Source: Hungatella sp. (GTDB lineage Bacteria; Bacillota; Clostridia; Lachnospirales; Lachnospiraceae). From it: a stretch of 44,761 nt of DNA. The stretch lies in contig JAAWHK010000011.1 in the NCBI GenBank assembly GCA_022795805.1, positions 1 to 44,761 of the forward strand, given 5' to 3'. This document shows, piece by piece, positions 1 through 44,761 of this stretch (positions within the stretch are counted from its first letter, which is position 1; each line of letters starts with the position of its first letter). The notes under the pieces are model-generated. The model worked only from the letters and a program-made list of their open reading frames with translations. It was not told where the DNA came from and searched no databases. Position numbers and translations under genes: made by a program.

Positions 1-576
1 GCGCTCCTTCTCCGTGGTAAATAATTTCATAATAGGCGGCTGGATAATGGGCACAAGGGCCATGTAGGAGTATGCCGCCACGGCGATGGGGCCCATGAGA
101 CCCGTCTGTCCCAGCTTTCCTGCCAGGAAGATGGACGTAGGGCCGTCCGCACCGCCGATAATGGAGATAGCCGCAGCCGCCTTGTCATTGAATCCCATAA
201 AGATCGCCATAAAGTAAGCCGTGTAGATACCAAACTGGGCCGCCGCGCCTAAAAGAAAACTTTTGGGGTTGGCAATCAGCGGGCCAAAATCCGTCATGGC
301 CCCCACGCCCATGAAAATCAGGGAAGGAAGAATACTCCACTCATCCAGCAGGAAGAAGTAGTGAAGAAGCCCTCCCTCTTCCATAATATCCGGGTAGATA
401 TTAACCAGCATCATGCCGAAGGCAATGGGAACCAGCAGAAGAGGCTCAAAGCCCTTCTTGATAGCCAGGTACAGAAATACGCAGGCCACGCCGATCATCG
501 CCAAATTGCCGCCTGTCAGGTTCAAAAATGCCGTCTGCTGAAGAAGATTCCCCAATGTACTTGTAATATATTCCAT
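1..576 (-). CDS. Sodium ion-translocating decarboxylase beta subunit (OadB/GcdB/MmdB family), partial
   Basis: Only the first 192 codons are present; the frame stays open to the window edge. The translation starts MEYITSTLGNLL and contains a hydrophobic helix (about residues 18-38) and the segment IIGGADGPTSIFLAGKLG, a hallmark of the beta subunit of Na+-pumping biotin decarboxylases (oxaloacetate, methylmalonyl-CoA, glutaconyl-CoA, malonate types). In this family the subunit sits in the cytoplasmic membrane, decarboxylates carboxybiotin and exports Na+. A GGAGGG ribosome site lies just upstream of the ATG. It is the last visible gene of the operon, 43 bases after the biotin carrier gene. The substrate cannot be told from this subunit. 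The family assignment is firm. Confidence 0.9.
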   Translation of the reverse strand, partial: MEYITSTLGNLLQQTAFLNLTGGNLAMIGVACVFLYLAIKKGFEPLLLVPIAFGMMLVNIYPDIMEEGGLLHYFFLLDEWSILPSLIFMGVGAMTDFGPLIANPKSFLLGAAAQFGIYTAYFMAIFMGFNDKAAAAISIIGGADGPTSIFLAGKLGQTGLMGPIAVAAYSYMALVPIIQPPIMKLFTTEKER

Positions 577-619
577 GTCAATCCCTCCATCCGGAATCTG
601 CGTTCACTCTAGCAGAGTC

Positions 620-994
620 CTAGTTTAAAGTAGCCAGAGTTGCACCTGCCTCCACAGAGTCGCCTACAGACACGTTGATGGTGGCAATCGTTCCGTCGGA
701 AGGAGCCACGATCTCGTTCTCCATCTTCATGGCTTCCAGAACGATAATGGCCTCGCCCTTGGTCACTGCCTGGCCCTCCTGAGCCTTGATTCCCAGAATC
801 TTGCCCGGCATGGGGGCTGTAACCGGCACGGAGCCCTGTGCGCCTGCGCTGGCCGCCGCCTTGGGAGCCGCGGGAGCTGCCTTGGGGGCTGCGGGGGCCG
901 CTGCACGGGCAGCCGGAGCCGTACCGCCGGAAACACCTTCCTCCACGGTTACATCATAGACATTACCATTGACTGTAATTGTATAATTCTTCAT
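620..994 (-). CDS. Biotin carboxyl carrier protein of the decarboxylase
   Basis: 124 residues. The C-terminal half (about 55-124) is a biotinyl/lipoyl domain with the biotinylation motif EAMKMEN; the modified lysine is K90. Residues about 21-54 are an Ala/Pro-rich flexible linker with a near-duplicated AAPAAPKAA unit, typical of carriers that swing between active sites. The role is to carry CO2 as carboxybiotin from the carboxyltransferase to the membrane beta subunit. AGGAGG lies 9 bases before the ATG. It lies between the OadG-like and beta subunit genes, the usual order for glutaconyl-/methylmalonyl-CoA decarboxylases. No biotin ligase gene is present in the window. Confidence 0.93.
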   Translation of the reverse strand: MKNYTITVNGNVYDVTVEEGVSGGTAPAARAAAPAAPKAAPAAPKAAASAGAQGSVPVTAPMPGKILGIKAQEGQAVTKGEAIIVLEAMKMENEIVAPSDGTIATINVSVGDSVEAGATLATLN

Positions 995-1023
995 GATAGA
1001 AATCCTCCTGATTGATTATGCTT

Positions 1024-1791
1024 TTAGTTGCTTTGTCTTCTCCACTTGCTCCCGGCCGCGCGCCTGATGGAGCGAACCACCAGACCGTCCGCCGGCGTGC
1101 CCTCAGAAGCGGCGATGGCCGCCGTAATAACCGCCACCAGTTCCATATCATCGGTCAGGTTCTCCGCCGCCGAAACCGCCGGGGCCGGAGCTGCCGGTTT
1201 TGTCTTTAAGGGCGCCTTGGGCTCCGGTTTCTTCATCTTATCCTCGAATCTGCGAATATACTTAAAGCAGCTGATCAGCCAGCTGATAAAGACCAGCACG
1301 ATAAACACGGTTCCCATACCCATAAGGGTGTTCAGAGCCGCCTTCGTCATGTTCTCCCCTGTGGTGTAAGCCGGGTTAAAAGACATGGATGTGATGTTCT
1401 CCATCCTCTTATCCAGCGTCAGAACAAACTGGCAGGTTCTCTTCTCAAACACCGTGTTCAGGGTGATGGTATAGCCGTCGTCCCCCTTCACGGTGATGCC
1501 GTCTTCAGTGGATACGTAGGCACCCAGATCATCCCTGACGCTTAAGTACCCTTCCAGGCCGGATGCCAGGGCTTCCATATCGTTCTCCCGGTACTGCTCC
1601 ACGATGGCGGTCAGGTTGGCATCAGGCACAACCACGAATCCCTCCAGAACCGTCTGAGCGCTGCTCTGAATAGCCGCCGCTTCAGAAAGGTCAATGTTGG
1701 TCTTCTCCGCCTCGGCCGTACAGGCTGTCAGAGCAAAAAGGCAGGCTGCCATAGCGAGCACCAATAATACCTGTTTCTTAAACTGTTTCAT
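1024..1791 (-). CDS. OadG-family (gamma/delta) subunit with an N-terminal lipoprotein domain
   Basis: 255 residues. The N terminus is a lipoprotein signal with lipobox LTAC (lipidated Cys24 predicted). An acidic extracytoplasmic domain (about 30-150) follows, then one transmembrane helix at about 153-176 (MGMGTVFIVLVFISWLISCF), a charged Pro/Ala linker, and a C-terminal OadG-like tail (ELVAVITAAIAASEGTPADG). The single helix plus tail is what identifies OadG, the small subunit that anchors and stabilises the decarboxylase complex. Classical OadG is only about 80-120 residues, so the lipoprotein domain is an addition. GAGGTG lies 9 bases before the ATG. The gene begins 18 bases after the carboxyltransferase stop, so the two are co-transcribed. 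Confidence 0.8.
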   Translation of the reverse strand: MKQFKKQVLLVLAMAACLFALTACTAEAEKTNIDLSEAAAIQSSAQTVLEGFVVVPDANLTAIVEQYRENDMEALASGLEGYLSVRDDLGAYVSTEDGITVKGDDGYTITLNTVFEKRTCQFVLTLDKRMENITSMSFNPAYTTGENMTKAALNTLMGMGTVFIVLVFISWLISCFKYIRRFEDKMKKPEPKAPLKTKPAAPAPAVSAAENLTDDMELVAVITAAIAASEGTPADGLVVRSIRRAAGSKWRRQSN

Positions 1792-1809
1792 ATGCCTGTC
1801 ACCTCATCA

Positions 1810-3264
1810 TTAAACCGTGCCATGCTTCTTTGATGGACGATCCTCTCTCTTTGTGAACAACATCTCCAGCGCCGCGATCACGCGCTTTCTGGTATCCTGC
1901 GCCTCAATGATGTCGTCAACATAACCTCTCTTAGCCGCCGCCAGGGCACTGGACTGAAGTTCACGGTACTGAGCCGCTCTCTCACGAATCAGGCCGGCGC
2001 CGTCCTCAGACGCTCTGATCTCGTCGGCATACATGATCTTTGCCGCGGCAGCCGCATCCATCATCCCGATGGCAGCGGACGGCCACGCGTAGACAATGTC
2101 TGCGCCGATGGACTTGCTGGCCATGGTCAGATAGGCCGTGCCGTAGGCCTGTCCCACAATAACCGTCACCTTGGGAACGCTGGCGCTGGCAAAAGCGTAG
2201 GTCAGCTTGGCCGCTGACTGGGCCAGGGTCTTCTCGTTGCACTTGTCCGCCTTGTAGCCGGTTACATTCACCAGCGTCAGCAGGGGGATATTAAACGCGT
2301 CACAGAACTTGACGAATCTGGCCGCCTTTCTGCATCCCTTGGCATTGAGCACAGGAGCGTACTCCGCCGTCTTCTCCCCGTCCTCCCCATACACGGCACA
2401 GCGGTTGGCCACGCAGCCCACGGTGCTGCCGCCCAGGCGGATAAAACCGGTTACCATGGAGGGAGCGTACTCTTTCTTCATCTCCATGAAGAAATTCCCG
2501 TCGGAAATGCCGGACAGGGCAAGGCCTGTGTCCTCCGCACAGTTCTCCAGTCCCTCACACACTCTGTTTAAATCATCCTCACAGGGCTCATAGGACATAT
2601 CATCCTCGTTGTTGGAGGGAAGGATGGATATCAGGGAGCGGATCTGGGCGATAATCTCCGCCTCGTCTCCCACAAAGTCCACGGTGCCCGCCATCTCACT
2701 CTGATAATCAGCTGATGCGGTATCACACTTGCCTGCATGGTTATCGTCAATGGCATTGGGCGAATTCACGAACAATCTGGCTTTCTTTCCTTCCATGAAG
2801 GTAAAATCCGCAATGGCAGAGGATACTGCCATGCCGCCGCCGCAAGTGCCGAAAATGGCTGAAATCTGCGGAATCACACCGGAGGCCATGGTCTGATTAT
2901 AAAACAGCTCTCCAAATCCGTGGAGCGCATCCGTCGCCTCCTGAAGCCGCAGGCCGGCGCAGTCCACCAGTCCGATAACAGGAGCTCCCATCTTCATGGC
3001 CATGCCATAGATACCGGAGATCTTCTTTGCGTGCATCTCGCCCATGGAACCGCCTAAAACCGCCGCATCCTGGCTGTACACATACACAAGGCAACCGTCA
3101 ATCGTACCATATCCGGTCACGACACCATCAGCAGGTGTTTCCTTGTCTGTCATGTTAAAGTCCGTGCTTCTGGCTGTCACATAGGCGCCGACTTCAACAA
3201 AACTGTTCTCATCAAGCAGCATATGGATACGGCTGCTTGCTGATGATTGTGCTGAATTACTCAT
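1810..3264 (-). CDS. Carboxyltransferase (alpha) subunit of biotin-dependent acyl-CoA decarboxylase
   Basis: 484 residues from the chosen start MSNSAQSS; an upstream in-frame ATG at 3279 overlaps the GGAGGA ribosome site of this start and is less likely. The protein is a two-half crotonase-fold carboxyltransferase: N-half motifs VTGYGTIDG, SQDAAVLGGSMGEMHAKK and GTCGGGMAVSSA (oxyanion region), C-half motifs GCRKAARFVKFCD and GQAYGTAYLTMASKSIGAD. Family members move CO2 from an acyl-CoA to biotin. The best matches by memory are methylmalonyl-CoA decarboxylase or propionyl-CoA carboxylase type subunits; glutaconyl-CoA alpha subunits are longer (about 580). The downstream OadG, carrier and beta genes show it works as a decarboxylase and Na+ pump, conserving energy from decarboxylation. 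The substrate is uncertain. Confidence 0.85.
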   Translation of the reverse strand: MSNSAQSSASSRIHMLLDENSFVEVGAYVTARSTDFNMTDKETPADGVVTGYGTIDGCLVYVYSQDAAVLGGSMGEMHAKKISGIYGMAMKMGAPVIGLVDCAGLRLQEATDALHGFGELFYNQTMASGVIPQISAIFGTCGGGMAVSSAIADFTFMEGKKARLFVNSPNAIDDNHAGKCDTASADYQSEMAGTVDFVGDEAEIIAQIRSLISILPSNNEDDMSYEPCEDDLNRVCEGLENCAEDTGLALSGISDGNFFMEMKKEYAPSMVTGFIRLGGSTVGCVANRCAVYGEDGEKTAEYAPVLNAKGCRKAARFVKFCDAFNIPLLTLVNVTGYKADKCNEKTLAQSAAKLTYAFASASVPKVTVIVGQAYGTAYLTMASKSIGADIVYAWPSAAIGMMDAAAAAKIMYADEIRASEDGAGLIRERAAQYRELQSSALAAAKRGYVDDIIEAQDTRKRVIAALEMLFTKREDRPSKKHGTV

Positions 3265-3361
3265 TTTGCTGTCCTCCATTATAAAATAGTTCGGCCGGAT
3301 TCGTCTGAAATTTAACAAATCCAGGCCAGTAAATCCAAATTTCTGCCGATTATATTGTATA

Positions 3362-3382
3362 TTGAAAAACAGGATTTTTCAA
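3362..3382 (-). terminator. AT-rich hairpin at the dacF stop codon
   Basis: An 8-bp perfect inverted repeat (TTGAAAAA / TTTTTCAA, 5-base loop) overlaps the dacF stop codon. It may weakly terminate dacF transcripts before the decarboxylase operon. There is no long T-run after it, so the call is weak. Confidence 0.35.
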
Positions 3383-4656
3383 GTAGAATTTGGGGATTCC
3401 TGTAAAAACTGTGTTAATGTTTGTCGGACACACCATCCAAAATCAATCCTCCCCACGGATTTTGCCGCGTATACCGGCTCCGACCAGACCTGCACCCCCT
3501 CCAGGCTGTAGTTAATTTCCCCCACCTGCTGCCCCTCCCTCACCGGCGCCTGCAGGCTTTCGGGCACGGACAGGCTCACCGTCACCTGTTCCCCTTCCCT
3601 CATAAGCACTTTGGGAACTTCCTCTCTGCCTTTCGCCGCCGTCCTGATCCTTACAGCCGAGTCATGGCCGATTCTTCCGTTGCAGGGGATCCCGTCCAAA
3701 ACCGGAACCGGATTAAACTCCTGTTCCCCGGCCTCCTTTAAAGCCCGGTTCTCATAGTTTTCCAGGCCGTACTGAAACAGCTTTCTGGCGTCGTTCCACT
3801 TGTAGGTCTTATGAGGCGGCCAGCCGCAGCCCAAAAGGGCTATGACATACCTGCGTCCCCCGCTTTCCAGGGCAGCCACATAGCAGTACCCCGCCCCGCC
3901 CGTAAAGCCGGTTTTCCCCGACAGCGCCCCGTCCATCATGGTCAGAAGGGCGTTGTGATTGACGCAGGAGTAGCTTCCCTTACCGTCCAGGCCTGTGAAA
4001 TAGTAGTTCTGAGTCCTGGTTATGTCCAGAAACTCCTGACTCCTGGGAGACTCCCATGTGCAGTAGCGCATGATGGAGGCCAGATCCCTGGCCGTGGTGC
4101 TGTGGACTTTCACGGTTCCGTCCTCTGCCTTCTCCCGGGCGTCCAGTCCGTTGGGCGTTATGAACCAGGTGTCCTCACATCCGATCTCCCGGGCCTTTTT
4201 GTTCATCATGGCCGCAAATTCTCCGGTGCTGCCGGCCACATGCTCCGCCACCATGACGGCGCTGTCGTTGTGGGATTCCAGCATCAGGGAGTACAGGATG
4301 TCTTTCAGGCGGAATCTACGCCCTGCAGGCGCCCCCAGATGGACTTTGGGCTGGCTGGCCGCGTAGGAGGAGACTTCCACTTCATCGTCAGGACTGCAGT
4401 TCTCCAGCGCCAGGATACAGGTCATGATCTTCGTGGTGCTGGCCATGGGCCGGGCCAGCTCCTCCTCCCTCCCATAGAGCACCCGCCCCGTGGCGCCGTC
4501 TATCAGCACCGCGGACTGAGAGTTAAGCTTCGGTACGGAATCCTCCTCCTTCTCCCCGGCCATGGCAGGGACAATAGACAGGTGCAGGGCCAGGAAGATA
4601 ACACAGAAAAATGCCTTAGTCCGTTTATGGGGAAAAAGTTTTCGTTTTATGTTCAT
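3379..4656 (-). CDS. D-alanyl-D-alanine carboxypeptidase, DacF/PBP5 family
   Basis: 425 residues with a signal peptide (basic start, hydrophobic stretch about 15-33, cleavage near AMA-GE). All three penicillin-binding motifs are present: SxxK (S73-T-T-K76), SxN (S128-H-N130) and KTG (K248-T-G250). The C-terminal domain (about 310-425) looks like the beta-rich PBP5 C domain, and the final segment may be a membrane-associated amphipathic helix. The enzyme trims the terminal D-Ala from peptidoglycan stem peptides outside the membrane. A GGAG lies about 10 bases before the ATG. It follows the terminator of the Hsp70 operon, so it probably has its own promoter in the 147-base gap. DacF members are often used during sporulation; the sequence here does not prove that role. 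Confidence 0.92.
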   Translation of the reverse strand: MNIKRKLFPHKRTKAFFCVIFLALHLSIVPAMAGEKEEDSVPKLNSQSAVLIDGATGRVLYGREEELARPMASTTKIMTCILALENCSPDDEVEVSSYAASQPKVHLGAPAGRRFRLKDILYSLMLESHNDSAVMVAEHVAGSTGEFAAMMNKKAREIGCEDTWFITPNGLDAREKAEDGTVKVHSTTARDLASIMRYCTWESPRSQEFLDITRTQNYYFTGLDGKGSYSCVNHNALLTMMDGALSGKTGFTGGAGYCYVAALESGGRRYVIALLGCGWPPHKTYKWNDARKLFQYGLENYENRALKEAGEQEFNPVPVLDGIPCNGRIGHDSAVRIRTAAKGREEVPKVLMREGEQVTVSLSVPESLQAPVREGQQVGEINYSLEGVQVWSEPVYAAKSVGRIDFGWCVRQTLTQFLQESPNST

Positions 4657-4737
4657 GGGTATACAGCTCCGGACATTATTATCTATCCTATTCGGTTGGG
4701 CAGAATTTATTCCCCCTACAAATCCCCCTTACAATTC

Positions 4738-4780
4738 TAAAAAAGCCAGATGCGGTCAGCATCCGGCCGCTCCTGGCTTT
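4738..4780 (-). terminator. Intrinsic terminator of the J-TPR/Hsp70 operon
   Basis: On the minus strand AAAGCCAG pairs with CTGGCTTT, and an inner GCGG pairs with CCGC; a run of T follows the second arm. It lies 24 bases after the stop of the 91-residue gene. A second copy of CCTGGCTTT (4781-4789) sits just upstream and could give an alternative pairing. Confidence 0.75.
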
Positions 4781-4803
4781 CCTGGCTTTTTATCCTGCAG
4801 CTC

Positions 4804-5079
4804 TTACAGCAGGTAATCCTCTATCTCAAATTCCTTTCCGTTGACCGTCAGCATCCGCACGAACACTTCCGGCTCATCTTCGTCCCCGCTCTCTTCACAG
4901 GTTCCGTACGCCGCGATTTCGGCGCGCCCCACCTGCTCTCTGACGGAGATCTCCCGCCCCGTAATTCCCGTATCGGCCATGGCTTCGGCCAGCTCCAGGA
5001 GAACATCCTCCACTTCCGTATCCACCCGGCACTGCGCAAGGGCACGCCCCAGCCTCTCATAAAGTTCTTCGTTCAGCAC
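4804..5079 (-). CDS. Small acidic protein coupled to the Hsp70 gene, function unknown
   Basis: 91 residues, beginning at a GTG (MLNEELYERLGRAL). The ribosome site GGAGGA lies 8 bases upstream and overlaps the last codons of the Hsp70 gene (MMEE then stop), so translation is probably coupled; only 3 bases separate the two genes. The N-terminal half is predicted helical (LYERLGRALAQCR, then VEDVLLELAEAMAD); the C-terminal half is acidic and looks like short strands (EPEVFVRMLTVNGKEFEIED). I do not recognise a family. Its fixed place after an Hsp70 and a J-like protein suggests an accessory or substrate factor for that chaperone pair (inference). Confidence 0.72.
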   Translation of the reverse strand: MLNEELYERLGRALAQCRVDTEVEDVLLELAEAMADTGITGREISVREQVGRAEIAAYGTCEESGDEDEPEVFVRMLTVNGKEFEIEDYLL

Positions 5080-5082
5080 CGG

Positions 5083-6771
5083 CTATTCCTCCATCATCTC
5101 CAGAAACTTCTTGAACTCCTCTTTCGCCTCTTCGATAATTCCCTGATCATAGGTGTTCAGCGCCTGCTCGAACTTCCGGATGGCTCTCTCCACAAACAGG
5201 CGGTCGTCTCCCAGGCTCTCCTCATAGACTCTCTCCCCCCGCAGAAGCAGGTACTTGTTCTCCTCCCGGTCCCTGGGGTGGATCTTTAAGTAGGACAAAG
5301 TTTTCAGACGCTCCTCGATCTCCTCCGGCGTCATATCCACATCCCGCCCCAGAAATACCTTCTTCATCACCTGCTCCGTGGATGTAACCTTAACCTCCAC
5401 CTCCAAAATAGAGTTTATGTCATAAGTATAGGTTACATCCACCGACTCCTCCCCGGCTTTGGCCGGCGGAATATCGATGAGAAGTTCCCCCAGAGACAGA
5501 TTGTTGGCTGCAAAACGGCTCTCCCCCTGGAGAACGTTGATGCGGATCTTGTCCTGATTGTCCCGCACCGTGTAAAGACGCTCCGTCCGGCTGGCGGGAA
5601 TCACCGTGTTCCTGTCGATAATCGGGCAGAACACACCGTTTTCGTACTCGTGGTTCTCCCACTCCCTCACCACCTCGGTTCCCAGGGTAAAGGGACACAC
5701 ATCTGTCAGGATGACCTCCTTGATGGCATCCTTCCGCTCCTTCATAGCCCCCTGGACGGCCGCGCCCAGGGCCACCGCCTCGTCGGGATTAATGTTGGTA
5801 TCCGGGATCATCTTAAACAGTTTGCTGACAAACCGGCGGATCACGGGACTCTTGGTTGCGCCGCCTACCAGCACCACCTTGTCAATATCCGACAGCCGGA
5901 TGTGGGCATCCGACAGGCTCCGTTTTACGGGTCTGCGTATCCGCTCCAGAAGCTCCCCGCAGGCCTCCTCATACTTCTGAAGCTCCACCTCCAGCTCGTA
6001 CAGCTCCTCCCCGATCTTGCAGTTCATCGCGGACACCCTCTTATCCGCAAATCCCAGCTTGCACAGTTCCGCCTGCCTGTGGATATGGCGCAGGGTTTTC
6101 TCATCCAGGGAAAGCCTGTCCAGCTTATAATGTTTATCGAAGAACATGTTCTCCAGAACCGCCGTAAAATCCTCGCCCCCCAGGAAATTGTCCCCGGCCA
6201 CGGCCCGAACCTCCAGGATCGTGTCATACAGCTCCAGGATGGACACGTCGAATGTCCCGCCCCCCAGGTCGAACACCAGAAACCTTGCCTGAGCCCGGCT
6301 CTGGTACAGCCCGTAAGCGATAGCCGCCGCCGTAGGCTCACTGATGATACGCTCCACCTTAAGCCCTGCCAGCTCCCCGGCTCTCTTGGTCGCCCTTCTT
6401 CTGGCATCGTCAAAATAGGCAGGAACGCTGATGACCGCCTCCGTCACATCCTCCCCAAGGTAGTTCTCCGCATCCTCCTTCAGGGTGCGCAGCACCAGAG
6501 AGGACAGCTCCTCCGCCAAAAACGACCGGTTCAGAAGCTTAAACTGCTTCTTGCTCCCCATATCCCGTTTAAACACGGCGGCAGCGCTGTCCGGGTACAG
6601 AAGCATCCTTTCCGCCGCCAGTTCTCCCACATACACCTGCTCCTCCTCGTCGATGCTGACCACGGAGGGAGTCAGGTTCTTTCCAAGCCTGTTGGGAATG
6701 ATCTTCGGCCCTTCCTCGGTAAAGTACGCCACCAGGCTGTTGGTCGTTCCCAAATCAATTCCTATTATCAT
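5083..6771 (-). CDS. Hsp70-family chaperone, short DnaK-like protein
   Basis: 562 residues. The ATPase domain (about 1-350) has the phosphate loops IGIDLGTTNSLVAYF and FLVFDLGGGTFDVSILEL, the connect segment ISEPTAAAIAYGL and the adenosine motif VVLVGGATKSPVIRRF. The substrate-binding beta domain follows (about 365-480: DVCPFTLGTEVV, then NVLQGESRFAANNLSLGEL), then a short helical tail ending in MMEE. Canonical DnaK is about 610-640 residues with a helical lid; here the lid looks reduced. It is not in a grpE-dnaK-dnaJ cluster. Instead it overlaps the J-like/TPR gene by 4 bases (ATGA), and no CIRCE-type inverted repeat was seen. It probably acts as a dedicated Hsp70 for that partner rather than the general chaperone (inference). 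Confidence 0.93.
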   Translation of the reverse strand: MIIGIDLGTTNSLVAYFTEEGPKIIPNRLGKNLTPSVVSIDEEEQVYVGELAAERMLLYPDSAAAVFKRDMGSKKQFKLLNRSFLAEELSSLVLRTLKEDAENYLGEDVTEAVISVPAYFDDARRRATKRAGELAGLKVERIISEPTAAAIAYGLYQSRAQARFLVFDLGGGTFDVSILELYDTILEVRAVAGDNFLGGEDFTAVLENMFFDKHYKLDRLSLDEKTLRHIHRQAELCKLGFADKRVSAMNCKIGEELYELEVELQKYEEACGELLERIRRPVKRSLSDAHIRLSDIDKVVLVGGATKSPVIRRFVSKLFKMIPDTNINPDEAVALGAAVQGAMKERKDAIKEVILTDVCPFTLGTEVVREWENHEYENGVFCPIIDRNTVIPASRTERLYTVRDNQDKIRINVLQGESRFAANNLSLGELLIDIPPAKAGEESVDVTYTYDINSILEVEVKVTSTEQVMKKVFLGRDVDMTPEEIEERLKTLSYLKIHPRDREENKYLLLRGERVYEESLGDDRLFVERAIRKFEQALNTYDQGIIEEAKEEFKKFLEMMEE

Positions 6772-9700
6772 AATTTCTCTATCCTTTTCAAAGCAATAGT
6801 TAGTGATATCTCATGGTTGTTGTATTCAAGCGCTTTCCTGTAGTATTCGCAGGCTTTCTCTCTGTCCCCTGCCGCCTCATAGTACATGCCCAGGTGCTGA
6901 TATCCCTCATAGCAGGCCCGATACCGGCACTGCCGGCACCGCTTCCACCGGGTCATGTCTTCCAGCATGGCAAGCCCTTTCTCCGTCTCTCCCAGACAGA
7001 TATACAGCCATCCGAACCTCATAAGCCTGGCAGGCCCGAAGGAGTAATACTTCAGATAATTCTCCTCCGACCCGCTGCCGGATTTCTTAAAATGCTCCAG
7101 GGATTTCGCCGCGTGAAGTCTGGCATCCTTCTTCTTTCCCATACGGAAATACATATATGCCAGTTTCCACTCCGTCTCCTGACGGTCGTCCTCGGTCTCC
7201 GCCGCTGCCAGAGCCTTCTTGTAGTATCCTTCCGCCTTCCTGAAATCGCCCAGGATATCCTTGTAAAAATACGCCAGATCGCACATCCGGCTGCACTTAT
7301 TCTCCTTTGACGCCCGGTTGATGCCCTTTACATACGTCTTGACGGCATCCTTTTTCTTTCCCTGAAGATACTGGACCATGGCCACATTCTCATAGTAATC
7401 GTCCAGCTCCGGCTCCATCTCAAAATACCTCAGCGCATTATCGTAGTCCTCCAGATACTGGTACAGAAGACCTATCTCCTTGCGGAACGTCCTCCTGTCC
7501 GGAAACATCTCCAGATCTTTCTCGTAGCACCAGATAGCCTTTCTGTAGTCTCCCAGTGCCTCATAACAGTCCGCCATGTTGCTGTAGGGCAGTACGCTCT
7601 TTTTGTCTCCCATACACTGAGCCGCCTTCTCCAGATACTGGATAGCCTTTTCAAACTGACCCAGATATTTATAACAGCAGCCCAGATTGTTGTAGGAAGC
7701 CCAGTCGTCAGCCTCGAAGGTAAGCGCCTTCTCAAACTCCGCAATGGCCTCCTCCAGGCGGTAGGCGCTCATGAAAAGCCGTCCCTTTTCCACAAGATAG
7801 TAACAGCTCTCCCTGGCTTTAAGCTGGGCGTCTATGTAGCTCATGGCCTTCTCAAAATCCGCCGGATCATAGGTGGCTGTATACTTGTCTTTATAGTAGT
7901 CCGCCAGCTTTTCATTGGCGTCACGATAACCTTCCTGGCATTCCAGAGCCTTCTCAAACTCCTCCATGGCCAGGACTTTCATCCCCAGCTCCTCCTGACA
8001 CAGTCCGCAGTTGTAGTGAAGGGCCGGCGTGGAGCCGTAGGCGGACTTTGCCTCCCCGTACTCCGCCAGAGCCTTCTTGTACTCTTTTTTATCCAGATAA
8101 ATGTGTCCCCTTATCATGCGGTACTGCATCCGGTCCGGATTCTGGTCGATGGCCCGCTGCAGGTGTTCCAAAGCTCTGTCCATCTCATTGTTGTCCCAGC
8201 AGAGCAGGGCAATCTCGTACTCCACCTCCGACTTATCCTCAATATCCGTATCCCCGTCGGGCTTCTTAAGCGCCTCCAGAAGCTCCTTTGCGATGGCAAA
8301 GGGCCTCTCCCGATCTTCTCTCTTTTCCGCCAGATTTCTCAGAACCTTTATCTCGTAAAGCTTCATATTGTCGCTGAACTCCACCTGATTCTCCCTGGCC
8401 CGATCCAGAACCCCTTTTGCGTCGGCAAACTGGTTGCTGTAGAAAAATGCCTCCGCAGCCAGCATATACGGCTTATAATATCCTCCGTAGATCCGGATCG
8501 CACGATAGTAGTCGTCCACCACCTGCTGCCCGTTTTTCAGCTCATAGGCCGCCTCCTGCCGCTGGAGCACGGCCGGAAAGTACCCTTCGTCCCCCTCCAG
8601 GATTCTGTCACACACATCAATACTGTCCTTATACTTTTTATCCTCAAAGAGCAGATAGGCCTTGTACTGCATGCACGCCTGCCTGTCGGAGAATTCGCCG
8701 GCCGTCTCAATCGCCATATCCACATATTTCAGAGCATCCTCCTGCCGCTTCAGTTCGAAGCAGCAGCCGCTTAAGATGTGGCAGGCCCTAAATTCCCTGG
8801 AAATACGCTTCCTGTTCTCGGCGCTTCCGTCATCCGGCGTGGACCTGATCATCTCCAGCCACCGCTCAAGGTGGGGCAGCGCCTCCTCGTACCGTTCCGC
8901 CCGGTACAGCAGACGGCCGGCCAAGTTTTCATAAGAGTAGGCCTGCTCCTCATCGGGCACCAGATCCTTTATCAGCTCGATGGCCTCGTCCATGTACTCG
9001 TTCTGAAACAGGCACCAGCCCAGCTCCACCGTGTCCCTGCACCGCTTTGCCTCATCCAGGTCAGGCTGCGCCGCAGAAGCCCTGTACCGGGCGATAAGAG
9101 CCTCGTTGGTCTTCCTCATATCCTCCAGGACCGCCTCGTCCCTCCCGTCCATATTGAGAAGGTCCATCATCAGCTCCTTGGCCTCCTCGTACTCTTCCTC
9201 TGCGATCAGGTATCGGGCCACCCCGTATTTTGCCGTATAGTGATCGGGATTCTCCTCCAGAATCTCCTTCCAGATCCCGTAGGCCTCCTCCCTCCTGCCG
9301 GCCGCCCACCGGGCCTCCCCGCAGTACAGAAGGATGTACATATCCTTTCGGTACTCCTCCAGAAGCCTGTCCGCCAGCTGCTGTGCCTCTCTCACCTCAG
9401 GCGCCGTCTCCCCGGCCGCCCCCTCATCCTCCGGATTCGAATCCTTCCTCCAGGACTGACCTGACAGCGACAGAAGCCTAAGCCGCTCCGCATCGGCGTA
9501 AGGGTGATAAATCCCGAAAGCTTTCAGCTCGTCGAGCCGCTGCAGAAGTCCCTCTGTCTCCCCCTGATCAATATGGCGTTTGATCTCCAGGTAGCTGCGG
9601 ATGTAGGCGTCCGCGTCCCTATCCCCGTCCTGCCCCTCTGTCACCCGGAACAGCCCGTAGTCGATAAACGACGCATGCTCAATATAGTAAATTGCGTAAT

Positions 9701-10166
9701 CCAGAAAATCCTTGGGAAATTTCTGGAGAATATTCTCCTTATCCTCCACGATTTGGAATTGTTTATCCAGCAGCTGCCAGATATTGTGGGGAAGGTAAAT
9801 GTGGTCCATAAGGTATACCAGAAAGGCCTCCCTGGCCTCCAGGGACGTATCCAGATCGTCGCAGACCGGATCCGCCAGCACCCTTTTCCACGCTTCCTCC
9901 TGTCTTCTCTGCAAAATATCCCTGTAGATCTCGTCGATTTTGCCCACCCACAGGTCGATATCCGTCTTTTCCTTTTCTTCCTCCTCCGAATCCGGCTGTC
10001 TGGCAAACTGCACAGCCCCCTCATAGGCCTCCCTCAACCTTTTAAACCCCTCCGGATCATCCTCCGGATTGGTGTTTTTCAGAAGTCCCCTGTATGCATC
10101 CCTTATTGCATTCTCGTCTTTTGTCTCCTGAATCCCCAGGACATGAAACATCATCTGTCGTTCCAT
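6768..10166 (-). CDS. J-like domain plus tetratricopeptide-repeat protein, Hsp70 partner
   Basis: 1132 residues. The first 55 resemble a J domain (FHVLGIQETKDENAIRDAY, later GFKRLREAYEGAV), but the HPD tripeptide that stimulates Hsp70 ATPase is replaced by NPE in KNTNPEDDPEG. From about residue 280 to the end are many TPR-type helix pairs (for example WASYNNLGCCYKYLGQFEKA and HLGMYYEAAGDREKACEYYR). There is no signal peptide or membrane helix, so it should be cytoplasmic. The ribosome site GGAGGGG precedes the ATG, and a good promoter lies at 10253-10280. The stop overlaps the Hsp70 start (ATGA), so the two are translated together, which supports a physical partnership. TPR arrays usually bind proteins, so this may choose clients. 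The client is unknown. Confidence 0.88.
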   Translation of the reverse strand: MERQMMFHVLGIQETKDENAIRDAYRGLLKNTNPEDDPEGFKRLREAYEGAVQFARQPDSEEEEKEKTDIDLWVGKIDEIYRDILQRRQEEAWKRVLADPVCDDLDTSLEAREAFLVYLMDHIYLPHNIWQLLDKQFQIVEDKENILQKFPKDFLDYAIYYIEHASFIDYGLFRVTEGQDGDRDADAYIRSYLEIKRHIDQGETEGLLQRLDELKAFGIYHPYADAERLRLLSLSGQSWRKDSNPEDEGAAGETAPEVREAQQLADRLLEEYRKDMYILLYCGEARWAAGRREEAYGIWKEILEENPDHYTAKYGVARYLIAEEEYEEAKELMMDLLNMDGRDEAVLEDMRKTNEALIARYRASAAQPDLDEAKRCRDTVELGWCLFQNEYMDEAIELIKDLVPDEEQAYSYENLAGRLLYRAERYEEALPHLERWLEMIRSTPDDGSAENRKRISREFRACHILSGCCFELKRQEDALKYVDMAIETAGEFSDRQACMQYKAYLLFEDKKYKDSIDVCDRILEGDEGYFPAVLQRQEAAYELKNGQQVVDDYYRAIRIYGGYYKPYMLAAEAFFYSNQFADAKGVLDRARENQVEFSDNMKLYEIKVLRNLAEKREDRERPFAIAKELLEALKKPDGDTDIEDKSEVEYEIALLCWDNNEMDRALEHLQRAIDQNPDRMQYRMIRGHIYLDKKEYKKALAEYGEAKSAYGSTPALHYNCGLCQEELGMKVLAMEEFEKALECQEGYRDANEKLADYYKDKYTATYDPADFEKAMSYIDAQLKARESCYYLVEKGRLFMSAYRLEEAIAEFEKALTFEADDWASYNNLGCCYKYLGQFEKAIQYLEKAAQCMGDKKSVLPYSNMADCYEALGDYRKAIWCYEKDLEMFPDRRTFRKEIGLLYQYLEDYDNALRYFEMEPELDDYYENVAMVQYLQGKKKDAVKTYVKGINRASKENKCSRMCDLAYFYKDILGDFRKAEGYYKKALAAAETEDDRQETEWKLAYMYFRMGKKKDARLHAAKSLEHFKKSGSGSEENYLKYYSFGPARLMRFGWLYICLGETEKGLAMLEDMTRWKRCRQCRYRACYEGYQHLGMYYEAAGDREKACEYYRKALEYNNHEISLTIALKRIEKL

Positions 10167-10252
10167 CGTCTCCCCTCCTTTGCCGGCTTCTCTCTTCTGC
10201 CTGTGTTCCCCCCTGCCGCAGCGCTCTTTCAGTTATTTACGGTTCTTACTAT

Positions 10253-10280
10253 TTTATACAACTCCTATGCCACTTGTCAA
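10253..10280 (-). promoter_or_regulatory. Sigma-A type promoter for the J-TPR/Hsp70 operon
   Basis: On the minus strand TTGACA and TATAAA are separated by 16 bases, about 85 bases before the ATG of the J-like/TPR gene. The downstream leader shows no heat-shock operator that I can recognise. Confidence 0.7.
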
Positions 10281-10327
10281 TGTCCAGACTGCATGATAAT
10301 GCGCTTTATCCTCACCAATCCGGCGCA

Positions 10328-11755
10328 TCAGCCGCGCCGCAGACCTTTGGGATAATGATTCTTCAGCACGGCGCCCACCTGCTTGGCCCATCCTACAGAG
10401 AAGCCGTCCACAGTAATCAGGCTCCAGCCGCTGCCGCTCTCCTCCGTCTCAAAAGTCTCCCCGCGCAGATAAGCGGCCATCCGGCTGCTTTCTGCGCCGA
10501 AATCACGGCTCCTTCTCACCTGCTCCCCGTCAAGGCACAGCGCCAGGCTGTGGGACGGCTCAAACCGCTTTTTCTTTACGGTGCCAAGATGCAGCCCCGG
10601 CCGCAGCACCCGGAGCCCTCCATAATCCGGCATGCCCTCCGGAAGAAAATACAGCTGCTCCCCGAAAAGAACCAGCCTCTCCTTTGCTTCCCCGCCAAAT
10701 GCCTTCATCCCTTCCTCTGTGAGCGTATCCTCCGCAAATTCCCTCCACATCGTCTTTACCTGCTTATCCTTCACCCGGGACGCTTCCCGCACGTTCCCGG
10801 CCCCGCCGAAAGAGGTATCCTCACGCCTTCTCAACACCGCCAGGTAGTGGCCTTCCCCCTGTGTGCGGTGAGGCCAGATGCGGAATGTCCGGGCCAGCTC
10901 CTCCTGCCCGCCCGGCGTCCACTCCGGTCTGCCCCTGTCAAGTCCCTTTTGGCCGGAGACCCTCTCCACATAAAAATCCGGATTCCGCTCCAGAAAAAAA
11001 CGGATACTTCCCTCATTCTCCTCCGGGGAGAATGTGCAGGTGGAGTAGACCATCCTGCCTCCCGGCCTCACCATGGCAGCCCCCTGGTCCAGAACATGCG
11101 CCTGCCTCCCGGCGCACCTGACCACATTTTCCGGACTCCACTGGCTCCTGGCATCCGCGTCCTTGCGGAACATCCCCTCCCCGGAACAGGGGGCGTCCAC
11201 CAGAACTTTGTCGAAAAAGAGGGGGAACCTCCCCGCCAGAACCTCCGGCGCCTCATTGGTCACCACCGCGTTTCGAATCCCCATCCGCTCCACATTCTGG
11301 GACAGAATCTTTGCTCTGGCCGGATGAATCTCATTGCACACCAGAAGCCCCCGGCCTTTAAGCTGCCCTCCTATCTGGGTGGCCTTTCCCCCCGGAGCCG
11401 CACACAGATCCAGCACCTTCTCCCCCGGCTCTGCCCCCAGAAGCTCCGCCGCCGCCATGGCACTGGGCTCCTGAATATAGAAAACTCCCGCCTCATGCCA
11501 GGGATGCCTGCCCGGTCTTATGTCCTCCCCGTAATAATACCCGTCCCGGGCCCATGGGATCCTGGTCAGTCCCAACTCCGCGATAATCTTTCGTCTCTGG
11601 CCGTCCCTTATGACCTTCAGCGGATTCAGCCGCAGCCCCTGCATCCTCCGTCCCCTGCAGCTGTCCAGAAAGGCGGCGTACTCCTCCCCCATAAGTCCTC
11701 TCATCTTCTCCAGAAATTCCTCCGGAAAATCCGTTCTTTGGTCCCCGTCCCTCAT
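10328..11755 (-). CDS. NOL1/NOP2/Sun-family rRNA cytosine-C5 methyltransferase (RsmF-like)
   Basis: 475 residues from MRDGDQRTDFPEEF. An ATG 23 codons upstream is less likely: it lacks a ribosome site and would place a strong divergent promoter inside the gene, whereas GGAGG precedes the chosen ATG by about 10 bases. SAM-binding motif DLCAAPGGKATQIGGQL, catalytic motif VDAPCSGEGMF (PCS cysteine) and second cysteine motif YSTCTFSPEENE are all present. The C-terminal part (about 300-475) matches the extra RNA-binding domain of RsmF/YebU-type enzymes, ending near YPKGLRRG. It should methylate a cytosine in 16S rRNA using SAM; the exact position cannot be read from sequence. It is transcribed away from the DUF1576 gene. 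Confidence 0.9.
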   Translation of the reverse strand: MRDGDQRTDFPEEFLEKMRGLMGEEYAAFLDSCRGRRMQGLRLNPLKVIRDGQRRKIIAELGLTRIPWARDGYYYGEDIRPGRHPWHEAGVFYIQEPSAMAAAELLGAEPGEKVLDLCAAPGGKATQIGGQLKGRGLLVCNEIHPARAKILSQNVERMGIRNAVVTNEAPEVLAGRFPLFFDKVLVDAPCSGEGMFRKDADARSQWSPENVVRCAGRQAHVLDQGAAMVRPGGRMVYSTCTFSPEENEGSIRFFLERNPDFYVERVSGQKGLDRGRPEWTPGGQEELARTFRIWPHRTQGEGHYLAVLRRREDTSFGGAGNVREASRVKDKQVKTMWREFAEDTLTEEGMKAFGGEAKERLVLFGEQLYFLPEGMPDYGGLRVLRPGLHLGTVKKKRFEPSHSLALCLDGEQVRRSRDFGAESSRMAAYLRGETFETEESGSGWSLITVDGFSVGWAKQVGAVLKNHYPKGLRRG

Positions 11756-11788
11756 GCTTTCCAAACCTCCGTAAATTCCAAAATTCCG

Positions 11789-11817
11789 TTGATACCTTCC
11801 GTTCCTGATGATATACT
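11789..11817 (+). promoter_or_regulatory. Sigma-A type promoter for the DUF1576 gene
   Basis: TTGATA and TATACT are separated by exactly 17 bases, about 53 bases before the start codon. It lies between the divergent methyltransferase gene and this gene, and supports the shorter start of the methyltransferase. Confidence 0.75.
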
Positions 11818-11869
11818 GTTCCATGTAACATTCCCATTGTCAAAGATAAAATCATTGAGGTACAGACAT

Positions 11870-13300
11870 ATGAAAAAAATCACGGCGGACAACAGTACGA
11901 TCATCAACGGAATTGCCCTTGGTTTCTCCCTTTCATTCCTGGCAGCCGTGCCGGCGGCAGCCCTCCATACAGGCGAATGGGGACAGATACTGCAAAACTG
12001 GTATCTTATCATGATTTCCCCCTGCCCTCTTGTCACCGACTACTTTGCCCTGGGCGGCCTGGCAAGCACTTTGTTAAACACCTTTGCCTGCGGTATGGCC
12101 TGCTTTCTCTTTATGATCATTTTAAAAGGCCCGTCCCGGGCCAACACGCTGGCAGGCTACTTCCTGGTAGTGGCTCACTGCTTCTACGGACTGAATTTCT
12201 TCAACATGTGGCCTCCCTTTCTGGCCATCCTCCTGTACCTGCGGGTAAAAAAACTGGACTGCAAAAAGAATCTCCACATCTGCATGTTTGCCACCAGCTT
12301 CGGCCCTTTTGTCAGTGAGCTGATGTTCCGCTACACCCAGAGTCATTTCGTTCTGGGGGAAGTGCATCTCACCCTGTCCGGCGTTCTGCTGACCATAGCC
12401 TTCAGTCTTATGCTGGGCTTTCTCATTCCCGCCATCCTGCCGGGAGCCCACGCCTGGCACAAAGGCTATACCCTGTTTAACGGCGGGCTGGCCGTGGGGA
12501 TGCTGGGATTTTTTCTCTTCAACTTTTTCTACCGCACCATGGGCTTTCACAGCCACGGCAGCGTGGCCCGGGAAAATGCCGTATACGCCCGATTCGGCCA
12601 CTCCTACAGCGCCTTTGCCAACCTGTTTTTAATATCCATCTTCTGCCTGTGCCTGGCTGCCGGATGGCTCCTTAACGGCAGAAGTTTCCGGGGGTTCGGC
12701 CACCTGGTGAAAGATACCGGCTACTCCAGCAACTTTGCCGACAAGTACGGCATGCCCCTCTGCCTTATAAATATCGCCTGCCACGGAAGCCTGTTCCTTT
12801 TGTACTTAAACCTGATCATCCGCTTCACGGAAGGGTCCGGTTTTATGGGCCCCACCGTGGGCGTAGTCTTTGCAGCCCTCACCTTCACCGCCATGGGACA
12901 GCATCCGAAAAACGTGTGGCCCCTTCTCTTCGGCTACCAGCTTCTGTCCGTGGTTGTATTTGTGGTGTGCGCCGCCACGGGTACGGAACTTCCCTGGTCG
13001 CTCTCCACCCAGGGCTACATCACCAGCGCCGCCTTCGCCACGGGCCTGTGCCCCATCGTGGGACGGTACGGAATCCGGGCCGGCATCGCGGCGGGATTCA
13101 TGTGCGCCTCCCTGTGCACCTCCACCAGCGCCCTTCACGGCGGGCTTATCCTGTACAACGGCGGATTTACCACGGGCATCACCGCCCTGATTCTTCTTCC
13201 CATCCTGGAGCACTACATCCCCCAAACGCGGACCGAGATGAAGAACCTGACCATCAACATGCACGATATGCTCACGCTCATCGGCAGCAATCAAAAATAA
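11870..13300 (+). CDS. DUF1576 polytopic membrane protein
   Basis: 476 residues from MKKITADNSTI, with GAGGT 7 bases upstream and a promoter at 11789-11817. The open frame reaches far upstream, but that part is antisense to the methyltransferase gene and is not coding. About ten hydrophobic segments are visible (for example GIALGFSLSFLAAVPAAAL, FFLFNFFYRTMGFHSHG and LYLNLIIRFTEGSGFMGPTV). Two similar halves seem likely: the pattern of small residues and the NGG motifs (YTLFNGGLAVGM and ILYNGGFTTGI) recur. By memory this is the DUF1576 family, whose function is unknown; a transporter is plausible from the fold-like repeat (inference). It converges on the HerA-like gene with only 2 bases between the stops and no clear terminator. 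Confidence 0.82.
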   Translation: MKKITADNSTIINGIALGFSLSFLAAVPAAALHTGEWGQILQNWYLIMISPCPLVTDYFALGGLASTLLNTFACGMACFLFMIILKGPSRANTLAGYFLVVAHCFYGLNFFNMWPPFLAILLYLRVKKLDCKKNLHICMFATSFGPFVSELMFRYTQSHFVLGEVHLTLSGVLLTIAFSLMLGFLIPAILPGAHAWHKGYTLFNGGLAVGMLGFFLFNFFYRTMGFHSHGSVARENAVYARFGHSYSAFANLFLISIFCLCLAAGWLLNGRSFRGFGHLVKDTGYSSNFADKYGMPLCLINIACHGSLFLLYLNLIIRFTEGSGFMGPTVGVVFAALTFTAMGQHPKNVWPLLFGYQLLSVVVFVVCAATGTELPWSLSTQGYITSAAFATGLCPIVGRYGIRAGIAAGFMCASLCTSTSALHGGLILYNGGFTTGITALILLPILEHYIPQTRTEMKNLTINMHDMLTLIGSNQK

Positions 13301-13302
13301 AC

Positions 13303-14880
13303 TTATCTCCCGAACAGGGTTCCCAGAATTCCTCTTCCGATGCTGGCGCCTATGTTGCCGCCCAGTTTCCTGCCGAAACTGCCGCCTACGCTCTTGCCGA
13401 TCTCGTTGCCTACCTCCCGCCCGATGGTCCCGGCCGCTGACCGGACCACCCCGGCGGCTGCTCTCTTTTTGGCCTTCTCCCTCTGCTCAGCCTCCCTGAC
13501 CCGCGCCTTCTCAAGTCGTTCGGCCTCCTTCCCGGCTTCCTTTTCGGCCTTTTCCTCCTCTTTTCTTCTCAGCTCCAGTTCCTCCTGCTGCTTTGTCTTT
13601 CTCTGAAAAAATTCGTATGCCGAATCCCTGTCCACCATGGTTCCGTACTTGGAGTACAGAGGCTGGCTCTCCATCTGTCTCTGCCTCTCCTCCCCGCTGA
13701 CAGGTCCCATAAGGCTCTGAGGCGGAAGAATCCTGGCCCGTCTTACCACGCCTGGGATTCCCTCCCTATCCAAAAAGGACACCAGCGCTTCCCCGATTCC
13801 CAGCTCACCTATGGCCTGCCTGGTGTCAAATTCCGGGTTGGGCCTGAATGAATCCGCCGCCGCCCTGACCGCCTTCTGCTCCGTGGGCGTGTATGCCCGG
13901 AGGGCATGCTGAATCTTGTTGCCCAGCTGCCCCAGTATCCCGTCGGGAATGTCTCTGGGACTCTGGGTAATAAAATAAATCCCCACCCCCTTGGACCGCA
14001 CCAGCTTTACCACCTGCTCCAGCTTCTGCATCAGCGCCCTGGGCGCATCGTCGAACAGCAGGTGGGCCTCGTCAAAGAAAAACACCATTTGAGGCTTTTC
14101 ACAGTCCCCCACCTCCGGAAGAATCTCAAACAGCTCCGACAGCATCCACAGCATAAAGGTGGAGTACATCTTCGGGTTGTGGATCAGGCTCTCGCTGTGA
14201 AGGATGTTAATCACGCCATTTCCGTGAGTATCCTGCCTGAACCAGTCCCGGATATCCAGCGCCGGCTCCCCGAAAAACTGCTCCGCCCCCTGTTCTTCCA
14301 GTGCGGCCAGGTTCCGCAGGATGCTGTTAATGCTCTGCCGCGGAAGACTGCCGTACATGGATGCGTACCTTTTGTTGTTCTCGGACACGTACTGAAGCAT
14401 GGATCGCAGATCCTTTGTATCCAGAAGCAAAAGCCCCTCCTCATCCGCAATCCTGAACACCACCGTCAGTACGTCACTCTGTGTGTCCGTAAGCCCCATA
14501 AGCCGCGCCAGCAGCGTCGGACCCATCTCGGAGACAGTGGTCCGCAGCGGAAGCCCTTTTGCGGCAAAAATATCCCAGAAACAGACCGGGTAGCTTCTGT
14601 ACGCAAATCCCCACTCCCGAAGGCCGAAAGACTCCGCTCTCTCCCTCATCTCCTCACTGTCTGTGCCCGGGCGGCACAGTCCCGCCAGATCCCCCTTCAC
14701 GTCCGCCAGAAACACCGGCACTCCCATGTCGCTGAAAGATTCCGCCATCACCTTAAGGGTCACCGTCTTGCCTGTCCCCGTGGCCCCGGCGATCAGTCCG
14801 TGGCGGTTGGCCATAGAGGGTTCAATGCCCAGTTTCTCCCCTTCATCCTCCCCGATCCACACCATTTTGTCATAAACCAT
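13303..14880 (-). CDS. HerA-like ATPase of the DUF853/YjgR type
   Basis: 525 residues from MVYDKMVWIGEDEG. An ATG three codons upstream is only 2 bases from AGGAGG, while the chosen one is 11 bases away; the choice is not certain. Walker A GATGTGKT is near residue 31, Walker B MVFFFDEAHLLFDD near 265, and the sensor-like segment IYFITQSPRDIP follows, so it is a FtsK/HerA-fold P-loop ATPase. After residue about 420 a basic/acidic coiled coil (RKTKQQEELELRRKEEEKAE) leads to a glycine-rich tail with repeated GxxxG-type spacing (GREVGNEIGKSVGGSFG), which may pack in or on a membrane. No NurA nuclease or other repair partner is adjacent. The cellular role of the DUF853 group is not established. 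Confidence 0.85.
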   Translation of the reverse strand: MVYDKMVWIGEDEGEKLGIEPSMANRHGLIAGATGTGKTVTLKVMAESFSDMGVPVFLADVKGDLAGLCRPGTDSEEMRERAESFGLREWGFAYRSYPVCFWDIFAAKGLPLRTTVSEMGPTLLARLMGLTDTQSDVLTVVFRIADEEGLLLLDTKDLRSMLQYVSENNKRYASMYGSLPRQSINSILRNLAALEEQGAEQFFGEPALDIRDWFRQDTHGNGVINILHSESLIHNPKMYSTFMLWMLSELFEILPEVGDCEKPQMVFFFDEAHLLFDDAPRALMQKLEQVVKLVRSKGVGIYFITQSPRDIPDGILGQLGNKIQHALRAYTPTEQKAVRAAADSFRPNPEFDTRQAIGELGIGEALVSFLDREGIPGVVRRARILPPQSLMGPVSGEERQRQMESQPLYSKYGTMVDRDSAYEFFQRKTKQQEELELRRKEEEKAEKEAGKEAERLEKARVREAEQREKAKKRAAAGVVRSAAGTIGREVGNEIGKSVGGSFGRKLGGNIGASIGRGILGTLFGR

Positions 14881-15017
14881 ATTTCTCATATCCTCCTGTT
14901 CTTCCCCTTGTTTTCCATTCCCCAAAACGCTTCCCACATTACTGTCTCTGACCAGTTTATCACGTTGTCTCCCATCTGTCTATCGCCGCTGAATCCATGT
15001 CGCTTTATCCATGCCTT

Positions 15018-15053
15018 AAAAACAAAAAATGCCCTGAGAATTCTCTCAAAGCA
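15018..15053 (-). terminator. Intrinsic terminator of the DUF6465 gene
   Basis: On the minus strand TGCTTTGAGA pairs with TCTCAGGGCA (10 pairs, two of them G-U) around a GAAT loop, followed by TTTTTTGTTTTT. It lies 41 bases after the stop. Confidence 0.85.
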
Positions 15054-15094
15054 CTCTTTATATGCCCATATTCCATGCCTGAAACGGCCTGAAC

Positions 15095-15490
15095 TTACAG
15101 CTGAATCTTGTAATCCCCGGATCCCTCTCCGTTGACCACATAGTAAGCAACGTTCTCCTCCGGCTTCACGTAGATGTCGATGGTCTTAATCTCCCCGTCC
15201 GGATTCGCCTCCATGTAGGCCTTCTTAGCTGCCTCCAGCACATCCTTTGCCGCCACATCCCTGTTGTTAAACTGGATGGTCACAGTTGCCGCCAGCTCTG
15301 CCTTCTTGGCCGGAGCTTTCTTGACTGCCGGTTTCTTTGCCGGTTCTTCCTTAGGTGCTTCCGTCTTCACGGCTTCCTCCTTGAGTACTTCCGTCTTCTT
15401 GGCTGATGTCTTCCTGGCTGCAGTCTTCTTAGCCGCTGCCGTCTCAACTGCAGCTTCCGCTGCTGCCATCTTCTTCTCTTTTACTGCCAT
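15095..15490 (-). CDS. DUF6465 protein with Lys/Ala-rich N-terminal tail
   Basis: 131 residues from MAVKEKKMAAAEAA, with AGGAGG 8 bases upstream. Residues 1-62 are low complexity, rich in Lys, Ala and Glu with repeated KKT and PAKK units, like histone-H1-type or HU-tail sequences. Residues about 63-131 form a compact domain (ATVTIQFNNRDVAAKDVLEA, then IDIYVKPEENVAYYVVNGEG) that I recall as DUF6465. The tail suggests nucleic-acid binding; the function of the domain is unknown. The gene is monocistronic, with two tandem near-consensus promoters and a strong terminator, which suggests high expression. Confidence 0.8.
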   Translation of the reverse strand: MAVKEKKMAAAEAAVETAAAKKTAARKTSAKKTEVLKEEAVKTEAPKEEPAKKPAVKKAPAKKAELAATVTIQFNNRDVAAKDVLEAAKKAYMEANPDGEIKTIDIYVKPEENVAYYVVNGEGSGDYKIQL

Positions 15491-15547
15491 CTCATAATCC
15501 TCCTGAAATCCTTTGCTTATTATCTTGATTATCAATCTATTTACCTG

Positions 15548-15619
15548 AATCTATTCTGTCGTCCCTGTTTTGTCAATTTGTAATGGTTGAAGTATAGACC
15601 AGTTTTTCTCATTTGTCAA
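15548..15619 (-). promoter_or_regulatory. Tandem sigma-A promoters of the DUF6465 gene
   Basis: On the minus strand there are two boxes: TTGACA (15614-15619) with TATACT (15591-15596), spacer 17, and TTGACA (15571-15576) with TAGATT (15548-15553), spacer 17. The first is very close to consensus. Confidence 0.8.
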
Positions 15620-15628
15620 CCTAACCCG

Positions 15629-16582
15629 CTAAAATACGCTCTTTTGCACGTTTTTTCCCCAGAAAATCCCCTGATACAGGCCATTTTCACGAAATTTTTT
15701 CGCTATGGTATTGAGAACAAGCCGTTTGCTGCCGCTCCACGCCGGTTCCAGAAGAAGGGATTTGGGGCCGTCGCCGCTGACGCGGTGGATGACCACTTCC
15801 CCGGGAAGACGCGCGATGCTCTCCGTCACCAGGTCCGCATACTCCTCCAGGGAAAGTACATAAAACGGTTCCCTCTCATACATGGCGGCCAACCCGGTTC
15901 CTTTCAATATATGAAGAAGCTGCAGTTTTATGCCGTCTGCCGGAATCCGTCCCACATAATCCACGGTTTCCATCATCATCTTTCTGTCCTCCCCCGGAAG
16001 GCCCAGGATCACATGAACCACCACCGTAAGCCCCGCCTGCCGAAGCCGGGCGCAGGCGTCCTCAAACACGGGCAGCCCGTACCCCCTGCCGATCATGGCA
16101 GCCGTCTTCTCGTGGATGGTCTGAAGCCCCAGTTCCACCCACACCGGTTTCCTTTCGTTCAGCCTTTTCAGAAGTTCCACGGTCTCCCGGGGCAGGCAGT
16201 CCGGCCTGGTTGCCACGGACAGCCCCACGATGAGAGGATGATCCATGGCTTTTGAAAACAGAGGCTCCAGGTAGGAAACGGGCGCATAGGTGTTGGTGTA
16301 GGACTGGAAGTAGGCGATAAACGGCCCCTCCTCTGATATCTTTCCGGCCACCTTCTCCCTGGCTTTCTCGATCTGCTGCCACACATCCTCACAGGCGCCG
16401 GCAGGCACCGCGAAGTCCCCGGAACCTCCCTGGCTGCAGAAAATACACCCTCCTGTTCCCAGAGTCCCGTCCCGGTTGGGGCAGGTCATCCCCCCGTCCA
16501 GCGCCAGCTTATACACCTTTCTTCCGAAGCGGCGCTTCAGCTCATAATCCAGGCTGTGGTAAGGCCTGTCATCCCAGCGCAT
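15629..16582 (-). CDS. TIGR01212-family radical SAM protein (YtqA-like)
   Basis: 317 residues. The iron-sulfur cluster motif is CPNRDGTLGTGGCIFC, with the wide spacing after the first cysteine that is characteristic of TIGR01212. Other family segments are FIAYFQSYTNTYAP, GLSVATRPDCLP, VELGLQTIHEKTA and VHVILGLPGED. It is a cytoplasmic radical SAM enzyme; relatives are thought to act on RNA or in an Elp3-like way, but the reaction of this group is not settled. The ATG overlaps the 3' end of the MATE gene by 14 bases, and AGGAGG lies 10 bases upstream within that gene, so the two are co-transcribed and perhaps coupled. Confidence 0.9.
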   Translation of the reverse strand: MRWDDRPYHSLDYELKRRFGRKVYKLALDGGMTCPNRDGTLGTGGCIFCSQGGSGDFAVPAGACEDVWQQIEKAREKVAGKISEEGPFIAYFQSYTNTYAPVSYLEPLFSKAMDHPLIVGLSVATRPDCLPRETVELLKRLNERKPVWVELGLQTIHEKTAAMIGRGYGLPVFEDACARLRQAGLTVVVHVILGLPGEDRKMMMETVDYVGRIPADGIKLQLLHILKGTGLAAMYEREPFYVLSLEEYADLVTESIARLPGEVVIHRVSGDGPKSLLLEPAWSGSKRLVLNTIAKKFRENGLYQGIFWGKNVQKSVF

Positions 16583-18005
16583 GGAGAGACTTCCTCCTCT
16601 TTCCCGGACGCACCGCCTCCCCGGCTGCCTGCTCTTCCTCCCTGACGGCGTCCGCCCCGGGCATTTTCCGTCTCAGACACTTCATCACGTGAAAGTAGGC
16701 CGGGATTAAAAACAGATCCGCCGCGATCCACGCCGCCGGGTTGGAGAGACAAGCCCCCGCGTACCCGAAGACGGGAACCAGGCAGAACCCCACGAAGGAC
16801 CTGGCCGCCATCTCGCACACGCCCGCCACGATGGCCAGCTTAGAAAATCCAAGCCCCTGAATCATGAACCGTATGATATTGATCAGGGACAGGGGGAAGT
16901 ACATGGCGGAGTTAACCAGAAGAAATCTCCTGGCATTGGCCAGAATCTCTGTCTCCGTACCGTCCACAAACAGCAGGGCAATGGTATCGCTGAACAGATA
17001 CAGCACCGTAAACGCCGCCACGGAGTAAACCGCTCCCAGCACGATACAGTCCCTCATGCCCCTGCCGATGCGGTCGAGCCTTCCGGCCCCAAGATTCTGG
17101 CCCCCGTAGGTGGCCATGGTGGCTCCCATGGCATCAAACGGACAGCAGAAAAACATGCTGACCTTGCTTCCCGCAGTTACGGAGGCCACTGCCACGGAGC
17201 CAAGGGTGTTGACGGCCGTCTGGATCACCACGCTTCCGATGGCCGTGATGGAATACTGAAGCCCCATGGGAATCCCCATGCCGCAGAGAGTCTTCATGGC
17301 ATTTACGTCCGGCTTCCATTCGTCCCCCGTCATCTTCAGTATAGCAAACTTCTTTCTCATATACAGAAGGCACAGAACTCCCGACACTCCCTGAGAAATC
17401 ACCGTGGCCCACGCAGCCCCCGCGACCCCCATATGGAGAACCACAATGGTAAAGAGATCCAGCGCCACATTCATCACGGAAGAGATAAGGAGAAAATACA
17501 GCGGCGTTGTGCTGTCTCCCATGGAGCGGATAATGCCTGCCAGAAGATTGTACAGGTATGTAACCGGTATGCCCAGGAAGATGACGAATATATAGGCATA
17601 GGCCCCGTCGATGATATCCGCGGGCGTTCTCATAAGCCCCAGAATATCCCGGCACAGAAGGCACACGACCACCGTCATAACCAGGGCAAACCCTGCCGCC
17701 AGATACCCGCTGTTGGCCACATACCGCCTGAGAGCCGTCTCATTCTTCTCCCCGAATTTCTGAGCCACAGGGATGGAGAACCCGCTGCATATTCCCATAC
17801 AGAACCCGATGATCATAAAATTGACCGATCCTGTGGAGCCTACGGATGCCAGCGCGCCGACACCCAGGTATTTCCCCACAATGATGGTGTCCATCATACT
17901 GTAAAACTGCTGAAACAGAAGTCCGAACAGCATGGGAATCAGAAACCCAAGAATCAGTTTCATGGGTGCCCCGCTGGTCATATCCCTCGATGCTTTTCCA
18001 GCCAT
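16569..18005 (-). CDS. MATE-family multidrug/Na+ antiporter
   Basis: 478 residues with the usual twelve-helix MATE pattern. Diagnostic segments include PMLFGLLFQQFYSMMDTIIV near the start, GALASVGSTGSVNF, AGIIRSMGDSTTPLYFL, and in the second half SAMYFPLSLINIIRFMIQGL. The last 45 residues are cytosolic and rich in Arg/Glu. The family exports cationic compounds in exchange for Na+ or H+; the substrate here is unknown. GAGGGAGG precedes the ATG. The leader between its promoter (18131-18158) and the gene folds into a nested hairpin (18069-18116), which may control expression. The downstream radical SAM gene is in the same transcript. Confidence 0.92.
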   Translation of the reverse strand: MAGKASRDMTSGAPMKLILGFLIPMLFGLLFQQFYSMMDTIIVGKYLGVGALASVGSTGSVNFMIIGFCMGICSGFSIPVAQKFGEKNETALRRYVANSGYLAAGFALVMTVVVCLLCRDILGLMRTPADIIDGAYAYIFVIFLGIPVTYLYNLLAGIIRSMGDSTTPLYFLLISSVMNVALDLFTIVVLHMGVAGAAWATVISQGVSGVLCLLYMRKKFAILKMTGDEWKPDVNAMKTLCGMGIPMGLQYSITAIGSVVIQTAVNTLGSVAVASVTAGSKVSMFFCCPFDAMGATMATYGGQNLGAGRLDRIGRGMRDCIVLGAVYSVAAFTVLYLFSDTIALLFVDGTETEILANARRFLLVNSAMYFPLSLINIIRFMIQGLGFSKLAIVAGVCEMAARSFVGFCLVPVFGYAGACLSNPAAWIAADLFLIPAYFHVMKCLRRKMPGADAVREEEQAAGEAVRPGKRRKSLHALG

Positions 18006-18068
18006 AATCTATATCCTCCCTCAAATCGACTTTTTGGTAACGGTTATCCATCCCGCTTTCCTGCAAAT

Positions 18069-18116
18069 CCCGGATATGTTCGGAGTGTTGGCCCTCTTGC
18101 ACTCCCCCTGTCCGGG
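18069..18116 (-). ncRNA. Structured leader RNA candidate upstream of the MATE gene
   Basis: On the minus strand, CCCGGA pairs with TCCGGG (outer stem) and GGAGTG pairs with CACTCC (inner stem), each perfect, with internal loops CAGGG and GAACATA and a 12-base apical loop. It lies in the 5' leader, 63 bases before the MATE start codon. I could not match it to a known riboswitch class from memory (not ykkC or yybP-ykoY by their core motifs). It may be a regulatory element or just a stable hairpin. Confidence 0.4.
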
Positions 18117-18130
18117 CATCTAAGTTCCTA

Positions 18131-18158
18131 AGTTTATCACATTCCCGCATTTTTGCAA
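18131..18158 (-). promoter_or_regulatory. Probable promoter of the MATE-radical SAM operon
   Basis: On the minus strand TTGCAA and TAAACT are separated by 16 bases, about 125 bases before the MATE ATG. It is a moderate match. Confidence 0.5.
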
Positions 18159-18202
18159 GTAGAAACTCATATGCTTTTACAAAACAATTTTGGGAGTTTT
18201 TC

Positions 18203-19021
18203 ATGAAAACCCTGTCCTTTTACATAAAAAAAGCGGTGGAACTGGTGTTCCTGGCCGCTCTCTGTTTCTGCCTGGGGGACAGCGCTGCCAGAATCGGGCA
18301 GCAGTACCCTTTCGTGACTGTAAGCGCATCCGCCGACGGAAACTGGGGGTTAAGTTTTCAGCAGGAGGGCAAACCTCCCGCAGCCAACGCATCGGCAGAA
18401 TACCTAAAACAGTTTAACGCCTACTACGCGGACCAGACGGACGAGAAAGTTATTTACCTGACCTTTGACGCAGGCTATGAAAACGGAAATACCTCCGCCA
18501 TTCTGGACGCACTGAAAAAACACGGTGCCCCTGCCGCCTTTTTCCTCGTAGGCAACTATCTGGAAACCAGCCCGGATCTGGTGAAGCGCATGGTGTCTGA
18601 GGGCCACATTGTGGGCAATCACACGTACCACCATCCGGATATGTCAAAGATCTCCACCGCTCAGTCCTTCTCAAAAGAACTTACCGATCTGGAGGCGCTC
18701 TATACCCAGATTACCGGGGAGCCCATGAAGAAGTACTACCGCCCGCCCCAGGGCAAATACAGTGAGTCCAATCTCCGTATGGCGAAGGATCTGGGGTACT
18801 CCACCTTCTTCTGGAGCCTGGCCTATGTGGACTGGTATGAGGACAGACAGCCCACCAGGGAGGAGGCCTTCGAGAAGCTGGTGGGGCGCATTCATCCCGG
18901 AGCCGTCGTCCTTCTCCACAGCACCTCAAAGACCAACGGGGAACTTTTAGACGAGCTTCTGACCAAATGGGAGGAGATGGGTTACCGCTTCGCCTCCCTG
19001 GAGGATCTCATATCCCGGTAG
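18203..19021 (+). CDS. Polysaccharide deacetylase, PdaA-like
   Basis: 272 residues. A signal sequence or membrane anchor (about 10-30) is followed by a NodB domain. Motif 1 is TFDAGYENG (residues 87-95; the second metal Asp of the usual TFDDG is replaced, as in PdaA-type enzymes). Motif 2 is H140-TYH-H144, motif 3 is YYRPPQGKYSE and motif 5 is VVLLHST. PdaA removes acetyl groups from muramic acid during formation of muramic delta-lactam in spore cortex, so this hints at a spore-forming ancestry; other outer-wall deacetylase roles are possible. GGGAG lies upstream of the ATG. It is transcribed divergently from the MATE operon and converges on the C39-like gene. Confidence 0.9.
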   Translation: MKTLSFYIKKAVELVFLAALCFCLGDSAARIGQQYPFVTVSASADGNWGLSFQQEGKPPAANASAEYLKQFNAYYADQTDEKVIYLTFDAGYENGNTSAILDALKKHGAPAAFFLVGNYLETSPDLVKRMVSEGHIVGNHTYHHPDMSKISTAQSFSKELTDLEALYTQITGEPMKKYYRPPQGKYSESNLRMAKDLGYSTFFWSLAYVDWYEDRQPTREEAFEKLVGRIHPGAVVLLHSTSKTNGELLDELLTKWEEMGYRFASLEDLISR

Positions 19022-19027
19022 GCGGGG

Positions 19028-19681
19028 CTACCGGGGCAGCGTACGTTCTCCGGCATCACTCCAGTACACGCACCGCATCCGGTACGCCACATTCTCATGT
19101 TTGTCCAGGGAGATCAGGCTGCCGGATTCGTTTAAGGGATCCATGCAGAGATACTCCATATCCCACGTGCCCACGATCAGGACCCAATGGCCGGCCCCGC
19201 TGCCCCCTATCTTCACCTTCACGACAGGGTACTTCCCTTCCGCCAGAAGATTGTCCACCTCATCACCGTCCACCTTGGGGGCCACCATAACCTGGGCCTT
19301 TGGCAGAGCCTCCCTTATGTTATCCCAGACGATATCCCCCGAATCATTGTAGACATCCTTCTCCCCAAAAAGCCGGTTCAGCTCTCCGGGATCTATCTCC
19401 TGTCCGATCCCGCTGCTCCTTGCCTGGGTGGACAGCGCCGACGCGATACAGCTGGTAAGGCATCCCGAACCTCCCATGGTATAGGCGGAATCCCCCAGCC
19501 GGTCATCTGCCCACGCTTCATCCTTCTGGAGATAAACAGCCACGTCCCCGGGGGGATTTTCGGCCCTGGGAACCAGAAAGCACGCCTGATCCCCCCTGTC
19601 CCGGTAATATTTCCAGCCAAGTCCCGCCCCCAGGCACAGAATCCAAAAAACGGCAAGCAGGGTCATATACTTTTTCTTCAT
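19028..19681 (-). CDS. Exported C39-like (papain-fold) cysteine peptidase domain protein
   Basis: 217 residues. The N terminus is a signal anchor (about 4-24, LLAVFWILCLGAGLGW). The rest matches C39-like domains: VYLQKDEAWADDRLG, then GGSGCLTSCIAS with the candidate catalytic Cys, YPVVKVKIGGSGAGHWVLIV with the candidate His, and MDPLNES with a candidate Asp/Asn. It would act outside the cell; relatives are secreted peptidases or peptidase-like proteins. AGGAGG lies 9 bases before the ATG, with a near-consensus promoter at 19759-19787. It is not next to an ABC exporter, so a bacteriocin-leader peptidase role is unlikely. The substrate is unknown. Confidence 0.75.
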   Translation of the reverse strand: MKKKYMTLLAVFWILCLGAGLGWKYYRDRGDQACFLVPRAENPPGDVAVYLQKDEAWADDRLGDSAYTMGGSGCLTSCIASALSTQARSSGIGQEIDPGELNRLFGEKDVYNDSGDIVWDNIREALPKAQVMVAPKVDGDEVDNLLAEGKYPVVKVKIGGSGAGHWVLIVGTWDMEYLCMDPLNESGSLISLDKHENVAYRMRCVYWSDAGERTLPR

Positions 19682-19758
19682 GTCGCAAATCCTCCTGACG
19701 GTTTTTCATGTCTGCTGCCTGAAAACCTTCCGTCTCCCCGAATTTCGGCAGCATATCC

Positions 19759-19787
19759 ATTATATCGGACTTTTTTTACGAAATCAA
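19759..19787 (-). promoter_or_regulatory. Promoter of the C39-like gene
   Basis: On the minus strand TTGATT and TATAAT are separated by 17 bases, about 78 bases before the ATG. Confidence 0.75.
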
Positions 19788-19805
19788 CGATTTCCCAAAT
19801 CGTGC

Positions 19806-19876
19806 TTGACCTAAACCCAACTTCATCCTATATACTAATATCTATACAGCACTATCGTCTCCCCGCCAGTCGGGGA
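19806..19876 (+). promoter_or_regulatory. Promoter and leader hairpin of the DUF362 gene
   Basis: TTGACC (19806-19811) and TATATA (19829-19834) have a 17-base spacer. Downstream, TCCCCG/CGGGGA forms a 6-bp hairpin with a 5-base loop at 19860-19876, ahead of the AGGAG ribosome site. Confidence 0.6.
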
Positions 19877-19909
19877 AATTCAAAATTCAGAGAACAGGAG
19901 ACTGCAAGT

Positions 19910-20773
19910 ATGGCAAAATCAAAAGTTTATTTCACAAAAACACTGACCAGTGAAGCGGTTGTCAAGCTGTATGAGGCTCTGGGCGTAACCCTTCCCGGCA
20001 AGGTAGCGGTAAAACTCCACTCCGGCGAGGTGGGAAATCAGAACTTCATCCGCCCTCCGTTTCTAAAACCGGTCATTGACCTTGTGAACGGAACCATCGT
20101 GGAATGCAACACCGCCTACGAGGGGAAGCGCGACACCACCAAGGCCCACTGGGAGACCATGAAGTTTCACGGCTGGACGGACATTGCCCCTGTGGACATC
20201 ATGGATGAGGACGGCGAGCTGGAGCTGACGATCAACGGGGGATGCAAGATTCAGAAGAACTATGTGGGCAGCCATCTGACCAACTACGATTCCATGCTGG
20301 TGCTTTCCCATTTCAAGGGCCACCCCATGGGCGGTTTCGGAGGTGCTCTGAAGAATATCTCCATCGGCATCGCCTCCTCCCACGGCAAGGCGTATATCCA
20401 CGGAGTAGGCGTTGTGGAGGATTTCTGGAACTCAGACCACGACTCCTTCCTGGAGTCCATGGCGGATGCCGCCAAGTCTGTCGTGGAATACTTTGACGGC
20501 AAGATGGCGTTTGTCAACATCATGCGCAATATGTCCGTGGACTGCGACTGCTGCGCCGTGGCGGAAGATCCCAGGATCGGCGACATCGGTATCCTGTCCT
20601 CCCTGGATCCCGTCGCTCTGGATCAGGCCTGCCTGGATCTGGTGTACGCCTCCGATGACCCCGGCAGGGACCATCTCATCGAGCGCATCGAATCCAGAAA
20701 CGGCGTCCACACCGTGGAAGCGGCCGCCAGGCTGGGCTTCGGCAGCAGAGAGTACGAGCTGATCACCCTGTAA
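19910..20773 (+). CDS. DUF362 domain protein
   Basis: 287 residues from MAKSKVYFTKTLTS; AGGAG lies about 9 bases upstream and the upstream extension of the frame is antisense to the C39-like gene. Typical DUF362 segments are VAVKLHSGEVGNQNFIRPP, ECNTAYEGKRDTTKAHWE, MLVLSHFKGHPMGGFGGALK and LSSLDPVALDQACLDLVYAS. A cysteine-rich spot (DCDCCAV, about residue 212) may bind a metal or iron-sulfur cluster, but a separate two-cluster ferredoxin domain, common in longer relatives, is absent. There is no signal peptide, so it is cytoplasmic. The biochemical function of the family is not well defined. It is a single gene with its own promoter and a strong terminator. Confidence 0.85.
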   Translation: MAKSKVYFTKTLTSEAVVKLYEALGVTLPGKVAVKLHSGEVGNQNFIRPPFLKPVIDLVNGTIVECNTAYEGKRDTTKAHWETMKFHGWTDIAPVDIMDEDGELELTINGGCKIQKNYVGSHLTNYDSMLVLSHFKGHPMGGFGGALKNISIGIASSHGKAYIHGVGVVEDFWNSDHDSFLESMADAAKSVVEYFDGKMAFVNIMRNMSVDCDCCAVAEDPRIGDIGILSSLDPVALDQACLDLVYASDDPGRDHLIERIESRNGVHTVEAAARLGFGSREYELITL

Positions 20774-20782
20774 GGATAACAC

Positions 20783-20826
20783 AAAAACAGGAGGAAATCT
20801 TTTTCGGAAGATTTCCTCCTGTTTTT
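20783..20826. terminator. Strong bidirectional terminator between DUF362 and patatin genes
   Basis: A perfect 19-bp stem (5' arm 20783-20801, 3' arm 20808-20826) with a 6-base loop; the arms begin with A5 and end with T5, so it can end transcription from either side. It serves the convergent DUF362 and patatin-like genes. Confidence 0.93.
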
Positions 20827-20832
20827 ATGGCT

Positions 20833-21699
20833 CTATCCCAAAAACACCTCCAGATTCCCCAGCTGCCTAACAGCGTCCCCTCTCCCGGTATCGTAGACCC
20901 TCTGTATCTCCTCCGGCTCCCGGCAGGTACGTCCCATTCCCAGCTCCTCCCCCGGACAGATGACGAAGGCCTTTCCCTCCTCCTCCAGCCGGCGGATCAG
21001 TTTCCGGGTGTTATTGTACGCCTTGTGCCGCATTGCCATGGATCGGGCAAAGGCAGGGTACTTTCGGTAGAAGATTCTGGCCAGCCCTCCGTACTCCGGC
21101 TCCTTCACATACCCTCTGTGGCGTGTCATCACCACCACGTTCCTCTCATATCCCATGTTCATGAAAGCCCTGACGGGGATGCTGTCCGTACAGCCTCCGT
21201 CCAAAAGCTTTTTCCCGTCGTACTCCACGATCCTGGACACATAGGGCAGGGACGCCGACGCCCGCAGCAGATCAATCTGCCCTCTCATGTCCGTCATCCG
21301 GAGATACTCCGCTTTTCCCGTATCCAGATTGCTGCAGGTTACATAAAACTTCATGGTGGATTTCTCAAAAGCCTCATAGTCGTAAGGGTCCAGTATCTCC
21401 GGCAGTTCATGGTAACAGAACTGCTCATCCACAATATCTCCCGTCTTTATCATGTTGCGAAAACTCATAAACCGGGGGTCCGTGCAGTACTTTTTGTAGT
21501 AGCGTATGCTCCTCCCCGCCTGTCCTGCCGCAAAAGAGCAGCCGTGGATGGCCCCCGCCGACACGCCTATCACCCCGTCGAACGTTATGCCGTGCTCCAT
21601 GAACACGTCCAGGACCCCTGCCGTGTAGATGCCCCGCATACCGCCGCCCTCCAGCACAAGACCTGTCCTCACATCCCTTTTTTCTCTCTCACTCTCCAT
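20833..21699 (-). CDS. Patatin-like phospholipase (RssA-like)
   Basis: 288 residues. The glycine-rich oxyanion motif GLVLEGGGMRGIYTAG is near the start, the nucleophile elbow GVSAG near residue 46, and the catalytic Asp motif DGGCTDSIP near 165, so the Ser-Asp dyad is complete. No signal peptide is seen, which fits cytoplasmic acyl hydrolases acting on membrane lipids. The C-terminal third (RIFYRKYPAFARSMAMRHKA) matches the DUF6363-like extension common in Firmicute patatins. GGGAGAAGG precedes the ATG. The gene starts 22 bases after the MATE stop, so it belongs to the same transcript. The substrate is unknown. Confidence 0.9.
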   Translation of the reverse strand: MESEREKRDVRTGLVLEGGGMRGIYTAGVLDVFMEHGITFDGVIGVSAGAIHGCSFAAGQAGRSIRYYKKYCTDPRFMSFRNMIKTGDIVDEQFCYHELPEILDPYDYEAFEKSTMKFYVTCSNLDTGKAEYLRMTDMRGQIDLLRASASLPYVSRIVEYDGKKLLDGGCTDSIPVRAFMNMGYERNVVVMTRHRGYVKEPEYGGLARIFYRKYPAFARSMAMRHKAYNNTRKLIRRLEEEGKAFVICPGEELGMGRTCREPEEIQRVYDTGRGDAVRQLGNLEVFLG

Positions 21700-21721
21700 G
21701 CCTTCTCCCTTCCCGGTTTTC

Positions 21722-23086
21722 TCAGACCGTTCCCCTAAAAGATTTTATATAGCTGTCATTATAAAACGTATACACCAGCTGAGCCGTCATGACACACCAG
21801 ATCACCGGCTCGCAGAAGATCACGGCTATGTACTGATACCTGGGAATAAACACCAGCACGAAGAGGATCTTCCCGAAGAACTCTATGACGCTGGACACCA
21901 GAGGCAGAAGCTTCTGGCCAAGCCCCTGGAGGGCGCAGCGGGTAGCTATGAGAACACCCAGAACCACATAAAAGGGGGATACGATCAGAAGATACCTGGC
22001 CCCGTTCTCCAAAACGGCCTCCTCCCCGGAGCCGGAGATCCACCTCACCAGTGAGGGCGCCCACAGAAACATGAGCAATACCACAATCCCTGTAACGACT
22101 CCATCGTACACAGCCACATACCGCAGTCCCTTTCGGATCCTTCCCCCCTGGTCGGCTCCCCGGTTCTGGGAGACAAAGGTGGAGAACGCCATTCCCATGG
22201 TGATCACCGGCATGCTGCAGAAGCTGTACAGCTTCCGCGCCGCCGTGTGGGCCGCGATAATCAGATACCCCAAGCCGTTGATCCCGTATTGAAGGATCAC
22301 GGACCCGGCTGACACGATGCTGCCCATGAATCCCATGGAAAGCCCCTGCCCCAGAAGTTCCCGGTACATCCCCCTGTCCGCCTGAAAATGCCTTCGCTCC
22401 GGCACCAGGATCCTGGTTTTCTTTAAGATGTAGACCATACACAGCACGGCGCTGATTCCCTGGGATATAACCGTGGCCACCGCCGCGCCCCTGACTCCCA
22501 TATTGAGCCTTGTAATAAACAGAATATCCAGCGCAATATTGATGCAGGACGAAAGAACCAGAAATACCAGAGGCACGAAGCTGTTGCCGATAGCCCGCAG
22601 AAACCCTGCACACAGATTGTAGGCAAACATTACAGCCACAAACAGAGTTACCGTAGAGATGTAGCCGTAGGCCTCCCGGATGATCTCCTCAGGCGTGTCC
22701 AGAAGCTTCAGAAGAGGGAAGAGGCAGACACGGCCGATGAGTGTGATCAAAAGAGAGGCAGCCAGCCCGATGATCATGGAGCTGGCCACCGACTTCTTTA
22801 AGGTCTCCTCGTCCCCCGCCCCAAAACTTCTGGCCGTCACAATGGCCATCCCGTTGCCGATGCCCAGGGCAAACCCTACCAGAAGCTCATAGACCGGTGT
22901 ACAGACGCCGATTGCAGCCAGGGACGCATCCCCCAGATAGTTGCCCACGATCATGGTATCTACCGTGTTGTACAGCTGCTGAAAAATATTGGATCCCAGA
23001 AGTGGAAGAGCAAACAATACCAGGGACCTGAAAATAGGCCCCTGGATCATGTCTGCATGTTTTGCGATTGAAATTTCCCGTTTCAT
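21722..23086 (-). CDS. Second MATE-family transporter
   Basis: 454 residues with the twelve-helix MATE pattern: FALPLLGSNIFQQLYNTVDT and MIVGNYLGDASLAAIGVCTP at the start, CAGFLRAIGNSFVPLVFLVL in the first half, and FYVVLGVLIATRCALQGLGQ in the second. It is clearly diverged from the other MATE protein in this window, so it is not a recent duplicate. It exports an unknown cationic compound or metabolite. It is the first gene of a two-gene transcript with the patatin-like lipase. The ribosome site is weak (GGTGATGG). Confidence 0.92.
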   Translation of the reverse strand: MKREISIAKHADMIQGPIFRSLVLFALPLLGSNIFQQLYNTVDTMIVGNYLGDASLAAIGVCTPVYELLVGFALGIGNGMAIVTARSFGAGDEETLKKSVASSMIIGLAASLLITLIGRVCLFPLLKLLDTPEEIIREAYGYISTVTLFVAVMFAYNLCAGFLRAIGNSFVPLVFLVLSSCINIALDILFITRLNMGVRGAAVATVISQGISAVLCMVYILKKTRILVPERRHFQADRGMYRELLGQGLSMGFMGSIVSAGSVILQYGINGLGYLIIAAHTAARKLYSFCSMPVITMGMAFSTFVSQNRGADQGGRIRKGLRYVAVYDGVVTGIVVLLMFLWAPSLVRWISGSGEEAVLENGARYLLIVSPFYVVLGVLIATRCALQGLGQKLLPLVSSVIEFFGKILFVLVFIPRYQYIAVIFCEPVIWCVMTAQLVYTFYNDSYIKSFRGTV

Positions 23087-23203
23087 AAAGCCATCACCAT
23101 TCTTTCCGTCAGATTTACCTGCCTACTATCTTACTCGGAAGTTTGCGGGATGTCTATTCTTTTTTTATCCGGATCAGCGCATTTCAGCCAAATGAAAGCT
23201 TTT

Positions 23204-24619
23204 TCATTCCTGCGAATGAAGAATATGGTCCAGCTCGACAATGGCCATGGCGTAGATCTTCACCGCATCCACCAGATACCCGATATCCTGGCTCTCGTCC
23301 GGCTGATGGGCGTCACCGTGCCCCTTTTCATAAGGAAAGCTCTCCCTTGCGTTCCCCGGCCCGAAAGCCACTGAATTGGGGATTTTGCTGGCGTAGGTTC
23401 CCCCTGCCAGCACGTACGGCTTTTTGTCTTCCCCTGCCACATAGTTAAACACGTCTGTCAGCCGAAGGGCCACCGGATGGTTTCCCGGGATGTAGTGGGA
23501 GTCCGTCAGGCTCATAAGGTCGAACCCGTACCCCAGCCGCTCAAGCTTCTCCCCAAAGATGGGCATGAACCGCTCCTTTTTATCCGTAACGCTGTACCTG
23601 GAGTCAATATTCACCCGCATCTTCCCCTGGCCGCAGGAGACCATGCCCGTGATCAGCGTGGTCTTTCCCGAATCCTCGTCCTCAAAGGAGATTCCGAAAT
23701 ATTCGCCGTAATGCCGGCCGAAAGCTTCCTTTATGAATCCCATGGCCTCCCGCTCCCGGCCCGTGACTACCTCCTCGTCAAAGAGGAACGATGCCAGCTT
23801 CCAGATGGCGTTGACGCCCTTCTCCGGCTCCGACGCGTGGGCGGAGACTCCCTGAGCCGTGATCACCGTCTCACCGTCTCCTTCTGCCACCTGGATTCCC
23901 TCGTATTTCTCCGCTTTCGCCCGGATGGCAACCCAGTCCGCTCCTCTGACATAAGCCGTGCACTTTGACGGGATGATATTGGGCGCCTCCCCGCCGGACA
24001 GGCGGAGTATATCCGTATTCATATCCACCAGAATGTCTCCGCAGAGCCGCCCTTTCTCCCCGTGAGCCACAGGAAAGAGACAGTCCGTCACTACTGAGAA
24101 ATCCGGTACCTTACAGTGCTTCACATAGTACTCCATATCCGACATTCCGCTCTCCTCATCGCTGCCCATGATCAGCCGCAGGGAGGACTTGATGGGAATC
24201 TCCAGGTCCCGGACGCAGTTCATGGCCATAAGGGCGGCTCCGAAACCGGCCTTGTTGTCCCTGGAGCCTCTCCCCACGATATAGCCGTCTCTCTCAATAC
24301 CCGCAAAGGGATCGCCGGCCCAGCCCTCGCCCGCAGGCACTACATCCAGATGGGCCACAAAACCGATCTCCTTATCTCCATGACCCCATGTGGCGCTGGC
24401 CGCATAGTTGTCGTGGTTCTCCACCTCCATGCCGTACTCTTTGCAGACAGCCATCCCCTCCTCAAGGGCCCTGGCGCAGTTTTCCCCGAAAGGCATTCCC
24501 TCAAGGGCCTCCCCCTTTACACTGGGCACTCCGATCAGCCGGATAACCGTGTCCACCAGCTCCTGCCTGTGAGCTCTGGCATACTCCTCAATCTGTTTTG
24601 CATATCTTTCCGATACCAT
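23204..24619 (-). CDS. Sapep/PepV-type metal-dependent dipeptidase (M20 family)
   Basis: 471 residues from MVSERYAKQIEEYA; GGAG lies about 10 bases upstream, and the longer frame lacks a ribosome site. M20 metal motifs are VAHLDVVPAGEGW (His and Asp), GRGSRDNKAGFGAAL (Asp bridging) and GSDEESGMSD (Glu-Glu); a late His is in YEKGHGDAHQPDES. The length and the GEGW motif fit the PepV/Sapep dipeptidases, which cut dipeptides in the cytoplasm using Zn or Mn. It follows oppF by 25 bases, so it is the last gene of the peptide-uptake operon and breaks down imported peptides. A small hairpin (AATGAAA/TTTCATT, 23191-23208) covers its stop codon. Confidence 0.92.
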   Translation of the reverse strand: MVSERYAKQIEEYARAHRQELVDTVIRLIGVPSVKGEALEGMPFGENCARALEEGMAVCKEYGMEVENHDNYAASATWGHGDKEIGFVAHLDVVPAGEGWAGDPFAGIERDGYIVGRGSRDNKAGFGAALMAMNCVRDLEIPIKSSLRLIMGSDEESGMSDMEYYVKHCKVPDFSVVTDCLFPVAHGEKGRLCGDILVDMNTDILRLSGGEAPNIIPSKCTAYVRGADWVAIRAKAEKYEGIQVAEGDGETVITAQGVSAHASEPEKGVNAIWKLASFLFDEEVVTGREREAMGFIKEAFGRHYGEYFGISFEDEDSGKTTLITGMVSCGQGKMRVNIDSRYSVTDKKERFMPIFGEKLERLGYGFDLMSLTDSHYIPGNHPVALRLTDVFNYVAGEDKKPYVLAGGTYASKIPNSVAFGPGNARESFPYEKGHGDAHQPDESQDIGYLVDAVKIYAMAIVELDHILHSQE

Positions 24620-24644
24620 TCTTGTACTCTCCTTCTTCTGTAAA

Positions 24645-25643
24645 TCAATGTTCCAGCGGAAAATGGCAGCACACGAAATGTCCCGGCTCCTTTTCCGCAA
24701 ATTCCGGTTCCCTCTCCCTGCACAGATCCTTTACATACCGGCATCTGGAGCAGAACCGGCATCCTTTTGGCAGATCCAAGGGGCTGGGGAGATCCCCCTC
24801 CAGTATGGATTCCTGCCGCTCGTCCCGCAGCACAGGGTCCGGAATGGGGATGGCCGACAGAAGTCCCTCCGTGTAGGGGTGCATGGTGTGAGCAAACAGC
24901 TCATCCACCGGCGCGATCTCCATGATTTTACCCAGATACATGACCGCGATGCGGTCGCTGATATACTGAACCGCCGGCATACCGTGGGCAATAAATATGT
25001 AGGTAAGATTCAGCTCCTCCTGGAGATCCTTCAAAAGATTCAGGATCTGCGCCTGAATGGACACATCCAGGGCCGACACGGGCTCGTCACAGATCACCAG
25101 CTCCGGATTCAGCGCCAGAGCCCGGGCGATACCGATCCTCTGCCTCTGTCCTCCCGAAAACTCATGGGGATACCGGTCTGCGTACTCCCGATCCAGCCCT
25201 ACCAGCTCCATCATCCTGTATATCCTGTCCCTCATCTCCTCCCCGCTCAGGTTCGTCTGCACCCGAAACGGCTCCGCGATAATGTCAAAAACCTTCTTTC
25301 TGGGGTTCAGGGACGAAAAAGGATCCTGAAAGATCATCTGCATCTGCCTGCGGTACGGATTTAACTCTTTTTTGGAGAGCTTCGTGATATCCGTTCCCTT
25401 GAACCGGATCTGTCCCCCTGTCTCCTTCAGCAGCCGGATAATCGTGTTGCCGATGGTGGATTTGCCGCAACCCGATTCCCCCACGATCCCCAGGGTCTCT
25501 CCCGGCTTAATCTTAAAACTGACGCCGTCAACGGCCCGAAGCATCTGCTTTTCCTTTCTAAGGAAACCGCCGCCCACGGGAAATTCCACTCTCAGATCTT
25601 CCACTTCCAAAAGATACTCTGTCCTGTTGTCCTGCTTATCCAT
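24645..25643 (-). CDS. oppF: Oligopeptide ABC transporter ATP-binding protein (OppF type)
   Basis: 332 residues. Walker A is GESGCGKST, the signature is FSGGQRQRIGIARAL, Walker B is LVICDEPVSALD, and the H-loop is in YIFIAHGMPAVQYIS, where HGM replaces the usual HDL (Asp to Gly after the switch His). The C-terminal oligo/dipeptide extension is present with the cysteine set CRFCSRCRYVKDLC typical of OppF iron-sulfur-like tails. It energises peptide import together with OppD. It overlaps the oppD stop by 8 bases, so translation is coupled. Gene order is oppA-B-C-D-F then the dipeptidase. Confidence 0.92.
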   Translation of the reverse strand: MDKQDNRTEYLLEVEDLRVEFPVGGGFLRKEKQMLRAVDGVSFKIKPGETLGIVGESGCGKSTIGNTIIRLLKETGGQIRFKGTDITKLSKKELNPYRRQMQMIFQDPFSSLNPRKKVFDIIAEPFRVQTNLSGEEMRDRIYRMMELVGLDREYADRYPHEFSGGQRQRIGIARALALNPELVICDEPVSALDVSIQAQILNLLKDLQEELNLTYIFIAHGMPAVQYISDRIAVMYLGKIMEIAPVDELFAHTMHPYTEGLLSAIPIPDPVLRDERQESILEGDLPSPLDLPKGCRFCSRCRYVKDLCREREPEFAEKEPGHFVCCHFPLEH

Positions 25644-26637
25644 CTATACCCTCCCTTTCTTCCCGCTCCCGGCCGGCGAAATGGCATTTTACCAGATGGC
25701 CCTCCCCCGCCGGAACCAGTGCCGGTATCTCTGTCCGGCACTTCCGGGCGGCGTAGGGACATCTGGGATGAAATCTGCACCCGGAAGGCATGTTTGAGAT
25801 GCTGGGCACCGTCCCCTTGATGGCTGTCAGGCGCCTGCTCTTCTCCCCCAGGCGGATGGTGCTCTTCATCAGTCCTTCCGTGTAGGGATGGAGAGGTTTG
25901 GCGAACAGCTTCTCCACCGACGCCTGCTCCACAATCTCGCCGGCATACATCACCGCCACCCGGTCGGCCATCTCCGCCACCACGCTCAAATCGTGGGTGA
26001 TCAGGATGATGGACGTGTTAAACTCCCTCTGGAGATCCCGCATCAGTTTCAGGATCTGCTTCTGAATCGTGACATCCAGCGCCGTGGTAGGCTCATCCGC
26101 GATCAGAAGCCGGGGGCGGCAGGACAGCGCCATGGCGATCATGACCCTCTGGCGCATTCCTCCGCTCAGGGCTCCCGGGTATCTCTTGTACACATTCTCA
26201 GGAGCCGGGATCCCCACAAACTTAAGCATCTCTATGCTCTTTTCGCGGCATTCCTTTTTACCCATGCCCCTGTGAAGGCGGAACACCTCGTCCATCTGGT
26301 TCCCCACTGTAAACAGCGGATTGAGGGATGTGAGCGGTTCCTGAAATATCATGGAGATCTTGTCCCCCCGTATCTTTCTCATCTGCTCCTGGGAGCAGGC
26401 GGCGATGTTCTCACCCTCAAAGGCGATGGCTTCGGCCTCATATGTCCCGGGCTTCTCCACCAGTCCCATGATGGACAGGGAGGTAAGGCTCTTTCCGCAG
26501 CCCGATTCACCCACCAGGCAGAGGACCTCGCCCCGGTTCACCTGGAAGGAAATACCGTCGATGGCGGTGACCGTTCCTTCCAGAGTCTTAAATCGTACAC
26601 TTAAATTTTTTACATCCAGCAATACCTGATTTTCCAT
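25636..26637 (-). CDS. oppD: Oligopeptide ABC transporter ATP-binding protein (OppD type)
   Basis: 333 residues from MENQVLLDVKNLSV; AGGAGG lies 6 bases upstream. Walker A is GESGCGKSL, signature LSGGMRQRVMIAMAL, Walker B LLIADEPTTALD, H-loop ILITHDLSVVAE. The C-terminal oligopeptide domain contains CRFHPRCPYAARKC, the usual cysteine motif of DppD/OppD. It is the cytoplasmic partner of OppF on the OppB/OppC channel. The gene begins 10 bases after oppC. Confidence 0.93.
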   Translation of the reverse strand: MENQVLLDVKNLSVRFKTLEGTVTAIDGISFQVNRGEVLCLVGESGCGKSLTSLSIMGLVEKPGTYEAEAIAFEGENIAACSQEQMRKIRGDKISMIFQEPLTSLNPLFTVGNQMDEVFRLHRGMGKKECREKSIEMLKFVGIPAPENVYKRYPGALSGGMRQRVMIAMALSCRPRLLIADEPTTALDVTIQKQILKLMRDLQREFNTSIILITHDLSVVAEMADRVAVMYAGEIVEQASVEKLFAKPLHPYTEGLMKSTIRLGEKSRRLTAIKGTVPSISNMPSGCRFHPRCPYAARKCRTEIPALVPAGEGHLVKCHFAGREREEREGIDG

Positions 26638-26647
26638 GTCCAACCTC

Positions 26648-27511
26648 CTACAGACCCTTATTGTGGGGATCCAGCACATCTCTCAGCCAGTTGCCTAAAA
26701 ATGTGATTCCCAGAATCGCCACGGTGATCATCAGCCCCGGGAACGTAGCCACCCACCAGTGGGTCGCCAGAAGCACGCGTCCGTCACTGAGCATCCCTCC
26801 CCAGGACACCAGAGGCGACTGGATCCCCACCCCCAGGAAGCTTAGAGACGCTTCCGTGATAATGCTGCCTGCCATGGACATGGTGGACACCACGATAAAA
26901 GAGGGCCAGATATTGGGCAGAATATGTTCCGTGATAATATATCGGTCCGACGCGCCGATGGTTCTGGACGCCTTGACAAATTCCCGGTTTTTCAGCTGCA
27001 GCACCTCAGCCCGCAGAAGCCTGGCGTAAGGAACCCAGGATATAGCCGCGATCACGATAACCAGAGTGGTGATTCCGGAGCTTTTGATGACCATCAGCGT
27101 AACCAGCGCCAGCAAAATTCCCGGAATCGCGTACACGGCGTCCGCAATCCTCATAATCAGATGGTCCACGGCCCCTCCGAAATATCCGGACACCAGCCCC
27201 AGCACCATTCCGATGACGCCGGAAGCCAGGGTGGCCAGAATCCCCACCACCAGAGAGATCTGAGCGCCGTACAGCATCCGTGAGAAAATATCCCGCCCCA
27301 GATTGTCGGTTCCCAGAAGGTTATGGAGGCTTCCTCCCTCCATCCAGAAGGGCGGCCTGGTCATGTTCATCAGATCCATGGCATTGGGATCCAGCGGCGC
27401 CAGCCATCCGGCAAAGGCGGCGGAAAAACAAATCAGCACCACGATTATAAAACCTGCCGTCCCTGTGCTGCTTCGGAACAACAGTTTAAAAAAGCGATTC
27501 CATTTCTTCAT
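26648..27511 (-). CDS. oppC: Oligopeptide ABC transporter permease (OppC type)
   Basis: 287 residues. An N-terminal helix (about 15-37) is followed by HNLLGTDNLGRDIFSRMLYG, the OppC N-domain signature, and then the five-helix BPD_transp_1 core with the EAA loop (EVLQLKNREFVKASRTIGAS). The end LGNWLRDVLDPHNKGL is typical. It forms the membrane channel with OppB. It lies 18 bases after the oppB stop. Confidence 0.94.
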   Translation of the reverse strand: MKKWNRFFKLLFRSSTGTAGFIIVVLICFSAAFAGWLAPLDPNAMDLMNMTRPPFWMEGGSLHNLLGTDNLGRDIFSRMLYGAQISLVVGILATLASGVIGMVLGLVSGYFGGAVDHLIMRIADAVYAIPGILLALVTLMVIKSSGITTLVIVIAAISWVPYARLLRAEVLQLKNREFVKASRTIGASDRYIITEHILPNIWPSFIVVSTMSMAGSIITEASLSFLGVGIQSPLVSWGGMLSDGRVLLATHWWVATFPGLMITVAILGITFLGNWLRDVLDPHNKGL

Positions 27512-27529
27512 AAATATCTGCTGTCTCCT

Positions 27530-28444
27530 TTAATATTTTATGCTCGGGTCAATCAGGCAGTAAGCGACATCCGAGATCAGGTTGGCCAGTATGGTAATGA
27601 GAGCCACCGTAATCACCCCCGCCTGCACCACCGTCATATCCAGGTTGGCCACTCCTCTGTAAATCAGCATCCCCAGTCCCGGCCACGCAAAGATGGTCTC
27701 CGTTATGAGAGCGCCTCCGATAAGGGTGGGAATCTGCATGGCAATAATGGTCACCACCGGAACCAGCGTATTTTTAAAGGCATGCTTAAACACGATGGTA
27801 CTGTTTTTAAGCCCCTTGCTCCTTGCCGTCCGGATGTAATCCTGCTGCATCACCTCGATCATGTTGGATCGGATCAGCGGAACGATCTTGGCAGACGTAA
27901 GGATGGTCAGGGTAGCCGCGGGAAGTACCAGGTTCTTCCATGTGCCTGCGCCGGAAACCGGAAGGACCTTAAGTTTTACCGAAAATACCAGGATCAGCAT
28001 AATCGCTATCCAGAAGCTGGGAAGTGCCTGTCCCAGAGCGGAAAAACCGCTGACCAGAAGGTCAAAGGGCGAATCCTTGAACCTGGCCGACGCGATTCCC
28101 AGACACACACCTGCGATCATGGATACGATCAGCGCGGTCGCAGCCAGCTGCATGGAATAGGGAAGACGCTCCAGCACCAGGGAGAGTGCGTCCTGGTTGT
28201 ACTCATAGGACCTGCCGAAGTCTCCCCTAAGCAGGTTCGTTATGTAGATGAAAAACTGTATATAGAAGGGCTTGTCCAGTCCCAGAGCCTGGCGCAGGGA
28301 AGCCTTGGCCGCCTCGCCCGCCTCCGGCGGAAGCATAAGAGCCACCGGATCCCCCGCCACATACACCAGGCTGAATATGATAAATGTCAGGATCAGCAGC
28401 ACCGGTATGATCTGCAGTATTCGTTTTCCTAAATACCTTCCCAT
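27530..28444 (-). CDS. oppB: Oligopeptide ABC transporter permease (OppB type)
   Basis: 304 residues. It starts with the OppB signature (KRILQIIPVLLILTFIIFSL), then a periplasm-side-like domain and the transporter core with the EAA loop IRTARSKGLKNSTIVFKHAF and the motif GGALITETIFAWPGLGMLIY. GGAGG precedes the ATG, just after the intergenic hairpin at 28457-28515. It pairs with OppC for peptide import. Confidence 0.94.
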   Translation of the reverse strand: MGRYLGKRILQIIPVLLILTFIIFSLVYVAGDPVALMLPPEAGEAAKASLRQALGLDKPFYIQFFIYITNLLRGDFGRSYEYNQDALSLVLERLPYSMQLAATALIVSMIAGVCLGIASARFKDSPFDLLVSGFSALGQALPSFWIAIMLILVFSVKLKVLPVSGAGTWKNLVLPAATLTILTSAKIVPLIRSNMIEVMQQDYIRTARSKGLKNSTIVFKHAFKNTLVPVVTIIAMQIPTLIGGALITETIFAWPGLGMLIYRGVANLDMTVVQAGVITVALITILANLISDVAYCLIDPSIKY

Positions 28445-28456
28445 ATAGAATCCTCC

Positions 28457-28515
28457 AAAAAATAAGGCCAGGACCTTTACAAATGCTTACACCAAACAAT
28501 TTGTTCCGGCCCTGG
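28457..28515 (-). terminator. Intergenic hairpin with T-run between oppA and oppB
   Basis: On the minus strand CCAGGGCC pairs with GGTCCTGG (8 pairs, one G-U) and an inner ACAAAT pairs with ATTTGT; CCTTATTTTTT follows. It starts 25 bases after the oppA stop and ends just before the oppB ribosome site. A partial terminator here would give more binding protein than permease, as in other opp operons. Confidence 0.7.
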
Positions 28516-28540
28516 TCACTTCCGTTTTTGTTTCCTTTTT

Positions 28541-30163
28541 TTACTTTAAGGTAATACGTTCTGCGTAAAACTGCTCATCAATACGGCTCTGGAAATTGAT
28601 CCTGGAATTGATCGCATAGGGAACGCTCAGATGGATAAACGGAGCCTGAACACATTCATCCACAAAGATCATCTGCTGCATCTTCACCAGCTGTTCGTTA
28701 CGGCTGTCCGGATCCATATTGTTCAGCGCATCCAGATACAGCTGATCGTACTCCTCTGTACTGTAGCAGCTGATAGGCGTACAATTCTCCGTGCGGTACT
28801 CGTTCATGCCGTAGGAAGCGTCAAAGAAGTCGTCGCCGTAGGCGATCAGCGCCATCCCGTTAAACTCGCCGGCATTAAACTTGTTGATATAGGCGCTCCA
28901 CTCCAGCACATTCAGTTTGATGTTCAGCCCGGCCTGGGTAAGCATGGCGGCTACTACCTCACCCACCTCCGCGTCCATCAGATAACGTCCTGAGGGCACC
29001 AGAAGTTCGATCTCCTCCCCATTGTATCCGGAACCGGCGATCAGCGCCTTGGCTTTCTCCAGATCAAATTTCTGGATGTCGTACAGGCTTTCATCCTGGC
29101 CGAACACCCCCGGAGCGATACGGGTGTAGCAGGATTTTCCAGCACCCTTAAGCACCGTGTTGATGATCAGCTCAGAATCCAGGGCGTAGGCCACAGCCTC
29201 TCGGATGTCATGGTTCTGTGTGGGGCTGGTATTATATTTCATAATCACATTAAAGATACGGGTTCCGCCTCCCAGCACCATCTCCGTGCCGTCGTTGGCA
29301 TCCACACGGTCCCACTCATTGGTGGGCACATTGACGATGATGTCCACATTGCCCGCAAGAAGCTCAGCCACTCTGGTGGATGCCTCCGGGATGGCACGGA
29401 ATCTGACTTCATCCCAGTAAGGCGTTCCGCCGAAGTAATCGTCATACCGCTCCAGAACCACCACGTTATCCTTAATCCACTCTTTGAACTTGTAGGGACC
29501 GCATCCGATGGGATTGCTCAGGTAATAATCCAGTCCGTTCTCCTCAATATACTTGGCCGGCATAACCTGGCTTCCGTTTTTGGACAGAAGGGACAGCATA
29601 GTGGGGTACGGACCGTCGGTTATGAAACGCACCGTGTAATCGTCAACGATCTGAACCTCTTTGATCACCGCGAAAATATGGTTCTCCTTCAAAGAATCAT
29701 CTGTGGCCGCCCGCTCATATGTGTACTTAACGTCAGCCGCCGTAAAAGGATCACCGTTATGCCAAGTGACATCGTCCCGCAGTTTAAACTCCCATGTGGC
29801 GTCGTCGATCATCTCATAGCTTTCAGCCAGAACACAGTACCAGTCGTTGTTGTCATCCCGCTCAACCAGGCCGTGGCTGAAGTTGCACAGCACCGTGCCG
29901 GTGACACCGTTGTTGTGGTTCTGGTGGTCAAATGTGGAGATATCTCCGCCCTGTGCGATGGTCAGAATCTTCTTTCCTTCCTCTTTAGCGGGCGCCGTGC
30001 TGTCCTCGCTGCCTTCGCTGCTCTCGGTCTTTGCCTCCTGGACCGTGGTCTCCACGGTCTGCGCCGCCGCACTCGTAGTCTCTGTGGTACTTCCCTTGCT
30101 GCATGCAGATATGGATGCACACATCACAGTGAGAGCCAGCATAATGCCAAGTTTCTTTTTCAT
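28541..30163 (-). CDS. oppA: Peptide-binding lipoprotein of the ABC transporter (OppA/DppA family, SBP_bac_5)
   Basis: 540 residues. Lipoprotein signal with Cys21 (ASISACSKG), then a Thr/Glu-rich linker (to about 65) and an SBP_bac_5 domain: WEFKLRDDVTWHNGDPFTAA and NPIGCGPYKFKEWIKDN are the classical family segments. It sits on the outer face of the membrane and captures peptides for OppBCDF. GGAGG precedes the ATG; transcription starts at a promoter at 30327-30356, giving a leader of about 155 bases with small hairpins. The ligand could be peptides or, less likely, another solute such as nickel; the dipeptidase gene in the operon favours peptides. Confidence 0.93.
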   Translation of the reverse strand: MKKKLGIMLALTVMCASISACSKGSTTETTSAAAQTVETTVQEAKTESSEGSEDSTAPAKEEGKKILTIAQGGDISTFDHQNHNNGVTGTVLCNFSHGLVERDDNNDWYCVLAESYEMIDDATWEFKLRDDVTWHNGDPFTAADVKYTYERAATDDSLKENHIFAVIKEVQIVDDYTVRFITDGPYPTMLSLLSKNGSQVMPAKYIEENGLDYYLSNPIGCGPYKFKEWIKDNVVVLERYDDYFGGTPYWDEVRFRAIPEASTRVAELLAGNVDIIVNVPTNEWDRVDANDGTEMVLGGGTRIFNVIMKYNTSPTQNHDIREAVAYALDSELIINTVLKGAGKSCYTRIAPGVFGQDESLYDIQKFDLEKAKALIAGSGYNGEEIELLVPSGRYLMDAEVGEVVAAMLTQAGLNIKLNVLEWSAYINKFNAGEFNGMALIAYGDDFFDASYGMNEYRTENCTPISCYSTEEYDQLYLDALNNMDPDSRNEQLVKMQQMIFVDECVQAPFIHLSVPYAINSRINFQSRIDEQFYAERITLK

Positions 30164-30326
30164 TAGCCTTTTCCTCCTTAAACTTTAGAGTTTCACATAC
30201 CTTTTCGCGCCCTTCGGGCAGGGTCCCCGTACTGCATTCCTTTCAGACGCACATTCGGTCAAAACCGAAACCTCCGGTATCATTCAAAACACAAGACATC
30301 ATGTAATGTATTTTTTACTGTTATTA

Positions 30327-30356
30327 ATAATATCTCATAATGTCTTAAGTTGTCAA
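30327..30356 (-). promoter_or_regulatory. Promoter of the opp operon
   Basis: On the minus strand TTGACA (30351-30356) and TATTAT (30327-30332) are separated by 18 bases. The copy of the repeated ATCTCATAATGT motif lies in the spacer, where a bound regulator would block RNA polymerase. Confidence 0.75.
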
Positions 30357-30561
30357 CTATTTTTTGTTGGATATAGTAAAGAATTCTTCCAAAATTTTTT
30401 AGGAGGCACCGAATTTACCTATGAAGCTGGTAAAAAATGTTTTGTTTGTATAATTCATACAAATTTACTTTATCTTAACTCAAAAACATCAATAAACAGT
30501 ATAATAGATATATTTATTTCCAATCGTCTTTCACGGATATTTCCATCCAATTAAAATCCTG

Positions 30562-30590
30562 TTGACTTTTTTTTAAAGCTGCTGTACACT
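30562..30590 (+). promoter_or_regulatory. Promoter of the M24 peptidase gene
   Basis: TTGACT (30562-30567) and TACACT (30585-30590) have a 17-base spacer, 62 bases before the GTG start. Confidence 0.7.
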
Positions 30591-30610
30591 CTTACAAACA
30601 ATCTAACATC

Positions 30611-30629
30611 TCATAACGTATTGTTATGA
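30611..30629 (+). promoter_or_regulatory. Palindromic operator candidate before the M24 peptidase gene
   Basis: TCATAAC and GTTATGA form a perfect 7-bp inverted repeat around GTATT, about 21-39 bases downstream of the -10 box. Its left half is part of the motif that recurs in the oppA promoter. Confidence 0.5.
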
Positions 30630-30652
30630 ATTTCAATTAACAGGAGGTATCC

Positions 30653-31750
30653 GTGAGAACATCGTATATCGACCGGCTGGTCAACACGCTCCAGGACGGC
30701 GGCCTGGACGCCATGCTCATCTGCCCCTCTGAAGAGCTGGCCTTTTTCGCCGGCTTTTCGCCTATTATGTGCGAGCGGTTTCAGGGGCTTTTTATTAAAC
30801 AGGACGGCCGCATGTTCTATTTCTGCAATCTCCTCACAGGAGATGAGGTCCGCCACGCAGCCGGGGGCCGCTTCCCGGTCTACACCTGGTCAGACAACGA
30901 ATCCATGACGCAGTGCATAGGGAAAATCTTTGACGCGGAGGAACTGTCCGGAAAGACCATCGGCCTCAACTCCACTGCCCAGGCATTTAATATTCTCGAT
31001 ATCAGCGCCGCCACCGGCGCCCGCTTTCAAAACGGAGTGGGGGTTCTGGAGGAGGCCAGGATCATCAAGACCGAGGAGGAACTGCGCTGTCTGCGCAGGG
31101 CCGCCGCCATTGCCGACGACGGGTTTCGGGCTGTCCTTCCCCTGATCCGACCCGGAATGACGGAGGGCGACGTGAGGAATCTTCTCACCGACAAGATGGA
31201 AAAACTCGGCGGAACCGACGCCGGCGCTTTAGTAGCCTCCGGCCCTAACGCCGGGTTCCCCCACTACTGCAGCTATGACCGCATCCTGCAGAAGGGGGAC
31301 GGCATTATCATGGATTTCGGCTGTATCGTGGACGGCCTCCACTCCGACATATCCAGAACCGTATTCCTGGGCCCTGTAAGCCAGCGGCAGAGATATCTGT
31401 ACCATCTCCTTCTCAAAGCCCAGGAGGCCGCCGTAGAGGCCGCCGTGGAGGGCGCCTGGATCCCGGACATCGACGCCGCTGCCAGAAAAGTCCTGGATGA
31501 GGCCGGCTACGGCCATACATCCATCACCCGCGTGGGCCACGGCATCGGATACATGACCCATGAGGCTCCCTGCATCAATGCCCTGAACCGTCGGAAGCTG
31601 CAGCGGGGAATGTGCTTCTCCATCGAACCCGGCATCTACCTTCCCGGGGACCTGGGAATACGGATCGAGGATATCGTCGCCATCAACCTGGAGGGGCAGC
31701 GGGAGGTGCTCAACCGTGCTCCGAAGAATATGATCGTTCTGGATGTGTAA
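30653..31750 (+). CDS. M24-family aminopeptidase P / Xaa-Pro dipeptidase-like peptidase
   Basis: 365 residues starting at GTG, with AGGAGG just upstream. The creatinase-like N domain covers about 1-130 and the pita-bread catalytic domain 140-365. All five metal ligands are visible: D221 (MDFG), D232 (HSDISRT), H296 (GHGIG), E325 (SIEPGIY) and E339 (RIEDIV). It should cut Xaa-Pro bonds in the cytoplasm with two Mn or similar ions. It is divergent from oppA, and both promoters carry the same short motif, so it probably belongs to the same peptide-use regulon as the transporter and the dipeptidase. Whether it is PepQ or PepP type is not certain. Confidence 0.93.
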   Translation: MRTSYIDRLVNTLQDGGLDAMLICPSEELAFFAGFSPIMCERFQGLFIKQDGRMFYFCNLLTGDEVRHAAGGRFPVYTWSDNESMTQCIGKIFDAEELSGKTIGLNSTAQAFNILDISAATGARFQNGVGVLEEARIIKTEEELRCLRRAAAIADDGFRAVLPLIRPGMTEGDVRNLLTDKMEKLGGTDAGALVASGPNAGFPHYCSYDRILQKGDGIIMDFGCIVDGLHSDISRTVFLGPVSQRQRYLYHLLLKAQEAAVEAAVEGAWIPDIDAAARKVLDEAGYGHTSITRVGHGIGYMTHEAPCINALNRRKLQRGMCFSIEPGIYLPGDLGIRIEDIVAINLEGQREVLNRAPKNMIVLDV

Positions 31751-31896
31751 CCCGAACACAGAATTTTCACAATTTTAGGAATTGACATTTTCTTTTCCTT
31801 CATTCAGTCGATATATCAATATATAGTGTTGAATCTTTTTTCGGTTGTTTCACAACACGGGGGCACAGATATACAGGTATGAAGGAGGTAAGATTT

Positions 31897-32655
31897 ATGA
31901 ACGTCACAGCAAAAAACTGGCAGACCGGCATCGGTTCCTACCAGTATTCCTCAGCCGCCAGAAACCCTAAAACCAGGACAGACACGGCCTCTGATCCGCG
32001 GGACATAGACACTGACATACTGGAAACTTCCGCTGCCTCCCTCCTGAAGGCAGACAGCGATTCGAAATCCGCTTCCGCTCCCGGCTCTGCAGCCGGCCCG
32101 GCCGATTCCGACTCCCCCCTCAAGGTTAAATCTTCGGGGCCTGATAACTCCGTAGGCGATCTGGCCGCCATGCTGGCCAGGGCGGAGACCGTGATGGATG
32201 TCCAGCTTGTCCTGTCTAAAGCCATGCGGGCCCTGGCCGACTTAAAGATGGCGGCCATCTCCAGTGAAGGCAAGGAGGCCAAGAAGTATGCGCAGCAGAT
32301 CAAACGCATGGAGAAGCTGATCAAGCGCATCCACAAGAAGCTTAAGCATTTGGGCAAAGAGCAGAACATGGAGGAGCAGGCCAAGAAAGCAGCCAAAAAA
32401 GCTGAGCTGGAGAAGGAAAAGCAGATTCGCCAGGAGTTGAAGGCCAGACAGCGGAAACGCCGCAGGGAAGAGCGGGAATATGCTCTGAAGGAACAGGCCA
32501 CAGACGGAAAGATCGCCATGAATGAGACCATCTCATCCGTCTTAAACGCCGCCTACCCATCCGCCGACATCACCTCTATGACCGGATTTGCCGGGGATAT
32601 GATGGCCGGAGATTTTACGGGGATGGATATGGGGAGTCTCGATATTATGGCTTAG
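31897..32655 (+). CDS. Hypothetical protein with a charged coiled coil
   Basis: 252 residues from MNVTAKNWQTGIGSYQ; GGAGG lies 8 bases upstream (an ATG 18 bases earlier overlaps this site). Residues 1-90 are low complexity, rich in Ser, Asp and Ala. Residues about 92-200 are helical and very charged, with likely coiled coil (KKYAQQIKRMEKLIKRIHKK and KELKARQ-type basic repeats). The C-terminal 45 residues are neutral and Met/Gly-rich (GFAGDMMAGDFTGMDMGSLD). There is no signal peptide or membrane segment. I do not recognise a family. The upstream 146 bases are AT-rich, and the downstream hairpin before the tRNA could serve as its terminator. Confidence 0.75.
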   Translation: MNVTAKNWQTGIGSYQYSSAARNPKTRTDTASDPRDIDTDILETSAASLLKADSDSKSASAPGSAAGPADSDSPLKVKSSGPDNSVGDLAAMLARAETVMDVQLVLSKAMRALADLKMAAISSEGKEAKKYAQQIKRMEKLIKRIHKKLKHLGKEQNMEEQAKKAAKKAELEKEKQIRQELKARQRKRRREEREYALKEQATDGKIAMNETISSVLNAAYPSADITSMTGFAGDMMAGDFTGMDMGSLDIMA

Positions 32656-32705
32656 GCTTGAGGAATCAGTTGAATCAATACAACACAAAATACGGCATGA
32701 AAAGG

Positions 32706-32731
32706 AAAAAGTCCTGAAAAATCAGGACTTT
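32706..32731 (-). terminator. Terminator after tRNA-Ser
   Basis: AAAGTCCTGA pairs with TCAGGACTTT around a TTTT loop, and more T follows on the minus strand, 6 bases after the tRNA. It might also act on the plus strand for the coiled-coil protein gene, with a shorter T-run. Confidence 0.8.
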
Positions 32732-32736
32732 CCGAC

Positions 32737-32826
32737 CGGAGACGGAGGGATTCGAACCCTCGTGCCGGGATGAACCGACAAACGCATTTCGAGTGCGCCG
32801 CGTTACGGCCGCTTCGCTACGTCTCC
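32737..32826 (-). tRNA. tRNA-Ser (anticodon CGA)
   Basis: A 90-base class II tRNA on the minus strand. The acceptor arm is GGAGACG/CGTCTCC, the anticodon loop reads ACTCGAAA with anticodon CGA (Ser, codon UCG), a long variable arm is present, and the T arm contains GGTTCGAATCC. The discriminator base is G, as usual for serine. CCA is not encoded. It is flanked by its own promoter and terminator. Confidence 0.96.
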
Positions 32827-32830
32827 AAAC

Positions 32831-32882
32831 TGCCAACCACTACATTATACACGAAAAAGTCGGTTTTGAATAGTGGTTGGCA
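32831..32882 (-). repeat. 12-bp inverted repeat enclosing the tRNA-Ser promoter
   Basis: TGCCAACCACTA (32831-32842) and TAGTGGTTGGCA (32871-32882) are perfect inverted copies 28 bases apart. The loop contains TATAAT on the minus strand with a weak -35 (TTCAAA), which places tRNA transcription a few bases before the gene. On the plus strand the repeat is followed by TAATTTTTTTT, so it would also look like a terminator against readthrough from the left. Confidence 0.7.
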
Positions 32883-32906
32883 TAATTTTTTTCATTTTTA
32901 GTCAAA

Positions 32907-34196
32907 TCATTGACCGAAGTACTGGTTAACCCCCGCCAATAGCCCGGCCGCCAGGTTGTCCAAAGTGGAATCCGAATGATCCGACGCCTTATCTCCCAGC
33001 TCAATGTCAATAGAGGGGATTGTGGAGAAAGAGGTCTGGGTCAGATCCATCTCCATGGAACCGCCGGAGAAGATCTTTACTCCAACGGACTTAAGCCCGG
33101 CGATCAGACTTTCCCCCAGGGCATTGTGTTTCTCCCACACAGACTTCACCGGCTCCATGTTCCGGTAGGACGCTGCACTGGGCACGCTCATATAAAAAGC
33201 TCCCTTGTTGCTGGTTGTGGAATCCCAGTGAAGGGCGATGTGGCAATCAGCACTGTTGTTGGCAATGACGGTGCGGGCGATATTGTCCAGCTGCACGTCG
33301 TCGCTCTCCCGGATCATCAGCACGTCATACCCTGCTGCCAGCAGCTTTTCTTTAAGCTTTTTCGCCATGGCCAGCGTAACCTTTGCCTCCGCCGTGCCGT
33401 CGGAGAATGTCATTCCCCCGGAGACCGCCACGGCCGATGTGGCCCCGGCTCCTGTGGTGCCTCCCGTAACCTTCGGCGTGCCGTCAGGGTGACAAAGGGT
33501 CTTGACGCCGGATCCGCCGCTGGTTCCGTGCCCCGCGTTGACGCAGACGGTTATCCCCTTGCGGACGCCTTCCTGCGCCTTGTACAGCTTTGCGGTTCCC
33601 GTGTTGATCTTGGAGAATTCCGCGTACTTCCAGGACGGGTTCAGGGCCACATCGCCGTCTGACAGCGCTGCCGTTCCCGTCTGGAACGCCCCTGCCCCGC
33701 TGCTGCCCTCACCGGGATTCGGTACGGCGGCAGACACGTACCTGGATGCAATATAGCAGCTCATCCCCTCATACTCCACCCGGCTCCACTCCTCACCGTA
33801 TCCGGTGCGGCGCAGCTTGTCCCCTTTCTTAAACACCGCCACCACCTGTGAGCCGGTGCCGGCTCCTGCCCGCAGGTTGACGGAGTCCCCGCAGACATAC
33901 ACGGTCTCGTCCACATCCTTCAAAACCGGCGCCGGGTCTCCCACTATGGCCTGCTCCTTGGGGCTCGTCTCCGCAAGAAGCTCATCGTCCTGCCCCGTTC
34001 CTTCCTCACCGCCCGAAACAGACAGAGCCGGTTCCCCGCCATCCTCCATGTCCGTATCCTCCTGCAAATCTCCCTGCACGCTTTCCTGAAGGCTCTCCCC
34101 GTTTAAATCAATCTGCTCATATTTCTTCTGGCAGCCTCCTGTCAGAAGCAGTACCAGTACCGCCGCTGCCGCTGCCGCCCTGCGCTTTTTTCTCAT
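32907..34196 (-). CDS. N-acetylmuramoyl-L-alanine amidase lipoprotein with SH3 domain
   Basis: 429 residues. Lipoprotein signal with Cys22 (LLLTGGC), an acidic linker, a bacterial SH3 domain (about 95-155: VYVCGDSVNLRAGAGTGSQV, later YIASRYVSA) and an Amidase_3 domain (about 215-429). Zinc and catalytic residues are visible: His in VNAGHGTSGG, Glu in GTAEAKVTLAMAKKL, His in CHIALHWDST and Glu in IDIELGDKASD. It cuts the amide bond between muramic acid and the stem peptide in the cell wall. Compared with plain Amidase_3 domains it has an insertion after GHG (VKTLCHPDGTPKVTGGTTGA). Its ATG overlaps the mnmA stop by 4 bases (ATGA), so a wall hydrolase is translationally tied to a tRNA-thiolation gene. 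Confidence 0.92.
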   Translation of the reverse strand: MRKKRRAAAAAAVLVLLLTGGCQKKYEQIDLNGESLQESVQGDLQEDTDMEDGGEPALSVSGGEEGTGQDDELLAETSPKEQAIVGDPAPVLKDVDETVYVCGDSVNLRAGAGTGSQVVAVFKKGDKLRRTGYGEEWSRVEYEGMSCYIASRYVSAAVPNPGEGSSGAGAFQTGTAALSDGDVALNPSWKYAEFSKINTGTAKLYKAQEGVRKGITVCVNAGHGTSGGSGVKTLCHPDGTPKVTGGTTGAGATSAVAVSGGMTFSDGTAEAKVTLAMAKKLKEKLLAAGYDVLMIRESDDVQLDNIARTVIANNSADCHIALHWDSTTSNKGAFYMSVPSAASYRNMEPVKSVWEKHNALGESLIAGLKSVGVKIFSGGSMEMDLTQTSFSTIPSIDIELGDKASDHSDSTLDNLAAGLLAGVNQYFGQ

Positions 34197-35281
34197 TGAA
34201 TCACTCCTCCTCCCACAACGTAATCCCCATCGTAAAACACCACCGCCTGTCCCGGTGTGACAGCCCTCTGTGGCTCCTCAAAACGGCATTCCACCTGGTC
34301 GCTGCCCGTCTGCCTGATCCTGCAGGCAGCACCCTTGTGGCTGTATCGTATCTTGGCCGTCACCTCCATGGCGCCGCCCTCCAACCCTTCCACTGCCATC
34401 CAGTTGAGGTTCCGACATGTAAGCACATCGGACCATACATCCTTTGCGTCTCCGATTACAACCTCATTTCGCTCCGGCCGGATCTCCACCACAAAAACCG
34501 GCCTCCCCATGGAAAGGTTCAGCCCCTTTCTCTGTCCCACCGTGTAGTGGATGATCCCCTTATGCCTGCCGAGAATCGTTCCGTCCAGGTCCACGAAGTT
34601 GCCCGGAGGCACCGGACTTTTCCAGTTCTCACTTATAAAGCCTGCGTAGTCGTGATCCGGAATAAAACAGATCTCCTGGCTGTCCGGTTTAGATGCCACT
34701 TTCAGTCCGGCAAGCTCCGCGATCTGTCGGATCTCGTCCTTGCCATACTGACCTACCGGCATCAGAGTGTGGCTTAGCTGCTCCTGAGTCAAACTGTACA
34801 GCGCGTATGTCTGGTCCTTCTGGGCGACCGCTGACTTTCTCAGAGCATAGCGCCCGCTGGCCAGCCGTTCGATCCTGGCGTAATGCCCCGTGGCAATGTA
34901 CCGGGCCCCCATATCCAGGCAGCGTCTGAGCAGGGACTCCCATTTCACATACCGGTTGCAGGCAATGCAGGGGTTGGGCGTCCGCCCTCTCACATACTCA
35001 TCCATAAAATAGTTGATCACATGGTCCCGGAACTCGGTCTTAAAATTCATCACATAGTAAGGTATCCCCAGCTGCCAGGCCACTCTTCTGGCGTCATCCA
35101 CGGCGCTTAAGCCGCAGCAGCCCCCGTTCTCCTCCTGGATATCCGGGTCCTCATCCTGCCATATCTGCATGGTGACCCCTATGACGTCATATCCCTGCTG
35201 TTTCAGAAGATACGCAGCCACGGAGGAATCCACCCCTCCCGACATGCCCACCACTACCTTTTCTTTCCTGCCGTTATCCAT
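34193..35281 (-). CDS. mnmA: tRNA-specific 2-thiouridylase MnmA
   Basis: 362 residues from MDNGRKEKVVVG, 7 bases after the nifU stop; a start 21 bases upstream overlaps nifU. PP-loop VGMSGGVDSSVAAYLL, the catalytic cysteine region TPNPCIACNRYVKWESLL and second cysteine SQEICFIPDHDYAGF are present, followed by the C-terminal beta domains. It adds sulfur to U34 of tRNA Lys, Glu and Gln using ATP and persulfide from a cysteine desulfurase. The neighbouring nifS and nifU fit this: nifS can supply the sulfur. Confidence 0.95.
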   Translation of the reverse strand: MDNGRKEKVVVGMSGGVDSSVAAYLLKQQGYDVIGVTMQIWQDEDPDIQEENGGCCGLSAVDDARRVAWQLGIPYYVMNFKTEFRDHVINYFMDEYVRGRTPNPCIACNRYVKWESLLRRCLDMGARYIATGHYARIERLASGRYALRKSAVAQKDQTYALYSLTQEQLSHTLMPVGQYGKDEIRQIAELAGLKVASKPDSQEICFIPDHDYAGFISENWKSPVPPGNFVDLDGTILGRHKGIIHYTVGQRKGLNLSMGRPVFVVEIRPERNEVVIGDAKDVWSDVLTCRNLNWMAVEGLEGGAMEVTAKIRYSHKGAACRIRQTGSDQVECRFEEPQRAVTPGQAVVFYDGDYVVGGGVIQ

Positions 35282-35288
35282 ATTTTTT

Positions 35289-35726
35289 TCAGTATTCCTC
35301 ATCCTCGTCGTGTTCGCTGATATCCGACTTGGGCTTCTCAAGCCCCTCTATGGTGATCCCGTTTTTCTCGGCGTAATCCCACAAAGCCGCATGAATCGCC
35401 TCCTCGGCCAGCAGGGAACAGTGCACTTTCACCGGCGGCAGGCCGTCCAGGGCCTCCATCACCGCCTTGTTGGTGACCTCCATGGCCTCCTGCACGGTCT
35501 TTCCCTTCACCATCTCCGTGGCCATGCTGCTGGTAGCCACGGCGGCTCCGCATCCAAAGGTCTTGAATTTCACATCCCGGATCACCTGGTTATCGTCTAT
35601 ATCCAGGTAAATCCGCATAATGTCGCCGCATTTGGCGTTTCCCACAGTTCCTGTGCCGCTGGCATTTTCGATCTCCCCCACATTTCTGGGGTTCTGAAAA
35701 TGATCCATTACTTTTTCTGTATACAT
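35289..35726 (-). CDS. nifU: Iron-sulfur cluster scaffold NifU-like (IscU type)
   Basis: 145 residues. The three scaffold cysteines are in GNAKCGDIM, KTFGCGAAVATSS and KVHCSLLAEEAI, with the Asp two residues after the first Cys that destabilises the cluster for transfer. The protein corresponds to the N-terminal NifU/IscU domain, as in Clostridia, with an acidic tail (ISEHDEDEEY). It receives sulfur from the NifS partner and assembles clusters. It lies 99 bases after nifS; that gap contains a short direct repeat (GGCAGTTGA at 35761 and 35771). Confidence 0.95.
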   Translation of the reverse strand: MYTEKVMDHFQNPRNVGEIENASGTGTVGNAKCGDIMRIYLDIDDNQVIRDVKFKTFGCGAAVATSSMATEMVKGKTVQEAMEVTNKAVMEALDGLPPVKVHCSLLAEEAIHAALWDYAEKNGITIEGLEKPKSDISEHDEDEEY

Positions 35727-35825
35727 AGAATCTAATCTCCTCTTCTTTTGATAGTTTCGGGGCAGTTGAGGGCAGTTGACAGTTTTGGACTTCTGCCGGC
35801 CGCCGCTGCCCCTGCCAGATATTGA

Positions 35826-37010
35826 TTACCTTTTTGCGCTCTTCACAAAGTCCTCATAGAGAGGCGACATATCCCGCAGCCTCTTCACAATCTCCTTAAT
35901 ACGCTCCACCACAAAGTCAATCTCCTCCATGGTGTTCTCGGAACTGACCGTAAGCCGCAGGGAGCCGTGGGCAATCTCGTGGGGAAGGCCGATGGCCAGC
36001 AGCACATGGGACGGATCCAGGGAACCCGAAGTGCAGGCAGACCCGCTGGATCCGCAGATTCCGCTGCTGTCCAGCATAATCAGCAGGGACTCGCCTTCTA
36101 TAAACTGGAACGCAAAATTGGCGTTGTTGGCCAGACGCGTAGTCCTGTGGCCGTTAAGGCGCACGTAAGGCACCTCCGCCATGACCCTGTCTATGAGGTA
36201 ATCCCGAAGCTCCCGCTCTTTCTTCTCCCGCTCCTCCATGGAAGCCATGGCCATCTCCACGGCCTTTTTATATCCCGCGATCCCCGGCACATTCTCCGTA
36301 CCGCCCCGCCGCTTCCGCTCCTGGGCGCCTCCGTGGACAAAGGACCGCATCTTGATCCCTGTCCGGATGTACAGAAAGCCAATGCCCTTGGGCCCGTTTA
36401 ACTTGTGAGCGCTGGAGCTTAACATATCTATATTGTACTCGTCTACATGGATCGGTATATGGCCGTATGCCTGCACCGCGTCGGTATGGAACAGGATGCC
36501 GTGCTCCCTGGCTATCCGCCCGATCTCCTTCACAGGCTCTATGGTCCCGATCTCATTGTTGGCAAACATAACGGAAATCAAAATCGTGTCCGGCCGGACG
36601 GCCTTTCTCAGCTCATCCAGCTTAATGATCCCGTTTTCGTCCACATCCACATAGGTTATCTCAAATCCCCTTTTCTCCAGGTACTCACAGGTGTGAAGCA
36701 CCGCGTGATGCTCAATCTTACTGGTAATAATGTGTTTTCCCTTATCCCCATAAGCCTCAGCCACAGCCTTGATGGCCCAGTTGTCCGACTCAGTCCCTCC
36801 GGCCGTAAAATAGATCTCTGCCGGCCTGGCTCCCAGACTTTCCGCTATGGTCTCCCTTGCAGACGCTATAATCTCCTTGCTGGGAGCCGAAAATTCATAT
36901 ACCGAGGACGGGTTGCCGTAATTCTCGGTAAAATAGGGCAGCATGGCCTCCACAACCTGAGGATTCGTCCTGGTGGTGGCCGCATTGTCCAGATAAATCG
37001 TTTGATTCAT
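35826..37010 (-). CDS. nifS: Cysteine desulfurase (NifS/IscS family)
   Basis: 394 residues from MNQTIYLDNAATTRTNP; GGCGG lies about 7 bases upstream and an ATG 14 codons earlier lacks a ribosome site. PLP-binding lysine is in SSSAHKLNGPKGIGF, and the active-site cysteine in SSGSACTSGSLDPSHVL, a class I desulfurase loop. It takes sulfur from cysteine as persulfide for NifU and MnmA. A near-consensus promoter lies at 37065-37092. No iscR regulator is adjacent, unlike many Clostridia. Confidence 0.95.
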   Translation of the reverse strand: MNQTIYLDNAATTRTNPQVVEAMLPYFTENYGNPSSVYEFSAPSKEIIASARETIAESLGARPAEIYFTAGGTESDNWAIKAVAEAYGDKGKHIITSKIEHHAVLHTCEYLEKRGFEITYVDVDENGIIKLDELRKAVRPDTILISVMFANNEIGTIEPVKEIGRIAREHGILFHTDAVQAYGHIPIHVDEYNIDMLSSSAHKLNGPKGIGFLYIRTGIKMRSFVHGGAQERKRRGGTENVPGIAGYKKAVEMAMASMEEREKKERELRDYLIDRVMAEVPYVRLNGHRTTRLANNANFAFQFIEGESLLIMLDSSGICGSSGSACTSGSLDPSHVLLAIGLPHEIAHGSLRLTVSSENTMEEIDFVVERIKEIVKRLRDMSPLYEDFVKSAKR

Positions 37011-37064
37011 GTGTGATCCGCCTTTCCGTAGTATTAAAGTTAAAAGCTTCATCTACATCTTTAT

Positions 37065-37092
37065 ATTATATACTATATTCCCTGTGTTGCAA
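37065..37092 (-). promoter_or_regulatory. Promoter of the nifS-nifU-mnmA-amidase operon
   Basis: On the minus strand TTGCAA (37087-37092) and TATAAT (37065-37070) are separated by 16 bases, about 55 bases before the nifS ATG. Confidence 0.7.
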
Positions 37093-37121
37093 GAAAAATT
37101 ATGTCCCCAAATCCGATTGGC

Positions 37122-37150
37122 TTGAAATCCCATTCTGCTTATGGTAACAT
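37122..37150 (+). promoter_or_regulatory. Promoter of the ThyX-like/PRTase/HIT genes
   Basis: TTGAAA (37122-37127) and TAACAT (37145-37150) have a 17-base spacer, 74 bases before the ThyX-like ATG. It is a moderate match. No other promoter of comparable quality was noticed before the low-GC pair. Confidence 0.55.
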
Positions 37151-37224
37151 AAAACCACTGCCGGCCAACGGTCAGCAGCGCAACTGTCAACAAACCACAT
37201 ACTATAACATATGGGAAACGAAAA

Positions 37225-38613
37225 ATGAACGGAACAGCAACCATCATAAATTACACCGCAAATGCACACGCCATCGTCTCCGCAGCGGGAAGAATCTCCA
37301 CAACCCCAGGAAGCGCCGACGAAATCTACCGAAATTCCTCCGAAAACGCCCCGTCAGCCAACCTTAAACTGATCGGCAAAATACTGTCCTCAGGCCACGA
37401 GTCAGTCCTGGAACACGTCTCTGTCAATCTGTCCTTTGACAATGTCTCCGTCTATGTGGAGCAGTTCATGATCGAATTCAGGCTGGCCTCCTTCACGGTC
37501 AAATCCCGCCGCTATGTGGATTTTGGCCAAATGGGCTATGTCACCCCCGATTTTTCCTCCTTCCCTGCTCTTCAGGAGAAAGATTTAAGGACCACGTACC
37601 AAAACCACATGGAATACCTTTTCGGCCGGTACAGCTATTTGATTGAGAAGGGGGTTCCGAAAGAAGACGCCCGCTTTGTCCTTCCCTACTCCTTTCAAAG
37701 CAATTTCTACTGCACGGTCAACGGGCGGGAACTGATAAAGATCATGAACGAGATGGCCTGGGGACGGGGAAAAGATTTTCCCGAACTGGTCAGACTGGGC
37801 CGGTCCCTGTTCGACCAGTGCCGTCAGTGCCTCCCGTTCCTGGCAGTCCAAAAAACGGCCTTTGACCTCCGCCAATCCCTGGACAGGCACCTGGCGGATG
37901 ATTTAAAAAACAGTTCCGTGGACATAAAAGAAGGAAACACGGTCACCCTCCTCAGGGGGACCAGACACCCGGAGCAGCTTATCTGCCAGGCCGCGCTGCT
38001 AGGCTGTGGCATATGCCGCCTGGATGAAGCGGAACCTGTTCATACAGAGATGCAGAAAACCATCATCGCCCAGATCCTGAAGAGTTCCAGAAAGAGGGAA
38101 CTGGAGCAGGCCTGCTTCACCCTGCGCTTCAACCGCATCTCCCTGGCCGGAATCACCCACCTGGTGCGTCACAGAATGCAGTCCGCAGTGATTCCTGATT
38201 ATATCCGGACATGCAGCTTCGGCAGATATGTGGTGCCCGAAAGCATTGTCCATCTGGGACTGGAGGAGGAATACCGGGAGGTGTTCAGAAAGGCCGGAAA
38301 AGCGGCTGACCGCCTTGGCAAAATGGGGATTCCGTTCCATGACCGGATCTACCTGCTGCTCAGCGGCATGACCCTTCCCGTCATGACCACAATGAATGCC
38401 AATGAGCTGAATACATTTATAAGGCTGAGGACCTGTAACCGGGCTCAGTGGGAGATCAAGGAGTGCGCGGATGCCCTCCTGAAAATACTGAGAGAAACAT
38501 ACCCGGTTCTGTTCTCCTTCTACGGCCCGTCCTGCTTTGTAAGCGGCACGTGCCCGGAGGGACGAATGTCCTGCGGGAAGATGCGTGAGGTGAGGGAGTT
38601 CTATGGGATGTAG
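37225..38613 (+). CDS. Tandem two-domain ThyX-like (FAD-dependent thymidylate synthase family) protein
   Basis: 462 residues, about twice the length of ThyX (about 220-260). The N half (about 1-215) contains SGHESVLEH (56-64) and EFRLASFTVKSRRY (84-97), which aligns with the ThyX motif RHRxxSxxxxSxRY but has lost R and H at its first two positions. The C half (about 275-462) has RHRMQS (315-320), keeping RHR, but the following SxRY part is gone (AVIPDYIR); it also has RLRTCNRAQWEI (400-411), matching the ThyX dUMP/FAD region, and a Cys tail (CPEGRMSCGK). So each half keeps what the other lost. ThyX uses FAD, NADPH and methylene-THF to make dTMP at subunit interfaces; this protein may be a fused pseudo-heterodimer, with an altered substrate possible. 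GC is like that of the surrounding genes. The ribosome site is weak. Confidence 0.78.
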   Translation: MNGTATIINYTANAHAIVSAAGRISTTPGSADEIYRNSSENAPSANLKLIGKILSSGHESVLEHVSVNLSFDNVSVYVEQFMIEFRLASFTVKSRRYVDFGQMGYVTPDFSSFPALQEKDLRTTYQNHMEYLFGRYSYLIEKGVPKEDARFVLPYSFQSNFYCTVNGRELIKIMNEMAWGRGKDFPELVRLGRSLFDQCRQCLPFLAVQKTAFDLRQSLDRHLADDLKNSSVDIKEGNTVTLLRGTRHPEQLICQAALLGCGICRLDEAEPVHTEMQKTIIAQILKSSRKRELEQACFTLRFNRISLAGITHLVRHRMQSAVIPDYIRTCSFGRYVVPESIVHLGLEEEYREVFRKAGKAADRLGKMGIPFHDRIYLLLSGMTLPVMTTMNANELNTFIRLRTCNRAQWEIKECADALLKILRETYPVLFSFYGPSCFVSGTCPEGRMSCGKMREVREFYGM

Positions 38614-39706
38614 GAAGCATATTGATATAAAAAGAATTTTGGATTTTTCTGCAAATACTATACATGCGATATTTTTATGCTTTTTATGCTACTGTATTAT
38701 TAGAGCCATTACGGATATAGATGCCCTGCCAACTTCACAAAACTTTTGGGGCAATGTTAAATCCATTTTGCTGCAAATGGATATTAATGAGATATATACA
38801 TTTATAGGATCACTGGGATTTATCTTATTTGGAATTACAGGAATCTATGACTTTGCCTATTTGAATGGTCTATATATTTTGGTCCCACCTGCTTTTGTAC
38901 AGGCGAAAGAAAAAACTTATATTAAACAGGCAGAAAAGATGATGGAGCTCTATTACAAAAAGGATATTGAATTCATACTAGAGTATGAAAAAGAGAGAAC
39001 CAATGTGTTACTTCAGGCTATGGGGATAGAGGAGAAACAGTTTCATCTTATTAATTACGAGATAATAAAAGCACGTACGGAATCAGAAAAGAGCATTCAT
39101 GCACTAAAACGCAAAGCCAAAAAATTGCTTCTGCACAAAGAATATATTATTAACCAATCCGCATTAAGTATATCAAAAAAAGTATATGATAAAGTAGATT
39201 ATTTTTTTAACTTATATACTGCCCTTTATGACAACCAAACGTGCGAAAGTATTGGAAAAATCATGCTTTCCTTTCTATGCCTGTCCTTGAAGGAAAAAGT
39301 TGAAACTATCGATTACATAGTTATCCCGAAAGGCAGCAATTTTCTTCTTGGCCTAGAAACAGCAAAACTTCTGCATAAACCGGTTATATCCGTTCTGAGT
39401 GAAGAGCGCATTTTCAAAAATGCGTTTTGGGACGGTAACTATACCACTGATAAAGTCAATAATATTGTAGTTATCCACGATGTACTGGTTTCAGGAAAAC
39501 GTATCTATGAAAGCATCGAGAAATTGCCAGATCACTCATACAATTTGTATGGTATCTTCTGTCTTATGAAATATAACAGTGAATCATTTACCGCTATAGA
39601 TGATTTTTTAAAGCATAATATCTCAGAAGATAAAATTAATTGTTTATTGGACATTGATGAAAATCTTTTGAAACAGATTTATGAGGATAGATATGAATAC
39701 GATTAA
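38603..39706 (+). CDS. Two-helix membrane protein with a phosphoribosyltransferase-like domain
   Basis: 367 residues. Two hydrophobic segments at about 18-38 and 64-98 are followed by a helical, Lys/Glu-rich region (100-200) and a C-terminal PRTase-type domain (about 235-320). The domain has a pyrophosphate-loop-like IVIPKGSNFLLG and a PRPP-loop-like NIVVIHDVLVSGKRI (288-301). The PRPP loop differs from the canonical acidic pair plus TG: the first acid is His292, Asp293 is kept, and T becomes Ser297 before Gly298. Catalysis is therefore uncertain, and it may only bind a nucleotide or PRPP. The start overlaps the ThyX-like stop by 11 bases. It is strongly AT-rich (sampled lines 25-38% GC) against neighbours above 50%, indicating transfer. 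GAGGGAG precedes the ATG. Confidence 0.72.
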   Translation: MGCRKHIDIKRILDFSANTIHAIFLCFLCYCIIRAITDIDALPTSQNFWGNVKSILLQMDINEIYTFIGSLGFILFGITGIYDFAYLNGLYILVPPAFVQAKEKTYIKQAEKMMELYYKKDIEFILEYEKERTNVLLQAMGIEEKQFHLINYEIIKARTESEKSIHALKRKAKKLLLHKEYIINQSALSISKKVYDKVDYFFNLYTALYDNQTCESIGKIMLSFLCLSLKEKVETIDYIVIPKGSNFLLGLETAKLLHKPVISVLSEERIFKNAFWDGNYTTDKVNNIVVIHDVLVSGKRIYESIEKLPDHSYNLYGIFCLMKYNSESFTAIDDFLKHNISEDKINCLLDIDENLLKQIYEDRYEYD

Positions 39707-40373
39707 AACGTCAGAATGTTGTATATGCAGCGAATTTTTCAGTGAGAATAATTCCGCCTTATCCTATCTGTATAAATTAGGATTAAACCGTGAGATTAAG
39801 TCCCGAGTATTATATGAAAACCAGCGTTTTATAATTATTCCCTCACTGGGACCAGTTGCAGAATGCCACCTATTGGTTCTGCCTAAAAAACATGTATCTT
39901 CATATGCAGCCCTGGATACTGAGTCTTTATATTATGCAGAAAAACTAATCCGCCAAACTTCTTGCCTTGTCAAAAGAAAATTTGGCAGCAGCATGGTTTT
40001 TGAACACGGCACCTTGGACAGTGAAATACACAACAGCGCTTCCTGTTTTCATGCACATATGCACATTGTATCTTGCCCTTACTCAATCGTCCCATTATTA
40101 AGAAATGACGAATTAAAGCTTCGAAAAATAAATTCCTTGTGCAGCTTAAAAGATCAATATGTGAGAAACAGGCCATATTTCTTTTATCAAGAATATCCGA
40201 ATTATGCTTTTGTAATGGATGATACCATACAAAGGTCTCAATACTTACGCATATTAGTCGCGACAGTTCTCAAAAGGGCTGAAACCGGTGATTGGAAAAA
40301 AAATCCTGGTATAGCAAACGTTAACAAACTATACATGGAAATGAAAAATGAATTTCGAGATCAGATATCGTAA
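39693..40373 (+). CDS. HIT-family protein (histidine triad hydrolase/transferase)
   Basis: 226 residues from MNTIKTSECCICSE; GAGG lies 6 bases upstream and inside the end of the PRTase-like gene, which it overlaps by 14 bases (an ATG 12 bases earlier is possible). The histidine triad is H120-A-H122-M-H124-I-V. ECHLLVLPKKHV (57-68) and MVFEHGTLD (about 101-109) are classic HIT segments, and a CCxC cluster near the start may bind zinc. HIT proteins hydrolyse or transfer nucleoside monophosphates (for example Ap4A, AMP-lysine, GalT-type). The C-terminal 90 residues extend past the usual HIT fold and are unassigned. AT-rich like the previous gene, so the two arrived together. It converges on the VanZ-like gene with 17 bases between. 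Confidence 0.85.
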   Translation: MNTIKTSECCICSEFFSENNSALSYLYKLGLNREIKSRVLYENQRFIIIPSLGPVAECHLLVLPKKHVSSYAALDTESLYYAEKLIRQTSCLVKRKFGSSMVFEHGTLDSEIHNSASCFHAHMHIVSCPYSIVPLLRNDELKLRKINSLCSLKDQYVRNRPYFFYQEYPNYAFVMDDTIQRSQYLRILVATVLKRAETGDWKKNPGIANVNKLYMEMKNEFRDQIS

Positions 40374-40390
40374 TATCCGTCTATTCCGGT

Positions 40391-40924
40391 TCATGATCCT
40401 GCCGCCGTATTCACAATCCAAAAAACGCACCACCCCAAGGCGGTTCCCACCGTATTCATCACTACATCATCCAGCTGGCAATACCCTCTCAGGGTTGCCA
40501 GCTGAATCAGCTCTATGCTAACACTGCATATAAGCCCTGCCAGAATACATCCCAGCACATTCCTCATCGGTTTTATACAACAGGGCAGCAAGCCCCCCAT
40601 GGGAATAAACAAAAGCACATTTTCTACCACATATCCATGGGACTGCACCGTTGTCCCCCATGTACCCATCAGCTGCAGATTTACTCCCGTTCTGGACCCT
40701 GGTTCTCTGGAAAAAAATACGATGATAGCCAGAATGGTCACGTAAAATGCCATAAGAAACCAGAATATAAGTTTTCTGCAGCTAATCCTGTCTCGGATCA
40801 ATTTCGTATATATCCCAATAAATATTACAGACAGAACACCTGCCGCTATCCCCCATGGGGCATAACTTATAGGTTCCCCCATGTCCTTGCATATGATCAA
40901 AAAAAGCTCATTCCACCAATCCAT
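40391..40924 (-). CDS. VanZ-like membrane protein
   Basis: 177 residues with about five hydrophobic segments. The VanZ signature is clear: VVENVLLFIPMGGLLPCCI followed by SIELIQLATLRGYCQLDDVV and MNTVGTALGWCVFW. Most VanZ-family proteins are of unknown function; a role in glycopeptide tolerance cannot be assumed. AGGGA lies 5 bases before the ATG. The 264 bases upstream are AT-rich and hold no gene. Its composition is between the low-GC pair and the rest of the window. Confidence 0.88.
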   Translation of the reverse strand: MDWWNELFLIICKDMGEPISYAPWGIAAGVLSVIFIGIYTKLIRDRISCRKLIFWFLMAFYVTILAIIVFFSREPGSRTGVNLQLMGTWGTTVQSHGYVVENVLLFIPMGGLLPCCIKPMRNVLGCILAGLICSVSIELIQLATLRGYCQLDDVVMNTVGTALGWCVFWIVNTAAGS

Positions 40925-41188
40925 TATTATCCCTTACATTCTTTCACATAATTTGTAGCGGGGAGCATCATTTTCCTTCCTGCTCCTCCCCTCCAAAATT
41001 GTCGAATCATACAATTACCAGATATCAAATCTCAGCCTTCATTCTAATGCAAAATTTATAAACAAGTGCACTGAATCTGTATATTTTGAATCTTTATCCT
41101 AATTGCTCGGCATTTGTTAAGTATAGCATATCATATAGGGATCTTCCATAAATAAATTCGATTTACACATCTGCTGTTTCTGCCTCCT

Positions 41189-42310
41189 TCACCTGCTCCC
41201 CTCATCAAAAACCGCCAGATCAAAATGGCAGTCAGGAATCCCATGGTACGTCACAAACACATACCTCTTATCCCTCGTCACCTCTCTCCCCGCCTCATAC
41301 TGCCTCCACTCATTTCCGTTGATAAAATGCTGGATAAACACGGAAGGGCTCTGTCCATACAGCTCTGTGGGCAGAAAGACCGTGACCTCCCCCTTTGCGT
41401 TCCTGTCCACGGAATATATCCGGGAGACGGGCTTTCCTTTTGTCTCCCCCAGCTCCATCCACTGCCTCCTGCCTGTGCCGATCTCCAGATCATCACCCCC
41501 GGCCCTGTCGATACAGCCAAATATCACCCCGTCCAGCTCCTGCAGTTCAAACCGGTTCAGCTCCCGCTTTTCCCCCTCAAAAACTCCATAGGAGTTGATA
41601 TACAGACTGTCGTTCCAGATCTCAAAATCCATGACTCCGCCTCTCCCGTAAGTGTGGTCATACCCTTTCTCATAATCTTCTCTGCTTTTATAGGAAATCA
41701 AAATAAATTTTGTCCCGCAGTCCCTGGCGCACTCTTCCAAAAATGCTGCCGCGCCGGGGTTCTTCTCCCTGATCTTCGTCAGATTCCGGTCCGTGCAGTC
41801 GTCAATTCTCACATTCATCGGATGTTCCCGAAGAAAGGCCTCAAAAGTCCCCGCCTCATACCGTTCCCCCAGCATGCCATCCTCCCCATATTCCAGATAT
41901 ACATCATAAACCTCATACCCCAGCAGATTCTCAAAAAACTCTCTGCCCTCCTCTTCGATAAACATCCGCTGAAAATCATCCCGCCCGTCCACGGAAGGCT
42001 CTTCCCCGCTTATGTGCACTTTAAACTCCTGCTCTCCCTGCCTCACCTGAACCAGCACATACCCGTCGGCCCACGGCACAGGATCGCTGTCTCCCAGTTC
42101 CGTACAAAGTTCCACGCTCTCAATCACCGGCGCAAAGCCGTATTTTTCCATCACATATGTTTCCGCATTCTCTTCCCCCAGCCGTGCAATCTCCTTCATA
42201 CGATGCTTCTCTTCCTTCGAATACCCGCAGCCGCCACACAGCCCTGCACACATGGCAGCCGCCCCAATCCCAATCAACACAGCGCGTATACAGAATCGAC
42301 GATTTTCCAT
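41189..42310 (-). CDS. Lipoprotein of unknown function
   Basis: 373 residues from MENRRFCIRAVLIG, the most likely start because it gives a lipoprotein signal (lipobox region AGLCGGCGYSKEE, Cys near 25-28); the frame is open further upstream but there it lacks a plausible signal. The mature part is acidic, with no membrane segment: REFFENLLGYEVYDVYLEYG, NVRIDDCTDRNLTKI, VMDFEIWNDSLYINSYGVF and FINGNEWRQYEAGREVTRDK. No domain is recognised. It should be anchored on the outer membrane face. It is a lone gene on this strand before the flavoprotein lipoprotein. Confidence 0.6.
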   Translation of the reverse strand: MENRRFCIRAVLIGIGAAAMCAGLCGGCGYSKEEKHRMKEIARLGEENAETYVMEKYGFAPVIESVELCTELGDSDPVPWADGYVLVQVRQGEQEFKVHISGEEPSVDGRDDFQRMFIEEEGREFFENLLGYEVYDVYLEYGEDGMLGERYEAGTFEAFLREHPMNVRIDDCTDRNLTKIREKNPGAAAFLEECARDCGTKFILISYKSREDYEKGYDHTYGRGGVMDFEIWNDSLYINSYGVFEGEKRELNRFELQELDGVIFGCIDRAGGDDLEIGTGRRQWMELGETKGKPVSRIYSVDRNAKGEVTVFLPTELYGQSPSVFIQHFINGNEWRQYEAGREVTRDKRYVFVTYHGIPDCHFDLAVFDEGSR

Positions 42311-42703
42311 ATAGACTTCCACACTCCCCTGAATATTTGCCCTGATCACACCCTGCCTCTCTCCCCAATATCCAAATCCGCAGATACCTGTCCCTAAAAA
42401 CCGAAATAAAAGAACAAGCACACCCTGCTGCGGGTCCGTCTCCGGCCAACCGCTCCACAGGCCTGCCCGCATATCAGCACGCCTCCTATTTTACCACAAA
42501 CTCCAACGTAAATCCCTCTAAAAAAAGAAATAAATACTGCAGTACAATACTCACCCCAGCTGCTCCCCACAAGAACCATGCAAAAGAACCGCGCAAAAGC
42601 GACGCATACAAAAACAAAGCTGCCCCGGCACAGCATTAACGCCGTACCGCAGCAGCCCTGCCTCTAAAACAGAACCCGGGTTCCGAAACCCGATTTTCTT
42701 GGT
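42311..42703. other. Intergenic region with leader and terminator
   Basis: About 390 bases without a convincing gene. An 80-residue frame rich in Gly, Phe and Cys exists but has no ribosome site or recognisable features. The left part would be the leader of the lipoprotein gene; no clear promoter was found. The right end holds the flavoprotein terminator. Confidence 0.4.
42677..42692 (-). terminator. Probable terminator of the flavoprotein gene
   Basis: CGGGTT pairs with AACCCG around a TCGG tetraloop, about 11 bases past the stop; GGTTCTGTTTT follows on the minus strand. The stem is short and the T-run modest. Confidence 0.6.
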
Positions 42704-44737
42704 TTACTTTGTGATGGTCTCGCCTGCCAGCTTGCCGAATACAACCGTATCAACAACTGCGTTGCCGCCCAGACGGTTAGCCCCGTGGATACCGCCAGTG
42801 ATCTCACCGGCTGCTACCAGACCCTCGATGGGAGTTCCGTCCTCTTTCAGAACACGGCCTTCCGTATCAATCTTCACGCCGCCCATAGTGTGATGTACAC
42901 ATGCCTGGCGCGGAGTGGCAACAAACGGTCCGTTCTCCAGTTTCGTGCTGAAAAGTGTACGGCCGAACTCATCCTCCCCGCTGTCCACGGAAGCGTTAAA
43001 CTTATCTACAGTAGCCTTCAAAGTCTCCCCGTCGCATCCCAGCTTCTCAGCCATCTCATCCAACGTGTCGGCAATGATGATGTAACCCTGCTCCTCCATC
43101 TCCTTGAAGGTAAATCCATCTGCCGTAAGAGCCGTATTAACATCCGTGTAGTCGCCGTCTGCGGACTCCAGGAAGTAGAACATGGCATCCGGCTGAGCCA
43201 GTACCTGGAGACAGATCTCATCCCGGCGTCCGTCCTCTTTTACGAAACGCTCACCGTTCTTGTTGATGAAGATCTCCTGGTCCGTGCCGTTAACGCAGCG
43301 GGCCGGATACTTGGTCAGACCGCCGTCTTTCACATTGCCCAGATACAGAAGCTGAATCTGCTCCATCTGATACAGGGCAGCGCCGATCTCCTGGGCCATG
43401 ATAATTCCGTCGCCCTGAGAGCAACCGAAGCGGTTGGTAGTGGGAACCTTGGACAGGTCGTTCCACTTGCCTGTGGTGTTGTACTCGCTTACCATCTTGG
43501 AGTTAGCGGCAAAACCGCCGGCCGCCAGTACCACGCCCTTGGAAGCCTGGAACTTGTATGTATTGCCGTTGACATCCTCTGCCTCCACGCCCACTACACG
43601 TCCGGTGTCATCCTGAACCAGCTTGGTAGCCGTTGTGGATGTAATCATCTCCACGTTCTCGTCCGCAGCGATATTCTCCACATAGGTGGAAATAAACCCT
43701 GTACCCATGGGCTTTGTGGAGGTGTGGGTCCTCTGCCACAGAGAACCTGCGCCCTGGCCGATGGTGTCGTTAAACTCCATGCCCAGTCCCTGGATCCACT
43801 CATACCCTGCAACCGCATTGTCGCACAGAACCTTTACCAGATCCAGATCCGCCACATTGTCGCCGCCGTTGTAAGTCTGAAGGGTAAACCACGCGTCCGA
43901 ATCAAACAGCGTGGTCTTGCCGTCGGCCTGATGCTGCTTCCACTCTTTGGATACCGTATCGATCAGTTCCTTGTGCGCCTCATCCACCGGTTCCACGCCG
44001 ATGCCTGCCTCCAGAGTCTTCTTCACCGCATCGCTCATCTCAACCTTGCTCTGCAGCGCCTCGTCCGGATTATTGTAAATAGCACCGCAGACTAAAGTAT
44101 CTCCGCCTACTGCGCCGTTCTTCTCAACTACGATTACTTTCGCGCCGTTCTCCGATGCGGAGATAGCTGCCGCAAGACCGGCTCCGCCGCCGCCCACTAC
44201 AATCACGTCGGCCTCCATCTCAATCTCCTTGCCCGGCTCCTTTGCAACCTCTGTCTTCCAGTCGTCAACATTGGCTCCCGCCTGCGTCAGACAGTCCTCC
44301 ACAGCGGACTTAATAGCCGCGCTGGTGATGGTAGCTCCTGTCACCGCGTCAACGGCGATGGACTGATTTTCCACAATAGCCGCCGGAATGGAAAGGGTCG
44401 GGATGGTTCCCTCCTTCTCACCGTCCACCAGCGGGGAACCGATACCCGGTGTCTCCTGGTTCTCGGTCACGGTAACCGATACGATGGATGAGTCGTCCGT
44501 CACCACCTCCACCGTCAGCTGACCATTCATACCGTTCTTGGACGCCGTGTAGGTGCCTGCCGTAAGTCCACCCTCTGCCTCCGCAGCCGTGGTCTCCTCC
44601 GCAGCCGCCTCCGTCGTGGTCTCCTGAGGCGCCGTGGTCTCAGGCGCAGCGGTAGTCGCCTCCTGGCCTCCGCCTGAACATGCGGTCAGGCTGGCTGCCA
44701 GCATTACAGATGCCATGCATGATAGTTTCTTCTTCAT
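42704..44737 (-). CDS. Exported FMN/FAD reductase lipoprotein (fumarate/urocanate reductase-like)
   Basis: 677 residues. Lipoprotein signal with Cys20 (SLTACSGG) and a Thr/Glu/Ala-rich linker (to about 55). An FMN-binding domain (60-150) has the flavinylation motif DAVTGATIT (D130, T136), whose Thr is covalently linked to FMN by ApbE. The FAD domain (from 177) starts with DVIVVGGGGAGLAAAISASE; fumarate-reductase-type segments RQACVHHTMGGVKI and GGIHGANRLGGNAVVDTVVF are near the C terminus. It sits on the outer membrane face and would reduce an unsaturated acid (fumarate, urocanate, cinnamate-like or other) as an electron acceptor. No ApbE or electron-supply gene is in the window. GGGAGG precedes the ATG. 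Substrate unknown. Confidence 0.9.
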   Translation of the reverse strand: MKKKLSCMASVMLAASLTACSGGGQEATTAAPETTAPQETTTEAAAEETTAAEAEGGLTAGTYTASKNGMNGQLTVEVVTDDSSIVSVTVTENQETPGIGSPLVDGEKEGTIPTLSIPAAIVENQSIAVDAVTGATITSAAIKSAVEDCLTQAGANVDDWKTEVAKEPGKEIEMEADVIVVGGGGAGLAAAISASENGAKVIVVEKNGAVGGDTLVCGAIYNNPDEALQSKVEMSDAVKKTLEAGIGVEPVDEAHKELIDTVSKEWKQHQADGKTTLFDSDAWFTLQTYNGGDNVADLDLVKVLCDNAVAGYEWIQGLGMEFNDTIGQGAGSLWQRTHTSTKPMGTGFISTYVENIAADENVEMITSTTATKLVQDDTGRVVGVEAEDVNGNTYKFQASKGVVLAAGGFAANSKMVSEYNTTGKWNDLSKVPTTNRFGCSQGDGIIMAQEIGAALYQMEQIQLLYLGNVKDGGLTKYPARCVNGTDQEIFINKNGERFVKEDGRRDEICLQVLAQPDAMFYFLESADGDYTDVNTALTADGFTFKEMEEQGYIIIADTLDEMAEKLGCDGETLKATVDKFNASVDSGEDEFGRTLFSTKLENGPFVATPRQACVHHTMGGVKIDTEGRVLKEDGTPIEGLVAAGEITGGIHGANRLGGNAVVDTVVFGKLAGETITK

Positions 44738-44761
44738 TGAACTATCCTCCCTTGATTTGTT

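Follow-up and report, generated by a model that had tools for sequence, protein, structure and literature searches.

Why a ThyX-type thymidylate synthase would be encoded in a single run with a membrane PRTase-like protein and a histidine triad (HIT) protein is the question raised by a locus in Hungatella sp. The window, meaning the whole stretch of DNA analyzed, comprises 44,761 nucleotides of contig JAAWHK010000011.1. No description of a gene set combining tandem ThyX, a membrane PRTase, and a HIT protein was found in the portions of the published literature that were available.

Architecture of the locus and its proteins

37225..38613, plus strand: tandem ThyX with two Thy1 domains (matches at 37243-37830 and 37945-38508), 462 amino acids
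37474..37515, plus strand: EFRLASFTVKSRRY (residues 84-97) of the ThyX N-domain, at the usual place of RHR...; each position identical in at least 64 of 67 rows
38167..38175, plus strand: RHR (residues 315-317) of the ThyX C-domain, invariant in 67 of 67 rows
38603..39706, plus strand: membrane PRTase-like protein (P0002), 367 amino acids, open frame; 11-base overlap with the ThyX gene (38603-38613)
38645..38728, plus strand: hydrophobic segment 1 of the PRTase-like protein (residues 15-42), from a hydropathy scan
38792..38857, plus strand: hydrophobic segment 2 of the PRTase-like protein (residues 64-85), from a hydropathy scan
39476..39496, plus strand: HDVLVSG (residues 292-298), at the place of the PRPP-binding loop
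39693..40373, plus strand: long HIT protein (HITL, P0003), 226 amino acids from ATG 39693; 14-base overlap with the PRTase gene (39693-39706)
40050..40064, plus strand: histidine triad HAHMH in HITL; H124, H126, and H128 invariant in nine HITL rows

All three plus-strand frames are open, and the predicted coding overlaps of 11 and 14 bases were borne out with ATG 39693 as the HITL start. The first ATG, at 39681, would instead give 230 amino acids and a 26-base overlap. A GAGG-rich stretch lies ahead of the PRTase ATG at 38603, and AGGA (39684-39687) precedes the HITL ATG. The single upstream promoter candidate of the original prediction carries no weight: both strands of 36900-40800 hold 11 promoter-like sites, compared with 9.6 expected from shuffled sequence. 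Upstream of the trio are ordinary cysteine desulfurase/IscU/MnmA genes, oriented away from it.

Both halves of the tandem ThyX match Thy1, as do known ThyX proteins (PF02511, TIGR02170). The protein scored 229.9 bits against PF02511 over two stretches (cut-off, 24.8; E 2.8e-68) and 161 bits against the ThyX equivalog profile TIGR02170 (cut-off, 87.9), and a genome search with Thy1 gave two separate matches within it. It differs from known ThyX in that a single chain holds both domains and the customary motifs are split between them: where RHR, the FAD/dUMP motif of ThyX, would stand, the N-domain has EFR, whereas RHR and AQWEI are retained in the C-domain. It is further set apart by cysteines at four invariant positions (C404, C437, C443, and C450). 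Relatives at 67 loci came from a genome-contig scan seeded with ThyX; motif counts refer to 67 rows (69 minus L079 and L082), and the tree leaves out five of the 69 rows (L064, L077, L079, L080, and L082) and places L013 with uncertainty, on a long branch.

No ThyA was found in the source genome (78% complete). ThyA was likewise not found in 37 of the 38 tandem-ThyX genomes tested, out of 68 at hand (67 loci plus G344), many of these genomes being incomplete MAGs and 37 of the 38 tested having no completeness given. This distribution suggests that tandem ThyX is likely the housekeeping thymidylate synthase in most genomes that carry it, with the PRTase/HIT pair as its accessory. Tandem ThyX was also seen on one Bacillus and one Paenibacillus plasmid, among replication genes and with no HIT protein annotated nearby; none was confirmed in viral contigs.

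The predicted identities of the tandem ThyX and HIT proteins are upheld by scores above curated cut-offs; the profile matches of the PRTase-like protein all fall below. No type I PRTase profile exceeded its curated cut-off (PRTase-CE, 14.4 versus 27; pyrE_Therm, 19.1 versus 150.25), pyrE profiles matched weakly (8e-4), and the best Pfam match, MatC_N at 15.2 bits, is below its cut-off and falls in the membrane part. A hydrophobic N-terminal segment likewise occurs in the PRTase-like proteins of L013, L015, and L016. The PRPP loop of type I PRTases carries two acidic residues. At its place, the four ThyX-linked members read HDVLVSG, HDVLVTG, or NDVLVTG, so that the first acidic residue is replaced by H or N and the D and S/T-G are kept. 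The structure model has low confidence (pLDDT 59.5); it gave 10 PDB matches at E ≤ 0.001, all orotate PRTases, with TM-scores of at most 0.53. This model and the weak pyrE matches lean toward a PRTase fold for the membrane protein.

HITL exceeds the curated cut-offs of PF11969 (49.3 versus 24) and PF01230 (39.5 versus 21.5). The best PDB match of a nine-row HITL profile was CWF19L1 (E 4.8e-12; positions 46-209 of 223), covering the HIT region and the tail; P0003 alone best matched ordinary HIT proteins. For Pfam CwfJ_C_1, P0003 scored below the cut-off (15.9 versus 21) and a Parabacteroides relative above it (25.8). The likeness is to the C-terminal module of CWF19L1/CwfJ, spanning the HIT domain and C-terminal tail, but HITL is bacterial, keeps the full histidine triad, and presumably lacks the N-terminal CwfJ part of CWF19L1. 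It differs further in that several HITL relatives have deoxynucleotide genes nearby.

Recurrence and composition of the gene set

The original prediction treated the three genes as one set and named two tests: whether the trio is conserved together elsewhere and whether the pair is usually found without ThyX. In the collections searched, the PRTase/HIT pair lies beside tandem ThyX in the window and in three other genomes (L019, L021, and G344), and this recurrence indicates a grouping beyond chance. Gene order is the same in the window, L019, and L021, amid otherwise different neighborhoods whose genes are, judged by eye, ordinary chromosomal ones. HIT is fused to DHFR in one frame in L021, and a TPR gene and a small HIT gene are interposed in G344, which belongs to the same taxonomic order as the source but to another family.

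As to the second test, the collections searched yielded close relatives of the PRTase protein only beside tandem ThyX, so neither of the two outcomes named as refuting was encountered. When P0002 alone was used as a query against genomes of the order, the one strong relative outside the window was that of G344 (E 1.9e-21), beside tandem ThyX. Such single-sequence queries are free of bias from window and G344 alignment rows; alignments A4, A5, and A6 include both rows, which score highly by construction, and searches with these profiles surfaced no further full-length relative. The ThyX-seeded genome-contig scan is by its design unable to reveal a pair away from ThyX. What comes closest to a ThyX-free PRTase gene is a pair of distant membrane PRTases in L015 and L016 (E 7.1e-9 and 2.2e-5), which adjoin radical-SAM genes, with no ThyX in the fetched stretches; being distant, they were left out of the trio count. 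Remaining P0002 matches in the order were short or low-scoring, and one (L017) is by eye PyrE in a pyrimidine operon. Neither the PRTase protein nor its relatives occurred in plasmids, phages, or viral contigs, and HITL was absent from phages and viral contigs.

The set is rare. The PRTase/HIT pair accompanies tandem ThyX at 2 of 55 readable loci, and tandem ThyX itself occurs in 1 of 26 genomes of the genus. The cysteine desulfurase gene was matched in all 26; tblastn of ThyX, PRTase, and HITL against these loci, with upstream flanks of at least 1.4 kb except in L140 (1064 bases) and L142 (266), returned the window's own ThyX as the sole match. In other phyla, members of the HITL subfamily also occur where the PRTase gene is lacking, with deoxynucleotide genes near in four of six records. 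In Parabacteroides, the relative is grouped with DHFR, a PRA-PH/MazG-like gene, and a tandem ThyX of a second kind; in Streptomyces, it comes after a dCTP-deaminase-like gene; and in Rhizobium, genes for thymidylate kinase and a PRPP-synthetase-like protein are a few positions away. HITL therefore pairs with two different kinds of tandem ThyX, in two phyla.

GC content is 53.9% for the window ThyX, 32.4% for PRTase, 36.3% for HIT, and 53.8% for the whole window, whose lowest-GC kilobase (250-base steps) starts at 38751, inside the pair. This difference suggests that the pair came to its ThyX from elsewhere or that ThyX was exchanged. In L021, ThyX (36.6%), PRTase (35.6%), and HIT (36.0%) are alike, with the DHFR part at 47.2% and the locus at 45.1%; in eight pair-free loci, ThyX lies within 2.1 points of its own locus. 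ThyX is followed by DHFR in L018 and L027. In L027, the tree sister of L021, two ilvBN-like genes (named by eye) come next; in L021, ThyX, PRTase, and the HIT:DHFR fusion are followed by one further gene and then the same two ilvBN-like genes. Judged from gene order and composition, the L021 set looks like a cassette.

Candidate roles and known parallels

Tentatively, with slightly less than even confidence, we read the trio as an accessory module that is attached to thymidylate synthesis and most likely serves in nucleotide-based conflict (defense). The defense role is drawn from context. In G344, a CHAT-like protein (match below the Pfam cut-off) and a dCMP-type deaminase precede the set. 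A large serine recombinase that adjoins rlmH lies ~15 kb away; between set and recombinase are a BpuJI-type restriction enzyme, two C5 methyltransferases, and a G2P-type Rep, and the genome also carries ThyA. The possible defense link raised originally thereby gains circumstantial support, this one copy pointing to a possible undescribed defense or signaling module tied to DNA-precursor synthesis.

In such a module, tandem ThyX would supply dTMP, as the likely thymidylate synthase of most tandem-ThyX genomes and an extra one in G344, and the N-terminal helices of the PRTase protein would anchor it in the membrane. The degenerate PRPP/nucleotide pocket of this protein may sense PRPP, a base, or a nucleotide that shifts in level when DNA-precursor metabolism is disturbed, for example by a phage. 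Ligand binding would cause the membrane part to cluster and leak, or would switch a base/nucleotide reaction at the membrane, and the HIT enzyme would hydrolyze a P-N, P-S, or P-O-P bond of the nucleotide ligand or adduct, limiting or resetting the response. A more specific version, which we consider unlikely, is a nucleotide-signaling defense system watching thymidylate metabolism: the two-helix PRTase would be an effector that forms pores or perturbs the membrane, its gating ligand being PRPP or a (deoxy)nucleotide that accumulates on phage takeover of the dTMP pool; the CwfJ-like HIT hydrolase would be its off-switch; and the tandem ThyX would keep dTMP flowing and, where it is the sole such enzyme, make the module hard to lose.

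Parts of this scheme have parallels. According to the available text of the sources, Thoeris TM-macro proteins are two-helix transmembrane effectors that oligomerize upon nucleotide binding (PMC11204291), and a HIT protein has been proposed as an off-switch (PMC8565338). TM-macro ThsA works alike in joining a two-helix membrane part to a nucleotide-binding fold, but the window protein is PRTase-like rather than a macro domain and has no TIR enzyme; homology is not claimed. ThsC (PADLOC, Thoeris type II) is likewise a HIT protein beside a proposed nucleotide system, in the text available; its model matched the G344 small HIT at 5.3e-12 and the G344 HITL at 4.4e-5, but the window HITL at only 0.043. 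Thoeris membership was rejected for the three window proteins, which with five neighbors gave no Pfam match to TIR (no ThsB), SIR2, macro, or another signal-making enzyme. PADLOC gave nothing convincing for the three window proteins (ThyX, none; PRTase, E 0.012; HIT, E 0.043), which are not members of its other systems either. Defense-locus PRTases (PRTase-CE, PF24390; PADLOC PRTase_III-A) share a PRTase fold in a conflict setting, but the matches are weak (14.4 and 13.1 bits), below the Pfam cut-off, and the window protein has a membrane part and ThyX/HIT partners; a literature search on PRTase-CE found nothing. In the accessible text on DefensePredictor, a figure legend names a PRTase among validated systems, and one validated defense system has a thymidylate synthase domain (PMC13092281); the latter likeness is by description, for a gene set given in part and an enzyme not specified as ThyA or ThyX.

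Against a conflict module stand the signal-making enzyme lacking by Pfam among the eight window proteins, the unconvincing PADLOC results for the trio, and a ThsC closer to the G344 small HIT than to the HITLs. The trio genomes number only four here, the window, L019, and L021 copies sit among ordinary chromosomal genes, two distant membrane PRTases lack ThyX, and the PRTase model is of low confidence. The DHFR fusion in one genome and the ThyX/DHFR company fit plain metabolism as well.

That explanation, a pyrimidine/dTMP house-cleaning or salvage operon with no defense role, strikes us as somewhat unlikely. The PRTase would make or recycle a nucleotide at the membrane, HITL would clear damaged or phosphoramidate-type nucleotides, and ThyX and DHFR would make dTMP. 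It accommodates the HIT:DHFR frame of L021, ThyX followed by DHFR in L018 and L027, the PRA-PH/MazG-like gene and DHFR of the Parabacteroides operon, and the dCMP-type deaminase (G344), dCTP-deaminase-like (Streptomyces), and thymidylate kinase (Rhizobium) genes; HIT hydrolases cleave a phosphoramidate nucleotide, in the text available (PMC7157772). It sits poorly with the rare, patchy distribution of tandem ThyX and pair, the low GC of the window pair, and the G344 copy beside a CHAT-like protein, near a recombinase and restriction-modification set, in a genome with ThyA.

Quite unlikely, in our estimate, is that PRTase and HIT form an independent accessory pair (e.g., for resistance or immunity to a nucleotide-like antibiotic) in which ThyX has no functional part, the neighboring thymidylate synthase gene, being essential, keeping the pair from loss. 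The composition break in the window fits this, as does the L021 pair lying between ThyX and DHFR, adjacent in L027 and L018, and HIT hydrolases can confer immunity to peptide-nucleotide antibiotics, per the same partial source (PMC7157772). Yet in G344 the pair has ThyX beside it although the genome also carries ThyA, HITL occurs with both kinds of tandem ThyX in two phyla, and the L021 ThyX shares the low GC of its pair. Chance juxtaposition of unrelated genes, despite the composition break and few genomes, is highly improbable given the same order in three differing neighborhoods and the set again in G344.

If the conflict-module reading is true, DNA-precursor synthesis would join the host processes wired to bacterial conflict modules, a long HIT subfamily with a spliceosomal relative, CWF19L1, would gain a function, and a membrane PRTase would emerge as a possible effector gated by nucleotides. 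Because that subfamily pairs with two double-ThyX kinds in two phyla, the dTMP link is directly testable. ThyX has been studied, in the literature available, as a drug target, and the tandem form is itself unusual in splitting the active-site motifs between its domains and in having four invariant cysteines.

The three genes and their products

The original prediction described three overlapping plus-strand genes, and reading of the open frames bore out their positions and coding overlaps of 11 and 14 bases:

37225-38613, plus strand: tandem ThyX
38603-39706, plus strand: membrane PRTase-like protein (P0002)
39693-40373, plus strand: long HIT protein (HITL, P0003)

Ribosome-binding-like stretches precede both inner start codons. 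The promoter candidate noted for the trio did not stand out from background, as the scan returned 11 sites versus 9.6 in shuffled sequence, about equal. The upstream neighbors form an ordinary cysteine desulfurase-IscU-MnmA group oriented away from the trio, and a convergent VanZ-like gene lies downstream. No tandem ThyX turned up next to the desulfurase gene in the 25 genus relatives, 23 of which offered flanks of 1.4 kb or more. The window spans the whole of contig G000:C30, and its genome is incomplete, at 78.5%.

The first product gave a Thy1 match in each half, both by profile scan and by genome search, and exceeded the ThyX equivalog cut-off; judged by its sequence, it is a real ThyX in doubled form. 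Scanning of genome contigs (genome_contigs) retrieved 67 loci with relatives spanning most of the two-domain length, all from Clostridia by record title except one "uncultured bacterium," and many of animal-gut origin. Motifs were counted in 67 of 69 aligned rows, leaving out L079 and L082, which are incomplete or split. Each domain carries only part of the motifs: the N-terminal domain has EFR at the RHR position, and the C-terminal domain retains RHR and AQWEI. Four cysteines (C404, C437, C443, and C450) are invariant in 67/67 rows (window 37225-38613, L018-L084) and may bind a metal ion or Fe-S cluster, in a family of flavin enzymes. Given that ThyA was found neither in the window's genome nor in 37 of the 38 tandem-ThyX genomes tested, the tandem ThyX is likely the housekeeping thymidylate synthase under normal circumstances, the exception being G344, a genome of another family. 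The type of thymidylate synthase differs within the window's genus, where Thy1 matches occur in 8 of 26 genomes and the tandem form in the window's genome alone.

The second product, a membrane PRTase-like protein, has two N-terminal hydrophobic stretches, and every profile match fell under curated cut-offs. Its structure was modeled with low confidence (pLDDT 59.5); all 10 solved matches to that model with E ≤ 0.001 were orotate PRTases, with target TM-scores of 0.43-0.53. The PRPP loop usually has two acidic residues. At this position, the protein carries HDVLVSG, and one of the two acidic residues is gone in the four ThyX-linked members. Elsewhere, a radical-SAM gene adjoins a membrane PRTase-like gene in two distant genomes (L015:5508-7120 and L016:4562-6313), possibly another two-gene set of similar membrane PRTase design.

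The third product exceeded HIT cut-offs and keeps the histidine triad. As a single query, its best matches were ordinary HIT proteins; a profile built from nine relatives had CWF19L1 as its best solved match (E 4.8e-12), extending across the HIT region and the C-terminal tail. The sequence identifies it as a long HIT protein.

Recurrence and apparent movement of the gene set

A single-query search with P0002 at E 1e-3 matched 2 of 250 genomes in the family and 8 of 392 in the order, the window's own included in each. Beyond its own genome, the sole strong match was G344 (E 1.9e-21). Two weaker matches, in G593 (7.1e-9) and G454 (2.2e-5), correspond to the membrane PRTase-like genes of L015 and L016 that adjoin radical-SAM genes, and the fetched stretches contain no ThyX; if such distant relatives are counted, they speak against a strict PRTase-ThyX tie. 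Profile searches for the PRTase matched 4 of 391 class genomes (own included; the other three partial, about 30 bits) and 1 of 279 in the phylum, its own. For HITL, 41 of 383 genomes in the order matched, only its own and G344 above 61 bits, and the single match among 149 phylum genomes was its own.

The PRTase/HITL pair follows ThyX in two loci, L019 and L021 (2/67, or 2/55 of those having at least 2 kb downstream). A 64-row ThyX tree places the window, L019, and L021 together with nine further rows in a supported clade of 12. Eight of the nine have nearly 10 kb of downstream sequence without the pair; the ninth, L028, has only 243 bases. The ThyX of G344 (L013) lies outside this clade. One clade of all four trio rows was not recovered, and label shuffles revealed no clustering either way.

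L021 and the pair-free locus L027, sisters in the tree (support 97/82), have ThyX, DHFR, and two ilvBN-like genes in common. Between ThyX and DHFR, L021 also carries the PRTase and HIT genes, with one further gene before the ilvB-like gene, and the HIT runs on into DHFR as a single 387-aa frame. ThyX, PRTase, and HIT in L021 have a GC content of 36-37%, against 47.2% for the DHFR part and 45.1% for the locus; in eight compared pair-free loci (L018, L020, and L022-L027), ThyX differs from its own locus by at most 2.1 points. The three genes seem to have moved together in the case of L021. The window's ThyX matches its host in GC content (53.9%), the pair alone being AT-rich; therefore, either the pair joined another ThyX or the ThyX was exchanged.

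Genomic settings in G344 and other phyla

The G344 run comprises ThyX, TPR, PRTase, small HIT, and HITL genes, with a dCMP-type deaminase and a CHAT-like protein (match under the Pfam cut-off) encoded directly upstream of ThyX. Within about 16 kb further on, there are genes for a BpuJI-type restriction enzyme and two C5 methyltransferases, as well as for a small resolvase and a G2P-type replication protein. The same stretch contains a large serine recombinase gene (L162:11209-13324) that abuts rlmH, an arrangement that we take to resemble SCC-type elements of staphylococci. This genome also encodes ThyA, so its tandem ThyX probably belongs to an accessory set.

HITL relatives in other phyla came from six records, all filed as plasmids. 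The Parabacteroides run (L127:2355-7641) encodes a tandem ThyX of a different kind (23% identity across 212 columns), an AAA ATPase, HITL, a PRA-PH/MazG-like protein, and DHFR, the first four genes being below DHFR in GC content. The ATPase has an IetA-like match in PADLOC. Two Streptomyces records contain a dCTP-deaminase-like gene followed by HITL (domain scanned in one record only). In Rhizobium, a thymidylate kinase and a PRPP-synthetase-like protein are encoded a few genes from HITL; inspection by eye of the surroundings (L129:1-8511) also suggested sugar kinase-like, cysteine desulfurase-like, and TrpD-like genes, perhaps a pathway to a nucleotide-derived product. A class V aminotransferase gene adjoins HITL in two Lactococcus records, whose annotation names no deoxynucleotide gene nearby. 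Overall, a deoxynucleotide gene lies near HITL in four of the six records, one by position alone. No membrane PRTase was recognized near HITL, by annotation or eye, in the inspected stretches of the six.

Possible roles of the trio

We tentatively infer that the trio functions as a conflict module from its genomic setting in G344, its patchy distribution, the AT-richness of the pair, and the combination of two helices with a PRTase-like part in one protein. Several parallels are known: Thoeris TM-macro effectors combine nucleotide binding with oligomerization (PMC11204291), an off-switch role in Thoeris has been proposed for a HIT protein (PMC8565338), and validated defense systems include a thymidylate synthase domain and, per a figure legend, a PRTase (PMC13092281). 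HIT hydrolases also inactivate peptide-nucleotide antibiotics (PMC7157772). The set of ThyX, membrane PRTase, and HITL is absent from these known parallels as far as the accessible literature shows. A function in clean-up metabolism, which the DHFR fusion and the enzyme neighbors also suit, is a somewhat less likely alternative. The connection of the trio module to deoxynucleotide metabolism is well supported.
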